In this document: positions 1-64,000 of the stretch, in pieces
Numbering within the stretch: the stretch's first letter is position 1
Layout of the letters: each line of letters starts with the position of its first letter
DNA from: Paracoccus sphaerophysae
Lineage (GTDB): Bacteria > Pseudomonadota > Alphaproteobacteria > Rhodobacterales > Rhodobacteraceae
Assembly (NCBI RefSeq): GCF_000763805.1
Contig: NZ_JRKS01000006.1
Span: 1 to 64,000 of the forward strand
DNA length: 64,000 nucleotides
Direction of reading: 5' to 3'
Program-made: the position numbers and the translations under genes
The notes under the pieces: model-generated
Told to the model about the DNA's origin: nothing
The model's input: only the letters and a program-made list of their open reading frames with translations
The model's database searches: none

Positions 1-630
1 CCCCCGACGCCCGCACCGCCCCCGGAGGCCAGCGGCGACGTCTCGCTCGAGATCGCCGCGCTGCACGACCGCCAGGCCGCGACGCTGGAAGCGATGCAGA
101 TGCGGCTAGCCGAGGCGCATGAGCGGCTGGCCAGCGCCGGCGAACAGGCCGCCCGTCTCGCCGCCGCCAACGACGATCTCGCCCGCGCCAACCGGGCGCT
201 GATCGAGGCCGCCGACAGCGGCACCGGGGCCGACCAGGCGACGCTGCAGGCGCTCGAGGCCGAGGTGGAATCGCTGCGCGCCGCCCGCGCCGCCGAGATC
301 GCGCAGATGAGCGAGATCCTCGACGCGCTGGACCGGATGCTGGGGGTGACCACCACCCCGCGCAGCCATTCGACCGCCGGACGTTCCGCCCGCGCCCGCA
401 AGCCCGCTGCCGCGCCTGCCGCAGCACCGGAACCGGCCCCCGAGCCGCGCCCCGACCTGACCGTCATCCGCGACGAGGACCCGCTACCCGAGGACGAGCC
501 GGACGAGGCCCTGCTGTCGACCCCCGACACCCTGCCCGAAGACACCCCCGCCAGCGGTGCGCCGCTGTTCGGCGGCGTCTATGACGACGACGCGGACACC
601 GGTTCCGACGACGAGGAGGAGCGCCGCTGA
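1..630 (+). CDS. Coiled-coil/low-complexity protein upstream of zapA, 5' end outside window
   Basis: The frame is open from the first base, so the N-terminus is missing; the first internal ATG is at 94. The visible 209 residues fall into two parts. Residues up to about 120 are rich in Ala, Glu, Arg and Leu with heptad-like spacing, as expected of a coiled coil. The rest is a Pro/Ala and then Asp/Glu-rich tail with no fold I can name. The stop shares one base with the zapA start (TGATG at 628-632), so the two are probably translated together. A link to cell division is inferred only from that coupling. I do not recognise a named family. Confidence 0.7.
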   Translation, partial: PPTPAPPPEASGDVSLEIAALHDRQAATLEAMQMRLAEAHERLASAGEQAARLAAANDDLARANRALIEAADSGTGADQATLQALEAEVESLRAARAAEIAQMSEILDALDRMLGVTTTPRSHSTAGRSARARKPAAAPAAAPEPAPEPRPDLTVIRDEDPLPEDEPDEALLSTPDTLPEDTPASGAPLFGGVYDDDADTGSDDEEERR

Positions 631-992
631 TGCCGACCGTCGATTTCACCATCGGCCACAAGGACTACACCCTGTCCTGCCAGGAGGGCGAGGAGCGGCT
701 GCTGAAACGCGCCGCCGGCCTGCTGGACGCCGAGGCCCGCGCCATCCTTGACCAGGCCGGGCGGATGCCCGAGCCGCGCCTGCTGCTGCTGGCCGGGCTG
801 ATGCTCGCCGACCGCACCTCGGCGCTGGAAGACCGGGCCGGGTCGGCGGAACGCGAACTCGCCCGGCTCAAGGCCAATCCGCAAAAGGTCGAGGTGCCGG
901 TGATCCCCGCCGGCATCGGCGAAGCGCTGGCCGAACTCGCCGCCCGCGCCGAGGCGCTGGCCGACAAGGCCGAGGAATCGCTCGACATCTGA
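630..992 (+). CDS. zapA: Cell division protein ZapA
   Basis: This 120-aa protein starts with the ZapA pattern: a short beta strand region (VDFTIGHKDYTLSC), a helix rich in small and acidic residues, then a long C-terminal helix suited to coiled-coil tetramer formation. ZapA binds and bundles FtsZ filaments at the division site in the cytoplasm. The length is normal for the family. The start overlaps the stop of the preceding coiled-coil gene by one base, and 62 bases separate the stop from ku. The identification rests on N-terminal resemblance and size. Confidence 0.85.
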   Translation: MPTVDFTIGHKDYTLSCQEGEERLLKRAAGLLDAEARAILDQAGRMPEPRLLLLAGLMLADRTSALEDRAGSAERELARLKANPQKVEVPVIPAGIGEALAELAARAEALADKAEESLDI

Positions 993-1054
993 CCCCCGCC
1001 TTGAAACCCGCGGCCGGCAGCCGGCGTTGACCCGTCGCTGCAGGGGGGACGGGC

Positions 1055-1969
1055 ATGGCATCGCGCGCAATCTGGAAGGGACAGCTGAGACTGTCGCTGG
1101 TCTCGATCCCGATCGAGATCCACACCGCCACCAAGTCCGGCCGCCGCGTCAGCTTTCGCCAGATCCACGGCCCCACCGGCAAGCCGGTGAACTACGAAAA
1201 GACCGTCCCGGGCGTGGGCAAGGTCTCGTCCGACGACATCCTCAAGGGCTATGCGCTGGGCGACAACGAATACCTGCTGATCCAGCCCGACGAGATCGAC
1301 GCGATCAAGCTGGAAACGAAAAAGACCTTTGAGCTGGTGCAATTCGTCGGCACCAACGAGATTTCCCCGCTGTATTACGACCAGCCCTATTACATCGTGC
1401 CGTCGGACGACCTGGCCGAGGATGCCTATCGGGTGGTCCGCGATGCGCTGCGCAAGTCGCAAAAGACCGGCATCGGCCAGCTGACGCTGCACGGGCGCGA
1501 ACATCTGTGCGCGGTGCGACCCTGCGGCGACGGACTGCTGATGGAAACGCTGTTCTACGCCGACGAGATCAAGGACGCCGACCCGCTCTTCAACACCATC
1601 GAAGACGACGAGGCCGATCCCGACCTGCTGGCTGTGGCGACCGCGCTGATCGAGAAGAAGACCGCGCCGTTCGATGCGGCGGCATTCACGGACAATTACG
1701 ACAAGTCGCTGCGCCAGCTGATCGAGGACAAGCGCAAGGGCCGCGCGCCGCGGGTGACGGCGGGGGGCGAGCGGCCCTCGGCCGACAACGTGGTCGACCT
1801 GATGCAGGCGCTGAAGGACAGCCTGAAGGCCTCGGGCGGCAGCGCGGCCGACAAGTCCGCCGCCCAGCCCGCGGCCAAGCCCCGGGCCAGCAAGGCGGAA
1901 GCCGCCGATGCCCCCGCCGAGGCCCCGGCCAAGGCCCCCGCCAAGCGGACCGCGCGCAAGGCCGGCTGA
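1055..1969 (+). CDS. ku: Ku protein of bacterial non-homologous end joining
   Basis: Bacterial Ku is a homodimeric ring that threads onto DNA double-strand ends and recruits LigD. The 304-aa protein opens with the typical MASRAIWKGQLRLSLVSIP segment and holds the Ku core to about residue 250. A Lys/Ala/Pro-rich tail follows, as in other proteobacterial Ku proteins, where such basic tails help DNA binding. The start lies behind GGGGGGACGGGC, a moderate ribosome site. The stop at 1967-1969 is followed at once by the ligD start, so the two form a translationally coupled repair operon. Confidence 0.95.
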   Translation: MASRAIWKGQLRLSLVSIPIEIHTATKSGRRVSFRQIHGPTGKPVNYEKTVPGVGKVSSDDILKGYALGDNEYLLIQPDEIDAIKLETKKTFELVQFVGTNEISPLYYDQPYYIVPSDDLAEDAYRVVRDALRKSQKTGIGQLTLHGREHLCAVRPCGDGLLMETLFYADEIKDADPLFNTIEDDEADPDLLAVATALIEKKTAPFDAAAFTDNYDKSLRQLIEDKRKGRAPRVTAGGERPSADNVVDLMQALKDSLKASGGSAADKSAAQPAAKPRASKAEAADAPAEAPAKAPAKRTARKAG

Positions 1970-4393
1970 GTGTCGCGGCTCGCCACCTATCACGCCAAGC
2001 GCGACCGCGCCGCGACGCCCGAGCCGTTCGACGCCGGCGCCCCGTCCGCCGGGGCGCTGCGCTATTCGATGCAGAACCACGACGCGACCCGCCTGCACTG
2101 GGATCTGCGGCTGGAATGGGACGGCGTGCTGCTCAGCTGGGCGGTGACCCGCGGCCCCTCGCTCGACCCCGCCGACAAGCGGCTGGCGGTTCGGACCGAG
2201 GATCATCCGCTGCCCTATCTGACCTTCGAGGGCGTGATCCCCAAGGGCCAGTACGGCGCGGGGACGGTGATGCTGTGGGATCTCGGCCACTGGCGGCCGC
2301 TGGATGACGTGGAGTACGGCCTCGGCAAGGGGCATCTGCGGTTTCAGCTGTATGGGCGCCGGCTGACCGGGCTGTGGGACCTGGTCCGGATCAAGGGTAA
2401 GCCCTCCGACCGGGCCGAGAACTGGCTGATGGTCAAGGCCGAGGACGCCGCCGCCCATCAGCCCGACCCGGTCGCCCGCTATACGACCAGCATCGGGACC
2501 GGCCGCGATTTCGCAGCCATCGCCGCGGACGCGGCCCCTGTGCCGCCCGGTCCCGCCTATCCGCTGGCGCTGCCGAAACCGGCCGAGCCGATGCTGGCCA
2601 AGCTGGTGTCGGACCCGCCCGAGGGCGACGACTGGCTGCACGAGCTGAAGATCGACGGTTATCGCGGCATGGTCCATCTGGGCAGGGGCGGCCCGGTCAT
2701 CCGCACCCGCAACGGGCTGGACTGGACCGACCGCTTTGCGCCGCTGGTGCCGGCGCTGGCCGACCTGCCCGCCCGCTCCGCCCTGATCGACGGAGAGATC
2801 GTCGCCGGCGCCGGCGCGCAAGGGTTTTCGGCGCTGCAGCAGGCGATCACCGATGGCGGCCCGTTCGGCTATGTCGCCTTCGACCTGCTGGAACTGGACG
2901 GCCGGAACCTGCGTGCCCGGCCCCTGACCGAGCGGCGGGCGGCGCTGGAGGAACTGCTCGCAGATGTGCCACCGCTGGGGCTGATCCAGTTGTCCGTCGC
3001 GCTGCCGGGGGACGGGGCCACCGCGCTGGCGGCGATCTGCGCGGCGGGAGGCGAGGGGATCGTCAGCAAGCGCGCCGGCTCGACCTATCGCGCCGGTCGC
3101 GGGGACAGCTGGCGCAAGATCAAGTGCGACCGCCGCACCGCCTTCGCGATCATCGGCTGGACGAAGTCCGACAGCCCCGGCCGGCCCTTCGCCTCGCTGC
3201 TGCTGGCCAGCCCCGAGGGCGAGGGCTGGCGCTATCGCGGGCGCGTGGGCACCGGGTTTTCCACCGCGACGCAGGCGGACCTTGCCGCCCGCATGGCGCC
3301 GCTGGTGCGCAAGACGGCTGCGGCCAAGGTGTCTCGCGCCGACTCGCGGGGGGTGACGTGGATCGAGCCCGCCCTGATGGCGGAAATCCGGTATGCCGAG
3401 GAAACCTCGGACGGTATCCTGCGCCATGCGAGCTTTCAGGGACTGCGCGAGGACAAGATGCCGCCGACCGCTCCGCCCGCCCCTACCCCGGTCGTCCGCG
3501 TGGATCGCGCCGGCAAGGGCGACAGCCGCAAGATCGCGGGGGTCACGATCACCAATGCGGACCGGGTGGTGTTCCCGGATTGCGGCGTCACCAAGGGCGA
3601 TCTCGCGGCCTATTACGAGGCGATCGCGCCGCTGATGCTGCCGCATTGCGCCGACCGACCGCTGTCGCTGGTCCGGCTGCCCGAGGGGCTGGGGGGCCAG
3701 CAGTTCTTCCAGAAACACGCGGGCAGGGGGTTTCCCGTGCAGATGAAGACGACCCCGGTCGCCGGCGAGGAAGAGCCCGCGATCTACGTCAACGCCGCCA
3801 GCGGGCTGGTGGCCGGGGCGCAGATGGGCGTCGTCGAATACCACATCCGCGGCACGCGGCGCGACCGCACCGACCGGCCGGACCGGCTGGTCTTCGACCT
3901 CGACCCCGACGAGGGGCTGGGCTTTGCCGAGGTGCGCGCCGCCGCCGAGGACCTCCGCGACCGTCTGGCGGCGCTGGGGATGCCGACCTGGCCGATGGTC
4001 ACCGGCGGCAAGGGGATCCACGTCGTGGCCGACCTCAAGCGCACCGCCAGCTGGGACACCGTCAAGCTGTTCGCCCGCACCTTCGCGCATCTGCTGGCCA
4101 GCGAGCAGCCGGACCGCTACGTCGCCGTCATGTCCAAGGCGAAACGCGAGGGCAAGATCTTCATCGACTGGCTGAGGAATGAGCCGCAAGCCACGGCGAT
4201 CTCTCCGTTTTCCGTCCGCGCCCGGCCCGGGGCCAAGGTCGCGATGCCGCTGTCGTGGCAGGCGCTGGCGAAGGAAACCTCGGCCAACGCCTACGACACA
4301 AGCAACGCCCTGACCGCTGCCCCGAAGATCGCCCCTGAACGCGCCCCGCCGGTGTCGCTGGAGCGCGTCATCCGCGCCCTGACCGGCGCCTGA
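1970..4393 (+). CDS. ligD: Multifunctional DNA ligase D (phosphoesterase-ligase-polymerase)
   Basis: This 807-aa enzyme finishes Ku-dependent end joining: it trims 3' ends, fills gaps with ribonucleotides and seals nicks with ATP. Three domains are visible in order. The phosphoesterase domain (about 1-190) has metal and active-site residues around H37, H43, D45 and H79. The ATP-dependent ligase domain (about 205-500) has the KxDG motif, with the nucleotidyl lysine at K227 (K-I-D-G). The archaeal-eukaryal primase-type polymerase domain (about 530-807) has D643-L-D645. The start is GTG directly after the ku stop, with no gap. All catalytic motifs I looked for are present, so the enzyme should be active. 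Confidence 0.95.
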   Translation: MSRLATYHAKRDRAATPEPFDAGAPSAGALRYSMQNHDATRLHWDLRLEWDGVLLSWAVTRGPSLDPADKRLAVRTEDHPLPYLTFEGVIPKGQYGAGTVMLWDLGHWRPLDDVEYGLGKGHLRFQLYGRRLTGLWDLVRIKGKPSDRAENWLMVKAEDAAAHQPDPVARYTTSIGTGRDFAAIAADAAPVPPGPAYPLALPKPAEPMLAKLVSDPPEGDDWLHELKIDGYRGMVHLGRGGPVIRTRNGLDWTDRFAPLVPALADLPARSALIDGEIVAGAGAQGFSALQQAITDGGPFGYVAFDLLELDGRNLRARPLTERRAALEELLADVPPLGLIQLSVALPGDGATALAAICAAGGEGIVSKRAGSTYRAGRGDSWRKIKCDRRTAFAIIGWTKSDSPGRPFASLLLASPEGEGWRYRGRVGTGFSTATQADLAARMAPLVRKTAAAKVSRADSRGVTWIEPALMAEIRYAEETSDGILRHASFQGLREDKMPPTAPPAPTPVVRVDRAGKGDSRKIAGVTITNADRVVFPDCGVTKGDLAAYYEAIAPLMLPHCADRPLSLVRLPEGLGGQQFFQKHAGRGFPVQMKTTPVAGEEEPAIYVNAASGLVAGAQMGVVEYHIRGTRRDRTDRPDRLVFDLDPDEGLGFAEVRAAAEDLRDRLAALGMPTWPMVTGGKGIHVVADLKRTASWDTVKLFARTFAHLLASEQPDRYVAVMSKAKREGKIFIDWLRNEPQATAISPFSVRARPGAKVAMPLSWQALAKETSANAYDTSNALTAAPKIAPERAPPVSLERVIRALTGA

Positions 4394-4410
4394 AGGGCTT
4401 CGGGCGGTTG

Positions 4411-4467
4411 CAAATATCCTCGGGGGTGAGCCGCCCGGCCACGGGCGGCGAGGGGCAGACAGCCCCC
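4411..4467. repeat. Intergenic CAAATATCC-type repeat with hairpin, copy 1
   Basis: Between the convergent ends of ligD and dtd lies CAAATATCCTCGGGGGTGAG followed by two hairpins: CCGCCCggccacGGGCGG, and GGGGC-agaca-GCCCC at 4452-4466. Related copies are at 9571-9601, 20063-20096 and 63335-63359. All sit at gene 3' ends, which suggests a dispersed element that also works as a two-way terminator. The function is inferred. Confidence 0.6.
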
Positions 4468-4468
4468 T

Positions 4469-4918
4469 TCAGCTGCGGTCCGCGCTGTCCATCCAGATCG
4501 TCACCGGCCCGTCATTGACCAGCGCCACCCGCATGTCGGCGCCGAATTCGCCCGTCTCGACCGGCAAGCCAAGATCGCGCAGCGCCTGGGCGAAATGCAG
4601 ATACAGCCGCTCGCCCTCGCCCGGGGGCGCGGCGGTGGAAAAGCCGGGGCGGTTGCCGGTGCGGGTGTCTGCGGCCAAGGTGAACTGGCTGACCACCAGC
4701 ACCGCGCCGCCGATGTCCAGCACCGACAGGTTCATCTTGTCGGCCGCGTCGCGGAAGATGCGCAGCTTGGTCACCCTGGCGACCAGCTTTTCGGCCGCCG
4801 CGGCGTCGTCGCCCTGCATCGCGCAGACCAGCACCAGCAGCCCCGGCCCGATGCGGCCGGTGCTGCGGCCGGCGACCGTGACCTCGGCCTCGGCCACGCG
4901 CTGGACCAGCGCCCTCAC
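4469..4918 (-). CDS. dtd: D-aminoacyl-tRNA deacylase
   Basis: DTD hydrolyses D-aminoacyl-tRNAs (and mischarged Gly-tRNA-Ala), keeping D-amino acids out of proteins. The 149-aa length is typical. Visible motifs are SQFTLAAD in the middle and NDGPVT near the C-terminus, a form of the NxGPVT cross-subunit loop that shapes the active site. The start is a GTG at 4916-4918, chosen because it gives the conserved [13 protein letters not shown]-terminus. It overlaps the stop of the upstream membrane gene by four bases (GTGA), so dtd is the last gene of a three-gene unit with the YeeE/YedE pair. Confidence 0.93.
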
Positions 4919-5328
4919 CGGACCAGCCTGACGGCGGCCATGCCGGCCAGCATCGCGGCAAGGAAGATCAGGAACGGCCAGGGCGCGATCAGCGCCGAAG
5001 CCGCGGCGGGGCCCGGGCAATAGCCGGCGATCCCCCAGCCCAGCCCGAACATCGCCGAGCCGAGGAACAGCCGGCTGTCGATGCGCGTCTCGGGCCGGCC
5101 GGGCAGGGGCTCGCCGGTGGCCGCGCGGGTGAAGCGCCCCGCCACCCGCCAGCCGACCGCCATGACCGCCACTGCGCCGCCCATGACGAAGGCGAGCGTC
5201 GGATCCCACGCCCCGAAGACGTCCAGGAACCCGCGCACCTTGGCCGGATCGGTCATCCCCGACAGCAGCAGCGCGGCGCCGAACAGCGCACCGACCAGCA
5301 GGGGAAGGACGAGTCGCAGCCCGCTCAT
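4915..5328 (-). CDS. YeeE/YedE-type membrane protein, second half (DUF6691)
   Basis: This 137-aa hydrophobic protein with about four membrane segments matches the second half of YeeE/YedE-type transporters, which occur either as one long chain or as two short ones. Visible features are the N-terminal [21 protein letters not shown] stretch and [12 protein letters not shown], whose cysteine is conserved in the family. Relatives move thiosulfate or other reduced sulfur compounds across the inner membrane; the substrate here is not shown by sequence. It overlaps its partner by four bases (ATGA) and dtd by four bases, so all three are co-translated. Confidence 0.85.
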
Positions 5329-5753
5329 GGCGCGAGCCCCAGCAGCCGCGCCACCAGCACGCCCACCACGCCAAAGCCCATATAGGTCGCCGTGGCCGCG
5401 ATCCCCCGTGGCGCGAGCCGCGAGACGCCGCCGACCCCGTGCCCCGAGGTGCAGCCATTGGCCAGCCGCGAGCCGAACCCGACCAGCAGCCCGGCCACGA
5501 CCAGGGCCGGCCAGCCGACCACCGGCGCGCTGCCATGCCCGGCGCCAAGCGCCACCAGCAACGCGGGCATGCCGACCAGCCCGAGAACGAACAACGCCCG
5601 TTCCAGCCACGGCGTCCCCCGCGCGCCGGGGTCGATGACGCCGGCGATCAGCCCGCTCGCGCCCATGATGCGGCCCATGCCCAGCAGGAACACGGCGGCG
5701 GCGAGGCCGATCAGCGCGCCTCCGATCAGGCCCAGGATCCAGTCAGTCGGCAC
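5325..5753 (-). CDS. YeeE/YedE-type membrane protein, first half
   Basis: The 142-aa chain has about four membrane segments. It carries the family signature [11 protein letters not shown] near residue 100, with the conserved cysteine of YeeE thiosulfate transporters. It is the partner of the DUF6691 protein that follows with a four-base overlap. Upstream (5787-5815) the base composition turns AT-rich, with TTAATCGAATATAT on the coding strand, a likely promoter and possibly an operator. In related bacteria an ArsR-type sulfur-responsive repressor often controls this pair; no such regulator is next to it here. Confidence 0.87.
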
Positions 5754-5833
5754 GCGCGGTCCTCTCGAATGGCGGAAAGATGGGCCGAAGATATATTCGA
5801 TTAACCGTATGTCAACGGCCCGCGCGCAAACGA

Positions 5834-6061
5834 TCAGCGGCCCAGCATGATCCCCAGCACGACCGCCATCAGCCCCAGCATCGACGCGGCCAGCGCCCCC
5901 ATGTTGATCGCGACGACCCGCTGCATGGTGTCGCGCATCGCGCCGTCATCCAGCGCCGAGCGCTTGGCGCGGGCCACCGCGACGATGCACCAGACGATCC
6001 CGGCCAGCCCCACGGCGGTCAGCACCGCGCCGCCCCAGATCAGCAGATCCCACACCGTCAT
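5834..6061 (-). CDS. Small two-helix membrane protein
   Basis: This 75-aa protein has two hydrophobic segments, about residues 5-30 and 50-73, separated by a basic/acidic linker (RAKRSALDDGAMRDTMQR). This predicts an inner-membrane hairpin. I do not recognise a named family; the compact layout and clean codon use suggest a real gene. It is divergent from gapR, with about 120 bases between them, and tail-to-head behind the YeeE/YedE unit. Confidence 0.65.
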   Translation of the reverse strand: MTVWDLLIWGGAVLTAVGLAGIVWCIVAVARAKRSALDDGAMRDTMQRVVAINMGALAASMLGLMAVVLGIMLGR

Positions 6062-6179
6062 CGCCCGTCCTCGTCCTGCCCGCGCCCGCCTGTGGATAGC
6101 GGCCTAGCGGCGATTGCGCCGCCCGGCAAGACGGCCTATTGCGGCCGCTCACGCATCAAGCACGCCCCGGGGGACATCC

Positions 6180-6428
6180 ATGAGCGACGATCAGGCCTAT
6201 GGCATCGCAGCCGGAGAGCTGCGCCAGTTCATCGAGCAGTTCGAGCAGCTCGACGCCGAAAAGAAGGACATCGCCGAGCGCCAGAAGGAGTTGATGGCCG
6301 AGGCCAAGGCCCGCGGCTATGACACCAAGGTGATGCGCAAGGTGATCGCGCTGCGCAAGCGCGACAAGGACGACGTCGCCGAGGAAGAGGCGATCCTCGA
6401 GATGTACAAGGCCGCGCTGGGGATGTGA
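6180..6428 (+). CDS. gapR: GapR-like nucleoid-associated protein (DUF2312)
   Basis: GapR is a small alphaproteobacterial protein that binds over-twisted AT-rich DNA ahead of forks and polymerases and helps topoisomerases relieve supercoils. This 82-aa protein shows the family layout: one long charged helix with FIEQFEQLDAEKKDIAERQK, then the conserved AKARGYDTKVMRKVIALRKR segment and an acidic end. The start is the ATG at 6180. With sciP and ctrA at 11.5-12.6 kb, this window holds three alphaproteobacterial cell-cycle/chromosome factors. Confidence 0.92.
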   Translation: MSDDQAYGIAAGELRQFIEQFEQLDAEKKDIAERQKELMAEAKARGYDTKVMRKVIALRKRDKDDVAEEEAILEMYKAALGM

Positions 6429-6681
6429 GCCCCGGCGGGGGGCCCGGACGCAGGCCGCGAAACCGGTTGTTGGCGCGGCTGATGAGCCGGATGCGACGTG
6501 CCCGAGCGTGCGACGCGGATCGAGAGGCGGCGGTCGACGCCTACACGCTGCGGAGGTGATCCGCCCTCGCCTACGCTGGCGACGCTTGTCGCCCCCGCGT
6601 GATCGGCCCCGGCCGCTGCAACTATCCGTGAAACGCCAACATCCGCTCGCGCCCCGCGCCGACGCGCGCTCCGCGCAAAAC

Positions 6682-7554
6682 TCAGGGCGCCAGGAACTCC
6701 ACCCCCGGCAGCGCGGCGATCATCGCCACGTCTTCCTCGTAGGCGTCGGTCATCTCGTCGACCAGGTCCTGGGTCCAGCCGGGCAGGGGCACGGTTTCCG
6801 AAATCGCCTCGGGCCGGGCGTGGCGGCCCAGCACGGCGGCAAAGATCGACCGCCGGGCCTCGGTGGTCAGCCGGCCGGCATTGGTCAGCGCGTCGCGCAG
6901 TTCGGTCATGCCCTCGGGCGCCAGAAGATCGCCCAAGACCGCCAGCCCGGATTTCAGCGGCACGTCGGTCGGCATGGTGGCGATGCGGCGCACCGCCTCG
7001 GGCCAGATCAGCGGCGTGTCCTCGTAACACCAGACGATCACCCGGCGGCCCTGCATCGCCTCGACGATGCGCAGCATCGCCGGCCCCCAGCGCAACGATC
7101 GCGGGTCGATTCCGGCCATCACCCTGTCGTAGGGCTCGTTGATGCGCGAGATCAGGTGCGGCACCTGCAGGGCCGGGTTCTGGATCGCCAGCGAGACCTC
7201 GACCTCGGCCGAGGGGAACAGCCCGGCCACCGATCGCATCCTCGGGCCGGAGAAGGGAAACAGCCCCCCCGGACCGATGCAGCGCGGCGGCGTCCCGATC
7301 AGCGAGGCCTGGCTGATGACCATCCGGCGCACGTTGTCCGATTCCATCAGCGCGTCGTAGATCACCTCTTCCATCTCGGGCGGCGCGTCCCCGCCCTTGA
7401 GCGAGCTCAGCGATTCGTCCAGCACGCCCTTGTAGCGGCCCGGCGGCACCACCTCGACGCCATTGCCCAGCAGCCAGTCGCGGTTTTCCATCAGGGTGCG
7501 GATCATCCGCTCGGGCTCGGTGCCGTGAGTGCCGAAATGGATGGCGACCTGCAT
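6682..7554 (-). CDS. Conserved protein of unknown function, sulfotransferase-like N-terminus
   Basis: This 290-aa soluble protein has no family I can name with certainty. It begins MQVAIHFGTHGTEPERMI, which resembles the first strand and loop of sulfotransferase-type P-loop proteins (IHxGxHKTGTT), but the TGTT phosphate-binding residues are missing, so sulfotransferase activity is doubtful. The start at 7554 was chosen over an upstream in-frame codon at 7605 because the added 17 residues are basic and look untranslated. It is divergent from the ABC permease gene at 7724. Confidence 0.6.
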   Translation of the reverse strand: MQVAIHFGTHGTEPERMIRTLMENRDWLLGNGVEVVPPGRYKGVLDESLSSLKGGDAPPEMEEVIYDALMESDNVRRMVISQASLIGTPPRCIGPGGLFPFSGPRMRSVAGLFPSAEVEVSLAIQNPALQVPHLISRINEPYDRVMAGIDPRSLRWGPAMLRIVEAMQGRRVIVWCYEDTPLIWPEAVRRIATMPTDVPLKSGLAVLGDLLAPEGMTELRDALTNAGRLTTEARRSIFAAVLGRHARPEAISETVPLPGWTQDLVDEMTDAYEEDVAMIAALPGVEFLAP

Positions 7555-7723
7555 CGGTCTTCCCTTCGCTGATGACCGCCCGGGATCGCGCCGGGCGGGC
7601 GCCAAGGGGTGGCAGAATGACGAGGCGGGTCCGGTGGAACCACGCCCGGCAACTTAGCGGCGCCGCGTGGACAGTCAAACCGCTTTGCGCTAGCCCGGAC
7701 GCGCACCCCGCAGGGACTTGCCG

Positions 7724-9415
7724 ATGTCCGACGCCCAGACTGCCCCCGCCGCGCCGCGCCGCGCGATGCAGGACCTGCGCCACGGCGCGGGCCTTGCCTG
7801 GTCGGCCGGGGCGCTGGTCATCGCCGCGCTGGTGCTGGCGCCGGTGATTGCGGTCGCGGTCATGGCGCTGAACCCGACCGACAACATCTGGCCGCATCTG
7901 ATCTCGACCACGCTGCCGCGCTATTTCTCGAACACGGTGATGCTGGCGGCGGGGACCGGGGCTCTGGCGGCGGCGACCGGGGCGGGGGCGGCCTGGCTGG
8001 TCACCATGTTCCAGTTCCCCGGCCGCCGGGCGTTGGAGTGGCTGCTGCTGCTGCCGCTGGCGGTGCCGGCCTATATCGGCGCCTATGCGATGGCCGATTT
8101 CCTGGACTATTCCGGCCCGGTGCAGACCTGGCTGCGGGCGGTGATGGGGTGGGAATCGGCCCGCGACTACTGGTTCCCGGACATCCGGTCGCTCGAGGCG
8201 GCGGTGACGGTGCTGGCGGCGTCGCTGTATCCCTATGTCTATCTGCTGGCGCGGGCGGCGTGGCTGGAACAGTCCGCCTCGGCCTACGAGGCCGCGCGCG
8301 CGCTGGGCACCGGCGGCTGGGGCCTGTTCCGCCGCGTCGGCCTGCCGCTGGCACGCCCGGCCATCGTCGCGGGCGCGGCCATCGCGATGATGGAGGCGGT
8401 GGCCGATTACGGCGTCGTCAGCTATTTCGGCGTCCAGACCCTGAACACCGGCATCTTCACGACCTGGCTCGAGGGCCAGAACGCCGGCGGCGCCGCCCAG
8501 ATCGCGCTGGTCATCCTGGCCCTCGTCGCGGCGCTGATGCTGATGGAGCGGGCCGGCCGGCGCAGCGCCCGCTATCATCAAAGCGCCCGCCACCCCCGGC
8601 CCGTCACCCGCACCCGCCTGCGCGGCTGGCAAGGGTGGCTTGCGACGCTGGCCTGCGTGCTGCCCTTCGCGGTGGGGTTCGTGTTGCCGGTGGCGGTCAT
8701 CGGGCAATATGCGCTGGCCTATCCGCAGGGCTGGTTCGGGCCGGGCCTGGGCCGCGCGCTGATCCACACCCTGACGCTGGGCGGAGGCGCCGCCGTCGTC
8801 ACCGTGCTGGCGGCGATGTTCATGGTCTATGGCGTGCGCCTGACCGGGCTGCGCCTGCCGCGGCTGATGCTGCCGGTGACCACCATCGGCTATGCCGCGC
8901 CGGGGGCGGTGCTGGCCGTGGGGATCCTCTTCCCGCTGGCGGCGCTGGATCATCGCCTCGCAGACCTGGTGCTGCGGGTGACCGGCCACGACCCCGGCCT
9001 GGTCCTGACCGGCACCGGCTTTGCCATCGTCGTGGCCTATGTCGTGCGCTTCTTTGCCCTGGGGCAGGGGGCGCTGGATGCGGCCTTCACGCGCGTGCCG
9101 CCCTCGCTGCCGATGGCCGCGCAGTCGCTGGGCCGCGACGCGGGCGGGGTGCTGCGCGACCTGTATGTGCCGCTGATGAAGGGATCGGTCGCCTCGGCGC
9201 TGCTGCTGGTCTTCGTCGACTGCTCGAAGGAGCTGCCCGCGACCCTGCTTCTGCGCCCGTTCAACTATGAAACCCTGGCCACCCGCGTCCACGAGAAGGC
9301 CAGTCTTGAGGACCTGGGCAACGCCGCCCCCGCCGCGCTGCTGGTCATGGGGGTCGGGCTGGTAGCCGTTGCGCTGCTGGCGCGCACCAACCTGGGCCGC
9401 CCGGGCCGCGGCTAG
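7724..9415 (+). CDS. Iron(III)-type ABC transporter permease (fused two-half form)
   Basis: This 563-aa inner-membrane permease is of the FbpB/AfuB/SfuB class: two homologous halves of about six helices each, in one chain. Both halves carry the EAA loop that contacts the ATPase: EAARALGTGGWGLFRRVGLP in the first half and AAQSLGRDAGGVLRDLYVP in the second. The DCSKELPATLLLRP segment near the end is typical of ferric-iron permeases. The start is ATG 7724 rather than the TTG two codons upstream. No ATPase or periplasmic binding protein gene is adjacent, so its partners are encoded elsewhere. Substrate is inferred from family only. Confidence 0.87.
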   Translation: MSDAQTAPAAPRRAMQDLRHGAGLAWSAGALVIAALVLAPVIAVAVMALNPTDNIWPHLISTTLPRYFSNTVMLAAGTGALAAATGAGAAWLVTMFQFPGRRALEWLLLLPLAVPAYIGAYAMADFLDYSGPVQTWLRAVMGWESARDYWFPDIRSLEAAVTVLAASLYPYVYLLARAAWLEQSASAYEAARALGTGGWGLFRRVGLPLARPAIVAGAAIAMMEAVADYGVVSYFGVQTLNTGIFTTWLEGQNAGGAAQIALVILALVAALMLMERAGRRSARYHQSARHPRPVTRTRLRGWQGWLATLACVLPFAVGFVLPVAVIGQYALAYPQGWFGPGLGRALIHTLTLGGGAAVVTVLAAMFMVYGVRLTGLRLPRLMLPVTTIGYAAPGAVLAVGILFPLAALDHRLADLVLRVTGHDPGLVLTGTGFAIVVAYVVRFFALGQGALDAAFTRVPPSLPMAAQSLGRDAGGVLRDLYVPLMKGSVASALLLVFVDCSKELPATLLLRPFNYETLATRVHEKASLEDLGNAAPAALLVMGVGLVAVALLARTNLGRPGRG

Positions 9416-9462
9416 CAGCGCGCTTGCGCGGGGGCTGTGGCGCGCGTATCTGAAGGCGCAGC

Positions 9463-9537
9463 GCCGGCTTAGCTCAGTGGTAGAGCGTCTGATTTGTAAT
9501 CAGGGGGTCGGGGGTTCAAATCCCTCAGCCGGCACCA
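9463..9537 (+). tRNA. tRNA-Thr (anticodon UGU)
   Basis: The sequence folds as a cloverleaf. The acceptor arm pairs GCCGGCT (9463-9469) with AGCCGGC (9527-9533). The D arm is TTAGCTCAGTGGTAGAGC, the anticodon loop is TTTGTAA with anticodon TGT, and the T arm holds GGTTCAAATCC. Discriminator A and an encoded CCA follow (9534-9537). The gene reads ACA threonine codons, which are rare in this GC-rich genome. Confidence 0.97.
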
Positions 9538-9570
9538 TGCGATCCGAAAGTTGTGCAGCGGCGCCGGATC

Positions 9571-9601
9571 GGGGCGCTGCCCCGGACCCCGGGATATTTG
9601 G
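9571..9601. repeat. Intergenic CAAATATCC-type repeat, copy 2 (inverted)
   Basis: Read on the minus strand this is CCAAATATCCCGGGGTCC followed by the hairpin GGGGCAGCGCCCC. It lies between tRNA-Thr and the 3' end of gpx. A 19-base core, CTGCCCCGGACCCCGGGAT (9577-9595), is repeated exactly, in inverted orientation, at 63336-63354. Confidence 0.6.
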
Positions 9602-9643
9602 GACCGCCCGATCCAGAAGAGCCGCGCGGCCACGGCGAAGGTG

Positions 9644-10201
9644 TCAGGCCGCGGGGGCCGGCTGAGCCAGCGCCGTGTCGATCGCGGCGGTCAGGCGGGG
9701 GTCGTCGGCGGCGACGTCGGGGGCGAAGCGGGCGATCACCCTGCCGTCCCGGCCGATCAGGAATTTCTCGAAATTCCACTGCACCTCGGGGGCCGGGTTG
9801 ACGGCAATGCCGTACCCCGCCAGCCGCTCGCGCCAGGGGCCGTCGCCCTCGGCTGTGGGAATGGCGCTGGTCAGGGCAGCGTAAAGCGGGTGCTTGCCCT
9901 CGCCCGCCACGCTGGTCTTGGCGGCCAAAGGAAAACTGACGTCATAGGTCGTGCGGCAGAAGTCGAGGATCTCGGCGTCGCTGCCCGGCTCTTGCTGCTT
10001 GAAGTCGTTGGCCGGCACGCCCAGCACCACCAGGCCGGCATCCTTGCGGGCGCGGTACAGCGCCTCGATGCCCTCATACTGCCCGGTCAGGCCGCATTTC
10101 GAAGCGACGTTGACCAGCAGCACGACCTTGCCGCGCCAGTCGGCCAGCGCCGCGGCCCGGCCGTCATTCATGGTCAGTTCGATATCGGCGAGATCGGTCA
10201 T
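9644..10201 (-). CDS. Glutathione peroxidase-family thiol peroxidase
   Basis: Members reduce hydrogen peroxide and organic hydroperoxides with thioredoxin or glutathione. The 185-aa protein has the active-site segment [12 protein letters not shown] with peroxidatic Cys at C36 (cysteine, not selenocysteine). It also has the glutamine loop [12 protein letters not shown] and the tryptophan/asparagine motif [10 protein letters not shown], completing the catalytic tetrad. The start overlaps the mnmA stop by four bases (ATGA), so the two are co-translated. It is probably cytoplasmic, as no signal peptide is visible. Confidence 0.92.
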
Positions 10202-11364
10202 CGGCGAGACTCCGTCATGGTGATCCAGCCGCCGCCCAGCACCCGGGTCGAGCCGGCCTCGTAAAAGACGCAGGCCTGGCCGGGGCTGACGCCCTCTTCG
10301 GCCGCGGCCAGTTCGACCGTCGCCGTGGTCGGGCCGGTCGGGCGCAGGATCGCAGGGGCGGGGGGCCGTGTCGAGCGGATTCGCACCGTGATATCGCGTT
10401 CCCCGGCAGAGGCGAAGTCGCCGCCGCCAAGCCAGTTGACCTCGGCCACCGGGACCGTCCGCGTCGCCAGCGCCTCGCGCGGGCCGACAACCACGTGGCG
10501 CGAATCGGGGTCCAGCCGCACGACATGCAGCGGATCGCCCAGGCCTCCGATGCCCAGCCCGCGGCGCTGGCCAATCGTGTAGTGGATCACCCCGCGATGC
10601 CGGCCCAAGACGTTGCCTGCCAGATCGACGATGTCGCCGGGTTCCGCCGCGCCCGGCCGCAGCTTTTCGATTACCGCGGCATAGTTGCCCTCGGGGACGA
10701 AGCAGATGTCCTGACTGTCGGGCTTGTCGGCCACGACCAGCCCGTATTCGGCCGCGAGCGCCCGGGTCTCGGCCTTGCTGGCCAGACCGCCGAGCGGAAA
10801 GCGCAGGAAGTCCAGCTGCTCCTGGGTGGTCGAGAACAGGAAATAGCTCTGGTCGCGGGCCGGATCGGCCGCCATGTGCAGCTCGGCCCCCGCCGGGCCG
10901 TCGAGCCGGCGGATATAGTGCCCGGTCGCCATGCAGTCGGCGTCCAGCTCGCGCGCGGTCTGCAGCAGGTCGCGGAACTTGACCCGCTCGTTGCAGCGGA
11001 TGCAGGGCACCGGGGTCGCGCCGGCCAGATAGGCGTCGGCGAATTCCTCGATCACCGATTCGCGGAAGCGGTTCTCGTAATCGAGGACATAATGCGGGAT
11101 CCCGATGCGCTCGGCCACGCGGCGGGCGTCATGGATGTCCTGCCCGGCGCAGCAGGCGCCCTTCTTCTTCAGCGCCGCGCCGTGATCGTAGAGCTGCAGC
11201 GTGACGCCGACCACGTCATAGCCCTCGGCCTTCAGCATCGCCGCGACGACCGAGCTGTCCACGCCGCCCGACATGGCAACGACCACGCGGGTTTCGGCTG
11301 CGGTGCGGGCGAAGCCCAGCGAATTGAGGGTTGGCGCCGCGGGGCGCGGATCATGCAGGGTCAC
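10198..11364 (-). CDS. mnmA: tRNA-specific 2-thiouridylase MnmA
   Basis: MnmA adds sulfur to C2 of the wobble uridine in tRNA Lys, Glu and Gln, using ATP and a persulfide relay. The 388-aa protein has the PP-loop [14 protein letters not shown] near residue 31. The catalytic cysteine pair is in the segments [13 protein letters not shown] and [11 protein letters not shown]. The C-terminal beta-barrel carries GQACVFYE. The tRNA-Glu with UUC anticodon at 29.3 kb is an expected substrate. It is first of a two-gene unit with the peroxidase and divergent from sciP. Confidence 0.95.
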
Positions 11365-11533
11365 GGGCGAGGGTCCAGAAACGAGACGCGCGGGGCGGTG
11401 GATCCGCCGGGCGCAGTGTCTGACGATATATCAAAAATGCTACGGTTTTCAACCGGCCCCCAGATTGGCGGTTCACCGCACCTTAAGGCCGCTGTGGCAG
11501 AACAGCCTGGCAAGACGCGACGAGGAATGCCCC

Positions 11534-11806
11534 ATGTTTGTCCGCAAGACCCCCGGCCCCCGCACGGTCACGCTGCCCGACGGCAGCATCCTGACGATGG
11601 CCGACCTGCCCTCGGGCCAGGAAAGATGGGTCGCGCGGCGCAAGGCGGTGGTGGTCCGGGCGATCGAACATGGGCTGCTCAGCCGCGACGATGCGATCGA
11701 ACGCTATGCCCTGACCGAAGAGGAACTGGTGGGCTGGATCGTCGCGGTGTCGCAGCACGGGACAGACGCGCTGAAGGTCAAGGCGATCCAGAAATTCCGC
11801 GCATAG
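11534..11806 (+). CDS. sciP: SciP-like CtrA inhibitor (DUF1153)
   Basis: SciP is a small helix-turn-helix protein that blocks CtrA-dependent transcription in alphaproteobacteria. The 90-aa product has the DUF1153 layout: GPRTVTLPDGSILTMADLP, then RWVARRKAVVVRAIEHGLLS and the helical segment DDAIERYALTEEELVGWI. The start is ATG 11534, preceded by CGAGGAATGCCCC; longer in-frame starts upstream add unlike sequence. It sits directly before ctrA in the same direction, with a 96-base gap holding a CtrA half-site. Confidence 0.88.
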   Translation: MFVRKTPGPRTVTLPDGSILTMADLPSGQERWVARRKAVVVRAIEHGLLSRDDAIERYALTEEELVGWIVAVSQHGTDALKVKAIQKFRA

Positions 11807-11848
11807 ATCAACCCAAGGTGGTTTTTGTCCTTGCGAGGTAACCGGAAA

Positions 11849-11856
11849 TTAACCAT
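11849..11856 (+). promoter_or_regulatory. CtrA half-site TTAACCAT upstream of ctrA
   Basis: TTAACCAT matches the CtrA half-site described for alphaproteobacteria. It lies 46 bases before the ctrA ATG, in the short sciP-ctrA gap where the DNA is less GC-rich. This is the position expected for autoregulation of ctrA by its own product. Binding itself is inferred. Confidence 0.6.
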
Positions 11857-11902
11857 TTGGCTGCATAGGTCGGGGGAGAAGGCGGAACGCAAGGGGACCA
11901 AG

Positions 11903-12616
11903 ATGCGGATTTTGCTGGTTGAGGACGACGCGACGACGGCGCGCAGTATCGAACTGATGCTGAGCCACGCGAACTTCAATGTCTACCTCACCGACATGGG
12001 GGAAGAGGGAGTCGATCTCGCAAAGCTCTATGACTACGACCTGATCCTGCTGGATCTGGATCTGCCGGACATGAACGGGATGGAGGTTCTGCGCCAGATC
12101 CGCCTGTCGCGCATCGACACGCCGATCCTGATCCTGACCGGGTCGGACGATACCGAGGTCAAGCTGCGCGGCTTCGGCTTCGGCGCCGACGACTACATGA
12201 CCAAGCCGTTCCACCGCGAGGAACTGATCGCCCGCATCCAGGCCATCATCCGCCGTTCCAAGGGCCACAGCCAGGCGGTGATCCGCACCGGCCGCATGGT
12301 GGTCAACATCGACGCCCGCTCGGTCGAGGTCGATGGCAAGGCGGTGAACCTCACCGGCAAGGAATACCAGATCCTGGAGCTGCTGAGCCTGCGCAAGGGC
12401 ACCACGCTGACCAAGGAAATGTTCCTGAACCACCTGTATGGCGGCATGGACGAACCCGAACTCAAGATCATCGACGTGTTCATCTGCAAGCTGCGCAAGA
12501 AGCTCTCCGAGGCGCTGGCGGGCGACAATCACATCGAGACCGTCTGGGGCCGCGGCTATGTGCTGCGCGACCCGCAGGAATCGTTGCAGGCCGAACGGCT
12601 GGCCATCGGCGCCTGA
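11903..12616 (+). CDS. ctrA: Cell cycle response regulator CtrA
   Basis: CtrA is the OmpR-family master regulator of alphaproteobacteria; in Rhodobacteraceae it controls motility, gene transfer agents and related traits rather than viability. The 237-aa protein has a receiver domain (1-120) with acidic pocket E7, D8, D9, phospho-acceptor D51 and conserved K in [12 protein letters not shown] winged-helix domain (about 125-230) follows, including the near-invariant [20 protein letters not shown] recognition region. The start at 11903 follows AAGGGGACCAAG. It is preceded by sciP and a TTAACCAT box, so autoregulation plus SciP modulation is likely. Confidence 0.97.
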
Positions 12617-12916
12617 GCGGCACGTCGGCCGTCACCCCGCCACGGGTCGCCGGGGGCAGCCGTCGTTTGCCGGTGCGGGGGGCGGGCGTCGGGTCGCGGC
12701 GCGGCAGACGCGACCGGGGCTGCGCCAGGATCGTGTCGGGGCGCTGACAAGCCGGGCGCGAGTGGCTGCGCCCGGCGTCGCAGGAACGGCGGGTCGCGTC
12801 ACGACGGGTCTGCGCTGAAATCGCGTCGCTTGCCGGGGATCACGCGTGAAGCCCCTGGCTCTGGTCTGCGGGTGGCCGATGCCTTATCTGCAGGCGGACA
12901 GCCACAGGAGGTCGGC
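12617..12916. other. Intergenic region after ctrA, no gene seen
   Basis: Three hundred bases of GC-rich sequence separate ctrA from the DUF4177 gene. Open frames here lack ribosome sites and known motifs. The last bases hold ACAGGAGGT (12904-12912), the Shine-Dalgarno site of the next gene. I see no clear terminator. Confidence 0.5.
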
Positions 12917-13696
12917 GTGCAGTTTTACGAATACACCGTGATCCCGGCGCCCGCGCGCGGCGAGAAGGTCCGCGGCGCCCGCACCGGGGCCGAGCGCTTC
13001 AGCTATGCGCTGCTGACCGAGATGAACCGGATGGCGGCGAATGGCTGGGAATATGTCCGCGCCGAGACGCTGCCCTGCGAGGAACGCAGCGGCCTGACCA
13101 GCCGGACCACCGTCTATCACAACGTGCTGGTGTTCCGCCGCGCGATCACCCCGGCCCCAGCCCAGCACAGGCCTTTTACGGCATCTCACGACGCGCCGCC
13201 GGCTGCGAGGCCCGCGTCGGCCGCCGCCGCGCCGCGACCGAGCGGTGCTGCGGGAGTCCCGACCGCCGGAGCGAACGCAAATGCGACGGAGGCTGCACGC
13301 GGCGCGCCGGTGGCCGCTGTTGTCCCCGCTTCGCCGGGACCGACGGCAGGAGCAGGTGCCGCTGCGGAAGGGACGAACCACGCCGGCGTGGCGTCCCCGG
13401 CCGGGGGGCAGGGTGCACAACCGTTGCGCGCCTCGTCTGCGCCGTCCGAGCCCATGGCGCCGCCCGCCGAGGATTGGCCCGACGGCGCCGAGGATGACGC
13501 GGCCCACGCCGCGGCGCAGCAGGCCGCTCGGGTCGACGATTACGACGAGCCGGGCTTCGATCCCCAATCCGCCGGCGCGACCGCCCCCCCCGCCTTCACC
13601 CGCCGCCCGCCACTGTCCGCCGCGCGTGACGACGAGCCGCGCGGCGTCTTCTCGGGCGCAATGCCAGGCAGCCGGCTGGGTCCCGCCGAACGGTGA
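12917..13696 (+). CDS. DUF4177-type protein with long disordered tail
   Basis: The start is a GTG at 12917 behind AGGAGG (12906-12911), a near-perfect Shine-Dalgarno at good spacing; an upstream in-frame codon at 12830 has none. The first 75 residues (QFYEYTVIPAPARGEKVRG to YHNVLVFRR) match the DUF4177 pattern, a small alpha/beta domain of unknown role. The remaining 180 residues are Ala/Pro/Gly-rich, then acidic, and probably unstructured. There is no signal peptide or membrane segment. Function is unknown. Confidence 0.75.
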   Translation: MQFYEYTVIPAPARGEKVRGARTGAERFSYALLTEMNRMAANGWEYVRAETLPCEERSGLTSRTTVYHNVLVFRRAITPAPAQHRPFTASHDAPPAARPASAAAAPRPSGAAGVPTAGANANATEAARGAPVAAVVPASPGPTAGAGAAAEGTNHAGVASPAGGQGAQPLRASSAPSEPMAPPAEDWPDGAEDDAAHAAAQQAARVDDYDEPGFDPQSAGATAPPAFTRRPPLSAARDDEPRGVFSGAMPGSRLGPAER

Positions 13697-14643
13697 CGCG
13701 ACGCCGTTGAGACAATGCCGGGGTGCTGGCGGTGGCACGGGGAGCGTCGTTTTGCAGGCGCCGGTGGTGTTCCCGGTCCCTCGGGGGCGACGGGGCGCGG
13801 CCGAAAGGCTTCCCCGGTGCGGCGGTGCTGTGCATGCCGGCGCTGGCGGCGGGCTGAGGGTGGGGCGCCACCTCGTCCCGGGCGCCGCTCCCCCTTCTGC
13901 GCCACTTGGCTGCAAAGCGGGCTGGAGTTCCTCACACACGCGTCCCCGCCGGCGGCCGACCACGCAGATCCGGGCGGCGACCGGAAGGCGTCCTCGGCGC
14001 CTCGGCGCCGCTCGTGCGGGCGCTGGCGGCTGGACCGGGGTTGGACACCGCTGCATCCCTCGCGCTCGTCCGACTGCACCCCACCCGCTCACCCCACTCC
14101 GCGCCCGCGACCCGCGAGGCAGAGATTCCGTCATGAGGCGCGCGCCGAACGATCAGCGCAGTCGCCCGGCGTCCCGCGCTGCGGCGAGAGCGGGCGCACG
14201 GTCCTGCGGCGCGGGTCACGCGAGGTCTGGCGGGCACGACGCAGGCAGGTCCTGCCATGCCCCCCGATCCACCCTGCGCTCCTCGACCCGATCGGGCAGG
14301 AATTGCTGTCGTCAGCAACCACCCGGCGGTTACACCGGCCGATCGGGTCCCGCCGCGGCAAGAACCGTGCCCACGGCATTGCCGCGACCTGCGTGCCGGC
14401 GCGCTGGCGTTTGAACGCGGGCGGATAACCCCTCGCTGACGTATCTCTGCCCCCTCACGCGTGCGCGCCGGAGGTATCCGGACGTTAGTGCCCACTGGGC
14501 GGTCAAGGCGCTTAGCTCCCCGCCCCCAGCGGGGCTGCGCGCCGTGTCAGATCATCCCATCCACGGCAGCCCGCCATGGTCCGGTGGACCGCGATGGTGG
14601 GGCCCGACCGGGAAACCGCCGTAACCCCCGCCAAGCCCCCCGC
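13697..14643. other. Long stretch (947 bp) without a recognisable gene
   Basis: Overlapping open frames occur on both strands, but they translate to Arg/Ser/Pro-rich sequence without motifs, ribosome sites or consistent codon use, so I call none of them. A paired structure is possible at 14284-14348 (separate entry). A hairpin with arms CCCCGC/GCGGGG lies near 14517-14536, before the convergent slyX end. This is the longest non-coding interval in the window. Confidence 0.5.
14284..14348. other. Possible structured RNA or DNA element
   Basis: Two perfect 11-base arms, GACCCGATCGG (14284-14294) and CCGATCGGGTC (14338-14348), enclose a perfect hairpin, TTGCTG-TCGT-CAGCAA (14302-14317), and a weaker CCGG/CCGG stem (14322-14337). 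Together they would form a three-way junction. The outer arm contains a palindrome, which raises the odds of chance pairing. No known RNA family is recognised. Confidence 0.25.
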
Positions 14644-14844
14644 TCACCAATGCGGCGGCCGCTGGTCGGCCAGCGGGATCTCTCCGTCCGCCGCCTCGCG
14701 GGTGGCCTCGCGCTCCATCAGCAGGCCCACGTGGCGGCCCAGCCGCCGGATCTCGGCGTCCTGCCGCGCGACCACGTCGGACAGGTCGTCCATCATGCGC
14801 TGCAAATGCGCCATGCGTTCTTCCAGCGCCTGCAACTTGTCCAT
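14644..14844 (-). CDS. slyX: SlyX family protein
   Basis: This 66-aa protein begins [25 protein letters not shown], the heptad coiled-coil typical of SlyX. It ends with the short PPHW tail that marks the family. SlyX has no established biochemical role. The ATG at 14842-14844 gives the standard length; an upstream in-frame start at 14937 would run into hisS on the other strand. It is divergent from hisS, 46 bases away. Confidence 0.85.
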
Positions 14845-14890
14845 CCCCGTCCCTTCCGCTAAGCGATCCCGGCATTTCACGGATAGACCG

Positions 14891-16372
14891 ATGGCCAAGG
14901 ACTTGAAACCCCGCCGCCCCAGGGCCGAGACGCCCAAGGGCTTCCGCGACTATTTCGGCGCTGAGGTGACCGCGCGCCAGACGATGCTGGACCGCATCGC
15001 CCAAGTCTATCATCGCCACGGCTTCGACGCGCTGGAAACCTCGGGTGTCGAGACGGTCGAGGCGCTGGGCAGGTTCCTGCCCGACGTCGACCGGCCCAAT
15101 GCCGGCGTCTTCGCCTGGCAGGAGGAAGCGGTGCCCGGCGGCGGCTCGGGCGACTGGCTGGCGCTGCGCTATGACCTGACCGCGCCCCTGGCGCGGGTGG
15201 CGGCGCAGTATCGCAACGATTTGCCTTCGCCCTACCGGCGCTACGCGATGGGGCCGGTCTGGCGCAACGAAAAGCCGGGGCCGGGGCGGTTTCGCCAGTT
15301 CTATCAATGCGATGCGGACACGGTCGGCGCGGCTTCGGTTGCCGCGGATGCCGAGATCATCGCCATGCTGGCCGATGCGCTCGAGGCCGCCGGGATCGAG
15401 CGTGGCGACTACCTGGTGCGCGTCAACAACCGCAAGGTGCTGAACGGCGTGCTCGAGGCCGCGCGGGTGGCCGAGGCTCAGGCCGCCGACGTGCTGCGCC
15501 AGGTCGACAAGTTCGACAAGTTCGGCGAGGCCGGCGTGCGCCAGCTGCTGACCACGGGCCGCACCGACGACAGCGGCGCGGTGATCGCGGGCGTGGGGCT
15601 CGCCGACGACCAGGTGGGGCCGGTGCTGGCCTTCCTGACCTCGAAAGGGGCGGACAACGCCGCCACCCTGGCCAATCTGGGCGCGGCCGTGGGGGGCTCG
15701 AGCCTTGGTGCCGAGGGGATCGACGAACTGTCCCAGATCGCCGGGATGCTGGCCGCGATGGGCTATGGCCCCGACCGCGTGGTCGTCGACCCGTCGGTCG
15801 TGCGCGGCCTCGGCTATTACACAGGCCCGGTCTTCGAGGCCGAGCTGACCTTTGAAATCCTTGATGAAAAGGGCCGCAAGCGCCAGTTCGGCAGCGTCGC
15901 TGGGGGCGGGCGCTATGACGACCTGGTGGAACGCTTCACCGGACAGAAGGTGCCGGCCACGGGCGTGTCGATCGGCGTCGACCGCCTGCTGGCCGCGCTG
16001 CGCGAAAAGGGAGTGGCCGGGGCCGAGGCGCAGGGCCCGGTGGTCGTCACCGTCATGGACCGCGACCGCATGGCCGATTACCACGCGATGGCGGCCGAGC
16101 TGCGCGCCGCCGGCATCCGCGCCGAGGTCTATCTCGGCAACCCGAAGAACTTCGGCAACCAGTTGAAATATGCCGACAAGCGCGGCGCTCCGGTGGCGAT
16201 CATCCAGGGCGCGGACGAGGCGGCGCGGGGCGTCCTGCAGGTCAAGGACCTCGTCCTCGGTGCCCGCATCGCCACCCAGGCGTCGGTCGAGGAATGGAAA
16301 TCGCAGCCCGCGCAGGTCGAATGCCCGCGCGAGGCCCTGGTCGAGACGGTCACGGAAATCCTGTCGCGATGA
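14891..16372 (+). CDS. hisS: Histidyl-tRNA synthetase
   Basis: HisRS charges tRNA-His and is a class II synthetase. The 493-aa protein shows motif 1 near [14 protein letters not shown], motif 2 around [20 protein letters not shown] (about 115-135), the histidine-A signature [13 protein letters not shown], and motif 3 with [13 protein letters not shown]. The C-terminal anticodon-binding domain starts near residue 395. Unlike the shorter E. coli enzyme (about 424 aa), this is the long alphaproteobacterial form. Its stop overlaps the hisZ start (ATGA at 16369-16372), the first link in a hisS-hisZ-hisG operon. Confidence 0.95.
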
Positions 16373-17442
16373 TCCCCCGGACGGCACAGCATGCGCACGG
16401 GCGCCGCATCCTCGACGCCTTCCTCGCCGCAGGCGCGGTCGAGGTCGCGCCCGACATCCTGCTGCCGGCCGAGACGCTGCTGGACCTGTATGGCGAGGAC
16501 ATCCGCGCCCGCGCCTATGTGACCACCGATCCGGTCCGCGGCGAGGTGATGCTGCGCCCCGATTTCACCGTCCCGGTGGTGCAGATGCATATGGCGGGCG
16601 GCGCCGAGCCCGCGCGCTACTGCTATCTGGGCGAGGTCTTTCGCAAGCAGGATCAGGGCGATACCCGCCCCGATCACCCGCGCGACAACGAATACCTGCA
16701 GGCGGGGTTCGAGCTGTTCAGCCGCGATCCCGACGCCGATGCCGAGCTGTTCGCGCTGTTCCACGGCATCCTCGCCCCGCTGAACCTGGACGCCACGATG
16801 GGCGACATGGACCTGCTGCTGGACGCGGTGGCGGGGCTGCCGCTGTCGGACGCGCGCCGCGCTGCGCTGGCCCATCACATCTGGCGGCCGGCGCGGTTCG
16901 AGCGGATGCTCGACCGGTTTTCCCACCCCGCCGCGCCACGCCAGTTTGCCGTCAACGGCGCCCCGTGGACCGGGCAGCGCTCGCGCGACGAGATGCACGC
17001 CCGCATCGCCCGGCTTCAGGCCGACGCGCACGAGCCGGTGCTGCCCACGATCTGGCGCGAGCGCCTGCACCGGCTGTTTTCCATCGCCGGTCCGGCGCCG
17101 GGGGCACTGGACGAGCTGAGTGTGCTGGCCGAGCACATGCCCGCGATCGCCGAGGCGGTGGACCGGCTGGCGGCGCGCATCGCCGCCATCGCCGCCCGCG
17201 GCATCGACCCTGCCCGGGTCCGCTTCGACGCCAGCCACGGGCGGCGGACGATGGAGTATTACGACGGGATGACGTTCTCCTTCATCTCCGCCGCGAACCC
17301 CGACTGGCCGCCGGTCGCCTCGGGCGGGCGCTATGACGCGCTGACCGCGGTGCTGGGGCAGGGCGCGGGTGGGGGGCAAGGTCGCGCGATCCCCGCCGTC
17401 GGCGGGATCATCCGCCCGGGACTGGTGGCGGCGCTATGCTGA
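16369..17442 (+). CDS. hisZ: ATP phosphoribosyltransferase regulatory subunit HisZ
   Basis: HisZ is a HisRS-like protein without aminoacylation activity that binds the short HisG and makes the first step of histidine synthesis feedback-sensitive. The 357-aa protein keeps the class II core ([48 protein letters not shown]) but lacks the anticodon-binding domain found in the neighbouring hisS product. It overlaps hisS by four bases and hisG by seven, so all three are co-translated. The pairing with a 225-aa HisG is what the family predicts. Confidence 0.94.
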
Positions 17443-18113
17443 AGCTCGGGGTGCCTTCCAAGGGCCGGCTGATGGACCAGACCTTCGCCTGGTTCGCCGC
17501 GCATGGCGTGACGCTGGCCCGCAGCGGGTCGGACCGCGAATATGCCGGCACCGTCGCGGGCGCCGAGGGCGTCCAGCTGGTGCTGCTGTCGGCTGCGGAA
17601 ATCCCGCGCGAGCTGGCCGCGGGGCGCATCCAGCTGGGCGTGACCGGGTCCGACCTGGTGCGCGAAAAGCTCGCCGGCTGGCGCTCGGACGTGGTCGAGA
17701 TCGCGCCGATGGGCTTCGGCCACGCCGACCTCGTGCTGGCCGTGCCCGCCTGCTGGCGCGACTGCGAGACGCTGGACGACTTTGCCGTCATCGCCCGCGA
17801 TTTTCGCGCCGCGCACGGGATGCGGCTGCGCATCGCCACGAAATACCACCGGCTGGTCCGCGCCTTCCTGTCCGCCCATGAGGTCGCCGACTATCAGCTG
17901 GTCGACAGCCAGGGCGCGACCGAGGGCACCGTCGCCAATCTGACCGCCGAGGCGATCGCCGACATCACCTCGTCGGGCGAGACGCTGCGCGCCAACCATC
18001 TGAAGATCCTGCCCGATGCGCTGATCCACGCCAGCCAGGCGACCCTGTTCGCCGCACGGGCGGTTGCCGACCAGCCCGATCTGCGCGGCTTTCTGACCCG
18101 GCTCGGGGTCTGA
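17436..18113 (+). CDS. hisG: ATP phosphoribosyltransferase, short form
   Basis: HisG joins ATP and PRPP to give phosphoribosyl-ATP, the committed step of histidine synthesis. At 225 aa it is the short form that needs HisZ, lacking the C-terminal regulatory domain of the long form. Motifs visible are [11 protein letters not shown] at the N-terminus, GVTGSDLVRE, and the PRPP loop VDSQGATEGTVANLTAEAIADITSSG. The start overlaps the end of hisZ by seven bases. Confidence 0.95.
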   Translation: MLKLGVPSKGRLMDQTFAWFAAHGVTLARSGSDREYAGTVAGAEGVQLVLLSAAEIPRELAAGRIQLGVTGSDLVREKLAGWRSDVVEIAPMGFGHADLVLAVPACWRDCETLDDFAVIARDFRAAHGMRLRIATKYHRLVRAFLSAHEVADYQLVDSQGATEGTVANLTAEAIADITSSGETLRANHLKILPDALIHASQATLFAARAVADQPDLRGFLTRLGV

Positions 18114-18172
18114 CACGACCCGGGCCAGGCGGCCGACCCCGCGCCTGTCGCTGCGCTTTCCGACAGCCGGGC

Positions 18173-18713
18173 TCAGGCGGCAAAGCGATAGCCCAGCCGG
18201 GTCTCGGTGTCGTGGTCCAGCGCGCGTTGCACGAACGCGCGGTCGGCGTCGCTGAAGACCGGCGTGGCGTCGCGTCGCGGGCCCTCGATGGTGCGGGTCG
18301 TCATCTCGCCCAGCTGCGTGTCGGGCAAGGCGAGGGCGCCCGGGTTGCGCTCGATCGCAAACAGCGCGCACAGGCGATCCAGAACCGCGTCCGGGCGTGC
18401 CGTGACATCTTCGTGGCGGATGAGCGCGACATTGCAGCCGCGTTCCAGAATTCCCAAAAAACGCCGCGTTCGTGAGATTGCGCAGATCGACCGGGTTGGC
18501 GGGCATCTTTCCCGTGATCGGATGGCGGTCGCGCTGCACCGGCAGCCTGAAGGACTTGCGCGCCCCGATCGCGCTCATTGCGATGGGCATATCCAGAATG
18601 GTGCGCCACGGCGACCTGAGAAATTCGGAAAACGTGCCGTCGGTATCTTCGGCCGGCGTCTCCCCGATCCGAAACCTTGCGGGTGGAAAAACAGATGCAC
18701 GGAATTCTGTCAA
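18173..18713 (-). pseudogene. Sulfotransferase remnant with frameshift
   Basis: Two minus-strand frames join into one protein-like reading. Frame one (18713 to about 18460) ends NPVDLRNLTNAAFFG. Frame two (to 18173) continues ILERGCNVALIRHEDVTARP and ends with DHDTETRLGYRFAA, the C-terminal pattern of bacterial sulfotransferases (R-x-EDL plus a final GY). The break sits at a run of six T on the coding strand; five T would restore AAFLGILERG. The N-terminal P-loop is also missing, so the piece covers only about the last 180 residues. Either a decayed gene or a base-call error plus truncation. Confidence 0.65.
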
Positions 18714-18928
18714 CGCATCGGGCAGCCGGGGAAATGCGCAAAAACTGTCACATTTGCGACCGCGCGGGGAATCGTGTGTCGATCCGCAAGACGCACGTTA
18801 CGCAAGGTCTGAATGGTCTGCCTGAACGTCGGGCAAACCGGGAAATGACCGGGCATCGTCATCAGTCGTCAATCGGCCTGACTTCGACGCGCCGGCCGCA
18901 AGGCGGGGGGCTCGCCGCAGACCGACCC

Positions 18929-19978
18929 TTACAACCCCACCAGAGCCGTTGCGAAGTCCCGCGCGTCGAAGGCATCCAGGTCGTCGATCTGCTCGCCCAC
19001 CCCGATGGCGTGGATCGGCAGGCCGAAGCGGTCGGCCAGCGCCACCAGCACCCCGCCCCGCGCGGTGCCGTCCAGCTTGGTCATCACCAGCCCCGACACA
19101 TCCGCCAGCTTGCGGAACGTGTCGACCTGGGACAGCGCGTTCTGGCCGGTGGTCGCATCCAGCACCAGCAGCGTGTTGTGCGGGGCCGAGGGGTCCTTCT
19201 TGCGGATCACGCGGACGATCTTGGCCAGTTCCTCCATCAGGTCGGCGCGGTTCTGCAACCGCCCCGCCGTGTCGATCAGCAGCAGGTCGGCGCCCTCGGC
19301 CTCGGCCCGGGTCATCGCCTCGAAGGCGAGGCTGGCGGGGTCGGACCCCTGCGGCGCGACCATCACTGGCACGCCGGCGCGCTGGCCCCAGACCTGCAGC
19401 TGTTCGACCGCCGCGGCGCGGAAGGTGTCGCCGGCGGCGATCACCACCGACTTGCCGGCGGTGCGGAACTGGCTGGCCAGCTTGCCGATGGTGGTAGTCT
19501 TTCCCGACCCGTTCACGCCGACGACCAGCACCACTTGCGGCTTCTTGGGATACAGCGGCAGCGGCCGGGCGACGGGGGTCATGATCCGCGTCACCTCGTC
19601 GGCCAACGCCTGCTTCAGCTCGGTGGCGCTGATCCGGCGACCCATCCGGCCTTCGGCGATGTTGGCCGTCACGCGCAGCGCGGTGTCAGTGCCCATGTCG
19701 GCCGCGATCAGCATGTCCTCGAGGTCTTCCAGCATCGCGTCGTCCAGCTCGCGCCGCGGCTCGGCGGGGGCGGCAGAGCCGAAGATGCGCCCCATGAACC
19801 CGGGCCTTTCCGCCGCCGGCTCGGCCGTCGGCCGAGGGGCAGGCGCCGCCGGGGCAGGCACCGAGGGGGCCGGTTGAACCGGCGCCGGACCGGCTTCGCT
19901 GACGATCTCGTCCAGCCCGCTCCCGATCTTCGAGGACGATTTGCTCAGCCGCTCGCGCAGCTTGGAAAAGAACGACAT
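18929..19978 (-). CDS. ftsY: Signal recognition particle receptor FtsY
   Basis: FtsY is the membrane-bound GTPase that receives SRP-ribosome complexes and passes membrane proteins to SecYEG. The 349-aa protein has a short basic N-terminus (MSFFSKLRERLSKSSSK), a Pro/Ala-rich A region to about residue 65, then the NG domain. GTPase motifs are GVNGSGKTTTIGKL (G1), GDTFRAAA, DTAGR (G3) and TKLDGTARGG (G4). The ATG at 19978 was preferred to the TTG two codons upstream. Confidence 0.96.
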   Translation of the reverse strand: MSFFSKLRERLSKSSSKIGSGLDEIVSEAGPAPVQPAPSVPAPAAPAPRPTAEPAAERPGFMGRIFGSAAPAEPRRELDDAMLEDLEDMLIAADMGTDTALRVTANIAEGRMGRRISATELKQALADEVTRIMTPVARPLPLYPKKPQVVLVVGVNGSGKTTTIGKLASQFRTAGKSVVIAAGDTFRAAAVEQLQVWGQRAGVPVMVAPQGSDPASLAFEAMTRAEAEGADLLLIDTAGRLQNRADLMEELAKIVRVIRKKDPSAPHNTLLVLDATTGQNALSQVDTFRKLADVSGLVMTKLDGTARGGVLVALADRFGLPIHAIGVGEQIDDLDAFDARDFATALVGL

Positions 19979-20062
19979 CAGCAATCCCCTCGCGGTTTCC
20001 GCCTAACTAGGCAGTCCGCGCCGAAAGGAAAACCCCGCCGCGTCCGGGCCTTCTTCTTTGCC

Positions 20063-20096
20063 CAAATATCCTGGGGGGTGAGGGGGCAAAGCCCCC
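20063..20096. repeat. Intergenic CAAATATCC-type repeat with hairpin, copy 3
   Basis: CAAATATCCTGGGGGGTGAG is followed by the hairpin GGGGGC-aaa-GCCCCC. It lies between the aldolase stop and ftsY, both on the minus strand. The hairpin may end aldolase transcription. Same family as 4411, 9571 and 63335. Confidence 0.6.
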
Positions 20097-20150
20097 AAAC
20101 TGAAACGGGCGGCGCCCCGCGCCGCCCGCCGCTGTTCCTGCAACGCCCGA

Positions 20151-21080
20151 TCAGGCCTTGCCGAGATAGATGTCCACCAGCTTGCCCAGCATCGCCAGCG
20201 CATCCTCGCGCGAGCGCTGGAAGCTGTTGCGCCCGATGATCGAGCCGTTGCCGCCGCCGTCGCGGATAGCGATCGCATCCTCGTAGACCGCGTCCGACCC
20301 CTTGGCCGCACCGCCCGAGAACACCACGATCCGGCGCCCGCCGAAGGCCGCCTGCATGCAGTGTTCGACCCGCTTGGCCTGGGTCGAGATGTCGATCCCC
20401 TGGTCCTCATAGACCTTCTTGGCGTCCTTGTTTTCCAGGTGGTCGGTGGACAGCTTGATCTTGATGATATGGGCGCCCAGCAGCGCCGCGATCTGCGCCG
20501 CATAGGCGGCGATGTCGATGGCGGTCTCGCCGTCCTTGCTGATCGCCTCGCCGCGCGGATAGGACCAGATCACCGTCGGGATGCCGACCGAGGCCGCCTC
20601 GGCGCGCATCTCGGAGATCTCCTCGAACATGTCCAGCGCCATGTCCGAACCCGGATAGATGGTGAAGCCGATGGCCGCGCAGCCCAGCCGCAGCGCGTCC
20701 TGCACGGTCGCGGTCACCGCCTGGTTCTTGCCGGCGGTGTCCGACATCAGCGAGTTCGCCGAGTTGCACTTGAGGATCGTGGGGATCTGGCCGGCGAAGC
20801 TGTCGGCGCCGGCCTCGATCATGCCCAGCGGCGCGGCGTAGGCGTTCAGCCCGGCGTCGATGGCCAGCTGATAGTGGTAATGGGGGTCATAGCCCAGCGG
20901 GTTCTTGGCGAAGGACCGTGCCGGGCCATGCTCGAACCCCTGGTCCACGGGCAGGATGATCATCTTGCCGGTGCCGGCCAGCTTTCCGGTCATCAGCATC
21001 CGGGCCAGATTGCCTTTCACGCCGGGGTTCTCGCCCTCGTAATTGGCGAGGATTTTCTTGACGGTGTCGGTCATCTGCAT
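20151..21080 (-). CDS. Class I fructose-bisphosphate aldolase (DhnA type)
   Basis: The enzyme splits fructose 1,6-bisphosphate into two triose phosphates through a lysine Schiff base. At 309 aa it fits the DhnA/FbaB class I family: early ILPVDQGFEHGP, a central GFTIYPGSDMA, the lysine-bearing strand GAHIIKIKLSTDH, and the phosphate-binding end RIVVFSGGAAKG plus NGSIIGRNSFQR. The start is ATG 21080, with AGGAG seven bases upstream. It lies between ftsY and glpX on the same strand and complements pgk at 26 kb in central carbon metabolism. Confidence 0.93.
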   Translation of the reverse strand: MQMTDTVKKILANYEGENPGVKGNLARMLMTGKLAGTGKMIILPVDQGFEHGPARSFAKNPLGYDPHYHYQLAIDAGLNAYAAPLGMIEAGADSFAGQIPTILKCNSANSLMSDTAGKNQAVTATVQDALRLGCAAIGFTIYPGSDMALDMFEEISEMRAEAASVGIPTVIWSYPRGEAISKDGETAIDIAAYAAQIAALLGAHIIKIKLSTDHLENKDAKKVYEDQGIDISTQAKRVEHCMQAAFGGRRIVVFSGGAAKGSDAVYEDAIAIRDGGGNGSIIGRNSFQRSREDALAMLGKLVDIYLGKA

Positions 21081-21229
21081 CGGACGGCTCCTGGTCATGG
21101 TCGGATGGCGACCCCTTAACAGACCGTCCGCCGAACGGAAGAGCGGTTGCGCTAACGGCGCCGCCGGGGTGCCGCGGGGCGGAAAGCTGCGCGGGCGCCG
21201 CCGTGACGGGGCGCCGGCGCACCCACGCC

Positions 21230-22195
21230 TCAGCGGATCGGGTTGCGATAGAACACCCGCCGGACCGAGCCGGTCTTCGACCGCATCAGGATCGTCTCGG
21301 TCTCGATGAAGCCCGGTTCGCGACGCAGCCCCTGCACGATCGAGCCGTTGGTGACCCCGGTGGCCGAGAAGATCACGTCCGCCGTCACCATCTCGTCGCG
21401 CGAATAGATGCGGTTCAGGTCGGTGATGCCGGCCTTGGCGGCGCGGCCGCGTTCGTCGTCGTTGCGAAACAGCAGCCGGCCCCAGATCTGCCCGCCCATG
21501 CATTTCAGCGCCGAGGCCGCCAGCACCCCCTCGGGCGCGCCGCCCGAGCCCATGTACATGTCGATCCCGGTCTTGTCCGGCTCGGCCACGTGCATGACGC
21601 CGGCCACGTCGCCATCGGTGATCAGACGGATCGCGGCGCCGGTGGCGCGGACCTCGGCAATCATGTCCTCGTGCCGCGGGCGTTCGAGGATGCACACGGT
21701 GATATCCTCGGGCTTCACCCCGCCGGCCTTGGCCAGCGCGTGCACCCGCTCGGCCGGGGTCATGTCCAGCGACACCACGTCCTTGTCATATCCCGGCCCC
21801 ACGGCCAGCTTGTCCATATAGACGTCGGGCGCGTGCAGCAGCGTGCCGCGCGGCGCCATCGCGATCACGGTCAGCGCGTTCGGCATGTCCTTGGCGGTCA
21901 GCGTCGTGCCTTCCAGCGGGTCCAGCGCGATGTCGACCTCGGGGCCCTCGCCCGAGCCCACCTCTTCGCCGATATACAGCATCGGTGCCTCGTCGCGCTC
22001 GCCCTCGCCGATGACCACCACGCCCTTGATGTCCAGCAGGTTCAGCTGTTCGCGCATGGCGTTGACCGCGGCCTGGTCGGCCGCCTTTTCGTCGCCGCGG
22101 CCGATCAGCCGGGCCGACGCGTGGGCGGCGGCCTCGCTGACGCGGGCGAGGCCCAGCGAAAGCATCCGGTCGTTGAAATCCTTGGTGGCGGTCAT
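21230..22195 (-). CDS. glpX: Class II fructose-1,6-bisphosphatase GlpX
   Basis: GlpX removes the 1-phosphate of fructose 1,6-bisphosphate in gluconeogenesis. The 321-aa protein contains the metal-site segments GVVVIGEGERDEAPML and ALDPLEGTTL, and the substrate segment GGAPEGVLAASALKCMGG, all in normal order. In Rhodobacterales I would expect hom upstream and recJ downstream of glpX. Here an alien acetyltransferase lies upstream and the aldolase downstream, while hom and a damaged recJ are elsewhere in the window. Confidence 0.95.
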   Translation of the reverse strand: MTATKDFNDRMLSLGLARVSEAAAHASARLIGRGDEKAADQAAVNAMREQLNLLDIKGVVVIGEGERDEAPMLYIGEEVGSGEGPEVDIALDPLEGTTLTAKDMPNALTVIAMAPRGTLLHAPDVYMDKLAVGPGYDKDVVSLDMTPAERVHALAKAGGVKPEDITVCILERPRHEDMIAEVRATGAAIRLITDGDVAGVMHVAEPDKTGIDMYMGSGGAPEGVLAASALKCMGGQIWGRLLFRNDDERGRAAKAGITDLNRIYSRDEMVTADVIFSATGVTNGSIVQGLRREPGFIETETILMRSKTGSVRRVFYRNPIR

Positions 22196-22464
22196 GGCGA
22201 TCCCTCGCGTTGCGCGGCATGTGGTTCGCGCGGTGATGGTTGCCGCGCTCTTAGTCTCCGCCCCGGGACGGGGCAAGACTGGGGGCGCTAACGCCGCGCC
22301 TGCATCGACGGGGTGCTTTGACAAGCTGCATTGACGGGGCGCTGGCTCGGCTGCAGGCTGGCGACCCCTCCCGCCGAAGGGCGGGTTGTGTAGTTTTTGT
22401 ATGCTGATCGCCCGCGAAGGGGCTTGCCCCCGAGTGGGCGGTAAAGGGGGGGGCAGGGGGGGAT

Positions 22465-23010
22465 TCATCCTCTGGAAACGTCCATCCGCTTTTCAAAACG
22501 AAACATCTCATCATTGTCCGTTTCCGCTCCTGCATCTTCGCCATGAAAATGCGGGTCAGGGTTCCCACCATGATAGTATTCGGTGATGCAGAAGCCGCAG
22601 ACATTCACATAGAAATGGATGTTCCGTTTCTCGAAGCATGGCGTGTGTGTGATCCACAGCTTCGTTTCAGGATAAGCCTCTTCGATAGCCTTCCAGGCTT
22701 TTCGTCCAATCCCACGACCGAGCTTGTCTTTACGGATGTAGAGAAAGCCGAGGGAGTTGTGATGCGTTGACGGGTCAATCTCCAAGATTGCTCCTCCCAC
22801 CCACTGCCCATCTTCCAGAATGCGATGAGCAATCGCATTTGGAGCAGACAGTGTTGAGGCCACATCTTCGTCAGAGGGGATCGGGCCTTCATCCAGTGAT
22901 CCGAAGGTTTCAATGACTGCGATAGCGAAGGCATCCTGAAGTTCTGACCTGAAACGCGGATAGTCCGCTTCCGAGGCTAGATCCAGCGTTACGTTCCCAG
23001 CCATCATCAT
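22465..23010 (-). CDS. GNAT-type N-acetyltransferase, probably acquired
   Basis: This 181-aa protein has the GNAT acetyl-CoA core: [31 protein letters not shown], with the R/Q-x-x-G-x-G motif as KLGRGIG, then a C-terminal region with [17 protein letters not shown]. The acceptor substrate cannot be read from sequence. GC content is near 50%, far below its neighbours, and codons such as AAA, ATA and TCA are common, so recent transfer is likely. Three in-frame ATGs (23010, 23007, 23004) follow AAGGATTA; the middle one has the best spacing. Confidence 0.85.
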
Positions 23011-23121
23011 TAATCCTTTTGCAGATTTTTTCTTAATTATAGGTTATGTCGCGAGCATACTCTCGTGGCCACCACTGCGGTGTAGCCCCTCGTGCTCGTG
23101 AGGGGTGCTGCGCTGGCGCCC

Positions 23122-23710
23122 ATGAACCACGGTCTCGCGATCCTGTCGGCGCTGGCCCATGGCGCGACGCTGGCGCTGTCCCTGCGCCTGCACCGGCGCG
23201 GCTCGGCCGACACATGGCTGCGCCAGCGCGTCAGCGCCTAAGCCAACGGTCCGCAGGCGCGGCTGTTCATGACCTATGGCCTCGTCGGGATCGTCGCGGC
23301 GGGCCTGTTGGCCGCGGCGATGGCGGGGCGCGGCCTTCCGCGGCTGGCAGTGGGCTGCCTCGCGGCGATGGCAGCGTTGCGGATCCGGGGTGTTCGCCTT
23401 GCGCACCGGGGATGGCACCGCGGCCCGAGCGGCGGAATCGCAGGTGCATCTGGCGCAGGCGGTGGTCACCTTCACGCTGGCCTGTCAGGCCGTCAGCAGC
23501 GGCACGCCGCGCGCGGGCGAACTGGTCCCGTCCCATGCGCCGCTTTTTCGCGGGCTGGCCTGGATCGCGGCGCTGTCGCTGGCCGGGGTGGTGGCGACCG
23601 GCGTCGTGCCGGCGTTGCCGCGCTGGTTCGGGCTGGCCGAGCCGCTGTTCTTGGGCGCGACGCTGGCGTGGTTCGCGCTGCTCGCCGCCGGGCTGGCCTC
23701 GGTCCCCTAG
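23122..23710 (+). pseudogene. Broken membrane protein gene (in-frame stop and frameshift)
   Basis: Hydrophobic sequence runs through two frames. From ATG 23122 it reads MNHGLAILSALAHGATLALS, hits TAA at 23239, then continues in the same frame (ANGPQARLFMTYGLVGIVAAG). Near the GGGG run at about 23388 it must shift to the other frame, which continues with VHLAQAVVTFTLACQAVSSG and ends LLAAGLASVP at 23710. Together this predicts about 195 residues with four membrane segments. I do not know the family. It borders the low-GC acetyltransferase and overlaps the bolA end by four bases. Confidence 0.55.
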
Positions 23711-23967
23711 TCCGACGCCAGTTCCAGCGCCAGCGCGTGGATGCGGGGCACGATGTCGCCCAAGGTGCGGATCACCAGGCGGTGCCGCTCGACCCGCGAC
23801 AGGTCGGCAAAGGCCTGCGCGCTCATCTTCACGCGGTAATGGGTCTGGCCTTCCGGGCGGGCGCCGGCATGGCCGGCGTGCAGGTGGCTTTCGTCGATGA
23901 CTTCCAGCCAGGTCGGCGCCAGGGCTTCCAGTCGGTGGCGCATCTCGTCGGCGATCAATTGCGTCAT
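23707..23967 (-). CDS. BolA family protein
   Basis: BolA proteins pair with monothiol glutaredoxins to bind or move [2Fe-2S] clusters, and some act as transcription regulators. The 86-aa protein has the family pattern LEVIDESHLHAGHAG, then THYRVKMSAQAFADLSRVERHRLVIRTL and HALALEL. The HxxHAGH histidines that can contact the cluster are present. Length is standard. It is divergent from the J-domain gene. Confidence 0.92.
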   Translation of the reverse strand: MTQLIADEMRHRLEALAPTWLEVIDESHLHAGHAGARPEGQTHYRVKMSAQAFADLSRVERHRLVIRTLGDIVPRIHALALELASD

Positions 23968-24040
23968 GGTGGCCGCTCCCTCTTTCGCTCCGGTTGAAAT
24001 GCCCTACACTTCCGGTCCCGAGTCGAAAAGCAGGCCTTTC

Positions 24041-24667
24041 ATGACCAACAGCGATCCGTTCGGATTCGATATCTCGGCGGCCTCGGACAAGAAGCGCCGG
24101 GCCAAGGGGCGGCGCGGCATGTCCGGCGCCTTCGAAACCTCGACCCGTCGCTGCGACAAGGTGGGGTGCACCCAGCCGGGCCAGTACCGGGCGCCCAAGT
24201 CGCCCAAGCAGCTGGACGAGTATTACTGGTTCTGCAAGGACCACGTCCGCGAATACAACGCCAACTGGAACTATTTCCAGGGCCAGTCCGAGGCGGAATT
24301 CCAGGAATTCCTCGACAACGCCACGGTTTGGGAACGCCCGACCCGTCCCTTCGGCAGCGCCGCGCAGGAACAGGCCTGGGCGCGCCACGGGGTCAGCGAT
24401 CCGCTGGAAATCCTCGGCGCCAACGGCACCAACCCCGAGGCGCGCGCCCGCGCCACCCGCAAGCTGCCCCCGACCGAGCGTCGCGCGCTCGAAATCCTCG
24501 ACGCCAAGGACAGCTGGACCAAGGTGGAGATCCGCAAGCAATACAAGTCGCTGGTCAAGGACCTGCATCCCGACATGAACGGCGGAGACAGGTCCGACGA
24601 GGACCGGCTGCAAGAGGTCGTCTGGGCCTGGGACCAGATCAAGGACAGCCGCAGCTTCAAGGACTGA
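24041..24667 (+). CDS. J-domain protein with C-terminal DnaJ domain
   Basis: The protein (208 aa from ATG 24041) carries a J domain at its C-terminus. YKSLVKDLHPDMNGGDRSDEDRLQEV includes the HPD triad that stimulates Hsp70 ATPase. The N-terminal part has two Cys pairs' worth of metal-like spacing (RRCDKVGCTQPG, WFCKDHV) and a conserved region found in alphaproteobacterial homologues. An earlier in-frame ATG at 23999 lacks a ribosome site, while CAGG precedes 24041, so I chose the latter. It is probably a DnaK co-chaperone for an unknown client. Confidence 0.85.
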   Translation: MTNSDPFGFDISAASDKKRRAKGRRGMSGAFETSTRRCDKVGCTQPGQYRAPKSPKQLDEYYWFCKDHVREYNANWNYFQGQSEAEFQEFLDNATVWERPTRPFGSAAQEQAWARHGVSDPLEILGANGTNPEARARATRKLPPTERRALEILDAKDSWTKVEIRKQYKSLVKDLHPDMNGGDRSDEDRLQEVVWAWDQIKDSRSFKD

Positions 24668-24692
24668 CGGCCGGGAACCCCCTTCAAACACA

Positions 24693-24719
24693 AAAGGCCC
24701 GCCGGGATGGCGGGCCTTT
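24693..24719. terminator. Bidirectional rho-independent terminator
   Basis: AAAGGCCCGCC-gggat-GGCGGGCCTTT is a perfect 11-bp stem with a five-base loop, A-rich on one side and T-rich on the other. It serves both the J-domain gene and the convergent cyclophilin gene. Confidence 0.85.
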
Positions 24720-24737
24720 CGCTTGTGTCGCGGCCGG

Positions 24738-25334
24738 TCACGGGGTGATCGTGACCTTCGCCATGTAATCGGGCTTGTCCACGGCGCCGTTCGCGGCCTG
24801 GTCGCCCTTCTTGATCGCGTTCAGCACGTCCCAGCCTTCGACCAGCTGGCCGACGACGGTGTACTGCCCGTCCAGGAAGCTCGCCGGCGCCAGGTCGATG
24901 AAGAACTGGCTGTTGGCGCTGTCCAGGCTTTGCGAGCGGGCCATGCCCACCGTACCGGCGCCGAAGGTGACGTCGCTCAACTCGGCGGCGAGGTCGGGCA
25001 TGTCCGACCCGCCCATGCCGGCCTGCGCAGTGTCGCCGTCATGCTTGCCGTGCTGCACGTCGCCGGTCTGGGCCATGAAGCCGTCGATGACGCGGTGGAA
25101 CACCACCCCGTCATAGGCGCCCGAGTTGGCCAGCGCGGTCAGCCGCTCGATATGCTTGGGCGCCTTGTCGGCGAACAGGTCCAGCACGATCTTGCCCTTG
25201 GGCTGGCCGGCGGCGTCGGCGACCTCGATCACCATGTTGGGGCCGGGGCCGTCGGTTGCCGAGGGCGCGGCGACCTGCGCCTGCGCGGCGGCGGCCGACA
25301 AGATGACGGCAGAGGAGATCAGGAACTTACGCAT
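24738..25334 (-). CDS. Exported cyclophilin-type peptidyl-prolyl isomerase
   Basis: Cyclophilins speed cis-trans isomerisation at proline. This 198-aa protein starts with a signal peptide (MRKFLISSAVILSAAAAQAQ, likely cleavage after AQA), so it acts in the periplasm. The cyclophilin core is complete: GVVFHRVIDGFMAQTGD with the catalytic arginine, the SANSQFFIDL segment and GQYTVVGQLVEG. It overlaps the stop of the upstream cytoplasmic cyclophilin gene by eight bases, giving a tandem pair that probably arose by duplication. Confidence 0.93.
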   Translation of the reverse strand: MRKFLISSAVILSAAAAQAQVAAPSATDGPGPNMVIEVADAAGQPKGKIVLDLFADKAPKHIERLTALANSGAYDGVVFHRVIDGFMAQTGDVQHGKHDGDTAQAGMGGSDMPDLAAELSDVTFGAGTVGMARSQSLDSANSQFFIDLAPASFLDGQYTVVGQLVEGWDVLNAIKKGDQAANGAVDKPDYMAKVTITP

Positions 25335-25827
25335 CGGCGGCCACCTTGACGGAAATCATGCGATCGGGGTTCGCCGGCGGCTCGCCGCGGGCGATCTTGT
25401 CAACGAACTCCATGCCCGAGATCACCCGCCCATAGACGGTGTACTGCCCGTTCAGGAAATCGTTGTCCTTGAAGTTGATGAAGAACTGGCTGTTGGCGCT
25501 GTTGGGGTTCTGCGACCGCGCCGCCCCCAGCGTGCCGCGGGCATGGGGCAGCTTGGAAAACTCGGCCGGCAGGTCAGGCAGGTCCGATCCGCCGGTGCCC
25601 GCGCGCCGCGCGTCGCCGCCCTCGCGGCCGTGTTCCACGTCGCCGGTCTGGGCCATGAAGCCCTCGATCACGCGGTGGAAGGCGACGCCGTCATACTTGC
25701 CGGCGCGGGCCAGCTCCTTCATCCGCGCGGCGTGTTTCGGCGCCACGTCGGGCAGCAGTTCGATGACCACCGGGCCGTCCTTCAGCTCGATGATGATCGT
25801 GTTTTCGGGATCCTTGATGTCGGCCAT
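25327..25827 (-). CDS. Cytoplasmic cyclophilin-type peptidyl-prolyl isomerase
   Basis: This 166-aa cyclophilin lacks a signal peptide and should be cytoplasmic. Core motifs are GVAFHRVIEGFMAQTGD (catalytic Arg), SANSQFFINF and GQYTVYGRVISG. It is first of a two-gene unit with the exported cyclophilin. The start at 25827 follows GGAAG on the minus strand. It is divergent from pgk, with about 200 bases between them for both promoters. Confidence 0.93.
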   Translation of the reverse strand: MADIKDPENTIIIELKDGPVVIELLPDVAPKHAARMKELARAGKYDGVAFHRVIEGFMAQTGDVEHGREGGDARRAGTGGSDLPDLPAEFSKLPHARGTLGAARSQNPNSANSQFFINFKDNDFLNGQYTVYGRVISGMEFVDKIARGEPPANPDRMISVKVAADA

Positions 25828-26025
25828 GAGGCTTCCTTCCGTTGGTTCGGGTGACGGTCTAGGCCGTCCGGGATGCAGCCGCAACGCGCGAACCGGCTGC
25901 CCGGGTCCGTGGCCGGCGCGGACCGAAGCCCGCTCACGGCGACCTAACCAAGAGTTGACGCGCCCGCCCGCTTGGCGGACAACGCGGCTCGTCATTGACC
26001 CACGTCGACCCGCAGGAGAACCGCC

Positions 26026-27228
26026 TTGGCCCGTTTCAATACCATCGACGACATGGACCTTGCCGGCAAGGTCGTGCTGACCCGCGTGGATGTGAACGTC
26101 CCGGTCGAAAACGGCCAGGTGACGGACGCGACCCGCATCGAAAAGATCGTGCCCACCGTCAAGGCGATCCAGGACAAGGGCGGCGTCCCGGTGCTGCTGG
26201 CCCATTTCGACCGGCCCAAGGGCAAGCGGGTCGATACGATGAGCCTGCGCCAGATCCTGCCGGCGCTGGAATCGGCGCTGGGGCAAAAGGTGCAGTTCGC
26301 CGACGAGGCGATCGGCGGCGACGCCAAGCGCGCCGTGGCGGGGCTGCAGCCGGGCGACGTGCTGCTGCTGGAAAACGCCCGCTTCTATCCGGGCGAGGAA
26401 TCGAACGACGCCACCTTCGCTGCCTCGCTCGCGGCGCTGGGCCAGGCCTATGTGAACGACGCGTTTTCCGCCGCCCATCGCGCCCATGCCTCGACCGAGG
26501 GGCTGGGCCGGCTGATGCCCTCGGGCGCCGGCAAGCTGATGGAGGCGGAACTGAACGCGCTCGATTCGGCGCTGGGCGATCCCGACCGGCCGGTGGTGGC
26601 GGTGATCGGCGGGGCCAAGGTCTCGACCAAGCTGGACCTGCTGTCGAACCTGATCGAGAAGGTCGATCACCTGGTGATCGGCGGCGGCATGGCCAACACC
26701 TTCCTCGTCGCCAAGGGGATCGAGGTCGGCAAGTCGCTGGCCGAACGCGACATGGCCGACACCGCGCGCGAAATCCTGGACAAGGCGCAGTCCACCGGCT
26801 GCAGCATCCATCTGCCGGTCGATGTCGTCGTCGCCCGCGAATTCAAGGCCGGCGCCCCCAGCGAGGTGGTGCCGGCGAATGCCTGCCCGGCCGACGCAAT
26901 GATCCTCGACGCCGGGCCCCAGACGGTGGCCGCGATTCGCGAGGTGTTCGCCGCCTGCCGCACGCTGATCTGGAACGGCCCGCTGGGCGCCTTCGAGATC
27001 GAGCCCTTCGATGCCGCCACCAACGCCGTCGCCCAGGCCGCGGCGCAGTTGACCCGTGAGGGCAAGCTGGTCTCGGTCGCCGGCGGCGGGGACACGGTCG
27101 CGGCGCTGAACAAGGCCGGGGTGGCCGACGATTTCAGCTTCATCTCGACCGCTGGCGGGGCGTTCCTGGAATGGATGGAGGGCAAGGACCTGCCCGGCGT
27201 CGCCGTGCTGGTCGCCGCCAAGCGCTGA
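26026..27228 (+). CDS. pgk: Phosphoglycerate kinase
   Basis: Pgk transfers phosphate between 1,3-bisphosphoglycerate and ADP in glycolysis. The 400-aa length is normal. Visible are the N-domain substrate segment [42 protein letters not shown], and the C-domain nucleotide loop ending [20 protein letters not shown]. The start is TTG at 26026, with AGGAG at 26014-26018 seven bases away; no ATG fits the conserved [13 protein letters not shown] start. A strong terminator follows. Confidence 0.96.
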
Positions 27229-27249
27229 CGCCCGCCTGACGACAGCATG

Positions 27250-27274
27250 AAGGCGCGCCCGGGCGGCGCGCCTT
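27250..27274 (+). terminator. Rho-independent terminator after pgk
   Basis: AAGGCGCGCC-cgggc-GGCGCGCCTT forms a 10-bp perfect stem followed by a run of T. It ends pgk and, read backwards, can serve the small convergent gene at 27301. Confidence 0.8.
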
Positions 27275-27300
27275 TTCTGTTTCGCCGTCAGGCGAAGGCC

Positions 27301-27549
27301 TCAGTTGCTGGCGGGAGCCGTCGCGGGCGCAGTCGTGGCCGGCGCAGTCGTCGTCGCGGGAACGGTCGTCGTGCTGGTGCCCGCATCCCCCGTCGCCGGG
27401 GCCAGTTCGCCCTGCACGGGTTCGTCCCGGCCGCCGCCCCCGAAGACGATCAGCGCAACGCCGGCCAGAGCCAGCGCCGCAAGGATCGCGACGATGGCCG
27501 GCATGTGGCGGCGGGCGGCGCGCTCGGGGACGTTGTCGTTATGGGACAT
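27301..27549 (-). CDS. Small single-pass membrane protein with Ala/Thr tail
   Basis: The 82-aa product has a short basic N-terminus (MSHNDNVPERAARRHM), one hydrophobic segment (PAIVAILAALALAGVALIVF, about 17-37), then an Ala/Thr/Pro tail that would lie outside the cell. There is no cleavage site after the hydrophobic stretch, so it probably stays anchored. I know no family. It is divergent from recJ. Confidence 0.6.
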   Translation of the reverse strand: MSHNDNVPERAARRHMPAIVAILAALALAGVALIVFGGGGRDEPVQGELAPATGDAGTSTTTVPATTTAPATTAPATAPASN

Positions 27550-27690
27550 GGGGTGCTCCGGTGTTTGCAGGGCCCAACGCTGCGCGTCCGGCAGGGTTCC
27601 CGGATGCGCGGACCTGCGGACCCTGCCTCGGCGCACCCTGCCGTGACGCAGCCGCTTGCCCCCGCCCGCGCGCGGCGCGACAAGGCGGGC

Positions 27691-29230
27691 ATGAGCGCCT
27701 TCCTCAACGTCCAATCCTCGCTGACCGGCCGCTACTGGAGCGGGCCGGACCCCGCCGAAGAGCGGCTCGCCGAAGGCCTCGCCCAGCAATCCGGCCTGCC
27801 GCTGCCGGTCGCCCGGGTGCTGGCCGGGCGCGGCGTGGCGGCCGAGGAATCGGCCGGGCACCTGGAGCCGCGGCTGCGCGACCTGCTGCCCGATCCGCTG
27901 ACCCTGCGCGACATGGCCCCCGCGGCCGAACGGCTGGTCACGGCCGCGACGACCGGCCAGCGGATCGCGATCTTCGCCGATTACGACGTCGATGGCGGCG
28001 CCTCAGCCGCCCTGCTGCTGGGCTGGCTGCGGGCGCAAGGCCGCGACGCGACGCTGTATGTCCCCGACCGCATCGACGAGGGCTATGGCCCCAACGCCCC
28101 CGCGATCTCGGCCCTGGCCGACGACCACGACCTGATCGTCTGCGTGGATTGCGGCACGCTCAGCCACGAGGCGCTGGCCGCCGCCACCGGCCGCGCCGAC
28201 GTCATCGTGCTGGACCACCACCAGGGCGGCGAGACGCTGCCCCCCGCGCTCGCGGTGGTGAACCCCAACCGGGCCGACGAGGACGGGGCGCTGGGCCATC
28301 TCTGCGCCGCGGGGGTGGTGTTCCTGACCCTCGTTCACGCCAACCGCGTCCTGCGCGGCCTGGGCCGGCCCGAGCCGGCGCTGATCCCGATGCTCGACTT
28401 GGTCGCGCTCGCGACGGTGGCCGACGTGGCGCCGCTGGTCGGCGTCAACCGCGCCTTCGTCCGCCAGGGGCTGGCGATCATGGCCCGGCGCGAGCGTCCG
28501 GGGCTGGTCGCGCTGGCCGACATCGCGCGGCTGGACGGCGCGCCCTCGGCCTTTCACCTGGGCTTCCTGCTGGGGCCGCGGATCAATGCCGGCGGCCGGG
28601 TCGGGCGCGCCGACCTGGGCGCGCTCTGCCTCAGCTGCGGGGACGGGCACGAGGCGGCGCGGCTGGCGGCGGAACTGGACCAGCTGAACCGCGACCGGCG
28701 CAGCATCGAGGCCGAGGTCCGCACCGAGGCGCTGGCCCAGGCCCAGTCGCGCGGCGATCCGGCGCTGGCCTGGGCCGCGGGCGAGAACTGGCATCCCGGC
28801 GTCGTCGGCATCGTCGCCGCGCGGCTGAAAGAGGCGACGGGTCTGCCCTCGGTCGTGATCGGCGTCGCGGGCGGGGTCGGCAAGGGGTCGGCCCGGTCGG
28901 TTCCCGGGGTCGATATCGGCCGCGCGATCCAGCGGCTCGCCGCCGAGGGGCTGATCGAGAAGGGCGGCGGCGCCGCGCTTTGCGCTGCCCGACCAGATCG
29001 TCGAGCAGGTCCAGACGATGGGTGACAGCCATCTGCGGCTGCGCCTGCGCAGCCCCGGCGCCCCGCCGCTGGATGCGGTCAGCTGGGGCGCCATGCACGG
29101 CCAGCTGGGCCCGGCGCTGCTGGGCCTCAAGGGGCGACGCTTCCACCTGGCCGGCCGGCTCGAGCTGTCGGTCTGGGGCGGCCGCCAGCGCATCCGCCTG
29201 CGTCTGGACGACGCCGCGCCGGCCGGCTGA
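27691..29230 (+). pseudogene. recJ: recJ with internal deletion and frameshift
   Basis: RecJ is the 5'-3' single-strand DNA exonuclease of recombination and mismatch repair. The first 445 codons are normal: DHH motifs IFADYDVDGGASAALL, VDCGT and VLDHHQGG, then the DHHA1 start LAWAAGENWHPGVVGIVAARLKEATG. After LIEKGGG (about 28969) the expected GGGH-x-x-AAG segment is absent. The sequence jumps to APRFALPDQIVEQVQTMGDSHLRLRL in another frame and ends at 29230. About 60-75 codons seem deleted, and the primary frame stops at 29025. The deletion removes DHHA1 residues needed for substrate binding, so function is probably lost. Confidence 0.8.
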
Positions 29231-29341
29231 GACGCCGGGCAGGAAAGATGCGCGGTCGCCGATTTTTCCCCTTGCGGGTCCACGCGGCATTGCCTAAACA
29301 CCGCTCCACGCCGCGCGGCAGCCGCCGCAGGCGCCAATGGT

Positions 29342-29416
29342 GGCCCGTTCGTCTATCGGTTAGGACGTCAGGTTTTCAACCTGAAAAGAGGGGTTCGATT
29401 CCCCTACGGGCTGCCA
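29342..29416 (+). tRNA. tRNA-Glu (anticodon UUC)
   Basis: Acceptor arm GGCCCGT (29342-29348) pairs with ACGGGCT (29406-29412), with one G-U pair at the first position as is usual for tRNA-Glu. The anticodon stem-loop is CAGGTTTTCAACCTG with anticodon TTC; the T arm is GGGGTTCGATTCCCC. Discriminator G and an encoded CCA close it. It is a substrate for MnmA at 10.2 kb. Confidence 0.97.
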
Positions 29417-29776
29417 GTTTCCTCTGAAACCAATGGGTTGATCCGCTGCCCCGCAGCTGACCGGTGGCGTTCGGCAGCGTCACTCGCAGCGCCGAGGGGC
29501 ATGAGGGCCAGCGCCCTTTCGCGACAGGTCATCCCGAACGGCGGGACACCCGATCTGCCCGTGGCGCCAAGGGTCGTGCCAGCGGACCCCGGCACCGGCC
29601 CTCCTGCCCATCATGCCCGGCACCCGCCCCCTGATTTTCATCAAGATTTCACTTTACACCCCGTCCGATTCCGCCCAACGATATGTGGTAGAAGGCCCGT
29701 CCGCGGACCCCGCGGTCTAGTGGCACGAACCACAGGTTGGGGATAAACCCGGCCGCAGAGGCAAGGGCACAGGACA
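29417..29776. other. Intergenic region between tRNA-Glu and the YbjN gene
   Basis: No gene is visible in these 360 bases. An AT-richer patch at about 29636-29690 (CATCAAGATTTCACTTTACACC) is a plausible promoter for the YbjN-like gene. No integrase or direct repeat of the tRNA 3' end is seen, so there is no sign of an integrated element. Confidence 0.45.
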
Positions 29777-30280
29777 ATGGCGCAGCTGGATCACTATATC
29801 CACAGCGAGGAAATCCATCCGATCGACATCGCGGAGACCGTCGCCACCCACCATGCGTGGGACTTCGACCGCCTCGCCGACGACCAGATCGCCATGACGG
29901 TCGAGGGCCAGTGGCGCAGCTACTCGCTGACGCTCGCCTGGTCCGCGCGCGAGGCGGTGCTGCGGCTGATCTGCACCTTCGACATGGACCCGCCCGCGGC
30001 GCGGATGCCGGCGCTCTACGAGGTGCTGAACCTCGCCAATGACGCGGTGTGGGACGGCGGCTTCACCTTCTGGGCGCCGCAGCGGCTGATGGTCTGGCGC
30101 TATGGGCTGGTGCTGGCGGGCGATCAGATCGCCGCGCCGGAACAGATCGACCACATGGTCCGCGCCGCGGTGGAAAGCTGCGAGCGGTTCTACCCGGCGT
30201 TCCAGCTGGCCTGCTGGGGCGACGCCGAGCCGCGCGCCGCGGTCGAGGTCGCGATGGCCGAGGCCTACGGCCGCGCCTGA
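29777..30280 (+). CDS. YbjN domain-containing protein
   Basis: The 167-aa protein matches the YbjN family (a secretion-chaperone-like fold): DFDRLADDQIAMTVEGQWRSY, then LRLICTFDMDPP and the aromatic segment WDGGFTFWAPQRLMVWRYGL. There is no signal peptide, so it is cytoplasmic. In other bacteria YbjN affects motility and stress traits by an unknown route. It runs toward proC, with a hairpin terminator just after its stop. Confidence 0.88.
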   Translation: MAQLDHYIHSEEIHPIDIAETVATHHAWDFDRLADDQIAMTVEGQWRSYSLTLAWSAREAVLRLICTFDMDPPAARMPALYEVLNLANDAVWDGGFTFWAPQRLMVWRYGLVLAGDQIAAPEQIDHMVRAAVESCERFYPAFQLACWGDAEPRAAVEVAMAEAYGRA

Positions 30281-30281
30281 C

Positions 30282-30300
30282 GCCGCTCGGGCGGCCTTTT
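30282..30300 (+). terminator. Short terminator after the YbjN gene
   Basis: GCCGC-TCGG-GCGGC followed by CTTTTCC starts two bases after the stop codon. The five-pair stem with a tight loop and T run is a modest rho-independent terminator. Confidence 0.6.
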
Positions 30301-30397
30301 CCTGCCCATTCTGCCCCGCTGGCCCCTGGTCCGACTGGACAGTCGCCGGGCGATCGGGTCCCCTGCGCGGTAACGGGACAGGGGACACGGGGGACGC

Positions 30398-31207
30398 ATG
30401 GATCTGGCGCATCTGAACGATCGGGGGCTGGTGCTCGTCGGCTGCGGCCGCATGGGCGGCGCGCTGCTGCGCGGCTGGCTGGGGCGCGGGCTGGCACCGG
30501 GGGCAGTCCACGTGATCGACCCCAACGCGCCGGGCTGGCTGGCGGCACGCGGGGTAAAGACCGACGGCCCGATGCCGACCGATCCGGCGGTGCTGGTGCT
30601 GGCGGTCAAGCCGCAGATGATGGGCGACGTGCTGCCGCAGCTGGTGGCGGCGGGGCAGGGCGGGACGCTGATCCTGTCGGTCGCTGCCGGCGTCACGCTC
30701 GGCACCTATCAGCGCGCCTTTCCCGGTGCCGCGATCGTGCGCGCGATGCCCAATACGCCGGCGGCGATCGGGCAGGGGATCAGCGCCATCGTCGGCAACG
30801 ACCGCGCCGGCCCGGCCGAGATGGATCTCGCCGAAACCCTTATGGGCGCGGTAGGCCGCGTGGTGCGGCTGGAGGACGAAGCCCAGATGGACGCCGTCAC
30901 CGCGGTCTCGGGCTCGGGTCCCGCCTATGTCTTTCACCTGATCGAGACGCTCGCCGCCGCCGGCGAGGCCGAGGGGCTGCCCGCGGCGCTGGCGCTGGAT
31001 CTCGCGCGGGCGACCGTCGCGGGGGCGGGCGCGCTGGCGGTGGCCGAGGACGAAGACCCGGCCCGGCTGCGCGAGGCCGTCACCTCGCCCAACGGGACCA
31101 CGGCAGCGGGGCTGGTCCATCTGATGGACGCCGAGACCGGCCTGCCGCCGCTGATCCGCCGCACCGTCGCTGCCGCTGCCGCCCGCGGGCGGGAGCTTGG
31201 CGCATGA
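30398..31207 (+). CDS. proC: Pyrroline-5-carboxylate reductase
   Basis: ProC makes proline from pyrroline-5-carboxylate with NAD(P)H. The 269-aa protein has the Rossmann loop LVLVGCGRMGGALLRGWL, the AVKPQMM strand, AMPNTPAAIGQG and the C-terminal signature EAVTSPNGTTAAGLVHL. The start follows GGACACGGGGGACGC. The stop overlaps the csaA-like gene by four bases (ATGA), the first of a three-gene run to 32546. Confidence 0.95.
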   Translation: MDLAHLNDRGLVLVGCGRMGGALLRGWLGRGLAPGAVHVIDPNAPGWLAARGVKTDGPMPTDPAVLVLAVKPQMMGDVLPQLVAAGQGGTLILSVAAGVTLGTYQRAFPGAAIVRAMPNTPAAIGQGISAIVGNDRAGPAEMDLAETLMGAVGRVVRLEDEAQMDAVTAVSGSGPAYVFHLIETLAAAGEAEGLPAALALDLARATVAGAGALAVAEDEDPARLREAVTSPNGTTAAGLVHLMDAETGLPPLIRRTVAAAAARGRELGA

Positions 31208-31572
31208 CCGACGCCCCGCAACATACCGCCCCCGCCCCGCAGATCGGCTGGGAGGATTTCGCCCGCGTCGACATCCGGGCCGGCACCATCACCCGCGCCG
31301 AACCCTTCCCCGAGGCGCGCAAGCCCGCGCTCCGCCTGTGGGTGGATTTCGGCCCCGGGATCGGCGAACGCCGCAGTTCGGCCCAGATCACCCGCCATTA
31401 CGAACCCGCCGCGCTGGTCGGCCGGCAGGTGCTGGCGGTGGTCAACTTTCCGCCGCGCCAGATCGGCAAGGTCATGTCCGAGGTGCTGGTGCTGGGCCTG
31501 CCTGACGCCGACGGAGAGGTCGTGCTGATCGGCCCCGACAGCCCGGTCCCGAACGGAGGAAGGATGTTCTGA
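31204..31572 (+). CDS. CsaA-like tRNA-binding protein
   Basis: The 122-aa protein is an OB-fold tRNA-binding domain of the CsaA/EMAP-II type: WEDFARVDIRAGTITRAEPFPEARKPALRL, then VLAVVNFPPRQIGKVMSEVLVLG. In Bacillus CsaA acts as a secretion chaperone; in other groups the domain binds tRNA in trans. Which applies here is unknown. It is coupled to proC upstream (ATGA) and shares one base with the next start (TGATG). Confidence 0.9.
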   Translation: MTDAPQHTAPAPQIGWEDFARVDIRAGTITRAEPFPEARKPALRLWVDFGPGIGERRSSAQITRHYEPAALVGRQVLAVVNFPPRQIGKVMSEVLVLGLPDADGEVVLIGPDSPVPNGGRMF

Positions 31573-32546
31573 TGCCGCCGCCTCGTCAGCCCCTGGCCCG
31601 CCTTCTCGTCACCCGCCGGATGACCGCCGCCGCCGAGGCCGCCATCAGCGCAGAATTCGACGCAACTTTCCGCGACTCGACCACCCCCCTGACCGAGGCC
31701 GAGGCGACCGCCGCCCTCGCCCATCATGACGCGATCATGCCGACCCTGGGCGATGGCTTCACCGCCGCGGCCTTTGCCGCGGCGCCGCCTCGGGCACGGG
31801 TGCTGGGCAATTTCGGCGCCGGCTTCAACCACATCGACCTGGCCGCCGCCGCCGAGGCCGGGGTCGTCGTCACCAACACGCCCGAGGTCGTCACCGACGC
31901 CACCGCCGACATCGCCCTGACCCTGATCCTGATGACCGCCCGCCGCGCCGGCGAGGGCGAGCGACTGGTCCGCGCCGGCCGCTGGAAGGGCTGGCACCCG
32001 ACCCAGATGCTGGGAATGCACGTCACCGGCCGCACCGTCGGCATCATCGGCATGGGCCGCATCGGTCAGGCGATCGCGCGCCGCTGTCACGGCGGCTTTG
32101 CGATGCAGGTGCTGTTTCACAACCGCCGCGGGGTCGCGGGGCTGGGCTTCCCGGCCCGGCAGGTGCCCTTGCCCGAGCTGCTGGCATCGTCCGACATCGT
32201 CGTGCTGGCCGTGCCCGGCGGCGCCGAGACCCGGCATCTGATCAGGGCGGACCAGCTGGCCGCGATGCAGCCGCACGCGATCCTGATCAACATCGCCCGC
32301 GGCGACGTGGTGGACGAGGCGGCGCTGATCGCCGCCTTGGACGCGGGCCAGATCGCCGGCGCCGGGCTCGTCGTCTACGAGCGTGAACCGCTGGTGCCGG
32401 ACACCCTTCGTGCGCGGGACGACGTCGTGCTGCTGCCCCATCTCGGGACTGCCGCCGAAGAGGTCCGGACCGCGATGGCCCTGCGGGCGCTGGAAAACCT
32501 ACGCGCGGTCCGCGACGGCCGGGACCCGCCCGACCGCGTCGCCTGA
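31572..32546 (+). CDS. D-isomer 2-hydroxyacid dehydrogenase (glyoxylate reductase-like)
   Basis: The 324-aa protein is a D-2-hydroxyacid dehydrogenase: substrate-domain segment VLGNFGAGFNHIDLAAAAEAGV, NAD loop VGIIGMGRIGQAIARR, catalytic Arg in INIARGDVVDEAAL, Glu in YEREPLVPD, and His in LLPHLGTAAEEVR. It probably reduces glyoxylate or hydroxypyruvate. The usual GLDVFExEP element reads GLVVYEREP here, so the Asp is replaced by Val while the catalytic Glu is kept. It is the last gene of the proC operon. Confidence 0.9.
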   Translation: MPPPRQPLARLLVTRRMTAAAEAAISAEFDATFRDSTTPLTEAEATAALAHHDAIMPTLGDGFTAAAFAAAPPRARVLGNFGAGFNHIDLAAAAEAGVVVTNTPEVVTDATADIALTLILMTARRAGEGERLVRAGRWKGWHPTQMLGMHVTGRTVGIIGMGRIGQAIARRCHGGFAMQVLFHNRRGVAGLGFPARQVPLPELLASSDIVVLAVPGGAETRHLIRADQLAAMQPHAILINIARGDVVDEAALIAALDAGQIAGAGLVVYEREPLVPDTLRARDDVVLLPHLGTAAEEVRTAMALRALENLRAVRDGRDPPDRVA

Positions 32547-32629
32547 GCGGAAATGAACCTGCGCCGGGAACCCGGCGCGGGGCCGTGCGTTTCCCTGCCA
32601 CAACGCGCCAGCCTACAGGAGGATGCGAC

Positions 32630-32830
32630 ATGAACTGGGATATCATCCAGGGCAAGTGGGACCAGATCAAGGGCTCGGTAAAAGAGCATTGGGGCGATCT
32701 GACCGACGACGAAGTCACCCAGATCGCGGGCAACCGCGAAAAGTTGTCCGGCAAGCTGCAAGAGCGCTATGGCTGGACCAAGACCGAAGTCGACGAGAAG
32801 ATGAACGACTTCTTCCGTCGTCACGTCTGA
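32630..32830 (+). CDS. CsbD-like stress protein
   Basis: This 66-aa hydrophilic protein begins MNWDIIQGKWDQIKGSVKEHWGDLTDDE, the CsbD family pattern. CsbD-type proteins are made under general stress, and their activity is unknown. AGGAGG lies just upstream of the start, giving a strong ribosome site suited to high expression. It stands alone, with a strong terminator behind it. Confidence 0.93.
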   Translation: MNWDIIQGKWDQIKGSVKEHWGDLTDDEVTQIAGNREKLSGKLQERYGWTKTEVDEKMNDFFRRHV

Positions 32831-32871
32831 TCGTCACGGCCGATTGCCTCTGGCAACGCCATGATCCAGAC

Positions 32872-32898
32872 AAAGGGCGCCCCTCGCGGGCGCCCTTT
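32872..32898 (+). terminator. Rho-independent terminator after the csbD-like gene
   Basis: AAAGGGCGCCC-ctcgc-GGGCGCCCTTT is an 11-bp perfect stem with a T run. It isolates the csbD-like gene from the DUF1045 gene 18 bases further on. Confidence 0.85.
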
Positions 32899-32915
32899 TC
32901 CGTTGCGAGTTTCCG

Positions 32916-33680
32916 ATGACCGAATTCCGACGCTTTGCCGTCTATGACCTCGGCCCGGCGCCGCTGGCAAGGTGGGGCGCGGCGTGGCTGGGCCGCGACG
33001 TCGTGGCGGGCCAGGATGTCGACCCGCTGGGCCCGGATGGCTGGACCCGCACCCCGCGGCGCTATGGGTTTCACGCGACGATCAAGGCGCCGTTCCGGCT
33101 CGCGGACGGGCTATCCGCCGCTGATCTGGGCGTCGCTCTGGACGATCTGTGCCGCGCGCTGGCGGCGGTGCAGATGCCGCGCCTGCGGCTGACGGAACAA
33201 GACGGGTTCCTCGCCCTCACCCCGCCGACCCAGCCGCCTTCAGTCACCGACCTCGCGGCGCAGGTCGTGGCAGCGCTCGACCGCTTCCGCGCGCCGCTGA
33301 ACCCTGACGACATCGCCCGCCGCCAGCCCGACCGGCTGAGTGCGTTGGGGCGCGAAAACCTCATGCGCTGGGGCTATCCCCATGTCATGGGCGATTTCCG
33401 CTATCACATGACCCTGACCGGCGACCTGCCCCCCGCCGACCTTTCCGCCGCCCGCGCCGCGATCGAGCCGCAGCTGAACGGGCTTCTGCCCGATCCGCAC
33501 CCGGTCGCCGCGCTGGCGCTGATGGGCGAGGATGCCGACGGGCGGTTCCATCTGATCCGGCGCTGCCCGCTCGCCCCGGTCAGGGCCGCGGCAACCGCGG
33601 GCGACGGGGATCCATCGTCGCCCAGTCCGGCCACCAGCCCATCCAGTCGATCGTCCCCAGCAGGATCACCGCGACGATGA
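32916..33680 (+). CDS. DUF1045 protein, 2H phosphoesterase-like
   Basis: The 254-aa protein carries two H-x-T motifs, GFHATIKAPFRL near residue 52 and YHMTLTGDLPP near 165. These are the hallmark of the 2H phosphoesterase fold, in which the paired histidines cleave cyclic phosphodiester bonds. DUF1045 genes often accompany phosphonate (phn) clusters, but none is visible here, so the substrate is unknown. The last 30 residues are Ser/Pro/Arg-rich and overlap the convergent small gene at 33580-33765. Confidence 0.87.
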   Translation: MTEFRRFAVYDLGPAPLARWGAAWLGRDVVAGQDVDPLGPDGWTRTPRRYGFHATIKAPFRLADGLSAADLGVALDDLCRALAAVQMPRLRLTEQDGFLALTPPTQPPSVTDLAAQVVAALDRFRAPLNPDDIARRQPDRLSALGRENLMRWGYPHVMGDFRYHMTLTGDLPPADLSAARAAIEPQLNGLLPDPHPVAALALMGEDADGRFHLIRRCPLAPVRAAATAGDGDPSSPSPATSPSSRSSPAGSPRR

Positions 33681-33765
33681 CGCCGACGACCAGGAACACC
33701 CGCCCCTCGGAGGGCGGGTTCCGGACCCAGCGGACGGCGCGCAGCAGCCACATCATGTTGTTCAT
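33580..33765 (-). CDS. Small conserved-looking membrane protein, convergent overlap
   Basis: This 61-aa protein has one strong hydrophobic segment (GRVFLVVGVIVAVILLGTIDWMG, about 20-42) flanked by VRNPPSEGR and a WPDW motif, followed by a short basic tail. The NPPSEGR-x-hydrophobic arrangement looks like a conserved Rhodobacterales protein of unknown role. Its 3' 101 bases overlap the 3' end of the DUF1045 gene on the other strand. Confidence 0.6.
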   Translation of the reverse strand: MNNMMWLLRAVRWVRNPPSEGRVFLVVGVIVAVILLGTIDWMGWWPDWATMDPRRPRLPRP

Positions 33766-33815
33766 CGCCTCATTCCTCTGCTAGACCGGGGCCGCCTGAC
33801 GCCGAAGGATTGCCC

Positions 33816-34295
33816 GTGCCCAAACACGCCGAGACCCGCAACCTGCCCTGGTCGGCGCAGCAGATGTATGACCTCGTGGCCGATGTGGAAAGCTATCCGC
33901 AGTTCCTGCCCTGGAATACCGCCGCCCGCATCCGCGCCCGCCGCCCCGGCCCGGACGGGTCCGAGATCATCGACGCCGATCTGGTCATCAGCTTCAAGGT
34001 CTTCCGCGAACGCTTCGGCAGCCGGGTGACGCTGTTCCCCGCCGAAAAGCGCATCGAGACCGACTATCTGGACGGCCCCTTCAGCCACCTGCACAGCGGC
34101 TGGGAATTCGCCGACCGCCCCGAGGGCGGCTGCGAGGTGCGGTTCTTCGTCGATTTCGAGTTCCGCAACGCCATCCTGCGCAAGGTGATCGGCGTGGTGT
34201 TCGGCGAGGCGATGCACCGGATCGTCCGCGCCTTCGAGGACCGCGCCCGGGCGCTTTACGGGTCCGGCCGCGCGGCCGAGTCCCACAGCGCGTAA
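33816..34295 (+). CDS. COQ10/RatA-type ubiquinone-binding START-like protein
   Basis: Members bind ubiquinone or similar lipids in a START-like pocket and support respiration. The 159-aa protein reads PWSAQQMYDLVADVESYPQFLPWNTAARI, then LDGPFSHLHSGWEF and VRFFVDFEFRNAILRKVIG, the standard COQ10/RatA order. The start is GTG 33816 with AAGGA six bases upstream; a TTG at 33810 would sit on the ribosome site. The 3' end overlaps the convergent sulfotransferase gene by 40 bases. Confidence 0.92.
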   Translation: MPKHAETRNLPWSAQQMYDLVADVESYPQFLPWNTAARIRARRPGPDGSEIIDADLVISFKVFRERFGSRVTLFPAEKRIETDYLDGPFSHLHSGWEFADRPEGGCEVRFFVDFEFRNAILRKVIGVVFGEAMHRIVRAFEDRARALYGSGRAAESHSA

Positions 34296-34864
34296 TCCTC
34301 GGCCAGGGCCGCGCGCAGCCGCTCGGCGGTCGGCGCGGGCAGCGTCAGGTCGCCCGGCGGCGAGACGTTGACGCGGGGCAGCTCCAGCCGTGTGTCCAGC
34401 GCCTGTCCCAGGAACCGCACGGCGTGGTCCAGCTGCTCATAGCGAAACAGCAGGTCGGGCCCCGGATGCCCGGCGGCCGGGCGCAGGAACAGCGACTGCC
34501 GCCCCAGCGCGGCATAGGGCGGGCGCTTGCCCTCGGACAGGTAGTCCTCGACGAACCCCTCGAAGCTGATGCCGATGGTGCTGTTGGGCTTGCCCGCCTG
34601 CTGGGGGCGGGCGCGATAGCGATACCAGCTGCCCAGCCACGACACGGGTTCCCTGATCACCGCCATGACCCGAAACGGCGGGCCGGGGATAGTCTTCAGA
34701 AGCGGCAGGATCGAGTTCTGATACTGCCGCATCGTCAGGTGCTTGATCTCGGGCCGGGCGCGCAGCACGACCTGCGCACGGGGGGCCAGCACGTCCTCCA
34801 GCGCCGTCGTGCCGGTCTTGGGCACCGACAGCAGAACCAGACGGGGGGCGACGAAACCCAGCAT
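34256..34864 (-). CDS. Sulfotransferase family protein
   Basis: The 202-aa protein has the PAPS 5'-phosphosulfate loop LLSVPKTGTTALEDVL at residues about 10-25, the 3'-phosphate region VIREPVSWLGSWYRY, and the C-terminal LLFRYEQLDHAVRFLG. All key parts seen in small bacterial sulfotransferases are present, so it should be active on an unknown acceptor. It contrasts with the broken sulfotransferase at 18.2 kb. Its 3' end overlaps the COQ10-like gene by 40 bases. Confidence 0.88.
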   Translation of the reverse strand: MLGFVAPRLVLLSVPKTGTTALEDVLAPRAQVVLRARPEIKHLTMRQYQNSILPLLKTIPGPPFRVMAVIREPVSWLGSWYRYRARPQQAGKPNSTIGISFEGFVEDYLSEGKRPPYAALGRQSLFLRPAAGHPGPDLLFRYEQLDHAVRFLGQALDTRLELPRVNVSPPGDLTLPAPTAERLRAALAEDYALWDSAARPDP

Positions 34865-34960
34865 GAGGGGCCTTTCCTGACTGGCGACGGGTATCCCCGC
34901 CCGCGCCGCGCTTGGCAAGTCCCGCCGGGCGTGGTTGATGGGGGCAGGAAAGGGCGCGCG

Positions 34961-35557
34961 GTGGACATCATCTTCGACCTTGGCAACGTGCTGATCGCGT
35001 GGGATCTGCATGCCGGTTTCGCCGACGACTTCGCGACCGAGGCGGAATTGCAGGCCTATCTCGACCGGGTGGGCTTCGCCGCCTGGAACCACCAGGCCGA
35101 TGCCGGCCGCCCCTGGGCCGAGCTGATCGAGGACCTGTCGCGCCGTCACGGCGCCGATGCGGCGCCGGCGATCCACTACCCCGCCCGTCACCGGCTGACC
35201 ATCGCCGAGCCCATCGAGGACACCTGGGCGCTGGTGGACCGGCTGGGCGCGCGCGGGCACCGGCTGTTCGCGCTGACCAACTGGTCGGCAGAAACCTTCG
35301 GCGACGCGCTGGCGCTGCATCCGCGGCTGGACGTGTTCGCCGATATCGTCGTGTCCGGGCGCGAGCGGGTCGCCAAGCCCGATCCGGCGATCTTCCGCAT
35401 CCTGCTGGACCGCAACCGGCTGCGGGCTGCGGATTGCGTCTACGTCGACGACAACGCCGCCAATGTCGTGGCTGCCCGCGATCTGGCCATCGACGGCATC
35501 CGGTTCACCGACCCCGCGGCGCTGGAACGCGACCTGGCGATGCGCGGGCTTCTGTAA
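34961..35557 (+). CDS. HAD-superfamily hydrolase (YihX-like)
   Basis: This 198-aa phosphatase-like protein begins DIIFDLGNVLIAWD. The nucleophile Asp is followed by L-G-N, as in the YihX subgroup, rather than D-x-D. HAD motif II is ALTNWS, motif III lysine is in VAKPDPAIF, and motif IV is CVYVDDNAANV. YihX enzymes hydrolyse sugar phosphates such as alpha-glucose 1-phosphate; the substrate here is not known. The start is GTG 34961, behind CAGGAAAGG. It is divergent from the sulfotransferase gene. Confidence 0.88.
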   Translation: MDIIFDLGNVLIAWDLHAGFADDFATEAELQAYLDRVGFAAWNHQADAGRPWAELIEDLSRRHGADAAPAIHYPARHRLTIAEPIEDTWALVDRLGARGHRLFALTNWSAETFGDALALHPRLDVFADIVVSGRERVAKPDPAIFRILLDRNRLRAADCVYVDDNAANVVAARDLAIDGIRFTDPAALERDLAMRGLL

Positions 35558-35614
35558 GGTGGACCTTGGCGCCCCCGCGTGGCACCTGTGGGGGCAGCCA
35601 GCAGGGGACCGCCA

Positions 35615-36184
35615 ATGACCGCACGCGACCGCGTCTTCATCGCCATCGACGAGGCCAACGCCGCCGATCCGCGGCTCGAGGACGGCCAGCCAGCCGAGCT
35701 GCTGTATGGCCAGCGGATGACCGCCGAACAGCAGCATCTGCACCCCGACGCGACCGACCCCCTGGCCATTGCCTGCCGCGGCCAGCACATCGAACGCTGG
35801 ATGCTGCCGCGCAGCGCCTATCCCGAGGGCCGCGAGGGGTATCTGACCTGGCGCCGCGACCAGGGCCGCCGCCATGCCGACCGCGTGATGGCGCTGATGC
35901 GCGACGCCGGCTATGCCGAGCCCGACATCGATGCCGCAGGACGGATGCTGCGCAAGGAGGGCATCAAGCGCGACCCGCAGGTGCAGGCGCTGGAGGATGT
36001 GGCCTGCTTTACCTTCATCCGCCACTACCTCGGTGATTTCGCCACCACCCAGGACCCCGACCAGCTGCTGCGGATCGTGCAGAAGACCGCGCGCAAGATG
36101 TCGTCCGCAGCGCGGGCGCGGGCGCTCGAGGAGTTCCCGATGCCCGACGCCTTCGCCGCGGCCTTCCGCGCCGAGGCGCCATGA
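35615..36184 (+). CDS. DUF4202 domain-containing protein
   Basis: The 189-aa protein fits DUF4202: RVFIAIDEANAADP at the start, GQRMTAEQQHLHPDATDPLAIACRGQHIERWMLPRSAYP in the middle, and ALEDVACFTFIRHYLGDF. The spaced histidines and Asp residues suggest an all-helical metal-binding (HD-like) fold; the activity is unknown. It overlaps cbiX by four bases (ATGA). The coupling to a sirohydrochlorin enzyme suggests a role near siroheme, sulfite or nitrite metabolism. Confidence 0.85.
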   Translation: MTARDRVFIAIDEANAADPRLEDGQPAELLYGQRMTAEQQHLHPDATDPLAIACRGQHIERWMLPRSAYPEGREGYLTWRRDQGRRHADRVMALMRDAGYAEPDIDAAGRMLRKEGIKRDPQVQALEDVACFTFIRHYLGDFATTQDPDQLLRIVQKTARKMSSAARARALEEFPMPDAFAAAFRAEAP

Positions 36185-36903
36185 TGCCGCGCTGCGTTGG
36201 CTGCGACTGCGCCGAGCCTGCGCCGCAGGGCGCTCCGGACTTTGCGATCGTCGCCCACGGCCAGCCCGGCGATCCTGGCGCGCTGCAGCCCGAGATCGAG
36301 GCGCTGGCCGCCGCCGCCGCCGCGCTGCTGCCCGGCCGCCGCGTCCTCGGCGCGACGCTGGCCTGTCCCCGCAGCCTGGCCACGCTCAAGGGCGTCGGCG
36401 CCGTCTATCCGCTGTTCATGGCCGGCGGCTGGTTCGTCAATGCCGAGATGCCGCGCCGGCTGACCGCTGCGGGCGTTACCGGTTATAAGGTGCTTTCGCC
36501 GCTGGGCCTCGATCCCGCCCTGCCGCGGCTGGGGGGCCGGATCGCCGAGGATACCGCGCGGGCGGCCGGGCTGGACCCGGCCCGGACGACCCTGGTGGTG
36601 GCCGGGCACGGGTCGTCGAAATCTTCGGCCTCGGCCGACAGCACCCGCGCCTTTGCCGCGGCGCTGCCGCCAGGCTTTGCGCGCGTGGTGACCGGCTTCA
36701 TCGAAGAGCTGCCCTACCTCAACGCCATCCAGCTGGATGGTCCCGCGATCTGCCTGCCCTTTTTCGCCACCAACGGAGAGCATACCAAAATCGATATACC
36801 GGAGGCGTGGACGGCGCTCGGGAGCCCCGGACCCATCGCGCCGCCGATCGGCACCACGCCCGACATTCCCGCGCTGATCGCCGCCAGCCTGCGCGCCGCC
36901 TGA
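36181..36903 (+). CDS. cbiX: CbiX-type sirohydrochlorin chelatase family protein
   Basis: CbiX/SirB proteins insert cobalt or iron into sirohydrochlorin. The 240-aa chain is a tandem two-half form with two chelatase loops, FAIVAHGQPGDP near residue 22 and LVVAGHGSSKSS near 140, each providing a histidine. VYPLFMAGGWFVNAEMP and CLPFFATNGEHTKIDIP are the paired metal-side strands. It is co-translated with the DUF4202 gene. Whether it makes siroheme or a cobalamin precursor is not shown by context. Confidence 0.87.
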   Translation: MMPRCVGCDCAEPAPQGAPDFAIVAHGQPGDPGALQPEIEALAAAAAALLPGRRVLGATLACPRSLATLKGVGAVYPLFMAGGWFVNAEMPRRLTAAGVTGYKVLSPLGLDPALPRLGGRIAEDTARAAGLDPARTTLVVAGHGSSKSSASADSTRAFAAALPPGFARVVTGFIEELPYLNAIQLDGPAICLPFFATNGEHTKIDIPEAWTALGSPGPIAPPIGTTPDIPALIAASLRAA

Positions 36904-36916
36904 CCCGCAAGAAGAA

Positions 36917-36942
36917 AGGCCCCGGAGCTTCCTCCGGGGCCT
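36917..36942. terminator. Convergent terminator between cbiX and dctM
   Basis: AGGCCCCGGAG-cttc-CTCCGGGGCCT is an 11-bp perfect stem with a CUUC loop, placed between convergent genes and suited to stop both. Confidence 0.8.
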
Positions 36943-36966
36943 CTCTCGTCCGATCTGCCGGGTGCC

Positions 36967-38289
36967 TTACATCCCTAGCGCGCGCGGCAGCCACAGCGAG
37001 ATGGCCGGCACGTAGGTCACCAGCACCAAGAACACGAGCGCCGTCAGCAGCCACGGCAGCGCCGCCTTGCTGACCTCGGTCAGGCCCAGCTTCGAGATCG
37101 CCGAGCCGACATACAGGTTCAGGCCCACCGGCGGGGTGCAGAGCCCGATTTCCATGTTGACGACCAGCATGATCCCGAAATGCACCGGATCGACGCCCAG
37201 CTTCACCGCGACCGGGTAAAGGATCGGGGCCATGATGAGGACGATCGCCGACGGCTCCATCACCATGCCGATGAACAGCAGCATGACGTTGACCATGATC
37301 AGGAAGCCGATCTTGCCCAGCCCCAGGTCGACGATCCAGGCCGACAGCGCCTGCGGGATCTGCTCGGACGTCAGGATGAAGGCGAACATCACCGCGTTGG
37401 TGATGATGTAGAGCAGCATCGCCGACATCGCGGCCGAGCTGAGCAACACCCTGGGCACGTCGCGCAGACGGATGTCCTTGTAGACCCAGACGGCAATGAC
37501 GAAGGCATAGACGGCGCTGACTGCCGCCGCCTCGGTCGGGGTGAACAGGCCGCCGTAGATACCGCCCATGATGATGACGATCAGCATCAGGCCCCAGACC
37601 GATTCCCGGAGCGCCTGCCAGCGCTCGCGGAAGCTGGCGCGCTGCATCCGCGGATAGCCGTTCTTCCACGCCCGATAGAAAGTCGTGAAACCCAGCATCG
37701 CGGCCAGCATCAGGCCCGGGATCACCCCGGCCATGAACAGCGCCCCGATCGAGGCCGACATCACCGTCTCGCCGTTCGGACCCGAGACGACCATCCCAGA
37801 GGTGGCGACCGAATACATGACCATCACGATCGAGGGCGGGATCAGGATGCCGAGGCCCCCCGCGGTGGCGATCGAGCCGACGCCGAACTGCGCCGGATAG
37901 CCCTGCCGCACCATCGCCGGGATAAGGATCGAGCCGACCGCCATCACCGTAGCCGGCGACGACCCCGAGATGGCGGCGAACAGCGCGCAGGCCAGCACCG
38001 CGGCCAAACCCATCCCGCCATACCAGTGCCCGACCATCGACGAGGCAAAGCGGATCATCCGCCGCGCCACACCCCCATGGGTCAGGAAGTTGCCCGCCAG
38101 GATGAAGAACGGGATCGCCATGATCTCGAACTTCTCGATGCCGGTGAACAGCTTCAGCGCGATGCTGTCCATCGGGATGTCGGTGAAGGCGAACAGGAAG
38201 CTGAACACCGTCAGGCCCAGCGCGATCGACACAGGCATCCCGGTGATCAGCAGCGCGGCCAGGATAAGGAAGATGACGATCGCGCTCAT
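36967..38289 (-). CDS. dctM: TRAP transporter large permease (DctM)
   Basis: The 440-aa inner-membrane protein has about 12 hydrophobic segments and the DctM hallmarks GIEKFEIMAIPFFILAGNFL, ATAGGLGILIPPSIVMVMY and NMEIGLCTPPVGLNLYVG. It is the ion-coupled channel subunit that takes C4-dicarboxylate-type acids from DctP. It overlaps dctQ by four bases (ATGA) and is the last gene of the dctP-dctQ-dctM unit. Confidence 0.95.
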   Translation of the reverse strand: MSAIVIFLILAALLITGMPVSIALGLTVFSFLFAFTDIPMDSIALKLFTGIEKFEIMAIPFFILAGNFLTHGGVARRMIRFASSMVGHWYGGMGLAAVLACALFAAISGSSPATVMAVGSILIPAMVRQGYPAQFGVGSIATAGGLGILIPPSIVMVMYSVATSGMVVSGPNGETVMSASIGALFMAGVIPGLMLAAMLGFTTFYRAWKNGYPRMQRASFRERWQALRESVWGLMLIVIIMGGIYGGLFTPTEAAAVSAVYAFVIAVWVYKDIRLRDVPRVLLSSAAMSAMLLYIITNAVMFAFILTSEQIPQALSAWIVDLGLGKIGFLIMVNVMLLFIGMVMEPSAIVLIMAPILYPVAVKLGVDPVHFGIMLVVNMEIGLCTPPVGLNLYVGSAISKLGLTEVSKAALPWLLTALVFLVLVTYVPAISLWLPRALGM

Positions 38290-38912
38290 GCGTGGCCCCC
38301 CTTGGCGAGGTCCTGCGCCTCGTCCTCGATGCCGTCGACGGCTCCGTGGTCGTGATGGGCGACGAAACCGATGGTGATGTACAGGTAGAGCGCCTGGATG
38401 AAGCGGAAGCACATCAGCGCCGACCCCAGCGGCACGGCCAGGTAGATGATCCACATCGGCCATTCGAGGTCGGGCGAGGTCTGCCCACCCTGGCGCACGT
38501 GCCAGACGAAGTCGGTGCCGATCCAGACGAGGATCGCGGTGAAGATGATCCCGCCCGACATGGCGATGATCGTCATGATCCGGCGCGCCTGGCCCTCCAG
38601 CCGCTCGACCAGGATGTCGACGCCGACATGGATGCCGACCCGGACCCCGTAGGCGGCACCGAACTTGGCCATCCAGACGAACAGGTAGATGCACAGCTCC
38701 TGCGCCCAGACCAGGTTCAGCGACTTGAGCGTCATGAACGAGGACTTGGCGAAATCGGCCAGCCCCTCCATCTCGTGGCCGCGCGCCCAGCGCATCGTGC
38801 TGGCGGTGAAATCCAGCGAATAGCGCTGCGCCACCGACACGAAGATCAGCAGCGTCGCCGCGGCGATCAGCGTGGCGATCAGGATTTCTTCCAGCCTGTC
38901 GAGCAGTCTCAT
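38286..38912 (-). CDS. dctQ: TRAP transporter small permease (DctQ)
   Basis: The 208-aa protein has four membrane segments, as in DctQ, with the insertion between helices 1 and 2 (SLDFTASTMRWARGHEMEGLADF) seen in the longer dicarboxylate type and the AQELCIYLFVWMAKFGAAYGVR core. It forms the permease complex with DctM, to which it is translationally coupled. About 117 bases separate it from dctP, with a hairpin in that gap. Confidence 0.93.
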   Translation of the reverse strand: MRLLDRLEEILIATLIAAATLLIFVSVAQRYSLDFTASTMRWARGHEMEGLADFAKSSFMTLKSLNLVWAQELCIYLFVWMAKFGAAYGVRVGIHVGVDILVERLEGQARRIMTIIAMSGGIIFTAILVWIGTDFVWHVRQGGQTSPDLEWPMWIIYLAVPLGSALMCFRFIQALYLYITIGFVAHHDHGAVDGIEDEAQDLAKGGHA

Positions 38913-38983
38913 GACGGTCTCCTCCGCATCGCCCCGTTCCTCAGCATATCCCCGTCCCTTGTGCTTGTCGTTGCGTCGCGAAA

Positions 38984-39003
38984 GGGCCGGGCACGTCCGG
39001 CCC
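38984..39003 (-). terminator. Hairpin between dctP and dctQ
   Basis: GGGCCGG-acgtgc-CCGGCCC followed by TTTC on the minus strand. Such partial terminators between binding-protein and permease genes lower permease expression relative to the binding protein. Seven pairs; that role is inferred. Confidence 0.5.
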
Positions 39004-39029
39004 GGCCCGTCGCTGCCGCCGAGAGCGGC

Positions 39030-40022
39030 TTACTGGGCGGTGGCCGCCTCGATCGACTTGATGAGGTCGGCGCCGATGCGGTCGGCCATTTCCTCGCGCA
39101 CCGGAGTCAGCGCCTCGACCCAGGCGGTCTTTTCCTCGGGGGTCAGCTCGTGGAATTCGGTCTTGCCGGCATCCTTCATCGCCTGCAGCGCCTTGTCGTT
39201 TTCTTCCTTGGCGATGCCGTTGCCGTATTCGGTCGCCTCGGCCACCGCCTTGTCCAGACTGGCGCGCACGTCCTCGGGCAGGCCGTCCCAGAACTTCTTG
39301 TTCACGATCAGCGCATAGCCCAGATAGCCGTGGTTCGACAGGGTGGCGTGTTTCTGCACCTCGTGCATCTTCTGGGTGTACATGTTCGAGGGCGGGTTTT
39401 CGGTCCCGTCCACGACGCCGGTCTGCAGCGCCTGGTAGACTTCCGAGAAGGCCATGACCTGCGGCACCGCGCCCAGCGCGTTCATCTGCGCTTCCAGCAC
39501 CTTGGACGACTGGATGCGCATCTTGAGCCCGAGGAAGTCGTCGGGGGTGTGCAGCTTGGAGTTGGCCGACATGATCTTGAAGCCGTTGTCCCAGAAGGCC
39601 AGGCCCTTGATCCCCTTGTCTTCCAGCTTGGCCAGCATCCCCTTGCCGACCTCGCCGTCGGTCACCTTGCGCAGCTGGTCATAGCCGTCGAAGATGTAGG
39701 GCAGATCGAACGCCTCGAAATCGGAAATTCCGAGCGGGCCGAACTTGGCCAGAGACGGCGCCAGCATCTGGACCGCGCCCAACTGCAGCGCCTCGAGCTC
39801 TTCCTTGTCCTTGTAGAGCTGCGAGTTCGGATAGACTTCGACCTTGACCTTGCCCTCGGTGTATTTCTCGGCCAGCTCCTTGAACTTTTCGGCGGCCTTG
39901 CCCTTGGGCGTGTCCGGGGCCACGACATGGCTGAACTTGATGGTGACGTCCTGCGCAAGGGCAGGCACGGCCAGCGTGACGGCGACCAGCGCGGCAAGGC
40001 TGGTCCTGAGGATCGTGTTCAT
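39030..40022 (-). CDS. dctP: TRAP transporter periplasmic dicarboxylate-binding protein (DctP)
   Basis: The 330-aa protein has a signal peptide (MNTILRTSLAALVAVTLAVPALAQ, cleaved after ALA-Q) and the DctP family core. This includes IKFSHVVAPDTPKGKAAEKF, VKVEVYPNSQLYKDKEELEAL, and KMRIQSSKVLEAQMNALGAVPQVM with the arginine that binds the ligand carboxylate. It also has QTGVVDGTENPPSNMY. It matches the C4-dicarboxylate (succinate, malate, fumarate) branch. It is first of a complete dctP-Q-M unit. Confidence 0.95.
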   Translation of the reverse strand: MNTILRTSLAALVAVTLAVPALAQDVTIKFSHVVAPDTPKGKAAEKFKELAEKYTEGKVKVEVYPNSQLYKDKEELEALQLGAVQMLAPSLAKFGPLGISDFEAFDLPYIFDGYDQLRKVTDGEVGKGMLAKLEDKGIKGLAFWDNGFKIMSANSKLHTPDDFLGLKMRIQSSKVLEAQMNALGAVPQVMAFSEVYQALQTGVVDGTENPPSNMYTQKMHEVQKHATLSNHGYLGYALIVNKKFWDGLPEDVRASLDKAVAEATEYGNGIAKEENDKALQAMKDAGKTEFHELTPEEKTAWVEALTPVREEMADRIGADLIKSIEAATAQ

Positions 40023-40117
40023 GTTTCGGATTCTCCCCGGTTGGAACGAACCGCAGCATAGGCGGCGCGCACGGGTCTGAAAAGCCGCGCTGCGCGGCCT
40101 GCGACACCGGCGCGGGG

Positions 40118-41470
40118 TCAGACCAGGGCGGTGATCTTGCGACGCCGCCAGACCAGCAGGTAATAGGCGCCCTGCGCCAGCATCATCGCCGCGAACGAGA
40201 TGACATAGGCCCACCAGATGCCTTCCAGCCCGACAGTCCGCGACAGCAGGATCGCCAGCGGCAGCTCGACCAGCAGAACGCAGCCCATCGCGATCAGCAT
40301 CGGCGGGATCACCGTGCCCGAGGACCGCATGATCCCCGAAAAGATCGTGCCGGCCCCGAACATCAGCGCCGACCAGCTGACGATGTGCAGCAGGTGCTGA
40401 GCCAGCTCGGCGACCTGCGGATCGGCCAGGAACGCCTGCACCACGAGGCGCGAGAACAGGTAGATCAGCGCCACCAGCGCGCCGGTCAGCACCAGGTTCA
40501 TCATCTGCGCGGTGCGCAGCACGGCGTCCAGCCGGTCAGTCCGCCCGGCGCCGATCGCCTGGGCGCCATAGATCGAGGCGGCGATGGCGATCGAGAGGGC
40601 CGGAAACTGGGCATAGTTCTGCACCTGGCTGACCGCGCCATAGGCCGCCGTCGCCTCTGATCCGAAGCCGTTGATCAGTCCCACGATCACCAGCCCCGAG
40701 GCCGAGCCCACGACCAGCTGCGCCCCGGTCGGCAGGCCCAGCCGCAGCACCTGTTTCAGCAGCGCCCAGTCGGGCACCATCGCCCGCAGCAGCGCCGGGC
40801 CGGGCGCCAGCGGATGGTTGCGGCCGGCGAGCCACATGCCCAGCACGATCAGCCCGATGGTCTGGGCGATGCCCGTCGACCACGCGGCCGCGGACACGCC
40901 GAGGCCAAGCTGGGTGACCATCAGCAGCGTCAGGGCGGCGGCAAAGCCGGTGGCGACGGCCTGGATCACCAGCGGGCGGACCGAATCTCCGGTCCCGCGC
41001 AGCAGCGAGGCGGCGCAGATGAACAGGAACAGCACCGGCATGGTGACGAAGGCGGTGCGGGCATAGCTGACCGCGGGGCCCATCACGTCGGCAGGCGTGC
41101 CCATCAGCCGCAACAGCGCAGGCGCGGCGATGGCGCCGCCGATCCCGACCAGCAGCCCGATCCCCAGCGTGGCGCCCAGCGCCGTGCCGCCGATGCGGCG
41201 GACAAGATCGAGCTTTTGCGCGCCCCAGGCCTGCCCGACCAGCACGCTCGACCCGGCGGTGACGCCGATCACGAAGGCGATGAAGAAGAACGCGAGCGGC
41301 ATGAAGGTCGCCATCGCCGCCAGCGCGCCGGTGCCCAGCATCCGTCCGACAACGATGCTGTTGATCGTCATCCCCAGCGATTGCAGGATGTTCTGGCCGA
41401 TCAGCGGCAGCAGGAACATCAGGAAGCTGCGCCACAGCGGGCCGTCCTGGATCGAAGGGGGTCTGGCCAT
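40118..41470 (-). CDS. MATE family efflux transporter
   Basis: This 450-aa inner-membrane protein has 12 predicted segments in two similar halves, typical of MATE exporters that use a sodium or proton gradient to expel drugs and metabolites. Family-like stretches are LLPLIGQNILQSLGMTINSIVVG near the start and LRLGLPTGAQLVVGSASGLVI at the second half. Substrate cannot be deduced. It lies just downstream of the GDP-sugar operon on the same strand but 43 bases after its stop and is probably separate. Confidence 0.92.
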   Translation of the reverse strand: MARPPSIQDGPLWRSFLMFLLPLIGQNILQSLGMTINSIVVGRMLGTGALAAMATFMPLAFFFIAFVIGVTAGSSVLVGQAWGAQKLDLVRRIGGTALGATLGIGLLVGIGGAIAAPALLRLMGTPADVMGPAVSYARTAFVTMPVLFLFICAASLLRGTGDSVRPLVIQAVATGFAAALTLLMVTQLGLGVSAAAWSTGIAQTIGLIVLGMWLAGRNHPLAPGPALLRAMVPDWALLKQVLRLGLPTGAQLVVGSASGLVIVGLINGFGSEATAAYGAVSQVQNYAQFPALSIAIAASIYGAQAIGAGRTDRLDAVLRTAQMMNLVLTGALVALIYLFSRLVVQAFLADPQVAELAQHLLHIVSWSALMFGAGTIFSGIMRSSGTVIPPMLIAMGCVLLVELPLAILLSRTVGLEGIWWAYVISFAAMMLAQGAYYLLVWRRRKITALV

Positions 41471-41513
41471 GTCGGATCCGCGTCTGCACGCCCCGCCGGC
41501 GCCGCCCCTTGGC

Positions 41514-42473
41514 CTAAGTCGCCCCGCGACCGCGTGCAACCCGCGTTTCCGCCCCCTCCCGGCAGGCGGCCACGGCGGCGGCGATGGCGGCGCGGGTCTC
41601 GGCCTCGGTCGGCGGGGCATAGCCCAAAGCGCGGGCCCGGGCCGAGGACATCAGCTTGGCGCGCATCCCCTCGGGCCGGGTCAGGTCGTGGGTGAAGCGC
41701 CCGTGCCAGCCCGCGGCCTCGGCGACCATGCGGTAATAGTCGTTGACCGAATGATCGACCTCGGCGCCGACATTCAGCACCGGCGGCAGCCGGTCGAGGC
41801 CGGGCAGGGCGGTCAGCACGAAGCGGGCGAGGTGGTCGGCGTCCAGGAACTCGCGCCGCGCGGTGCCGCTGCCCCAGATCTCGACTTCGTCCCCGCCGGC
41901 CGCTTGCGCCGCCACGACCTTGGCGATGGCCGCGGCCAGCAGATGCGAGGCTGCCGAGCCGAAATGATCGCCGGTGCCGAACAGGTTCGGCGGGATCAGC
42001 GTGCGATAGGCCAGCCCGTGCTGGCGGGACAGGTAGTCGCACAGCCGCGCGCCGGTGATCTTGGCCAGCGCATAGCCCTCGTTGGTGGGCTCGAGCGGGG
42101 CGGCGAGGACATCCTCCTCGACCAGCGGCTGGCGGTGATCGCGCGGATACATGCAGGACGAGCCGAGAAAGACCAGCCGCGGCACGCCGGCGGCAGCCGC
42201 CCCCGCGATCACCGCGTCGTTCATCCGCAGGTTGTGAAGCAGGAAGCCCGCCGGGTCGTCGATATTGGCCTGGATGCCGCCGACCCGCGCCGCGGCATGG
42301 ATCACCGCGTCGACCGGGTTGGCCGCATACCAGCCCGCCACGGCGGCGCGGTCGGTCAGATCCAGATCGGCGCGCGACGGGGCGAGCAGAGCGACGCCCG
42401 GCGCGACGTCCGGAGCAAGCCGGCGGATCGCGCCGCCCAGCATCCCCGATCCTCCGGTCAGCAGGACCCGCAT
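41514..42473 (-). CDS. NAD-dependent epimerase/reductase, GDP-colitose or GDP-fucose synthase type
   Basis: The 319-aa short-chain dehydrogenase shows LLTGGSGMLGGAI for NADP binding, the catalytic SSCMYP cysteine/serine region, and Y-x3-K as GYALAKITGA. It also has the PPNLFGTGDHFGSAASHLL loop. This is the GDP-L-fucose synthase (Fcl/WcaG) family, which epimerises C3 and C5 and reduces C4 of a GDP-4-keto-6-deoxy sugar. GDP-colitose synthase (ColC) is a close homologue that does the equivalent job on the 3-deoxy compound. Because a ColD-like gene is in the same operon, ColC is the better guess. It shares one base with the manC stop (TGATG). Confidence 0.85.
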   Translation of the reverse strand: MRVLLTGGSGMLGGAIRRLAPDVAPGVALLAPSRADLDLTDRAAVAGWYAANPVDAVIHAAARVGGIQANIDDPAGFLLHNLRMNDAVIAGAAAAGVPRLVFLGSSCMYPRDHRQPLVEEDVLAAPLEPTNEGYALAKITGARLCDYLSRQHGLAYRTLIPPNLFGTGDHFGSAASHLLAAAIAKVVAAQAAGGDEVEIWGSGTARREFLDADHLARFVLTALPGLDRLPPVLNVGAEVDHSVNDYYRMVAEAAGWHGRFTHDLTRPEGMRAKLMSSARARALGYAPPTEAETRAAIAAAVAACREGAETRVARGRGAT

Positions 42474-43909
42474 CAGGACCGCGCGTAGACGTCGTCGTAA
42501 CGGATGATGTCGTCCTCGCCCAGATAGACGCCGGTCTGGACCTCGATCAGCACCATCGGCACCTTGCCGGGGTTTTCCATCCGGTGGACGGCGCCCAGCG
42601 GCACGTAGATCGACTGGTTCTCGGTCACCAGCGTCACCTTGTCGTCGACGGTCACTCGCGCCGTGCCACTGACCACGATCCAGTGTTCGGCCCGGTGGAC
42701 ATGGCTTTGCAGCGACAGCGCGGCGCCGGGATGGACGACGATGCGCTTGACCTGGAACCGCTCGCCCAGGACCAGCGTCTCGAACCAGCCCCAGGGGCGG
42801 TGGTCGCGCAGGAAGCTTTCCGCCTGCCGGATGCCGCGGGACTTCAGCGCGCTGACCGCCTGGCGGACGTCCTGGGCGCGGGTCATGTCGGCGACCAGCA
42901 CGGCATCGCCGGTGGCCACGACCATCGTGTCCTTCAGCCCGATGCCCACCACCTGCATCCCCTCGTCGTCCGAGCGCAGCAGCACGTTGTCGCAGTCGAT
43001 CGCGGTGGACCGGAGATCGGCCACCACCCCGCGCCAGGCGGGCTTGTCGACCTGCGCCTCGCGCCAGATCGCGTCCCAGCCGCCCAGGTCCGACCAGTGA
43101 TCGGCAAAGCGCACGACCGACAGGTTGTCGGCCTTTTCCATCACCGCATAGTCGATCGACAGGTCGGGCAGCGCCTGCCACGGCTCGGCCGCAAGCCGGG
43201 TGAAGCCCAGATCGCGGGTGGCGCCGTCCAGCGCCGCCTCGACCGGGGGGATGAAGTCGGGGGCGTGGGTGCGGAACGCCTGAATTATGGTGCGGGCGGT
43301 GAACAGGAAGATGCCGGCGTTCCACAGGAACCGGCCGTCGCGCAGCATCGCCTCGGCGGTCGCGGCGTCGGGCTTTTCGACGAAGCGGCGCAGCGGCGCG
43401 GGGCCCGCACTGTCGTCCGACAGTTCGAGCCAGCCATAGCCGGTCTCGGGGCGGGTCGGTTGGATGCCGAAGGTGACGATCCGCCCGGCCTGCGCCAGCG
43501 GCACACCCTGATCGACGGCGCGGCCGAACGCCTCGTCATCCGGCACCACGTGGTCCGACGGCGCGACGAGGATCAGCGTGTCGGGATCGCTGCGCGCCAG
43601 ATGCAGCGCCGCGGCCAGCACCGCGGGGGCGGTGTTGCGGGCGGCAGGCTCGATCAGGACGCCGGCCGGCGCGACGCCGATATCGGCCAGCTGCTCGGTC
43701 ACGATAAAGCGGAAATCGGCCCCGGTCAGGATCAGCGGCGCGGCATAGCGCGCCCCCGACAGCCGCCTGGCCGAGGCCTGGAACAGCGATTCGTGGCCGA
43801 CCAGCGGCGCGAACTGCTTGGGAAACGACTTGCGCGACACCGGCCACAGCCGCGTCCCCGACCCGCCGGAGAGCAGCACCGGAACCACGGGAGAGAGGGG
43901 GGCGGTCAT
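42473..43909 (-). CDS. manC: Mannose-1-phosphate guanylyltransferase / mannose-6-phosphate isomerase
   Basis: The bifunctional 478-aa enzyme makes GDP-mannose and its precursor. The N-terminal nucleotidyltransferase carries [23 protein letters not shown] and GYGWLEL...RFVEKP. The C-terminal cupin (from about 350) carries [20 protein letters not shown] and [20 protein letters not shown], with the isomerase metal histidines. It supplies GDP-mannose to the adjacent gmd. It overlaps gmd by four bases (ATGA) and the epimerase/reductase by one. Confidence 0.95.
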
Positions 43910-44976
43910 TCCAGCACCCCGTAGGCGCGCCGCGCGAGGCGTTCGGTTTCCAGCAGCCGCAGGTCGGCGGCGACCATCTCGGAGACCAGCTCGGCAAAGC
44001 CGATCCGGGGCGACCAGCCCAGCTGCGCCCTCGCCTTGCTGGCGTCGCCGCGCAGCTCGGGCACCTCGGAGGGGCGGAAATAGACCGGGTCAATCTCGAT
44101 CAGGCACCGGCCGGTCGCCGCGTCGACGGCGGTTTCCTCGACGCCGGAGCCGCGCCAGTCCAGGGTGATGCCGATCTGCGCGAAGGCGTGGTTGCAGAAA
44201 TCGCGGACGCTGTGGGATCGGCCGGTCGCCAGCACGTAGTCGTCGGGCCGGTCCTGCTGCAGCATCAGCCACATCCCCTCGACATAATCCCGCGCGTGGC
44301 CCCAGTCGCGCAGCGCGTCGAGATTGCCCAGATACAGCCGGTCCTGCAGCCCCAGCGCGATGGCAGCGACGGCGCGGGTGATCTTGCGGGTCACGAAGGT
44401 TTCGCCGCGGATCGGGCTTTCGTGGTTGAACAGGATGCCGTTGGCCGCGAACATCCCGTAGGCCTCGCGGTAGTTCACGGTGATCCAGTAGGCGTAAAGC
44501 TTGGCCGCCGCATAGGGCGAGCGCGGGTGGAACGGCGTCGTTTCCGACTGCGGCGCGGGGCTGGTGCCGAACAGCTCGGAGCTTGAGGCCTGGTAGAAGC
44601 GGGTGGTCTCGGCCAGGCCCAGCAGGCGCATCGCCTCGAGCAGGCGCAGCGCGCCCAGGGCGTCGGCATTGGCGGTGTATTCCGGCATCTCGAAGCTGAC
44701 CCGGACGTGGCTTTGCGCGGCGAGATTGTAGATCTCGTCCGGGCGCACCTCGGCCAGGGTGCGGATCAGCGCGGTGGCGTCGGTGGTGTCACCGTGATGC
44801 AGGTGGAAATCGCTGCCCGCGTGTTCATCGATCCGCAGGTGGTCGATGCGGCCGGTGTTGAAGCTGGACGAGCGGCGCTTGATGCCGTGGACGGCATAGC
44901 CGCGGGCCAGCAGGAACTCGGCCAGATAGGCGCCGTCCTGGCCGGTGATGCCGGTGATGAGGGCAGTCTTGGTCAT
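43906..44976 (-). CDS. gmd: GDP-mannose 4,6-dehydratase
   Basis: Gmd converts GDP-D-mannose to GDP-4-keto-6-deoxy-D-mannose, the branch point to fucose, rhamnose, perosamine and colitose. The 356-aa protein has [18 protein letters not shown], the NADP segment [24 protein letters not shown], and Y-x3-K in [12 protein letters not shown], all normal. It lies six bases after the dehydratase-like PLP enzyme stop and is coupled to manC by a four-base overlap. Confidence 0.96.
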
Positions 44977-44982
44977 CTGTGC

Positions 44983-46155
44983 TCAGCGATTGCGCGTCAC
45001 GGTTTCGACCACCTCTGCCAGACGGGCGATCTGGGGCGCCAGCGGATAGTGGTGATTGCCGACGAAAAGCCCGTCGGTATCGACCCGCTCGGCCACCGGG
45101 ACGGGGCCGGCGACGCTGTGGTCCAGCCTGGCAATCACCGGGTTGGCGAGGAAGTTGCCGGTCACGATCGGGCGCGATTCGATCCCGGCCGCACTCAACG
45201 CCGCGACCAGTTCCGCGCGGCGCCCGGCCAGCCGGCGCTTGAGCAGCATCGAGAAGCCGAACCACGACGAGGCGCCGTTTTCCTGCTGGATATCCAGGTC
45301 GGGATGGTCGGCGAAGGCCTTGACGAACAGCGCCGCGTTGTCGCGTCGCGCGGCGACGAAGCCGTCCAGCTTGGCCAGTTGGGTCTGCCCCAGCGCGCCC
45401 TCCATCTCGATCGGGCGCAGGTTGTAGCCGGGCAGCACGAAGCGGAACTGGCGCAGGAACGGGTCGGGGTCGCGAGGCAGGTGGGTGTCCTCGGGCAGGT
45501 CGCGGGTCCAGCCATGCGCGCGCAGGGACAGCATGGTGTCATAAAGCCGGCGGTCGTCGGTGACGACCATCCCGCCTTCCATCGTCGAGATATGGTGCGA
45601 GAAAAAGCTCGAGAACGTGCCGCACAGGCCGAAAGTGCCCGCCTGCCGCCCCGCCAGCGTGGCGCCCATCGATTCGCAGTTGTCCTCGACCAGGATCAGG
45701 CCGCGGTCGTCGCAGAGCGTGCGCAGCCGGTCCAGCGTTGCGGGGTTGCCCAGCAGGTTCACGACCAGGATCGCGCGGGTGCGCGGCGTGATCGCCGCCT
45801 CGGCCAGGGCCGGATCGAGGTTCAGCGTCCCCGCCTCGATATCGACGAAGCGCAGGCGCAACCCGAGCTGGCTGACCGGGAAATAGGTGGTGGACCAGCC
45901 GACGGTCGGCACGATCACCTCGTCGCCAGGTTTCAGCCCCAGGTCCGGGTGCCACAGGCAGGCCGCCAGCGCCAGCAGGTTGGCGGTCGATCCCGACGAG
46001 GTCATCACCGCGTGGCGGCTGCCGAAATGGGCGGCAAAGGCGTCCTCGTAGCGGCGGACCTCGGGGCCCATGGTGAAGCGGCCGCTGGCGATGACGCGAT
46101 GGAGCGCGTCGATTTCATCCTGGTCCCAGGTCGATGAGGCGAGCGGATAGAACAT
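44983..46155 (-). CDS. PLP-dependent GDP-4-keto-6-deoxymannose 3-dehydratase (ColD-like)
   Basis: This 390-aa enzyme belongs to the DegT/DnrJ/EryC1 fold. The segment that holds the PLP lysine in aminotransferases reads [16 protein letters not shown], with H187-H188. E. coli ColD uses His188 there to remove the 3-hydroxyl instead of transferring an amino group. D158 in VEDNCESMG is the pyridine-binding aspartate. No four-cysteine iron-sulfur set like that of RfbH/E1 is seen, which also favours ColD. It starts the operon ColD-Gmd-ManC-epimerase/reductase, all that is needed from fructose-6-P-derived mannose phosphates to GDP-colitose apart from phosphomannomutase. The product sugar is inferred. 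Confidence 0.87.
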
Positions 46156-46302
46156 CAGCCGGCACGCATTCGCAGGATAAGTCCGGACGCCGGCGAGACG
46201 CGGGCCGACGCGCCGCTTTGGACGGCGAAATCACGCACGGGTGCGGGGTTTCGATGGGAAGAATCGTGCGGGCCCGTCAGCAGGCCCATCCAGCCGGGAA
46301 TG

Positions 46303-46860
46303 TCAGCCGCCCCAGTTGCGCAGCGGGCCGCAATCCATGTGCACGAAGTTCGAGCGCGAGTACTTGCCGACGCCACCCGCGCGACAGGACATGGCGGCCT
46401 TGTACATCTGCCCGACCGAGCGCGATTTCAGCCGCAGGTCGGCGGCCTTGCCCGACATGTGCAGCGAGTTGCGCGCCACCGCGCCGCTGCGCGATCGCAG
46501 CATGGCGTTGGTCTTGGGCGAGCGGTAGCCCGACAGCATCATGTAGGGTTCATTGGTCTGCAGCAGGCGGTGGCTGGCAGCGGCGATGTCGATGGTGCGC
46601 GGGTCGATGCCGATCACCTGTCCGGTGCGCCAGTCGCGCATGAAGATGTTGATCTCGTTCAGGGCGTCCCGGACGTATTTGCCTTCGACCCAGTAGACGG
46701 TGTCGATGCTTTCGCCGGTCCGGCCGGAATACATCCGGACCCGTCGATAGTCGCCAGCGCCACGGATGATCCCGAAGGCGTTCGCCATCACCGGGGCAGC
46801 CGCCACGGTCGTGGCAGCGAAGACGCCCAGAAGGCCGCGGCGCGAGAATTCGAAGGTCAT
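46303..46860 (-). CDS. DUF882/YcbK-type exported M15-like peptidase
   Basis: The 185-aa protein has a twin-arginine-like signal (MTFEFSRRGLLGVFAATTVAAAPVMA). The mature part keeps the M15/YcbK zinc site: H and D in SLHMSGKAADLRL and a final H in FVHMDCGPLRNW. Relatives are murein endopeptidases (MepK-like) cutting peptide cross-links in the periplasm. It is divergent from the L,D-transpeptidase gene, a pairing that fits, since MepK-type enzymes open bonds that L,D-transpeptidases make. Confidence 0.87.
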   Translation of the reverse strand: MTFEFSRRGLLGVFAATTVAAAPVMANAFGIIRGAGDYRRVRMYSGRTGESIDTVYWVEGKYVRDALNEINIFMRDWRTGQVIGIDPRTIDIAAASHRLLQTNEPYMMLSGYRSPKTNAMLRSRSGAVARNSLHMSGKAADLRLKSRSVGQMYKAAMSCRAGGVGKYSRSNFVHMDCGPLRNWGG

Positions 46861-47128
46861 GTTCAGATCCGCCTGTCCTGCGTTCTTATCTGTGCCGTTT
46901 ACGGCTCGTCCGGTTTACCCCGGAATGCTTAACAATATGTCACCAAGCGAATGGATGCGGAACCGTGAGTTCCATTCAAGCGCGGAATCGTGCCATAGTA
47001 AGCGGAAAATTGCCGACACCCAATTCGCCGTTACCGCAAAGACGCAACATGAGGCGGGAATGCCACGCAAAGTGTTAATTTGTCGCACCTCTGCTTGCGC
47101 GTCGCTACGGGTGCCCGACATAGGGCGG

Positions 47129-48769
47129 ATGGTGTGCCAAAGACAGCCGGCCGCACGGCCCCTTCCTCCGATTCGCCGCCGGGCGCGGCTTTGGGCCGCC
47201 CTGGTCGCGCTGACGGTGATGCCGCAGCTGGCGCTGGCCGATGCCCCCGCGCCGCGGCTCGACTTCACGGCTGACGAAATGCAGCTGGCTCTGGCGGTGT
47301 CGGGCGATGCGGGGCTCGCGGCCTGGTATGGCAAGACGGGCCTCGCGCCGCTGTTCACGGCGCCGGACGGCGCGCGGCTGCGCTCGGCGCTGGTCCTCGC
47401 GATGGGGACCGCGCGCAGCCACGGCCTGCCGGACGTCTATGACGACGCCGCGCTGGCCGCCATGGACGGCCAGACCGGCCCTGCGGCCGAGGCCGCCTTT
47501 GCCCGGGGCTTTTCCCGCTGGACCCACGATGTCGGCGGCGGGATCCTGACCCCGCGCAGCGTCGATCCGGGGATCCGCCGCGACGTGCCGCGGGTTGCGA
47601 CCGAAACACTGCTGGCGCGGTTTGCCGCGGCTAACGATCCCGCGGCGATGCTCGACACGGTGCCGCCGCAGTCCCGCGATTACCGCCGCCTGCGCGAGGC
47701 GCTCGCGGCCGAGATCGGGCCGGGCGTCGGGGCCGACGTGCCGCTGGTGCCGGAGGGGAACTGGCGCGAGGGGATGCAGGATCGGGGCGTCTCGGCGCTG
47801 CGCACCCGGCTGGCCGCGATGGGCTTTGCCGCCGACAGCGCGGTCCCGGACCTGTTCGACGCCCCGCTCGCCGAACAGGTCGCCGGGTTCCAGCGCCGCG
47901 TCGGCCTGCGCCCGGACGGGATCGCGGGGCCGCGCACCGTCGCCCGGCTGAACGGCCGCGGCACAGGGTTGCGCGGGCTGCTGATCGCGCTTGAGCGGAT
48001 GCGCTGGATGGGGACCCACGATCTCGACGCGCGCATGGTCTGGGTCAACCTGCCCGAGTTCACCGCCGAGGTGCGCGAGGGCGGCCACACCGTCTTCGAG
48101 ACCCGCGCCGTCATCGGCAAGAGCGACCCCGAGATGCGGACCCCGGAATTCTCCGACGAGATGGAGCATGTCGTCGTGAACCCGCGCTGGAACGTCCCGC
48201 GCTCGATCACCGTCAAGGAATACCTGCCGCGGCTGCAGAAGAACCGCAACGCCGTCGCGCATCTGGATATCGTGGACGGGCGCGGGCGGGTGGTGGCGCG
48301 GGACGGGATCGACTTTGGCCGCTACACGGCCGCGACCTTCCCCTATCGCATGCGGCAGAAACCCAGCGAGGACAACGCCTTGGGCGAGGTCAAGTTCATC
48401 TTCCCGAACAGCATGAACATCTACTTGCATGACACGCCATCGAAAGGACTTTTCGGCGAATCCCGCCGGGCGTTCTCGCATGGCTGCATCCGCATCGGGC
48501 GGCCGGTGGACCTTGCCCATGTGCTGCTGCAGGGCAGCGCCGCCGACCCGGCGGCGCGCTATGCCAGGGCCCGGGCGTCAGGCAAGGAGACCTATCTGGA
48601 GCTGAAGCCGCATCTGCCCGTCCACCTGGTCTATTTCACCACCGTCGTGGACGAGGATGGCAGCATCCGGCATTTCGGCGACGTCTATGGCCGTGACGCT
48701 GCGGTATGGGCGGCGCTGCAGAAGGCGGGCGCCGCCGCCGGACTGGAAACCGCGGCGCTGACCGACTAG
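47129..48769 (+). CDS. L,D-transpeptidase (YcbB-like) with peptidoglycan-binding domain
   Basis: The enzyme forms 3-3 cross-links in peptidoglycan. From ATG 47129 it has 546 residues. A basic start and hydrophobic signal (RLWAALVALTVMPQLALADA) come first, then an N-terminal YcbB-type domain. A peptidoglycan-binding repeat follows (LFDAPLAEQVAGFQRRVGLRPDGIAGPRTVARLN), then the YkuD domain with FSHGCIRIGRPVDLA. In that motif H451 and C453 are catalytic. An earlier ATG at 47060 is possible, but the bases between are AT-rich and promoter-like. Confidence 0.9.
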   Translation: MVCQRQPAARPLPPIRRRARLWAALVALTVMPQLALADAPAPRLDFTADEMQLALAVSGDAGLAAWYGKTGLAPLFTAPDGARLRSALVLAMGTARSHGLPDVYDDAALAAMDGQTGPAAEAAFARGFSRWTHDVGGGILTPRSVDPGIRRDVPRVATETLLARFAAANDPAAMLDTVPPQSRDYRRLREALAAEIGPGVGADVPLVPEGNWREGMQDRGVSALRTRLAAMGFAADSAVPDLFDAPLAEQVAGFQRRVGLRPDGIAGPRTVARLNGRGTGLRGLLIALERMRWMGTHDLDARMVWVNLPEFTAEVREGGHTVFETRAVIGKSDPEMRTPEFSDEMEHVVVNPRWNVPRSITVKEYLPRLQKNRNAVAHLDIVDGRGRVVARDGIDFGRYTAATFPYRMRQKPSEDNALGEVKFIFPNSMNIYLHDTPSKGLFGESRRAFSHGCIRIGRPVDLAHVLLQGSAADPAARYARARASGKETYLELKPHLPVHLVYFTTVVDEDGSIRHFGDVYGRDAAVWAALQKAGAAAGLETAALTD

Positions 48770-48795
48770 GTGTCCTCCGGGAACCGGAGGCCGTC

Positions 48796-49896
48796 ATGAC
48801 CATCACCCTCGCCGAACTCGCGCAGGCTCTGGATGCCCGGCTGTGGGGCGACGGATCGCTGCGGGTGAGCGGCGCGGCCGAGCCGTCCGAGGCGGGGCTC
48901 GCGCCGGACGGGACCGTGCGCGTCGCCCTGGCGATGACCCCGGCCTATGCCGAGACGCTGTCCCCCGGCGGCGCTGCGCTGCTGGCCGAGGGGATGGACC
49001 CGGCCGCGTATGATCTCGCCGGCGCGGTCATCGTGCCGCGTCCGCGGCTGGCGATGGCGGCGCTGACCCGCTCGCTGGACCGGGCCGCCGACATGGCGCC
49101 GGGGGTGCATCCCACGGCGGTGATCCACCCGTCGGCGCAGATCGGCGCGGGGGCCGCGACCGGACCCTTCGTGGTGATCGGCCCCGAGGTGCGGATCGGG
49201 CCGGGGGCGCGCATTGCGGCCCATGTCAGCATCGGTGCGGGCAGCGTCATTGGCGCCGATGCGCTGATCCACGCCGGCGTCCGCATCGGGCACGGGGTGA
49301 CCGCTGGCGACCGACTGATCGTCCAGCCCGGGGCGGTGATCGGCGCGGACGGGTTCTCCTTCGTCACGCCGGACACTTCGGGCGTCGAGGAAATCCGCCG
49401 AACCCTTGGAACGCGCGGTGAAATCCGCGACCAGCACTGGGTTCGCATCCATTCCCTGGGCGGGGTCGAGCTGGGCGATGATGTCGAGATCGGGGCCAAT
49501 TCCACCATCGACCGCGGCACCATCCGCGCGACCTCGATCGGGTCGGGGACCAAGCTGGATAACCTCGTCCATGTCGGCCACAACGTGCAGGTCGGCCGCG
49601 ACTGCCTGCTGTGCGGGCAGGTCGGCATCGCCGGGTCCTCGCAGATCGGCGACCGGGTGGTGCTGGCCGGCCAATGCGGCGTCTCGGACAACATCCGGGT
49701 CGGCGACGACGTGATCGCCGGCGGGGCGAGCAAGATCTTCACCAACGTCCCGGCCGGCCGCGTCATCCTCGGCGCCCCCGCCACGCGGATGGAGACGCAG
49801 GTCGAGATCAACAAGGCCATCCGCCGTCTGCCGCGCATGGCCGCGCAGTTGGCCGAGCTTCAGAAAACCGTTATACGCCTGATGCAGAAGGGCTGA
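48796..49896 (+). CDS. lpxD: UDP-3-O-(3-hydroxyacyl)glucosamine N-acyltransferase
   Basis: LpxD adds the second hydroxyacyl chain in lipid A synthesis. The 366-aa protein has an N-terminal uridine-binding domain (1-100) and a left-handed beta helix of hexapeptide repeats (about 105-300, for example IGPEVRIGPGARIAAHVSIG). The catalytic histidine is in LDNLVHVGHNVQVG. A C-terminal helix ends VEINKAIRRLPRMAAQLAEL. The start follows CCGGAGGCCGTC. It heads a three-gene run with an ACP and KAS II, so the acyl donor may come from this local pair. Confidence 0.95.
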   Translation: MTITLAELAQALDARLWGDGSLRVSGAAEPSEAGLAPDGTVRVALAMTPAYAETLSPGGAALLAEGMDPAAYDLAGAVIVPRPRLAMAALTRSLDRAADMAPGVHPTAVIHPSAQIGAGAATGPFVVIGPEVRIGPGARIAAHVSIGAGSVIGADALIHAGVRIGHGVTAGDRLIVQPGAVIGADGFSFVTPDTSGVEEIRRTLGTRGEIRDQHWVRIHSLGGVELGDDVEIGANSTIDRGTIRATSIGSGTKLDNLVHVGHNVQVGRDCLLCGQVGIAGSSQIGDRVVLAGQCGVSDNIRVGDDVIAGGASKIFTNVPAGRVILGAPATRMETQVEINKAIRRLPRMAAQLAELQKTVIRLMQKG

Positions 49897-49908
49897 CCGG
49901 AGGTATCC

Positions 49909-50181
49909 ATGTCCACAGACCCGCAAAGCGTCCGCGACCGCATCGTCGCGATCATCGCCGAACAGGCGATGCTGGACCCGTCCGAGATCTCGGTCGAGGC
50001 GACGCCGGCCGATCTGGGCATCGACAGCCTGGGCCTGGTCGAATCGATCTTTGCTATCGAGGAGGCGTTCGACATCTCGATCCCGTTCAACGCCAACGAG
50101 CCCGAGAAATCGGACTTCGACATCTCGAACATGGGCGCGATCATCGCCGCGGTCGAAAAGCTGGTGGCCGAAAAGGCATGA
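49909..50181 (+). CDS. Acyl carrier protein, specialised copy
   Basis: The 90-aa protein is an ACP with the phosphopantetheine site LGIDSLGLVE, serine S40. It differs from the housekeeping ACP by an insertion around NANEPEKSDFDISNMG before the last helix. It also lacks the sequence typical of rhizobial AcpXL. A clear AGGTATCC site precedes the start 12 bases after lpxD. It overlaps the KAS II start by four bases (ATGA), so it probably carries chains for that enzyme and for lipid A or another envelope lipid. Confidence 0.9.
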   Translation: MSTDPQSVRDRIVAIIAEQAMLDPSEISVEATPADLGIDSLGLVESIFAIEEAFDISIPFNANEPEKSDFDISNMGAIIAAVEKLVAEKA

Positions 50182-51470
50182 CCGCCGGGTCGGGTCAGCG
50201 CGACGGGGCCGCTCCTGCCGCCTCGGGGCCTGCGGGCTACGTCCCGCCGCCGGTCCCGGGACTGCGCCGGGTCGCGATCACCGGAATGGGGACGGTGAAC
50301 GCGCTGGGCCGCAACGTCGCCGATACGCTGGCCGCGCTGCGCGAGGGCCGCTGCGGCATCGGCGAGCTGCATTTCCAGGATGTCGAGCGGCTGTCGGTCC
50401 GCATCGGCGCGCAGGTCCGCGACTGGGACCCCGAGGCCTATTTCAACCGCCAGCAGATCTCGCTGTATGACAAGTTCACCCAGTTCACCCTTCTGGCCGC
50501 GAAAGAGGCCGTGGGTCAGTCCGGGCTGGATTTCCAGGGCGAGCTGGGGCTGTGTTCCGGCGTCATCCTGGGCACTGCCGGCGGCGGGCTGAACACCTGG
50601 GACGAAAACTATCGCATCGTCTATGAAGAGGGGAAGAACCGCGTTCATCCCTTCGTCGTGCCCAAGCTGATGAACAACGCCGCGGCCAGCCATGTCAGCA
50701 TGGAGTTCGGGTTGCGCGGACCGGCCTTCACTGTGGCTACCGCCTGCGCCAGTTCCAACCACGCGATGGGGCTGGCCTTCCAGATGGTCCGGTCCGGGGC
50801 GGCGCGGGTGATGCTGGCCGGCGGGTCCGAGGCGATGCTCTGCTTTGGCGGCGTCAAGGCGTGGGAGGGGCTGCGGGTCATGTCCCGCGACGCCTGCCGC
50901 CCGTTTTCCGCCAACCGCAACGGCATGGTGCAGGGCGAGGGCGCGGGCGTCTTCGTCTTCGAGGACTGGGACCACGCCCGGGCGCGGGGCGCCGACATCC
51001 TGGCCGAGGTGGTGGGCTTTGCGATGTCGTCGGACGCGCAGGACATCGTCATGCCCTCAGCGCAGGGGGCCGAACGCGCCATCGCCGGGGCGATGCGGGA
51101 TGCCGAGCTGAACCCCGAAGACATCGGCTACATCAACGCCCACGGCACCGGCACCGCGGCCAACGACAAGACCGAATGTGCCGCCGTGGCCCACGCCTTT
51201 GGTCCCCACGCGGACCGGCTGATGATCTCGTCTACCAAGTCGATGCACGGGCATCTGATCGGCGGCACCGGCGCGGTCGAACTGCTGGCCTGCATCATGG
51301 CGCTGCGCGACGGGATCATCGCGCCGACCATCGGCTACGAGGAACCCGACCCGGAATGCGCCCTGGACGTGGTGCCGAACGTGGCACGCGAGGCGCGGGT
51401 GGATGCGGTGCTGTCGAACGCCTTCGCCTTTGGCGGGCTGAACGCCGTCATCGCCCTGCGCCGCGCCTGA
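50178..51470 (+). CDS. Beta-ketoacyl-ACP synthase II-like enzyme
   Basis: This 430-aa condensing enzyme extends acyl-ACP with malonyl-ACP. It has the Cys-His-His set: C190 in TVATACASSNHAMG, H322 in INAHGTGTAANDKTE and H359 in SSTKSMHGHLIGG, with K354. The normal end FGGLNAVIALRR is present. A 30-residue Gly/Ala/Pro-rich N-terminal extension precedes the usual start of the fold. Linked to lpxD and a dedicated ACP, it is likely an envelope-lipid KAS rather than the primary FabF. Confidence 0.9.
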   Translation: MTAGSGQRDGAAPAASGPAGYVPPPVPGLRRVAITGMGTVNALGRNVADTLAALREGRCGIGELHFQDVERLSVRIGAQVRDWDPEAYFNRQQISLYDKFTQFTLLAAKEAVGQSGLDFQGELGLCSGVILGTAGGGLNTWDENYRIVYEEGKNRVHPFVVPKLMNNAAASHVSMEFGLRGPAFTVATACASSNHAMGLAFQMVRSGAARVMLAGGSEAMLCFGGVKAWEGLRVMSRDACRPFSANRNGMVQGEGAGVFVFEDWDHARARGADILAEVVGFAMSSDAQDIVMPSAQGAERAIAGAMRDAELNPEDIGYINAHGTGTAANDKTECAAVAHAFGPHADRLMISSTKSMHGHLIGGTGAVELLACIMALRDGIIAPTIGYEEPDPECALDVVPNVAREARVDAVLSNAFAFGGLNAVIALRRA

Positions 51471-51473
51471 GCG

Positions 51474-51695
51474 TCAGGCCGCGCGGCCGGCGTTTTCGGC
51501 GGGTATCGACCCGGCCGGGACGATCGCACCCGTGACGGCCGGCTGAGCGGCGCTGTCTGCCCCCGGATCGTCCGTGCAGGCGAATTGCCAGCGCTGGCTG
51601 CGCTGGCGGTGAATCAGACGGCGGTGGCCGCGACGGGTCATGGGAATCGCTTTCGGTTCGTGGTCCGTCACGATGTGCCACGCCGAGGTTGCCAT
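51474..51695 (-). CDS. Possible small hypothetical protein
   Basis: An open frame of 73 codons fills most of the 319-base gap between the KAS gene and the ferredoxin. Codon use is GC3-rich like real genes here. The sequence is basic at first (MTRRGHRRLIHRQRSQRW from an internal ATG at 51641), then Ala/Pro-rich. There is no good ribosome site for either start, and no known family. It may be chance. Confidence 0.25.
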   Translation of the reverse strand: MATSAWHIVTDHEPKAIPMTRRGHRRLIHRQRSQRWQFACTDDPGADSAAQPAVTGAIVPAGSIPAENAGRAA

Positions 51696-51702
51696 CCGGT
51701 AA

Positions 51703-52113
<411 letters not shown>

Positions 52114-52120
52114 GCGGGCG

Positions 52121-53005
52121 ATGACCGATCTCGTCCTGACCGTCGCCTGTCCGTCCCGGCGCGGCATCGTCGCGGCGGTGGCCGGGTTCCTGGCCGAGCA
52201 CGGCTGCAACATCACCGACTCGGCCCAGTTCGACGATCTGGCCAACGGCCGGTTCTTCATGCGGGTCAGCTTTCGCAGCGAGACCGGCGCCGACGTGGCC
52301 ACCCTGCGCGACGGCTTCGCCGCCATCGCCGAGCCCTTCGGCATGGACTGGGCGATCCACGATCCGGCCCGGCGGATGCGGGTGCTGCTGATGGTGTCGG
52401 GCTTCGGCCACTGCCTGAACGACATCCTGTATCGCTGGCGGATCGGGGCGCTGCCGATCGACATCGTGGGCGTGGTATCGAACCACCTGACCTATCAGAA
52501 GGTCGTGGTGAACCACGACCTGCCTTTCCACCACGTCCCCGTCACCAAGGCCCGCAAGGCCGAGGCCGAGGCGCGGCTGATGGAGATCGTCGACGAAACC
52601 GGGACCGAGCTGGTCGTGCTGGCGCGCTACATGCAGGTGCTGTCGGACGCCATCTGCCAGCGCATGTCGGGGCGGATCATCAACATCCACCATTCCTTCC
52701 TGCCCAGCTTCAAGGGCGCGAACCCCTACAAGCAGGCCTATGATCGCGGGGTCAAGCTGATCGGCGCGACGGCGCATTACGTCACCGCCGACCTGGACGA
52801 GGGCCCGATCATCGAGCAGGACACCGTGCGGGTCACCCACGCCCAGTCGCCCGAGGATTACGTGAGCCTCGGCCGCGACGTCGAGGCGGTGGTGCTGTCG
52901 CGCGCGATCCACGCCCATATCAACCACCGGGTGTTCTTGAACGACGAACGCACGGTCGTGTTTCCGGCCAGCCCCGGTGGCTACGCCTCCGAGAAGATGG
53001 GCTGA
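52121..53005 (+). CDS. purU: Formyltetrahydrofolate deformylase
   Basis: PurU hydrolyses 10-formyl-THF to formate and THF, balancing one-carbon pools. The 294-aa protein has an N-terminal ACT domain (TVACPSRRGIVAAVAGFLAEHGCNITDS) and a formyltransferase-like domain with INIHHSFLPSFKGANPY. The aspartate in YVTADLDEGPIIEQD completes the catalytic set. Length is normal. It lies just after the ferredoxin gene. Confidence 0.95.
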   Translation: MTDLVLTVACPSRRGIVAAVAGFLAEHGCNITDSAQFDDLANGRFFMRVSFRSETGADVATLRDGFAAIAEPFGMDWAIHDPARRMRVLLMVSGFGHCLNDILYRWRIGALPIDIVGVVSNHLTYQKVVVNHDLPFHHVPVTKARKAEAEARLMEIVDETGTELVVLARYMQVLSDAICQRMSGRIINIHHSFLPSFKGANPYKQAYDRGVKLIGATAHYVTADLDEGPIIEQDTVRVTHAQSPEDYVSLGRDVEAVVLSRAIHAHINHRVFLNDERTVVFPASPGGYASEKMG

Positions 53006-53023
53006 CCCCCCGGCGCCCGGGCG

Positions 53024-53743
53024 TCAGGCGGGCCGCGGCGGTGTGGCCGTCGCACCCGGCCGCGCTTGAGCCTCGGCCGCGTCATCCTGGGTCGCGCCGG
53101 TTCGTTTGCCTGGGCCGGCGGCCAGCAGCAGGTCGACGAAGTCCTCGACCGTGGCCATCAGGTCGGCCTCGCTGTCGCCCGTGGACGGCAGCCACAGTTC
53201 CAGGTGGTCTTCCAGCGCCAGGTCGGTGAAGCCATACAGGAATGCGCGCGCGATCACCGCGCGGCGCGATGGCGGGCAATCGGTTTCCCCCAGGAAACGG
53301 CGGACCAGGGGCACGAAGCTCGCATCATACAGGCGCGCGATCGAGTCGGTCTGCCGCGGCTGCAGGACCTGGGTGGTCAGGACGCAATACAGCTTGGGAT
53401 TTTCCAGGGCAAAGTGGATATACGCCCGCGCCAAGGCGATCAGAGAGGCGCGGTCGTCGCCGATCGGGACCGCGACCAGCGCCCGCGTCATCTCGTCCGC
53501 CAGCCGCGCGATGCCGAAGGTGCCGATCGCCTCGTCCAGCGCATCCTCGTCCTTGAACATCGTCCGGGCCACGTCCAAGTCGATGCCGACCCGGCGCGCC
53601 ACGTCCGCCATGTCGATCCTGGTGACGCGGCGTTCGTGCAGCTGATCGATCGCCGCCAGGATCATCCGGTCGATCATCGAGTCCGTATCGGTCGCCGCGC
53701 CACCCAATGCCTTCCCGCCCTCGTCGACATGTCTACACCTCAT
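53024..53743 (-). CDS. TetR/AcrR family transcriptional regulator
   Basis: The 239-aa protein has an N-terminal TetR-type helix-turn-helix (MILAAIDQLHERRVTRIDMADVARRVGIDLDVARTMFKDEDAL) and a helical ligand domain. The recognition helix is divergent from the usual YxHFxxKexL. The tail is Ala/Pro/Thr-rich. The start is uncertain: ATG 53743 gives an extra 22 residues, while an internal ATG at 53677 starts just before the HTH. Target and ligand are unknown; it is divergent from nothing obvious, since typA lies upstream on the same strand. Confidence 0.8.
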   Translation of the reverse strand: MRCRHVDEGGKALGGAATDTDSMIDRMILAAIDQLHERRVTRIDMADVARRVGIDLDVARTMFKDEDALDEAIGTFGIARLADEMTRALVAVPIGDDRASLIALARAYIHFALENPKLYCVLTTQVLQPRQTDSIARLYDASFVPLVRRFLGETDCPPSRRAVIARAFLYGFTDLALEDHLELWLPSTGDSEADLMATVEDFVDLLLAAGPGKRTGATQDDAAEAQARPGATATPPRPA

Positions 53744-53851
53744 ACATGCCCGAATGCCGGCGAGCGGGCAAGAACAACGGCATAGCCGGGTCGCGACGCG
53801 GGAACCGCCGCGCCGCGGCGCGGTGGCAGCAGCCCCGCCGCGGCCGCCGGC

Positions 53852-55672
53852 TCAGCCCTCGGCGCGGGCCTGCCGCTTGCGCTCGTGCGGGTCCAGGTGG
53901 CGCTTGCGCAGCCGGACGATCTTGGGCGTAACCTCGACCAGCTCGTCGTCGTCGATATAGGCGATGGCCTCTTCCAGCGACATCCGCACCGGGGGCGTCA
54001 GCCGCACCGCCTCGTCGGTCCCCGAGGCGCGGACGTTGGTCAGCTTCTTGCCCTTGAGCGGGTTCACCTCCAGGTCGTTGTCGCGGGAATGTTCGCCGAT
54101 GATCATCCCCTCATAGACCTGTTCCTGCGCGCCGATGAACAGCTTGCCGCGTTCTTCCAGATTCCACAGCGCGTAGGCCACCGAAACCCCGTTCTCCATC
54201 GAGATCAGCACGCCCTGCCGGCGGCCCGCGATCGGGCCCTTGTAGGGGGCCCAGTCGTGGAAGATGCGGTTCAGCACGCCGTTGCCACGCGTGTCGGTCA
54301 TGAATTCGCCCTGATAGCCGATCAGCCCGCGCGAGGGGACATGGGCCACGATCCGGGTCTTGCCGTGCCCGGCCGGGCGCATCTCGACCAGGTCGCCCTT
54401 GCGGGCGCCGGTCAGCTTGTCGATCACCGTGCCGGTATAGTCGTCATCGACGTCGATGATGACCTCCTCGACCGGCTCCAGCCGCTCGCCGCCGTCCTCG
54501 CGGAAGATGACGCGGGGGCGCGAGATCGACAGCTCGAAGCCCTCGCGGCGCATGTTCTCGATCAGCACGCCCATCTGCAGCTCGCCCCGGCCCGAGACGA
54601 CGAAGGCGTCGCCGCCGGGCGTGTCCTCGACCTTGATGGCGACGTTCGATTCGGCCTCCTTCATCAGCCGCTCGCGGATCACCCGCGACTGGACCTTGGT
54701 GCCGTCGCGGCCGGCCAGCGGGCTGTCGTTGATCCCGAAGGTCACGCTGATGGTCGGCGGGTCGATCGGCTGGGCGGGCAGGGGGGCGTCGACCTCGGGC
54801 GCGCAGATCGTGTCTGCGACGGTGGCCTTGGCCATGCCGGCGAGCGTCACGATGTCGCCCGCCTCGGCCACGTCGATCGGCGTCTGGGTCAGGCCGCGGA
54901 AGGCGAGGATCTTGGAGATGCGGAACTGTTCGACCCGCTCGCCGTCGCGGCTCAACGCCTTGACGGTGTCGCCGGCCTTGGCGCGGCCGGCCTCGACCCG
55001 GCCGGTCAGCAGCCGGCCCAGGAACGGATCGGCGCCCAGGGTGACGGCGAGCATCTGGAACGGCTCGGCCTCGCGGGCGATCTGCTTCGGCGGCTCGACA
55101 TGGCGCAGGATCAGGTCGAACAGTGCGCTCATGTCCTGTTTCGGGCCGTCCATCGTCTCGTCGGCCCAGCCGTTCACGCCCGAGGCGTAGACATGCGGAA
55201 AATCCAGCTGCGCGTCCGAGGCGCCGAGGTTGGCGAAGAGGTCGAAGACCTCGTTCAGCGTCTGATCCGGCTCGGCCGCGGGCTTGTCGACCTTGTTCAG
55301 CACCACGATGGGCCTGAGGCCCAGCGCCAGCGCCTTCGAGGTCACGAACTTGGTCTGTGGCATCGGGCCTTCGGCGGCATCGACCAGCAGGCAAACGCCG
55401 TCCACCATCGAGAGAATGCGCTCCACCTCGCCGCCGAAATCGGCGTGGCCGGGGGTGTCGACGATGTTGATCCGGGTCCCCTTCCATTCGACCGAGGTCG
55501 CCTTGGCCAGGATGGTGATGCCGCGTTCGCGTTCGATGTCGTTGCTGTCCATCGCGCGTTCCGCGACGGCCTGGTTTTCGCGGAACGACCCCGACTGCTT
55601 CAGCAGCTGGTCGACCAGCGTGGTCTTGCCGTGGTCAACATGGGCGATGATGGCGATGTTGCGGATATCCAT
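53852..55672 (-). CDS. typA: Ribosome-associated GTPase TypA/BipA
   Basis: BipA is an EF-G-like GTPase that aids 50S assembly and adaptation to cold and stress. The 606-aa protein begins at the ATG at 55672, in [21 protein letters not shown] (G1). Further motifs are RERGITI (G2), [14 protein letters not shown] (G3) and LNKVDKPAA (G4). The BipA C-terminal region has [17 protein letters not shown] and the basic end [18 protein letters not shown]. It is complete. Confidence 0.96.
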
Positions 55673-55710
55673 GAGGGGCGCGCGGTCCTGATCGGAAAGG
55701 TTGCGGCCCC

Positions 55711-55992
55711 CTAGCGCAGACCGGCCCCGCGCGCCACCCCCGGCGTGAGCGGACGGCACGCGACAAGGGTCACGACCATGAACAGCCCGGCGAGGATCAC
55801 CGAGCCGAACCCCAGCCCCTGCCCGGCCGGGCCGAGATCGAACCCAGTCCGAGGGCGGCGCTGAAGGCGGTGAAGACAGCCGACAGCCCGGCCGCGACCA
55901 CGGCACCGGCGAGGATGCTGCCCCAGTCGACATAGCCGCGGTCCGTCTGCTGGACGGGCGCGGCGCTGTCGCGGATGCGCGCTTCCGATCAT
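55711..55992 (-). pseudogene. Remnant of a PhnA-like/YrzE-type membrane protein
   Basis: Two minus-strand frames each hold part of one membrane protein. The first reads RGYVDWGSILAGAVVAAGLS then FTAFSAALGLGSIS. This VDWGxILAGAVVA start is typical of PhnA-like membrane proteins of alphaproteobacteria. After a break near 55840 a second frame reads GQGLGFGSVILAGLFMVVTLVA and ends at 55711. The piece is too short (about 90 codons) and lacks most of the family length, so it looks like a decayed gene with a deletion. Confidence 0.5.
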
Positions 55993-55996
55993 TCCA

Positions 55997-56071
55997 TCAG
56001 CGCAGGCCGAGCATCGACAGGATGAACAGGACGACGACGACCAGGCCGACGATGTAGATGATCGAATTCAT
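55997..56071 (-). CDS. 24-residue single-helix membrane peptide
   Basis: The ORF reads MNSIIYIVGLVVVVLFILSM and ends LGLR. It has a strong ribosome site (AAAGGAAC, eight bases before the ATG on the minus strand). Nearly the whole chain is one membrane helix with a C-terminal arginine. The sequence resembles tiny conserved hypothetical proteins of proteobacteria; the role is unknown. Confidence 0.6.
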   Translation of the reverse strand: MNSIIYIVGLVVVVLFILSMLGLR

Positions 56072-56323
56072 GACGGGTTCCTTTGTGCTGGATGGGACAG
56101 GCGCGCCCCGGTTGCTTTCGGTAAACAGCAGGGAACGGGTCCAGTTCCTTGCGTGGCGGGCTTTCGCGGTTTTGCCAGGCTGCACGGCAGGCCAGCCGAC
56201 CCGCGGACCAGAGTGATCTTGACCGGCGGGGCAGGGCTCGGGCATCACGGGGGCAACCGTTGCGCCCGCAACGATCCTGCCGCGCAACCGCCCCAGCGCG
56301 CGATCCCACGAGGACCGACGACC

Positions 56324-56815
56324 ATGCAGATCGAGACCTTCTTTCCCTATCGGCTCGCCGTCACCGCCGAGGCGTTCTCGCGCCAGCTGGTCGCCGTCTA
56401 TGGCCGCGAATACGGGCTGTCGCGCGAGGAATGGCGGCTTTTGTTCCTGCTCGAGGATGCCGGGTCGCTGAACTCGTTGGAACTGTCGAACCGCACCTCG
56501 CTGGACAAGGTGCAGGTCAGCCGGGCCGCCGCGCGGCTGGAGGGCAAGGGGCTGATCACCCGCGAGATCCTCGACTCCGACCGCCGCCTGCGCGATTTCA
56601 CCATCACCCCGGCCGGCGAGGCGCTGTTCCTGCGTGCGTTCCGCGATGTGGAACGGCGCGCGGCGGAGATCCTCGGCGCGATGGACCCCGACGACCTCGC
56701 GGCGTTCGAACGGGGGGTTGCGGCGCTGGACCAGGCGATGGCGCGCGTGACCCAGCCCGGTAGCGGCCGGGGCGCGGCCTTCCCGCGGCCGCGGGGGGCG
56801 GCAGGGGCCGGCTAG
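56324..56815 (+). CDS. MarR family transcriptional regulator
   Basis: The 163-aa protein has the MarR winged helix: YGREYGLSREEWRLLFLLEDAGSLNSLELSNRTSLDKVQVSRAAARLEGKGLITRE, then the wing SDRRLRDFTITPAG. A helical dimer end follows. The start follows ACGAGGACC. It directly precedes the homogentisate region, where three GTTGCA-NN-TGCAAC palindromes lie. MarR proteins bind such short inverted repeats, and aromatic acids are common ligands, so it is the likely regulator of the hmgA/fahA genes. Confidence 0.9.
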   Translation: MQIETFFPYRLAVTAEAFSRQLVAVYGREYGLSREEWRLLFLLEDAGSLNSLELSNRTSLDKVQVSRAAARLEGKGLITREILDSDRRLRDFTITPAGEALFLRAFRDVERRAAEILGAMDPDDLAAFERGVAALDQAMARVTQPGSGRGAAFPRPRGAAGAG

Positions 56816-56837
56816 GGCGCCGCCGATTTTATTTCAT

Positions 56838-56867
56838 TTGACCCGAATCATCCGGCTGCGGCATATG
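56838..56867 (+). promoter_or_regulatory. Likely sigma-70 promoter before the hmgA remnant
   Basis: TTGACC (56838-56843) is a good -35 box. CATATG (56862-56867) at 18-base spacing is a weaker -10. The region is clearly less GC-rich than its surroundings. A regulator palindrome begins on the next base. Confidence 0.5.
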
Positions 56868-56881
56868 GTTGCAACTGCAAC
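56868..56881. promoter_or_regulatory. Palindrome A, putative MarR operator
   Basis: GTTGCA-AC-TGCAAC is a perfect inverted repeat with a two-base centre, placed directly downstream of the putative -10 box. A bound regulator would block transcription start. The same pattern recurs at 57009 and 57029. Confidence 0.6.
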
Positions 56882-56904
56882 GACTGCCGGGGAAGGAGGA
56901 GCCG

Positions 56905-56985
56905 ATGACCCGTCTGCAGGACGACTATGCCGATTGCTGGGCGTCGCTGGAAAAGACCTTCGATGGCACGCCGGGCGAAAAGTGA
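56905..56985 (+). pseudogene. hmgA: Remnant of homogentisate 1,2-dioxygenase (last ~22 codons behind its start)
   Basis: An excellent ribosome site (AAGGAGG) and ATG lead into a 26-residue frame, MTRLQDDYADCWASLEKTFD and the end GTPGEK. The segment LQDDYADCWASLEKTFDG matches, to my recollection, the C-terminal end of HmgA proteins, which finish with LQ-D-Y-x-CW-x-GL-x-x-F-D. So the promoter, ribosome site, start and last codons of hmgA seem to remain while the roughly 430-codon body is gone. An independent small peptide gene cannot be excluded. Confidence 0.5.
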
Positions 56986-57008
56986 CCCGCGCTGCTGCGG
57001 CCGGGATG

Positions 57009-57043
57009 GTTGCGGCTGCAACTTTATCGTTGCAATTGTAACG
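57009..57043. promoter_or_regulatory. Palindromes B and C upstream of fahA, putative MarR operators
   Basis: GTTGCG-GC-TGCAAC (57009-57022) and GTTGCA-AT-TGTAAC (57029-57042) each differ from palindrome A by one base in the arms. Their centres are 20 bases apart, two helical turns, so two dimers would bind the same DNA face. They lie 45-79 bases before the fahA start. Confidence 0.6.
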
Positions 57044-57087
57044 ATACTCGTCCATTTTCTCGCTACCAGGAACCACGCAAGGCTGCC

Positions 57088-57933
57088 ATGCAGCACAGCT
57101 GGGTCGAATCCGCCAACGATCCCGAGGGCGATTTCCCTCTGGCGAACCTGCCCTATGGGGTGTTCTCGGTGGCCGGCGAGCCGCCCCGCTGCGGCGTCGC
57201 CATCGGCGACCGGATCGTCGACCTGGCGGCGGCCGAGCCGGCCGGGCTGATCGACGGGGAGGGCACCTTTGCCCGCCCCGCGCTGAACGACTTCATCGCG
57301 CTGGGCCGCGAGACCTGGGCCGCGACCCGCGCCCGGCTGACCGAACTGCTGGCCGCGGAGGGCGGCAACCCCGACCTGCCTACCGTGGCGATGGCCGACG
57401 CCACGCTGCACCTTCCGATCCGGGTGACCGAATACACCGACTTCTATGCCTCGAAGAACCACGCCTTCAACGTAGGCGTGCTGTTCCGCGGGCCGGAAAA
57501 CGCGCTGCCGGCGCAGTGGACCCACATGCCGATCGGCTATAACGGCCGCGCTTCGCCGGTGGTCGTCTCAGGCACCGACCTGCACCGCCCGATGGGCCAG
57601 CTGAAGGGCGAGGACGGCCCGATCTGGGCGCCGTGCAGGCGGCTGGACCTGGAACTCGAGATGGGCGCCGTCGTCGGCGCCGACTCGGCGCTGGGCGACC
57701 AGGTCAGCGTGGAACAGGCCGAGGCGATGATGTTCGGTTATGTGCTGCTGAACGACTGGTCGGCGCGCGACGTGCAGGCCTGGGAATACCAGCCGCTGGG
57801 CCCGTTCCAGTCCAAGGCGCTGGGCACCACCATCAGCCCCTGGATCGTGACAACTGCCGCGCTGGAGCCGTTCCGCTGCGAAGCTACCGGGACGACCACT
57901 GGTCGCATGGCGGCGAGGGGCCGGCGGCGCTGA
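57088..57933 (+). pseudogene. fahA: Fumarylacetoacetase, C-terminally truncated
   Basis: FahA splits fumarylacetoacetate, the last step of tyrosine breakdown. The N-terminal 265 residues fit: ANLPYGVFSVAGEPPRCGVAIG, the metal/catalytic segment EYTDFYASKNHAFNVG, the metal glutamates in LDLELEMGAVVG and LNDWSARDVQAWEYQPLGPF. After ISPWIVTTAALEPFRCEA the family sequence ends, replaced by TGTTTGRMAARGRRR and a stop. About 140 C-terminal residues of the usual 410-430 are missing, including substrate-binding parts. The junction runs straight into TRAP permease sequence, so a deletion joined two genes. Confidence 0.75.
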
Positions 57934-58427
57934 ACCAGCCGGCGGATGTCCCCGGCCACATCCCCGGCCGGACCCAGCACCGGGATTCGGCGGCCTATCG
58001 CCTGCTCGCCCTGGCCGCCGGCGGGCTGATCCTGGCGCTGATCGCCGTCACCTGCATCGACGTCGTGGGCCGTTATCTGATGAACCGCCCCTTCGGCGGC
58101 GCCTATGAGCTGACCCAGATCCTGCTGGCAGCGCTGGTCTTTGCGGCGCTGCCGCTGACCTCGGCCGATGGCGGCCATGTCGAGGTCGACCTCGCCCTGC
58201 ACCTGTTCCCGCTGCCCGTGCAGCGGGCGATGGCGCGGATCGCGGGCCTCGTGTCCGCGGTGGCGCTGGCCTATTTCGCCTGGCGGCTGGTCCGCATCGG
58301 CCTGACCCAGGCCGCCGAACACACCCCCAGCGCCTCGCTGGCCCTGCCGATGGCGCCGCTGGCGTTCCTCGCCGCGGCAAGCTGCGCCGGCTCGGCCGTG
58401 GTGATGGCTGCAAGGAGACCCGAATGA
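57930..58427 (+). CDS. TRAP transporter small permease, start codon not found
   Basis: The frame encodes a DctQ-like protein with four membrane segments: LLALAAGGLILALIAVTCIDVVGRYLMNRP, then GAYELTQILLAALVFAALPLT, DGGHVEVDL and two more helices to VVMAARRPE. No ATG, GTG or TTG is in a fitting place upstream. The frame stays open into the end of fahA; the coordinate given begins at a CTG. The true N-terminus was probably lost in the fahA deletion. It overlaps the large permease by four bases (ATGA). No binding-protein gene is present. Confidence 0.6.
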   Translation: MNQPADVPGHIPGRTQHRDSAAYRLLALAAGGLILALIAVTCIDVVGRYLMNRPFGGAYELTQILLAALVFAALPLTSADGGHVEVDLALHLFPLPVQRAMARIAGLVSAVALAYFAWRLVRIGLTQAAEHTPSASLALPMAPLAFLAAASCAGSAVVMAARRPE

Positions 58428-59733
58428 CGACCTCGCTGATCGCTCTGGCCGTCCTGCTGGCGATGGTCTTCGTCCGGGTGCCCATCGCCTTTGGCATGGC
58501 CATCGTCGGCGGCATCGGCTTTGGCCTGCTGCGCGGGTGGGAGCCCGCCGGCGCCATGGTCGGCAACGCCGTCTTTGAAACCGGGCTGAACTATTCGCTG
58601 TCGGTGGTGCCGCTGTTCATCTTCATGGGCAACATCCTCGCCGGCTCGGGCATCGCCCAGGGGCTGTTTGCCGCCGCCGACCGCATCTTTGGCCGGATGC
58701 GCGGGGGGCTCGCGATGGCGACGGTGCTGTCCTGCGGCGGCTTCTCGGCCGTCTGCGGGTCGTCGCTGGCGACCGCCGCCACGATGACCAAGGTCGCCAT
58801 GCCCTCGATGCGCCGCTTCGGCTATGCCGACAGCCTGTCCACCGGGGCCATCGCCGCCGGCGGCACGCTGGGCATCCTGATCCCGCCCTCGGTGGTGATG
58901 ATCGTCTATGGGCTGCTCGTCGAAGGCGAGATCGGCAAGCTGTTCCTGGCCGGCATCATCCCCGGCATTGTCGGCATCCTCGGCTATCTGCTGGCGGTGA
59001 TGGTTGCGGTGCGGATGAACCCGTCGCTGGCCCCCGCGGTCGGCGAGCCGCTGCCGCTGTCGCGCAGCGACCTGGTCAGCGTGGCCGCGGTGCTGGCGCT
59101 GTTCGCCTTCATCATGATCGGCATCTATAGCGGGCTGTTCACCCCGATCGAGGCCGCCGGGATGGGCGCCGCGACAGCGATGATGATCGCGCTGGTGACC
59201 GGGGACTCACCCGCCGCGCCCTGTGGACGGCGCTGGTCGACAGCGCCACCGCCTCGGCGATGATCTTCGCGATCATCATCGGGGCCGAGATCTTCGGCAA
59301 CTTCGTGACCTTTGCGGGCCTGCCGGACGCGCTGTCGGACCTGGTCGATCAACTGGGCCTGTCGCCCTGGATGGTGATGGTCGTCATCGTGCTGATCTAC
59401 ATGGTGCTGGGCTGCTTCCTGGAAAGCCTGTCGATGATCCTGCTGACCGTGCCGGTGTTCTTTCCGCTGGTGTCGGGGATGGATTTCGGGCTGGAAATCC
59501 TGTCCAGCCCCGAGGCGGTGATGATCTGGTTCGGCATCATCGTGGTGGTGGTGACGGAAATCAGCCTCATCACCCCGCCGATCGGCATGAACGTGTTCGT
59601 GCTGCGCTCGGTGATGCCGGACGTGCCGCTGCGGACGATCTTTCGCGGCGTCTCCTGGTTCTGGGCCTCGGACATCGTGCGGCTGGCGCTGATCGTGGCC
59701 GTGCCGTGGCTGTCGCTGGCGCTGTATTCGTGA
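58424..59733 (+). pseudogene. TRAP transporter large permease with frameshift
   Basis: From ATG 58424 (behind AAGGAGACC) the frame encodes DctM sequence, including GLNYSLSVVPLFIFMGNIL, AAGGTLGILIPPSVVMIVYG and FTPIEAAGMGAATAMM, as far as LVTGDSP. It then runs out of frame to a stop at 59263. The other frame carries LTRRALWTALVDSATASAMIF and the rest, ITPPIGMNVFVLRSV, ending at 59733. One missing base near 59204-59208 (GGGGACTCACC) explains it. Rejoined, the protein would have about 436 residues, a normal length. Confidence 0.8.
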
Positions 59734-59740
59734 ACCGCGC

Positions 59741-59766
59741 GCGGCCGGCGTTGACGCGCCGGCCGC
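59741..59766. terminator. Convergent terminator between TRAP genes and hppD
   Basis: GCGGCCGGCG-ttgacg-CGCCGGCCGC is a 10-bp perfect stem between the convergent stops. No strong T run follows, so efficiency is uncertain. Confidence 0.55.
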
Positions 59767-59775
59767 CGCAATTTC

Positions 59776-60867
59776 TCAGGACGCCCTGAGAACGCCGCGG
59801 TCGATCTGGTCCTGCTCGATGCTTTCGAAGAGCGCGCGGAAATTGCCCTCGCCAAAGCCGTCATCGCCCTTGCGCTGGATGAATTCGAAGAAGATCGGCC
59901 CGATCACCGTCTTCGAGATGATCTGCAGCAGGATGCGCGTCTCGCCGCCATCCACCGCGCCCTCGCCGTCGATCAGGATGCCGTGGCGGGCCATCGCCTC
60001 CAGCGGCTCGTCGTGGCCCACGACGCGGTGTCGCGACATCTCGTAATAGCTCATCAGCGGCTTGGGCATGAATTTCAGCCCCCGCGCGGCAATCGCGTCG
60101 GTGGCCGAATAGATGTCGTCGCAGCCGACGGCGATATGCTGGATGCCCTCGCAGTTATAGCGCTTGAGGTATTCGACGATCTGCCCGGTCTCGCCCCGGT
60201 CCTCGTTGATCGGGATGCGGATGCGGCCGCAGGGCGAGGTCAGGGCGCGGCTGAACAGGCCGGAATACTTGCCCTCGATGTCGAAGAACCGGATCTGGCG
60301 GAAGTTGAACAGCCGGCCGTAGAAGTCGAACCAGGTGTCCATGTTCCCCTTGAACACGTTGTGGGTCAGGTGGTCCAGGTAGTGGAAGCCCACCCCGGCC
60401 GGCTTGGGCGGGGCGACGAAGTCGAAATCGGCATAGGGGTTGGCGCCCGGGCCATACTGGTCGGTGAAATAGATCAGCAAGCCGCCGATGCCGACGATGG
60501 CGGGCCAGTCGACCGTCTTGGCACCCTCGAACGGGGTCGCGCCGTTCCTGACCGCGTGGTCAAAGGCGTGCTGGGCGTCCACCACGCGCCAGGCCATCGC
60601 CGGGGCGCAGGGGCCGTGTTCCTCGACGAAATCCCGCGCGTGGCTGCCCGGCTCGTGGGTCAGCACATAGGTGATGTCGCCCTGCTGCCACAACTCGATG
60701 GCGCGGGTCTTGTGGCGGGCGGTCAGCGCAAAGCCCATGCGCTGGAACAGTTCCCGGGCGGCGTCGGGGTCGGGGTGGGCAAACTCGACGAACTCGAAGC
60801 CGTCGGTGCCGGCGGGGTTCTCGGCGGTGATCCGGGCGCGGGGGGCGTCGTGAGGGAAGGATCCCAT
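59776..60867 (-). CDS. hppD: 4-Hydroxyphenylpyruvate dioxygenase
   Basis: Hpd converts 4-hydroxyphenylpyruvate to homogentisate, the second step of tyrosine catabolism. The 363-aa protein is intact, with iron ligands H166 (YLDHLTHNVF), H244 (GIQHIAVG) and E328 (IFFEFIQRKGDDGFGEGNF), and the C-terminal helix that gates the site. It is the only undamaged enzyme of the pathway here. With hmgA and fahA lost, homogentisate made by it could accumulate and oxidise to brown pyomelanin unless copies lie elsewhere. It is divergent from the Lrp gene. Confidence 0.96.
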   Translation of the reverse strand: MGSFPHDAPRARITAENPAGTDGFEFVEFAHPDPDAARELFQRMGFALTARHKTRAIELWQQGDITYVLTHEPGSHARDFVEEHGPCAPAMAWRVVDAQHAFDHAVRNGATPFEGAKTVDWPAIVGIGGLLIYFTDQYGPGANPYADFDFVAPPKPAGVGFHYLDHLTHNVFKGNMDTWFDFYGRLFNFRQIRFFDIEGKYSGLFSRALTSPCGRIRIPINEDRGETGQIVEYLKRYNCEGIQHIAVGCDDIYSATDAIAARGLKFMPKPLMSYYEMSRHRVVGHDEPLEAMARHGILIDGEGAVDGGETRILLQIISKTVIGPIFFEFIQRKGDDGFGEGNFRALFESIEQDQIDRGVLRAS

Positions 60868-60998
60868 GGGCGGAAGGTTCCTGCTGGCGTGTGCTGCGAC
60901 CAAGTGTCGCGTAGGTTGCCAGCGAGATGGGCGTAAAGTTGGCGGTCTTTGCGACTCACTATGCGTGATCCGCGCGCAGTTTGCGCCTAACATGCGGC

Positions 60999-61454
60999 AT
61001 GGACGCAACCGATCTCAAGCTGCTGGCCGCGCTGCAACGCCGCGCCGACATGACCGCGCAGGAGCTGGGCGAGCATCTGAACCTGTCCCCCAGCCAGGCC
61101 GCGCGCCGCCGCGCCCGGCTCGAGGCGCAGGGCGTCATCGCGGGCTATCGCGCGCGGCTGGACCCGGCGCGGCTGGGGCTGGACGTGCAGGCCTTCGTCG
61201 AGGTCCAGATGACCGCCCACAACGCCGAAAATACCGCCAGTTTCCTGCGGCTGGTCGGCACCCTGCCGCAGGTCGTGGCCTGCTGGACCCTGACCGGAGA
61301 CGCCGATTATCTGCTGCGGGTCTGGTGCGACGATCTGCTGGCGCTGAACGCGCTGATCCAGAACCGCCTGCTGCCGCATCCGGCGGTGGCGCGGGTGCAA
61401 AGCCAGATCGTCATGGACCAGCCCAAGGCCGATGCCGGCCTGCCGCTGGGCTGA
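60999..61454 (+). CDS. Lrp/AsnC family transcriptional regulator
   Basis: The 151-aa protein has the Lrp helix-turn-helix (DLKLLAALQRRADMTAQELGEHLNLSPSQAARRRARLEAQGVI) and a C-terminal RAM/ACT-like domain (VQAFVEVQMTAHN to VRVQSQIVM). The divergent 131-base gap to hppD suggests it controls hppD and itself, with an aromatic amino acid as likely effector; this is inferred from position. The start is the ATG at 60999. Confidence 0.92.
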   Translation: MDATDLKLLAALQRRADMTAQELGEHLNLSPSQAARRRARLEAQGVIAGYRARLDPARLGLDVQAFVEVQMTAHNAENTASFLRLVGTLPQVVACWTLTGDADYLLRVWCDDLLALNALIQNRLLPHPAVARVQSQIVMDQPKADAGLPLG

Positions 61455-61467
61455 AACGCCAAATGAA

Positions 61468-61493
61468 AAAAGGGACGCTCGCGCGCCCCTTTT
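61468..61493. terminator. Convergent terminator after the Lrp gene
   Basis: AAAAGGG-a-CGC-tcgc-GCG-c-CCCTTTT, a stem of ten pairs with one mismatch, A-rich and T-rich at the ends, between the Lrp gene and the convergent TIGR02300 gene. Confidence 0.7.
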
Positions 61494-61515
61494 CGTCAGG
61501 CCGGTCTGGGCTGGA

Positions 61516-61836
61516 TCAGTCCTCGTCGGACTCGGGCACGTCGGCGATCTCGTCCAGCGAGACGTCTCCATCGTCGTCGTCGTCATCCAGCAGATCGTCG
61601 TCCAGATCGCCGGAATCGTTGCCGTCATCCAGATCGTCCTCGATCACCTCGTCATCGGCGGTGTCGCGGTTCGCCGCCTTTTCGGCGATCAGCGAGCGTG
61701 ACCGCGCGGTCGCGAGGCTTTCGGCCGAGAATTCGGTCCCGCAGGCGGGGCAGGTCATCGGGTCGTTGCGGAGATCATAGAAACGCGCGGCGCAGACGGG
61801 GCAAAGGCGCTTGGTGCCCCATTCCTCTTTGGGCAT
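61516..61836 (-). CDS. TIGR02300 (FYDLN acid) zinc-ribbon protein
   Basis: This 106-aa protein belongs to an alphaproteobacterial family named for the FYDLN motif (seen here as FYDLRND) and an acidic tail. A zinc ribbon is formed by C12, C15, C29 and C32 (CPVC...CPAC). The last 45 residues are mostly Asp and Glu, including long Asp runs. The function is unknown; a zinc ribbon plus acidic tail suggests contact with a basic protein partner. Confidence 0.93.
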   Translation of the reverse strand: MPKEEWGTKRLCPVCAARFYDLRNDPMTCPACGTEFSAESLATARSRSLIAEKAANRDTADDEVIEDDLDDGNDSGDLDDDLLDDDDDDGDVSLDEIADVPESDED

Positions 61837-61932
61837 GGTGTTCTCTTTTCGCCAAAGGTCAGGTAAATCCGGGTTCCCCTGCCATAGGGTGCCGGGGGTG
61901 TCAAAGGCTTTCGCCGGGATGGGCGGGACGGG

Positions 61933-62637
61933 GTGTCGGGACAGCTGATTCTTGACGACGGAACGACGGTCACGCTGCGGCGCACGGCGCGCGCGCGGCG
62001 CATGACGCTGCGGGTGTCGGGGCGCGACGGGGCAGTGACCCTGACCCTGCCGCCGCGCCTGCCCGAGGCCGAGGCGCGGGCCTTTCTCAGCGAACGCAGC
62101 GCGTGGCTCAAGCGCGCCATGCAGGGGGTCGTCCCCGCGGCGGCGGTCGAATTCGGCGCCGCGCTGCCGGTCGAGGGCAGGGCCTTGGTCCTTACCCCCG
62201 CGCCGGTGCGGCGCCCTCAGATCGACGGCGAGGCGCTGCTGCTGCCCGCGACCCGGCCGGCGGCGGCGACGGCGGCTGCCTTCCTGCGCGCGCTGGCGCA
62301 GGGGCGGTTGACCCATGCAAGCGACCGCCACGCCGCCACGCTGGGGCTGTCCTTTCGCGCGATCGCGCTGCGCGACACCCGGTCGCGCTGGGGCAGCTGC
62401 ACGCATGACGGGCGGCTGATGTACAGCTGGCGGCTGGCGATGGCGCCGCCGCCGGTGCTCGACTACGTCGCGGCGCACGAGGTTGCGCATCTGGCCCACA
62501 TGGACCATTCGGCGCAGTTCTGGCGCGCCGTGGCGGGGCTGTGCCCGGATTATCCGCAGCATCGCGGCTGGCTGCGCCAGCATGGCGGGGCGCTGCACCG
62601 ATGGCAGTTCCGCGCCGATTCGCCACGCGGAAATTGA
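61933..62637 (+). CDS. YgjP/SprT-like metallopeptidase (M48-related, DUF45)
   Basis: The 234-aa protein has the DUF45 pattern: RRMTLRVSGRDGAVTLTLPP at the start, the segment RDTRSRWGSCTHDGRLMYSWRL, and the zinc site YVAAHEVAHLAHMDHSAQFW with HExxH and a third histidine downstream. Relatives are small zinc peptidases of unknown substrate. The start is GTG 61933. It is divergent from the TIGR02300 gene. Confidence 0.9.
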   Translation: MSGQLILDDGTTVTLRRTARARRMTLRVSGRDGAVTLTLPPRLPEAEARAFLSERSAWLKRAMQGVVPAAAVEFGAALPVEGRALVLTPAPVRRPQIDGEALLLPATRPAAATAAAFLRALAQGRLTHASDRHAATLGLSFRAIALRDTRSRWGSCTHDGRLMYSWRLAMAPPPVLDYVAAHEVAHLAHMDHSAQFWRAVAGLCPDYPQHRGWLRQHGGALHRWQFRADSPRGN

Positions 62638-62650
62638 CAGCGCCGGCGTT

Positions 62651-62660
62651 TGTGATCACA
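62651..62660. promoter_or_regulatory. Palindrome TGTGATCACA before the gntR gene
   Basis: A perfect ten-base palindrome lies 8-18 bases before the gntR-type start codon, where a bound repressor would block translation or early transcription. FadR-subfamily regulators often bind short palindromes at their own promoters. No second copy was noticed. Confidence 0.4.
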
Positions 62661-62668
62661 GGTCGGTC

Positions 62669-63331
62669 ATGGCCGCGCACCCCGCCCAGACCGTCCAGCC
62701 CGCCGCGCATGAGCGGCTGTACCGCACGCTGCGGACCCGCATCATGCTGGGCGAGCTGCCGCCGGGCAAGCCGCTGACCCTGCGCGGCATCGCCGCCGAC
62801 CACCGGGTCAGCATGACGCCCGCGCGCGAAACCGTGCGCCGGCTGGTCGCCGAAGGGGCGCTGACGCTGTCGGCCTCGGGCCGGGTCGCCACGCCGGAAC
62901 TGTCGGTCGAGCGCATCGAGGAGCTGGCCGCCCTGCGCGCCCTGATCGAGCCGGAACTCGCCGCCCGCGCCCTGCCGCGGGCGCATTTCGCGCTGATCGA
63001 CCGGCTGGCGGCGATCAACGCGGCGATCGGGGATGCGGCGCAGAACCACGATGCGGTGGGCTATATCCGCAGCAACCTGGAATTTCACCGCACCCTCTAT
63101 CTGCGCGCTCAGGCCCCGGCGATGCTGGCGATGCTGGAAACGATCTGGCTGCAGCTGGGGCCGACGATGCGCGCCGTCTATCAGCGGATGCGCCGCAACG
63201 AGGCGCCGCGCCACCACCGCATGATCCTCGCGGCCCTCCGGGCCGGCGACGAACCGGCGCTGCGGCTCGCGGTCAGGACCGACGTCACCCAGGGCCTGCG
63301 GCACCTGCTGCCGGTCCCCGAAGGACGCTGA
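62669..63331 (+). CDS. GntR family transcriptional regulator (FadR/FCD type)
   Basis: The 220-aa regulator has an N-terminal winged helix (HERLYRTLRTRIMLGELPPGKPLTLRGIAADHRVSMTPARETVRRLVAEGAL). The C-terminal FCD domain has EELAALRALIEPELAARAL, NLEFHRTLY and a histidine-bearing HHRMILAALRAGD. The FCD His/Asp residues suggest a metal-dependent carboxylate effector. A palindrome sits at its start. No catabolic operon is next to it, so its targets are elsewhere. Confidence 0.9.
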   Translation: MAAHPAQTVQPAAHERLYRTLRTRIMLGELPPGKPLTLRGIAADHRVSMTPARETVRRLVAEGALTLSASGRVATPELSVERIEELAALRALIEPELAARALPRAHFALIDRLAAINAAIGDAAQNHDAVGYIRSNLEFHRTLYLRAQAPAMLAMLETIWLQLGPTMRAVYQRMRRNEAPRHHRMILAALRAGDEPALRLAVRTDVTQGLRHLLPVPEGR

Positions 63332-63334
63332 GCG

Positions 63335-63359
63335 GATCCCGGGGTCCGGGGCAGAGCCC
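63335..63359. repeat. Intergenic repeat, partial copy 4
   Basis: GATCCCGGGGTCCGGGGCAG then AGCCCC, with hairpin GGGGC-aga-GCCCC. It shares 19 bases exactly, inverted, with the copy at 9577-9595 but lacks the AAATAT part. It lies between the convergent ends of the gntR gene and hom. Confidence 0.55.
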
Positions 63360-63402
63360 CGGCTTGGGGCGCGTCCGCGGAAGCGCCCCGCCTACGCCCG
63401 GC

Positions 63403-64000
63403 TCAGACTTCCTCGATCCGCAGCTCGACCGGCTCGCCGGTGATGACGCCGGTCCTGGGCAGCACCTCCATCGCATGCTCGATTGCCTCGGGCGTGGTCT
63501 TGTGGGTCACGATCAGCACCGGCGCTTCGCCCGACTCGTGGCCATACTGGCGCATCCGGTCGATCGAGATTCCGCCATCGCCCAGCACCGTCGCCACCTT
63601 GGCCAGCGCGCCGGGCTTGTCGGCCAGCGTCAGGCGCAGGTAGTAGGCGGCCGGCACCGCGGTCCGGGCCGGCTGGGGCGAGGCGAGCCCCGCGGCCGGC
63701 TGGCCAAAGACCGGCATCCGGACGCCGCGGGCGATCTCGATGATGTCGGACAGGACCGCGCTGGCGGTCGGGCCCTCGCCGGCGCCCGCGCCGCGCAGGA
63801 CGATCTGGCCCACGGCGTCGCCCTCGATCACCACCATGTTGGTGCCGCCCTCGAGCTGGCCCAGCGGGCTGTCGGCGGGCACGAGGCAGGGCGACATCCG
63901 CTGTTCCAGCCCGCGCGCGGTCATCTGCGCCACGCCCAACAGCTTGATGCGATAGCCCATGTCGGCGGCGCGGTTGATGTCGTCGATCGAGACCCGCTCG
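63403..64000 (-). CDS. hom: Homoserine dehydrogenase, C-terminal part (5' end beyond window)
   Basis: Homoserine dehydrogenase reduces aspartate semialdehyde to homoserine on the way to Thr and Met. The frame is open to the window edge; about 199 residues are visible. They include the end of the catalytic domain (GYRIKLLGVAQMTARGLEQRMSP, VVIEGDAVGQIVLRGAGAGEGPTASAVLSDII) and the C-terminal ACT domain (YYLRLTLADKPGALAKVATVLGDGGISIDRM), which senses threonine. No frame breaks are seen. Confidence 0.94.
   Translation of the reverse strand, partial: ERVSIDDINRAADMGYRIKLLGVAQMTARGLEQRMSPCLVPADSPLGQLEGGTNMVVIEGDAVGQIVLRGAGAGEGPTASAVLSDIIEIARGVRMPVFGQPAAGLASPQPARTAVPAAYYLRLTLADKPGALAKVATVLGDGGISIDRMRQYGHESGEAPVLIVTHKTTPEAIEHAMEVLPRTGVITGEPVELRIEEV

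Follow-up and report, generated by a model that had tools for sequence, protein, structure and literature searches.

In our study, the homogentisate genes of the Paracoccus genome analysed here were found to be broken by deletions, and it is very probable that they decayed by recent natural loss, with tyrosine breakdown left ending at homogentisate. The window, which means the whole stretch of 64,000 bases that was analysed, takes in positions 1-64000 on contig 6 of a draft assembly (3.36 Mb in 137 contigs, 99.96% complete and 0.05% contaminated). One deletion would have joined codon 3 of hmgA to its last 23 codons in frame with a loss of about 1.28 kb, and another would have removed the 3' third of fahA together with maiA and dctP. 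The dctM gene would have been frameshifted, whereas hppD, the MarR regulator and the sequence upstream of hmgA would have remained. Tyrosine breakdown would then halt at homogentisate, which, if hppD is expressed, may leak out and oxidise to brown pyomelanin. The remnants and the joins are present in the assembly, from which HmgA and any MaiA over the cut-off are absent; the natural origin of these losses is what we infer from them. The locus is of interest because it records recent decay of a pathway in Paracoccus to the exact base, and it leads to the simple prediction of a brown strain excreting homogentisate.

The frame at 56905-56985 (forward strand) reads MTRLQDDYADCWASLEKTFDGTPGEK and its TGA stop lies at 56983-56985. 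It comprises 26 codons, in which hmgA codons 1-3 (56905-56913; M T R) are fused in frame with the final 23 codons and the stop (56914-56985), so that the deletion join falls at 56913/56914. Codons 1-3, ATGACCCGT, are identical to those of the intact hmgA in one of the relatives' loci (L027). The preliminary description had reported a ribosome site and ATG leading into a peptide that resembles the C-terminus of homogentisate 1,2-dioxygenase, and these elements were indeed located, with AAGGAGG at 56893-56899 on the forward strand and the ATG at 56905. Moreover, tblastn with the intact HmgA of G109 (453 residues) placed its residues 431-453 at 56914-56982 with 78% identity (E 2.4e-7). A search of the remnant peptide against the fetched loci showed at least 19 residues aligned to the C-terminal end in 98 of the 101 distinct HmgA frames; of the other three, one is a fragment and two are homologous but extend a few residues further at the C-terminus. 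The best match was the HmgA of G058, with 21 of 23 residues identical (91%) and 70.2 bits. At the DNA level, the stretch from about 56914 to 56990 resembles hmgA 3' ends at 75-84%, with at least 16 Paracoccus genomes among the matches listed, and the hmgA 3' end of G066 matches it at 83% (E 7.8e-15). The neighbours are conserved on both sides, with marR on the 5' side and fahA on the 3' side as in G109, where the same gene order (marR-hmgA-fahA-maiA, L147) is found with all the genes complete. These comparisons support the reading of 56905-56985 as the HmgA C-terminus behind a native start, with the body of the gene deleted.

The Pfam profile HgmA_C gave only 11.6 bits on the remnant, under its cut-off of 21 (E 0.25), which is weak alone, and the match covers profile positions 137-153 of 153. 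This value below the cut-off would suit a chance short frame unrelated to HmgA, or a leader or small peptide with a function of its own, but such an origin has a negligible probability, as 2000 shuffles of the peptide gave a maximum of 28.2 bits against 70.2 for the real one, the register is exactly C-terminal and the position between marR and fahA is that seen in G109. Of the window's 276 short frames (20-60 residues), the frame that includes the peptide scored 71.9 bits and the runner-up 23.5. A chance frame was ruled out by the shuffles together with this short-frame control.

By gene lengths in four relatives, the loss in hmgA runs from codon 4 to about codon 430, i.e. 1275-1290 bases. What is left does not reach the curated cut-off of HgmA_C, HgmA_N or TIGR01015, and the catalytic core is missing, as the gene of about 453 codons lacks codons 4-430, within which the iron ligands presumably fall. 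Profile searches of the whole genome (137 contigs) with HgmA_C, HgmA_N and TIGR01015 gave no match. Since the assembly retains contigs down to 487 bases, a 1.28 kb hmgA body that had been left unplaced would be expected among them, and the earlier claim that the body of the gene is gone holds both at the locus and for the rest of the assembly. The transfer of hmgA to another place is likewise unsupported by these three profiles, the search for maiA and that for a 5.5 kb stretch of G058 described below.

Allelic-exchange deletions typically leave the first and last codons of a gene. At the hmgA join the reading frame is kept cleanly and the PstI sequence CTGCAG follows directly on the 3' side, which would fit an engineered in-frame deletion by allelic exchange. 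However, one in three random deletions would be in frame, and the fahA-dctQ join, a third deletion and the dctM frameshift look undesigned. Further, 26 of the 101 distinct hmgA genes natively have CTGCAG as the codon pair at this position; on this ground the site was rejected as an engineering scar, and an engineered origin is considered highly improbable.

The damage is greater than the preliminary description had stated: besides hmgA, the losses and breaks extend to fahA, maiA, dctP and dctM, and there is a third deletion 1.2 kb upstream. The 5' part of fahA (fumarylacetoacetase) is found at 57088-57882 on the forward strand and comprises codons 1 to about 264 (FAH 3-263 of 398, 82%), after which the frame runs through about 17 codons of other sequence to a stop at 57933. 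TIGR01266 matched this part over positions 1-277 of 420 with 331.5-333.3 bits against a cut-off of 375.3, so that it falls short of a full-length fumarylacetoacetase. Of the 11 named hits of this fahA part with at least 75% identity, 7 belong to Paracoccus. Comparison with relatives placed the second deletion join at 57883-57890, where the 3' end of fahA, maiA and dctP are missing. It is followed on the forward strand by dctQ (TRAP small permease; 57891-58427), recognised by family and by relatives, whose start region is lost at the join, and by dctM (TRAP large permease; 58424-59733), in which residues 1-260 and 261-434 lie in two frames with a frameshift near 59203. As dctM is frameshifted and dctP is missing, the TRAP transporter of the window is probably dead.

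The size of the second deletion depends on the relative chosen, and the gene orders of relatives provide candidate ancestral layouts. P. methylarcula (L067) has the order fahA-maiA-dctP-dctQ-dctM, as in the window but with all the genes complete, and hence a loss of about 2.0-2.1 kb is obtained. The longer layout of G058 (L145), in which the genes are also complete, gives 5.5 kb, as between the two join points it holds the end of fahA, a metallo-beta-lactamase-fold gene, an FAD monooxygenase, a DUF2783 gene, a VOC gene, maiA and dctP. The names DctP and MaiA in relatives were assigned by family search, and the tblastn comparison of the relatives' loci left out matches outside the window with E above 1e-8 that span more than 100 residues. 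In the whole genome no maiA was found over the cut-off, the best of 7 matches scoring 63.8 bits against 171, and a search for the missing 5.5 kb of G058 returned only 10 short matches, the longest of 128 bases. In G058 itself the metallo-beta-lactamase-fold, FAD monooxygenase, DUF2783 and VOC genes stand between fahA and maiA at positions 7298-13560 of L145 (contig C12), on a different contig from its hmgA, and this cluster is possibly a second aromatic pathway sharing the fahA and maiA enzymes.

The surviving parts of the cluster are 75-86% identical in DNA to the intact Paracoccus clusters. Of about 105 columns that are conserved across its 91 relatives, the fahA remnant departs at one (rank 13 of 92), from which it appears that fahA was under selection until recently and that the loss is recent. 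As regards the order of events, fumarylacetoacetate is toxic and builds up when fumarylacetoacetase is lost, so the loss of fahA with a working hmgA would have built up this compound, and hmgA was therefore probably lost first.

The third deletion join lies at 55753-55759 (55752/55760), adjoining typA, and about 0.86-0.90 kb of the sequence present in G058 and G025 is missing here. The bases between the flanks number 7 in the window against 904, and 31 against 887, in the relatives; in G058 (contig C15) the flanks are 66811-66886 and 67791-68111, and an open frame of 396 residues spans the missing stretch. The region 55677-56079 of the window thereby joins the typA-side end to a membrane-protein-like stretch. 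The comparison of scars covered 36.97-56.08 kb, as window positions 1-36.97 kb had no match in the fetched stretches of the relatives, and it took in matching pieces of at least about 60 bases with E of 1e-10 or lower. In these 19 kb comparable with both G058 and G025, a stretch of more than 100 bases is missing against both only at 55.75 kb, and hence the scars are not scattered along the window; the idea of a window full of scars was given up on this count. Smaller losses against both relatives, of about 74 and about 40 bases, lie near 38.3 and 47.1 kb respectively, and where the other differences exceed 100 bases it is the window that has the additional sequence. Such surplus amounts to about 2.1-2.25 kb over G058 and G025 at 43889-46303, about 0.9 kb over G058 at 41534-42480 and about 2.3 kb over G025 at 40004-42473.

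The clustering of the scars bears on another explanation, in which the joins were produced by the closing of gaps or by a patch of poor coverage in an organism with an intact operon. The genome is a draft in 137 contigs, the fahA remnant shows little point decay, and 3.5 kb holds three joins and a frameshift, as a poorly assembled patch could; it is mainly because the joins are recent and clustered that an assembly error is kept in consideration. Against it, the missing segments were found in no contig, even though very short contigs are present, and the joins contain no N. The flanking typA and hppD are both intact, and the join points in relatives have at most 5-6 bases in common, with no shared repeat long enough to mislead an assembler. 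An assembly artefact is thus rather improbable, and the natural loss of the genes is the reading followed below.

The intactness of hppD (4-hydroxyphenylpyruvate dioxygenase; 59776-60867, reverse strand), which had been assumed in the preliminary description, was confirmed at the level of sequence. Its frame is intact, it scores 354.7-354.9 bits with TIGR01263 over a cut-off of 277, and it keeps the motifs LTHNV, QHIA and FFEF, which we take to contain the iron-binding His, His and Glu residues. The activity of this HppD is not certain, because it has the lowest score among the listed full-length HppDs of the genus (the others range over 372-402 bits) and has 11 changes at 185 columns conserved in 11 others, where three others have 10, 7 and 7, in a set of only 12 sequences. 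An intact Lrp/AsnC-type regulator is divergent from hppD at 60981-61454 on the forward strand, and a gene of this type (42-49% identical) also stands beside hppD in six of the relatives' loci (L156, L175, L182, L185, L186 and L187). A phenylalanine hydroxylase was looked for and none was found, so that tyrosine, not phenylalanine, would have to feed the route.

With hmgA inactivated and hppD intact, the gene content is that of a pyomelanin producer by hmgA loss. We know of no other exit for homogentisate once HmgA is absent, and it is established knowledge of the pathway that an active HppD without HmgA yields homogentisate; brown pyomelanin and excretion of homogentisate are therefore a fair prediction for this organism.

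Among 125 Paracoccus genomes, 82 carry both hppD and hmgA, 34 carry neither, 6 carry hmgA only and 3 carry hppD only, so that the two genes are kept or lost together in 116 of the 125 (Fisher p 5e-21, uncorrected for kinship). Because the two genes are nearly always kept or lost together, the few species with hppD only are natural test cases for roles of homogentisate outside catabolism. These are the window genome, G048 and G100, the last being 86% complete. G048, a genome in one contig, has hppD without hmgA like the window and an Lrp-type neighbour, but unlike in the window the family and remnant searches that were run found no match to hmgA or fahA there, on account of which its loss looks older or more complete. 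Its hppD and divergent Lrp gene lie at positions 9171-10846 of L175 (G048:C1:2809000-2828000). It may be speculated, with a low though not trivial probability, that certain Paracoccus lineages have shortened the pathway so as to end at homogentisate, with loss of hmgA and the later steps and with hppD kept by selection, the window genome and G048 being independent cases. If this is true, secreted homogentisate or pyomelanin would be useful to the cell, e.g. in redox or iron chemistry.

In G082 (L184, contig C33; 7019-8801), marR and an intact fahA are separated by about 100 bases that hold no hmgA, and in that genome no hmgA was found anywhere and hppD had no match. G121 was not used as a second example of decay, as fragments of its hmgA, fahA and hppD are scattered over the chromosome; in this single contig (L177, L178, L179 and L192-L194) the fragments are possibly a scaffolding or assembly fault.

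The mechanism and the class of phenotype are already well known in other bacteria, and the window is well supported as a new example of them. In P. aeruginosa hmgA is likewise lost by deletion, and large chromosomal deletions covering it are reported to give brown pyomelanin (PMC5549691). Those deletions span about 400 kb and arose in lines passaged with drugs, and clinical isolates carry large deletions that overlap them, whereas the one described here removed about 1.28 kb, left scars of both gene ends and is accompanied by the loss of fahA-maiA. In Vibrio anguillarum 531Ad, a highly pigmented strain, a 410-bp duplication disrupts hmgA (PMC6787238); this too is a natural inactivation in an isolate, caused there by duplication and frameshift and in the window by deletion. 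Homogentisate made by HppD is reported to become pyomelanin in Aeromonas media (PMC4368426) and in Ralstonia (PMC4981395). The portions consulted of PMC3858670, PMC5343134 and PMC11637871 do not report hmgA loss in Paracoccus; the genus is named once in the first of these, in a reference title, and appears in the last in connection with carotenoids.

The region upstream of hmgA is retained together with a neighbouring regulator gene. An intact MarR-family gene lies at 56324-56815 on the forward strand (MarR_2, 6.4e-12); its product is 74% identical to the regulator adjoining the intact hmgA in G109, and such a regulator adjoins hmgA in some relatives, namely G109, G025 and G058. An NCBIfam search with the window gene gave no named match over the cut-off. 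A MarR-family regulator, HmgS, has been predicted for hmgAB in Alteromonadales and Pseudoalteromonadales (PMC5343134). A promoter scan of 56780-57120 gave no sigma-70-like promoter. The forward strand of the window carries two palindromes of the TTGCA..TGCAA type, found by pattern search, which may act as operators: TTGCAACTGCAA at 56869-56880, upstream of the hmgA start, and TTGCAATTGTAA at 57030-57041, upstream of fahA. The pattern, which was drawn up after inspection of the window, occurs in 27 of 91 hmgA upstream regions of 85 bases, some of them set from guessed start codons, and the other 64 are without it; the corresponding figure for 5000 random 85-base pieces of the window is 0.28%. 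One terminator-like site is found at 57008-57023, within a palindromic stretch.
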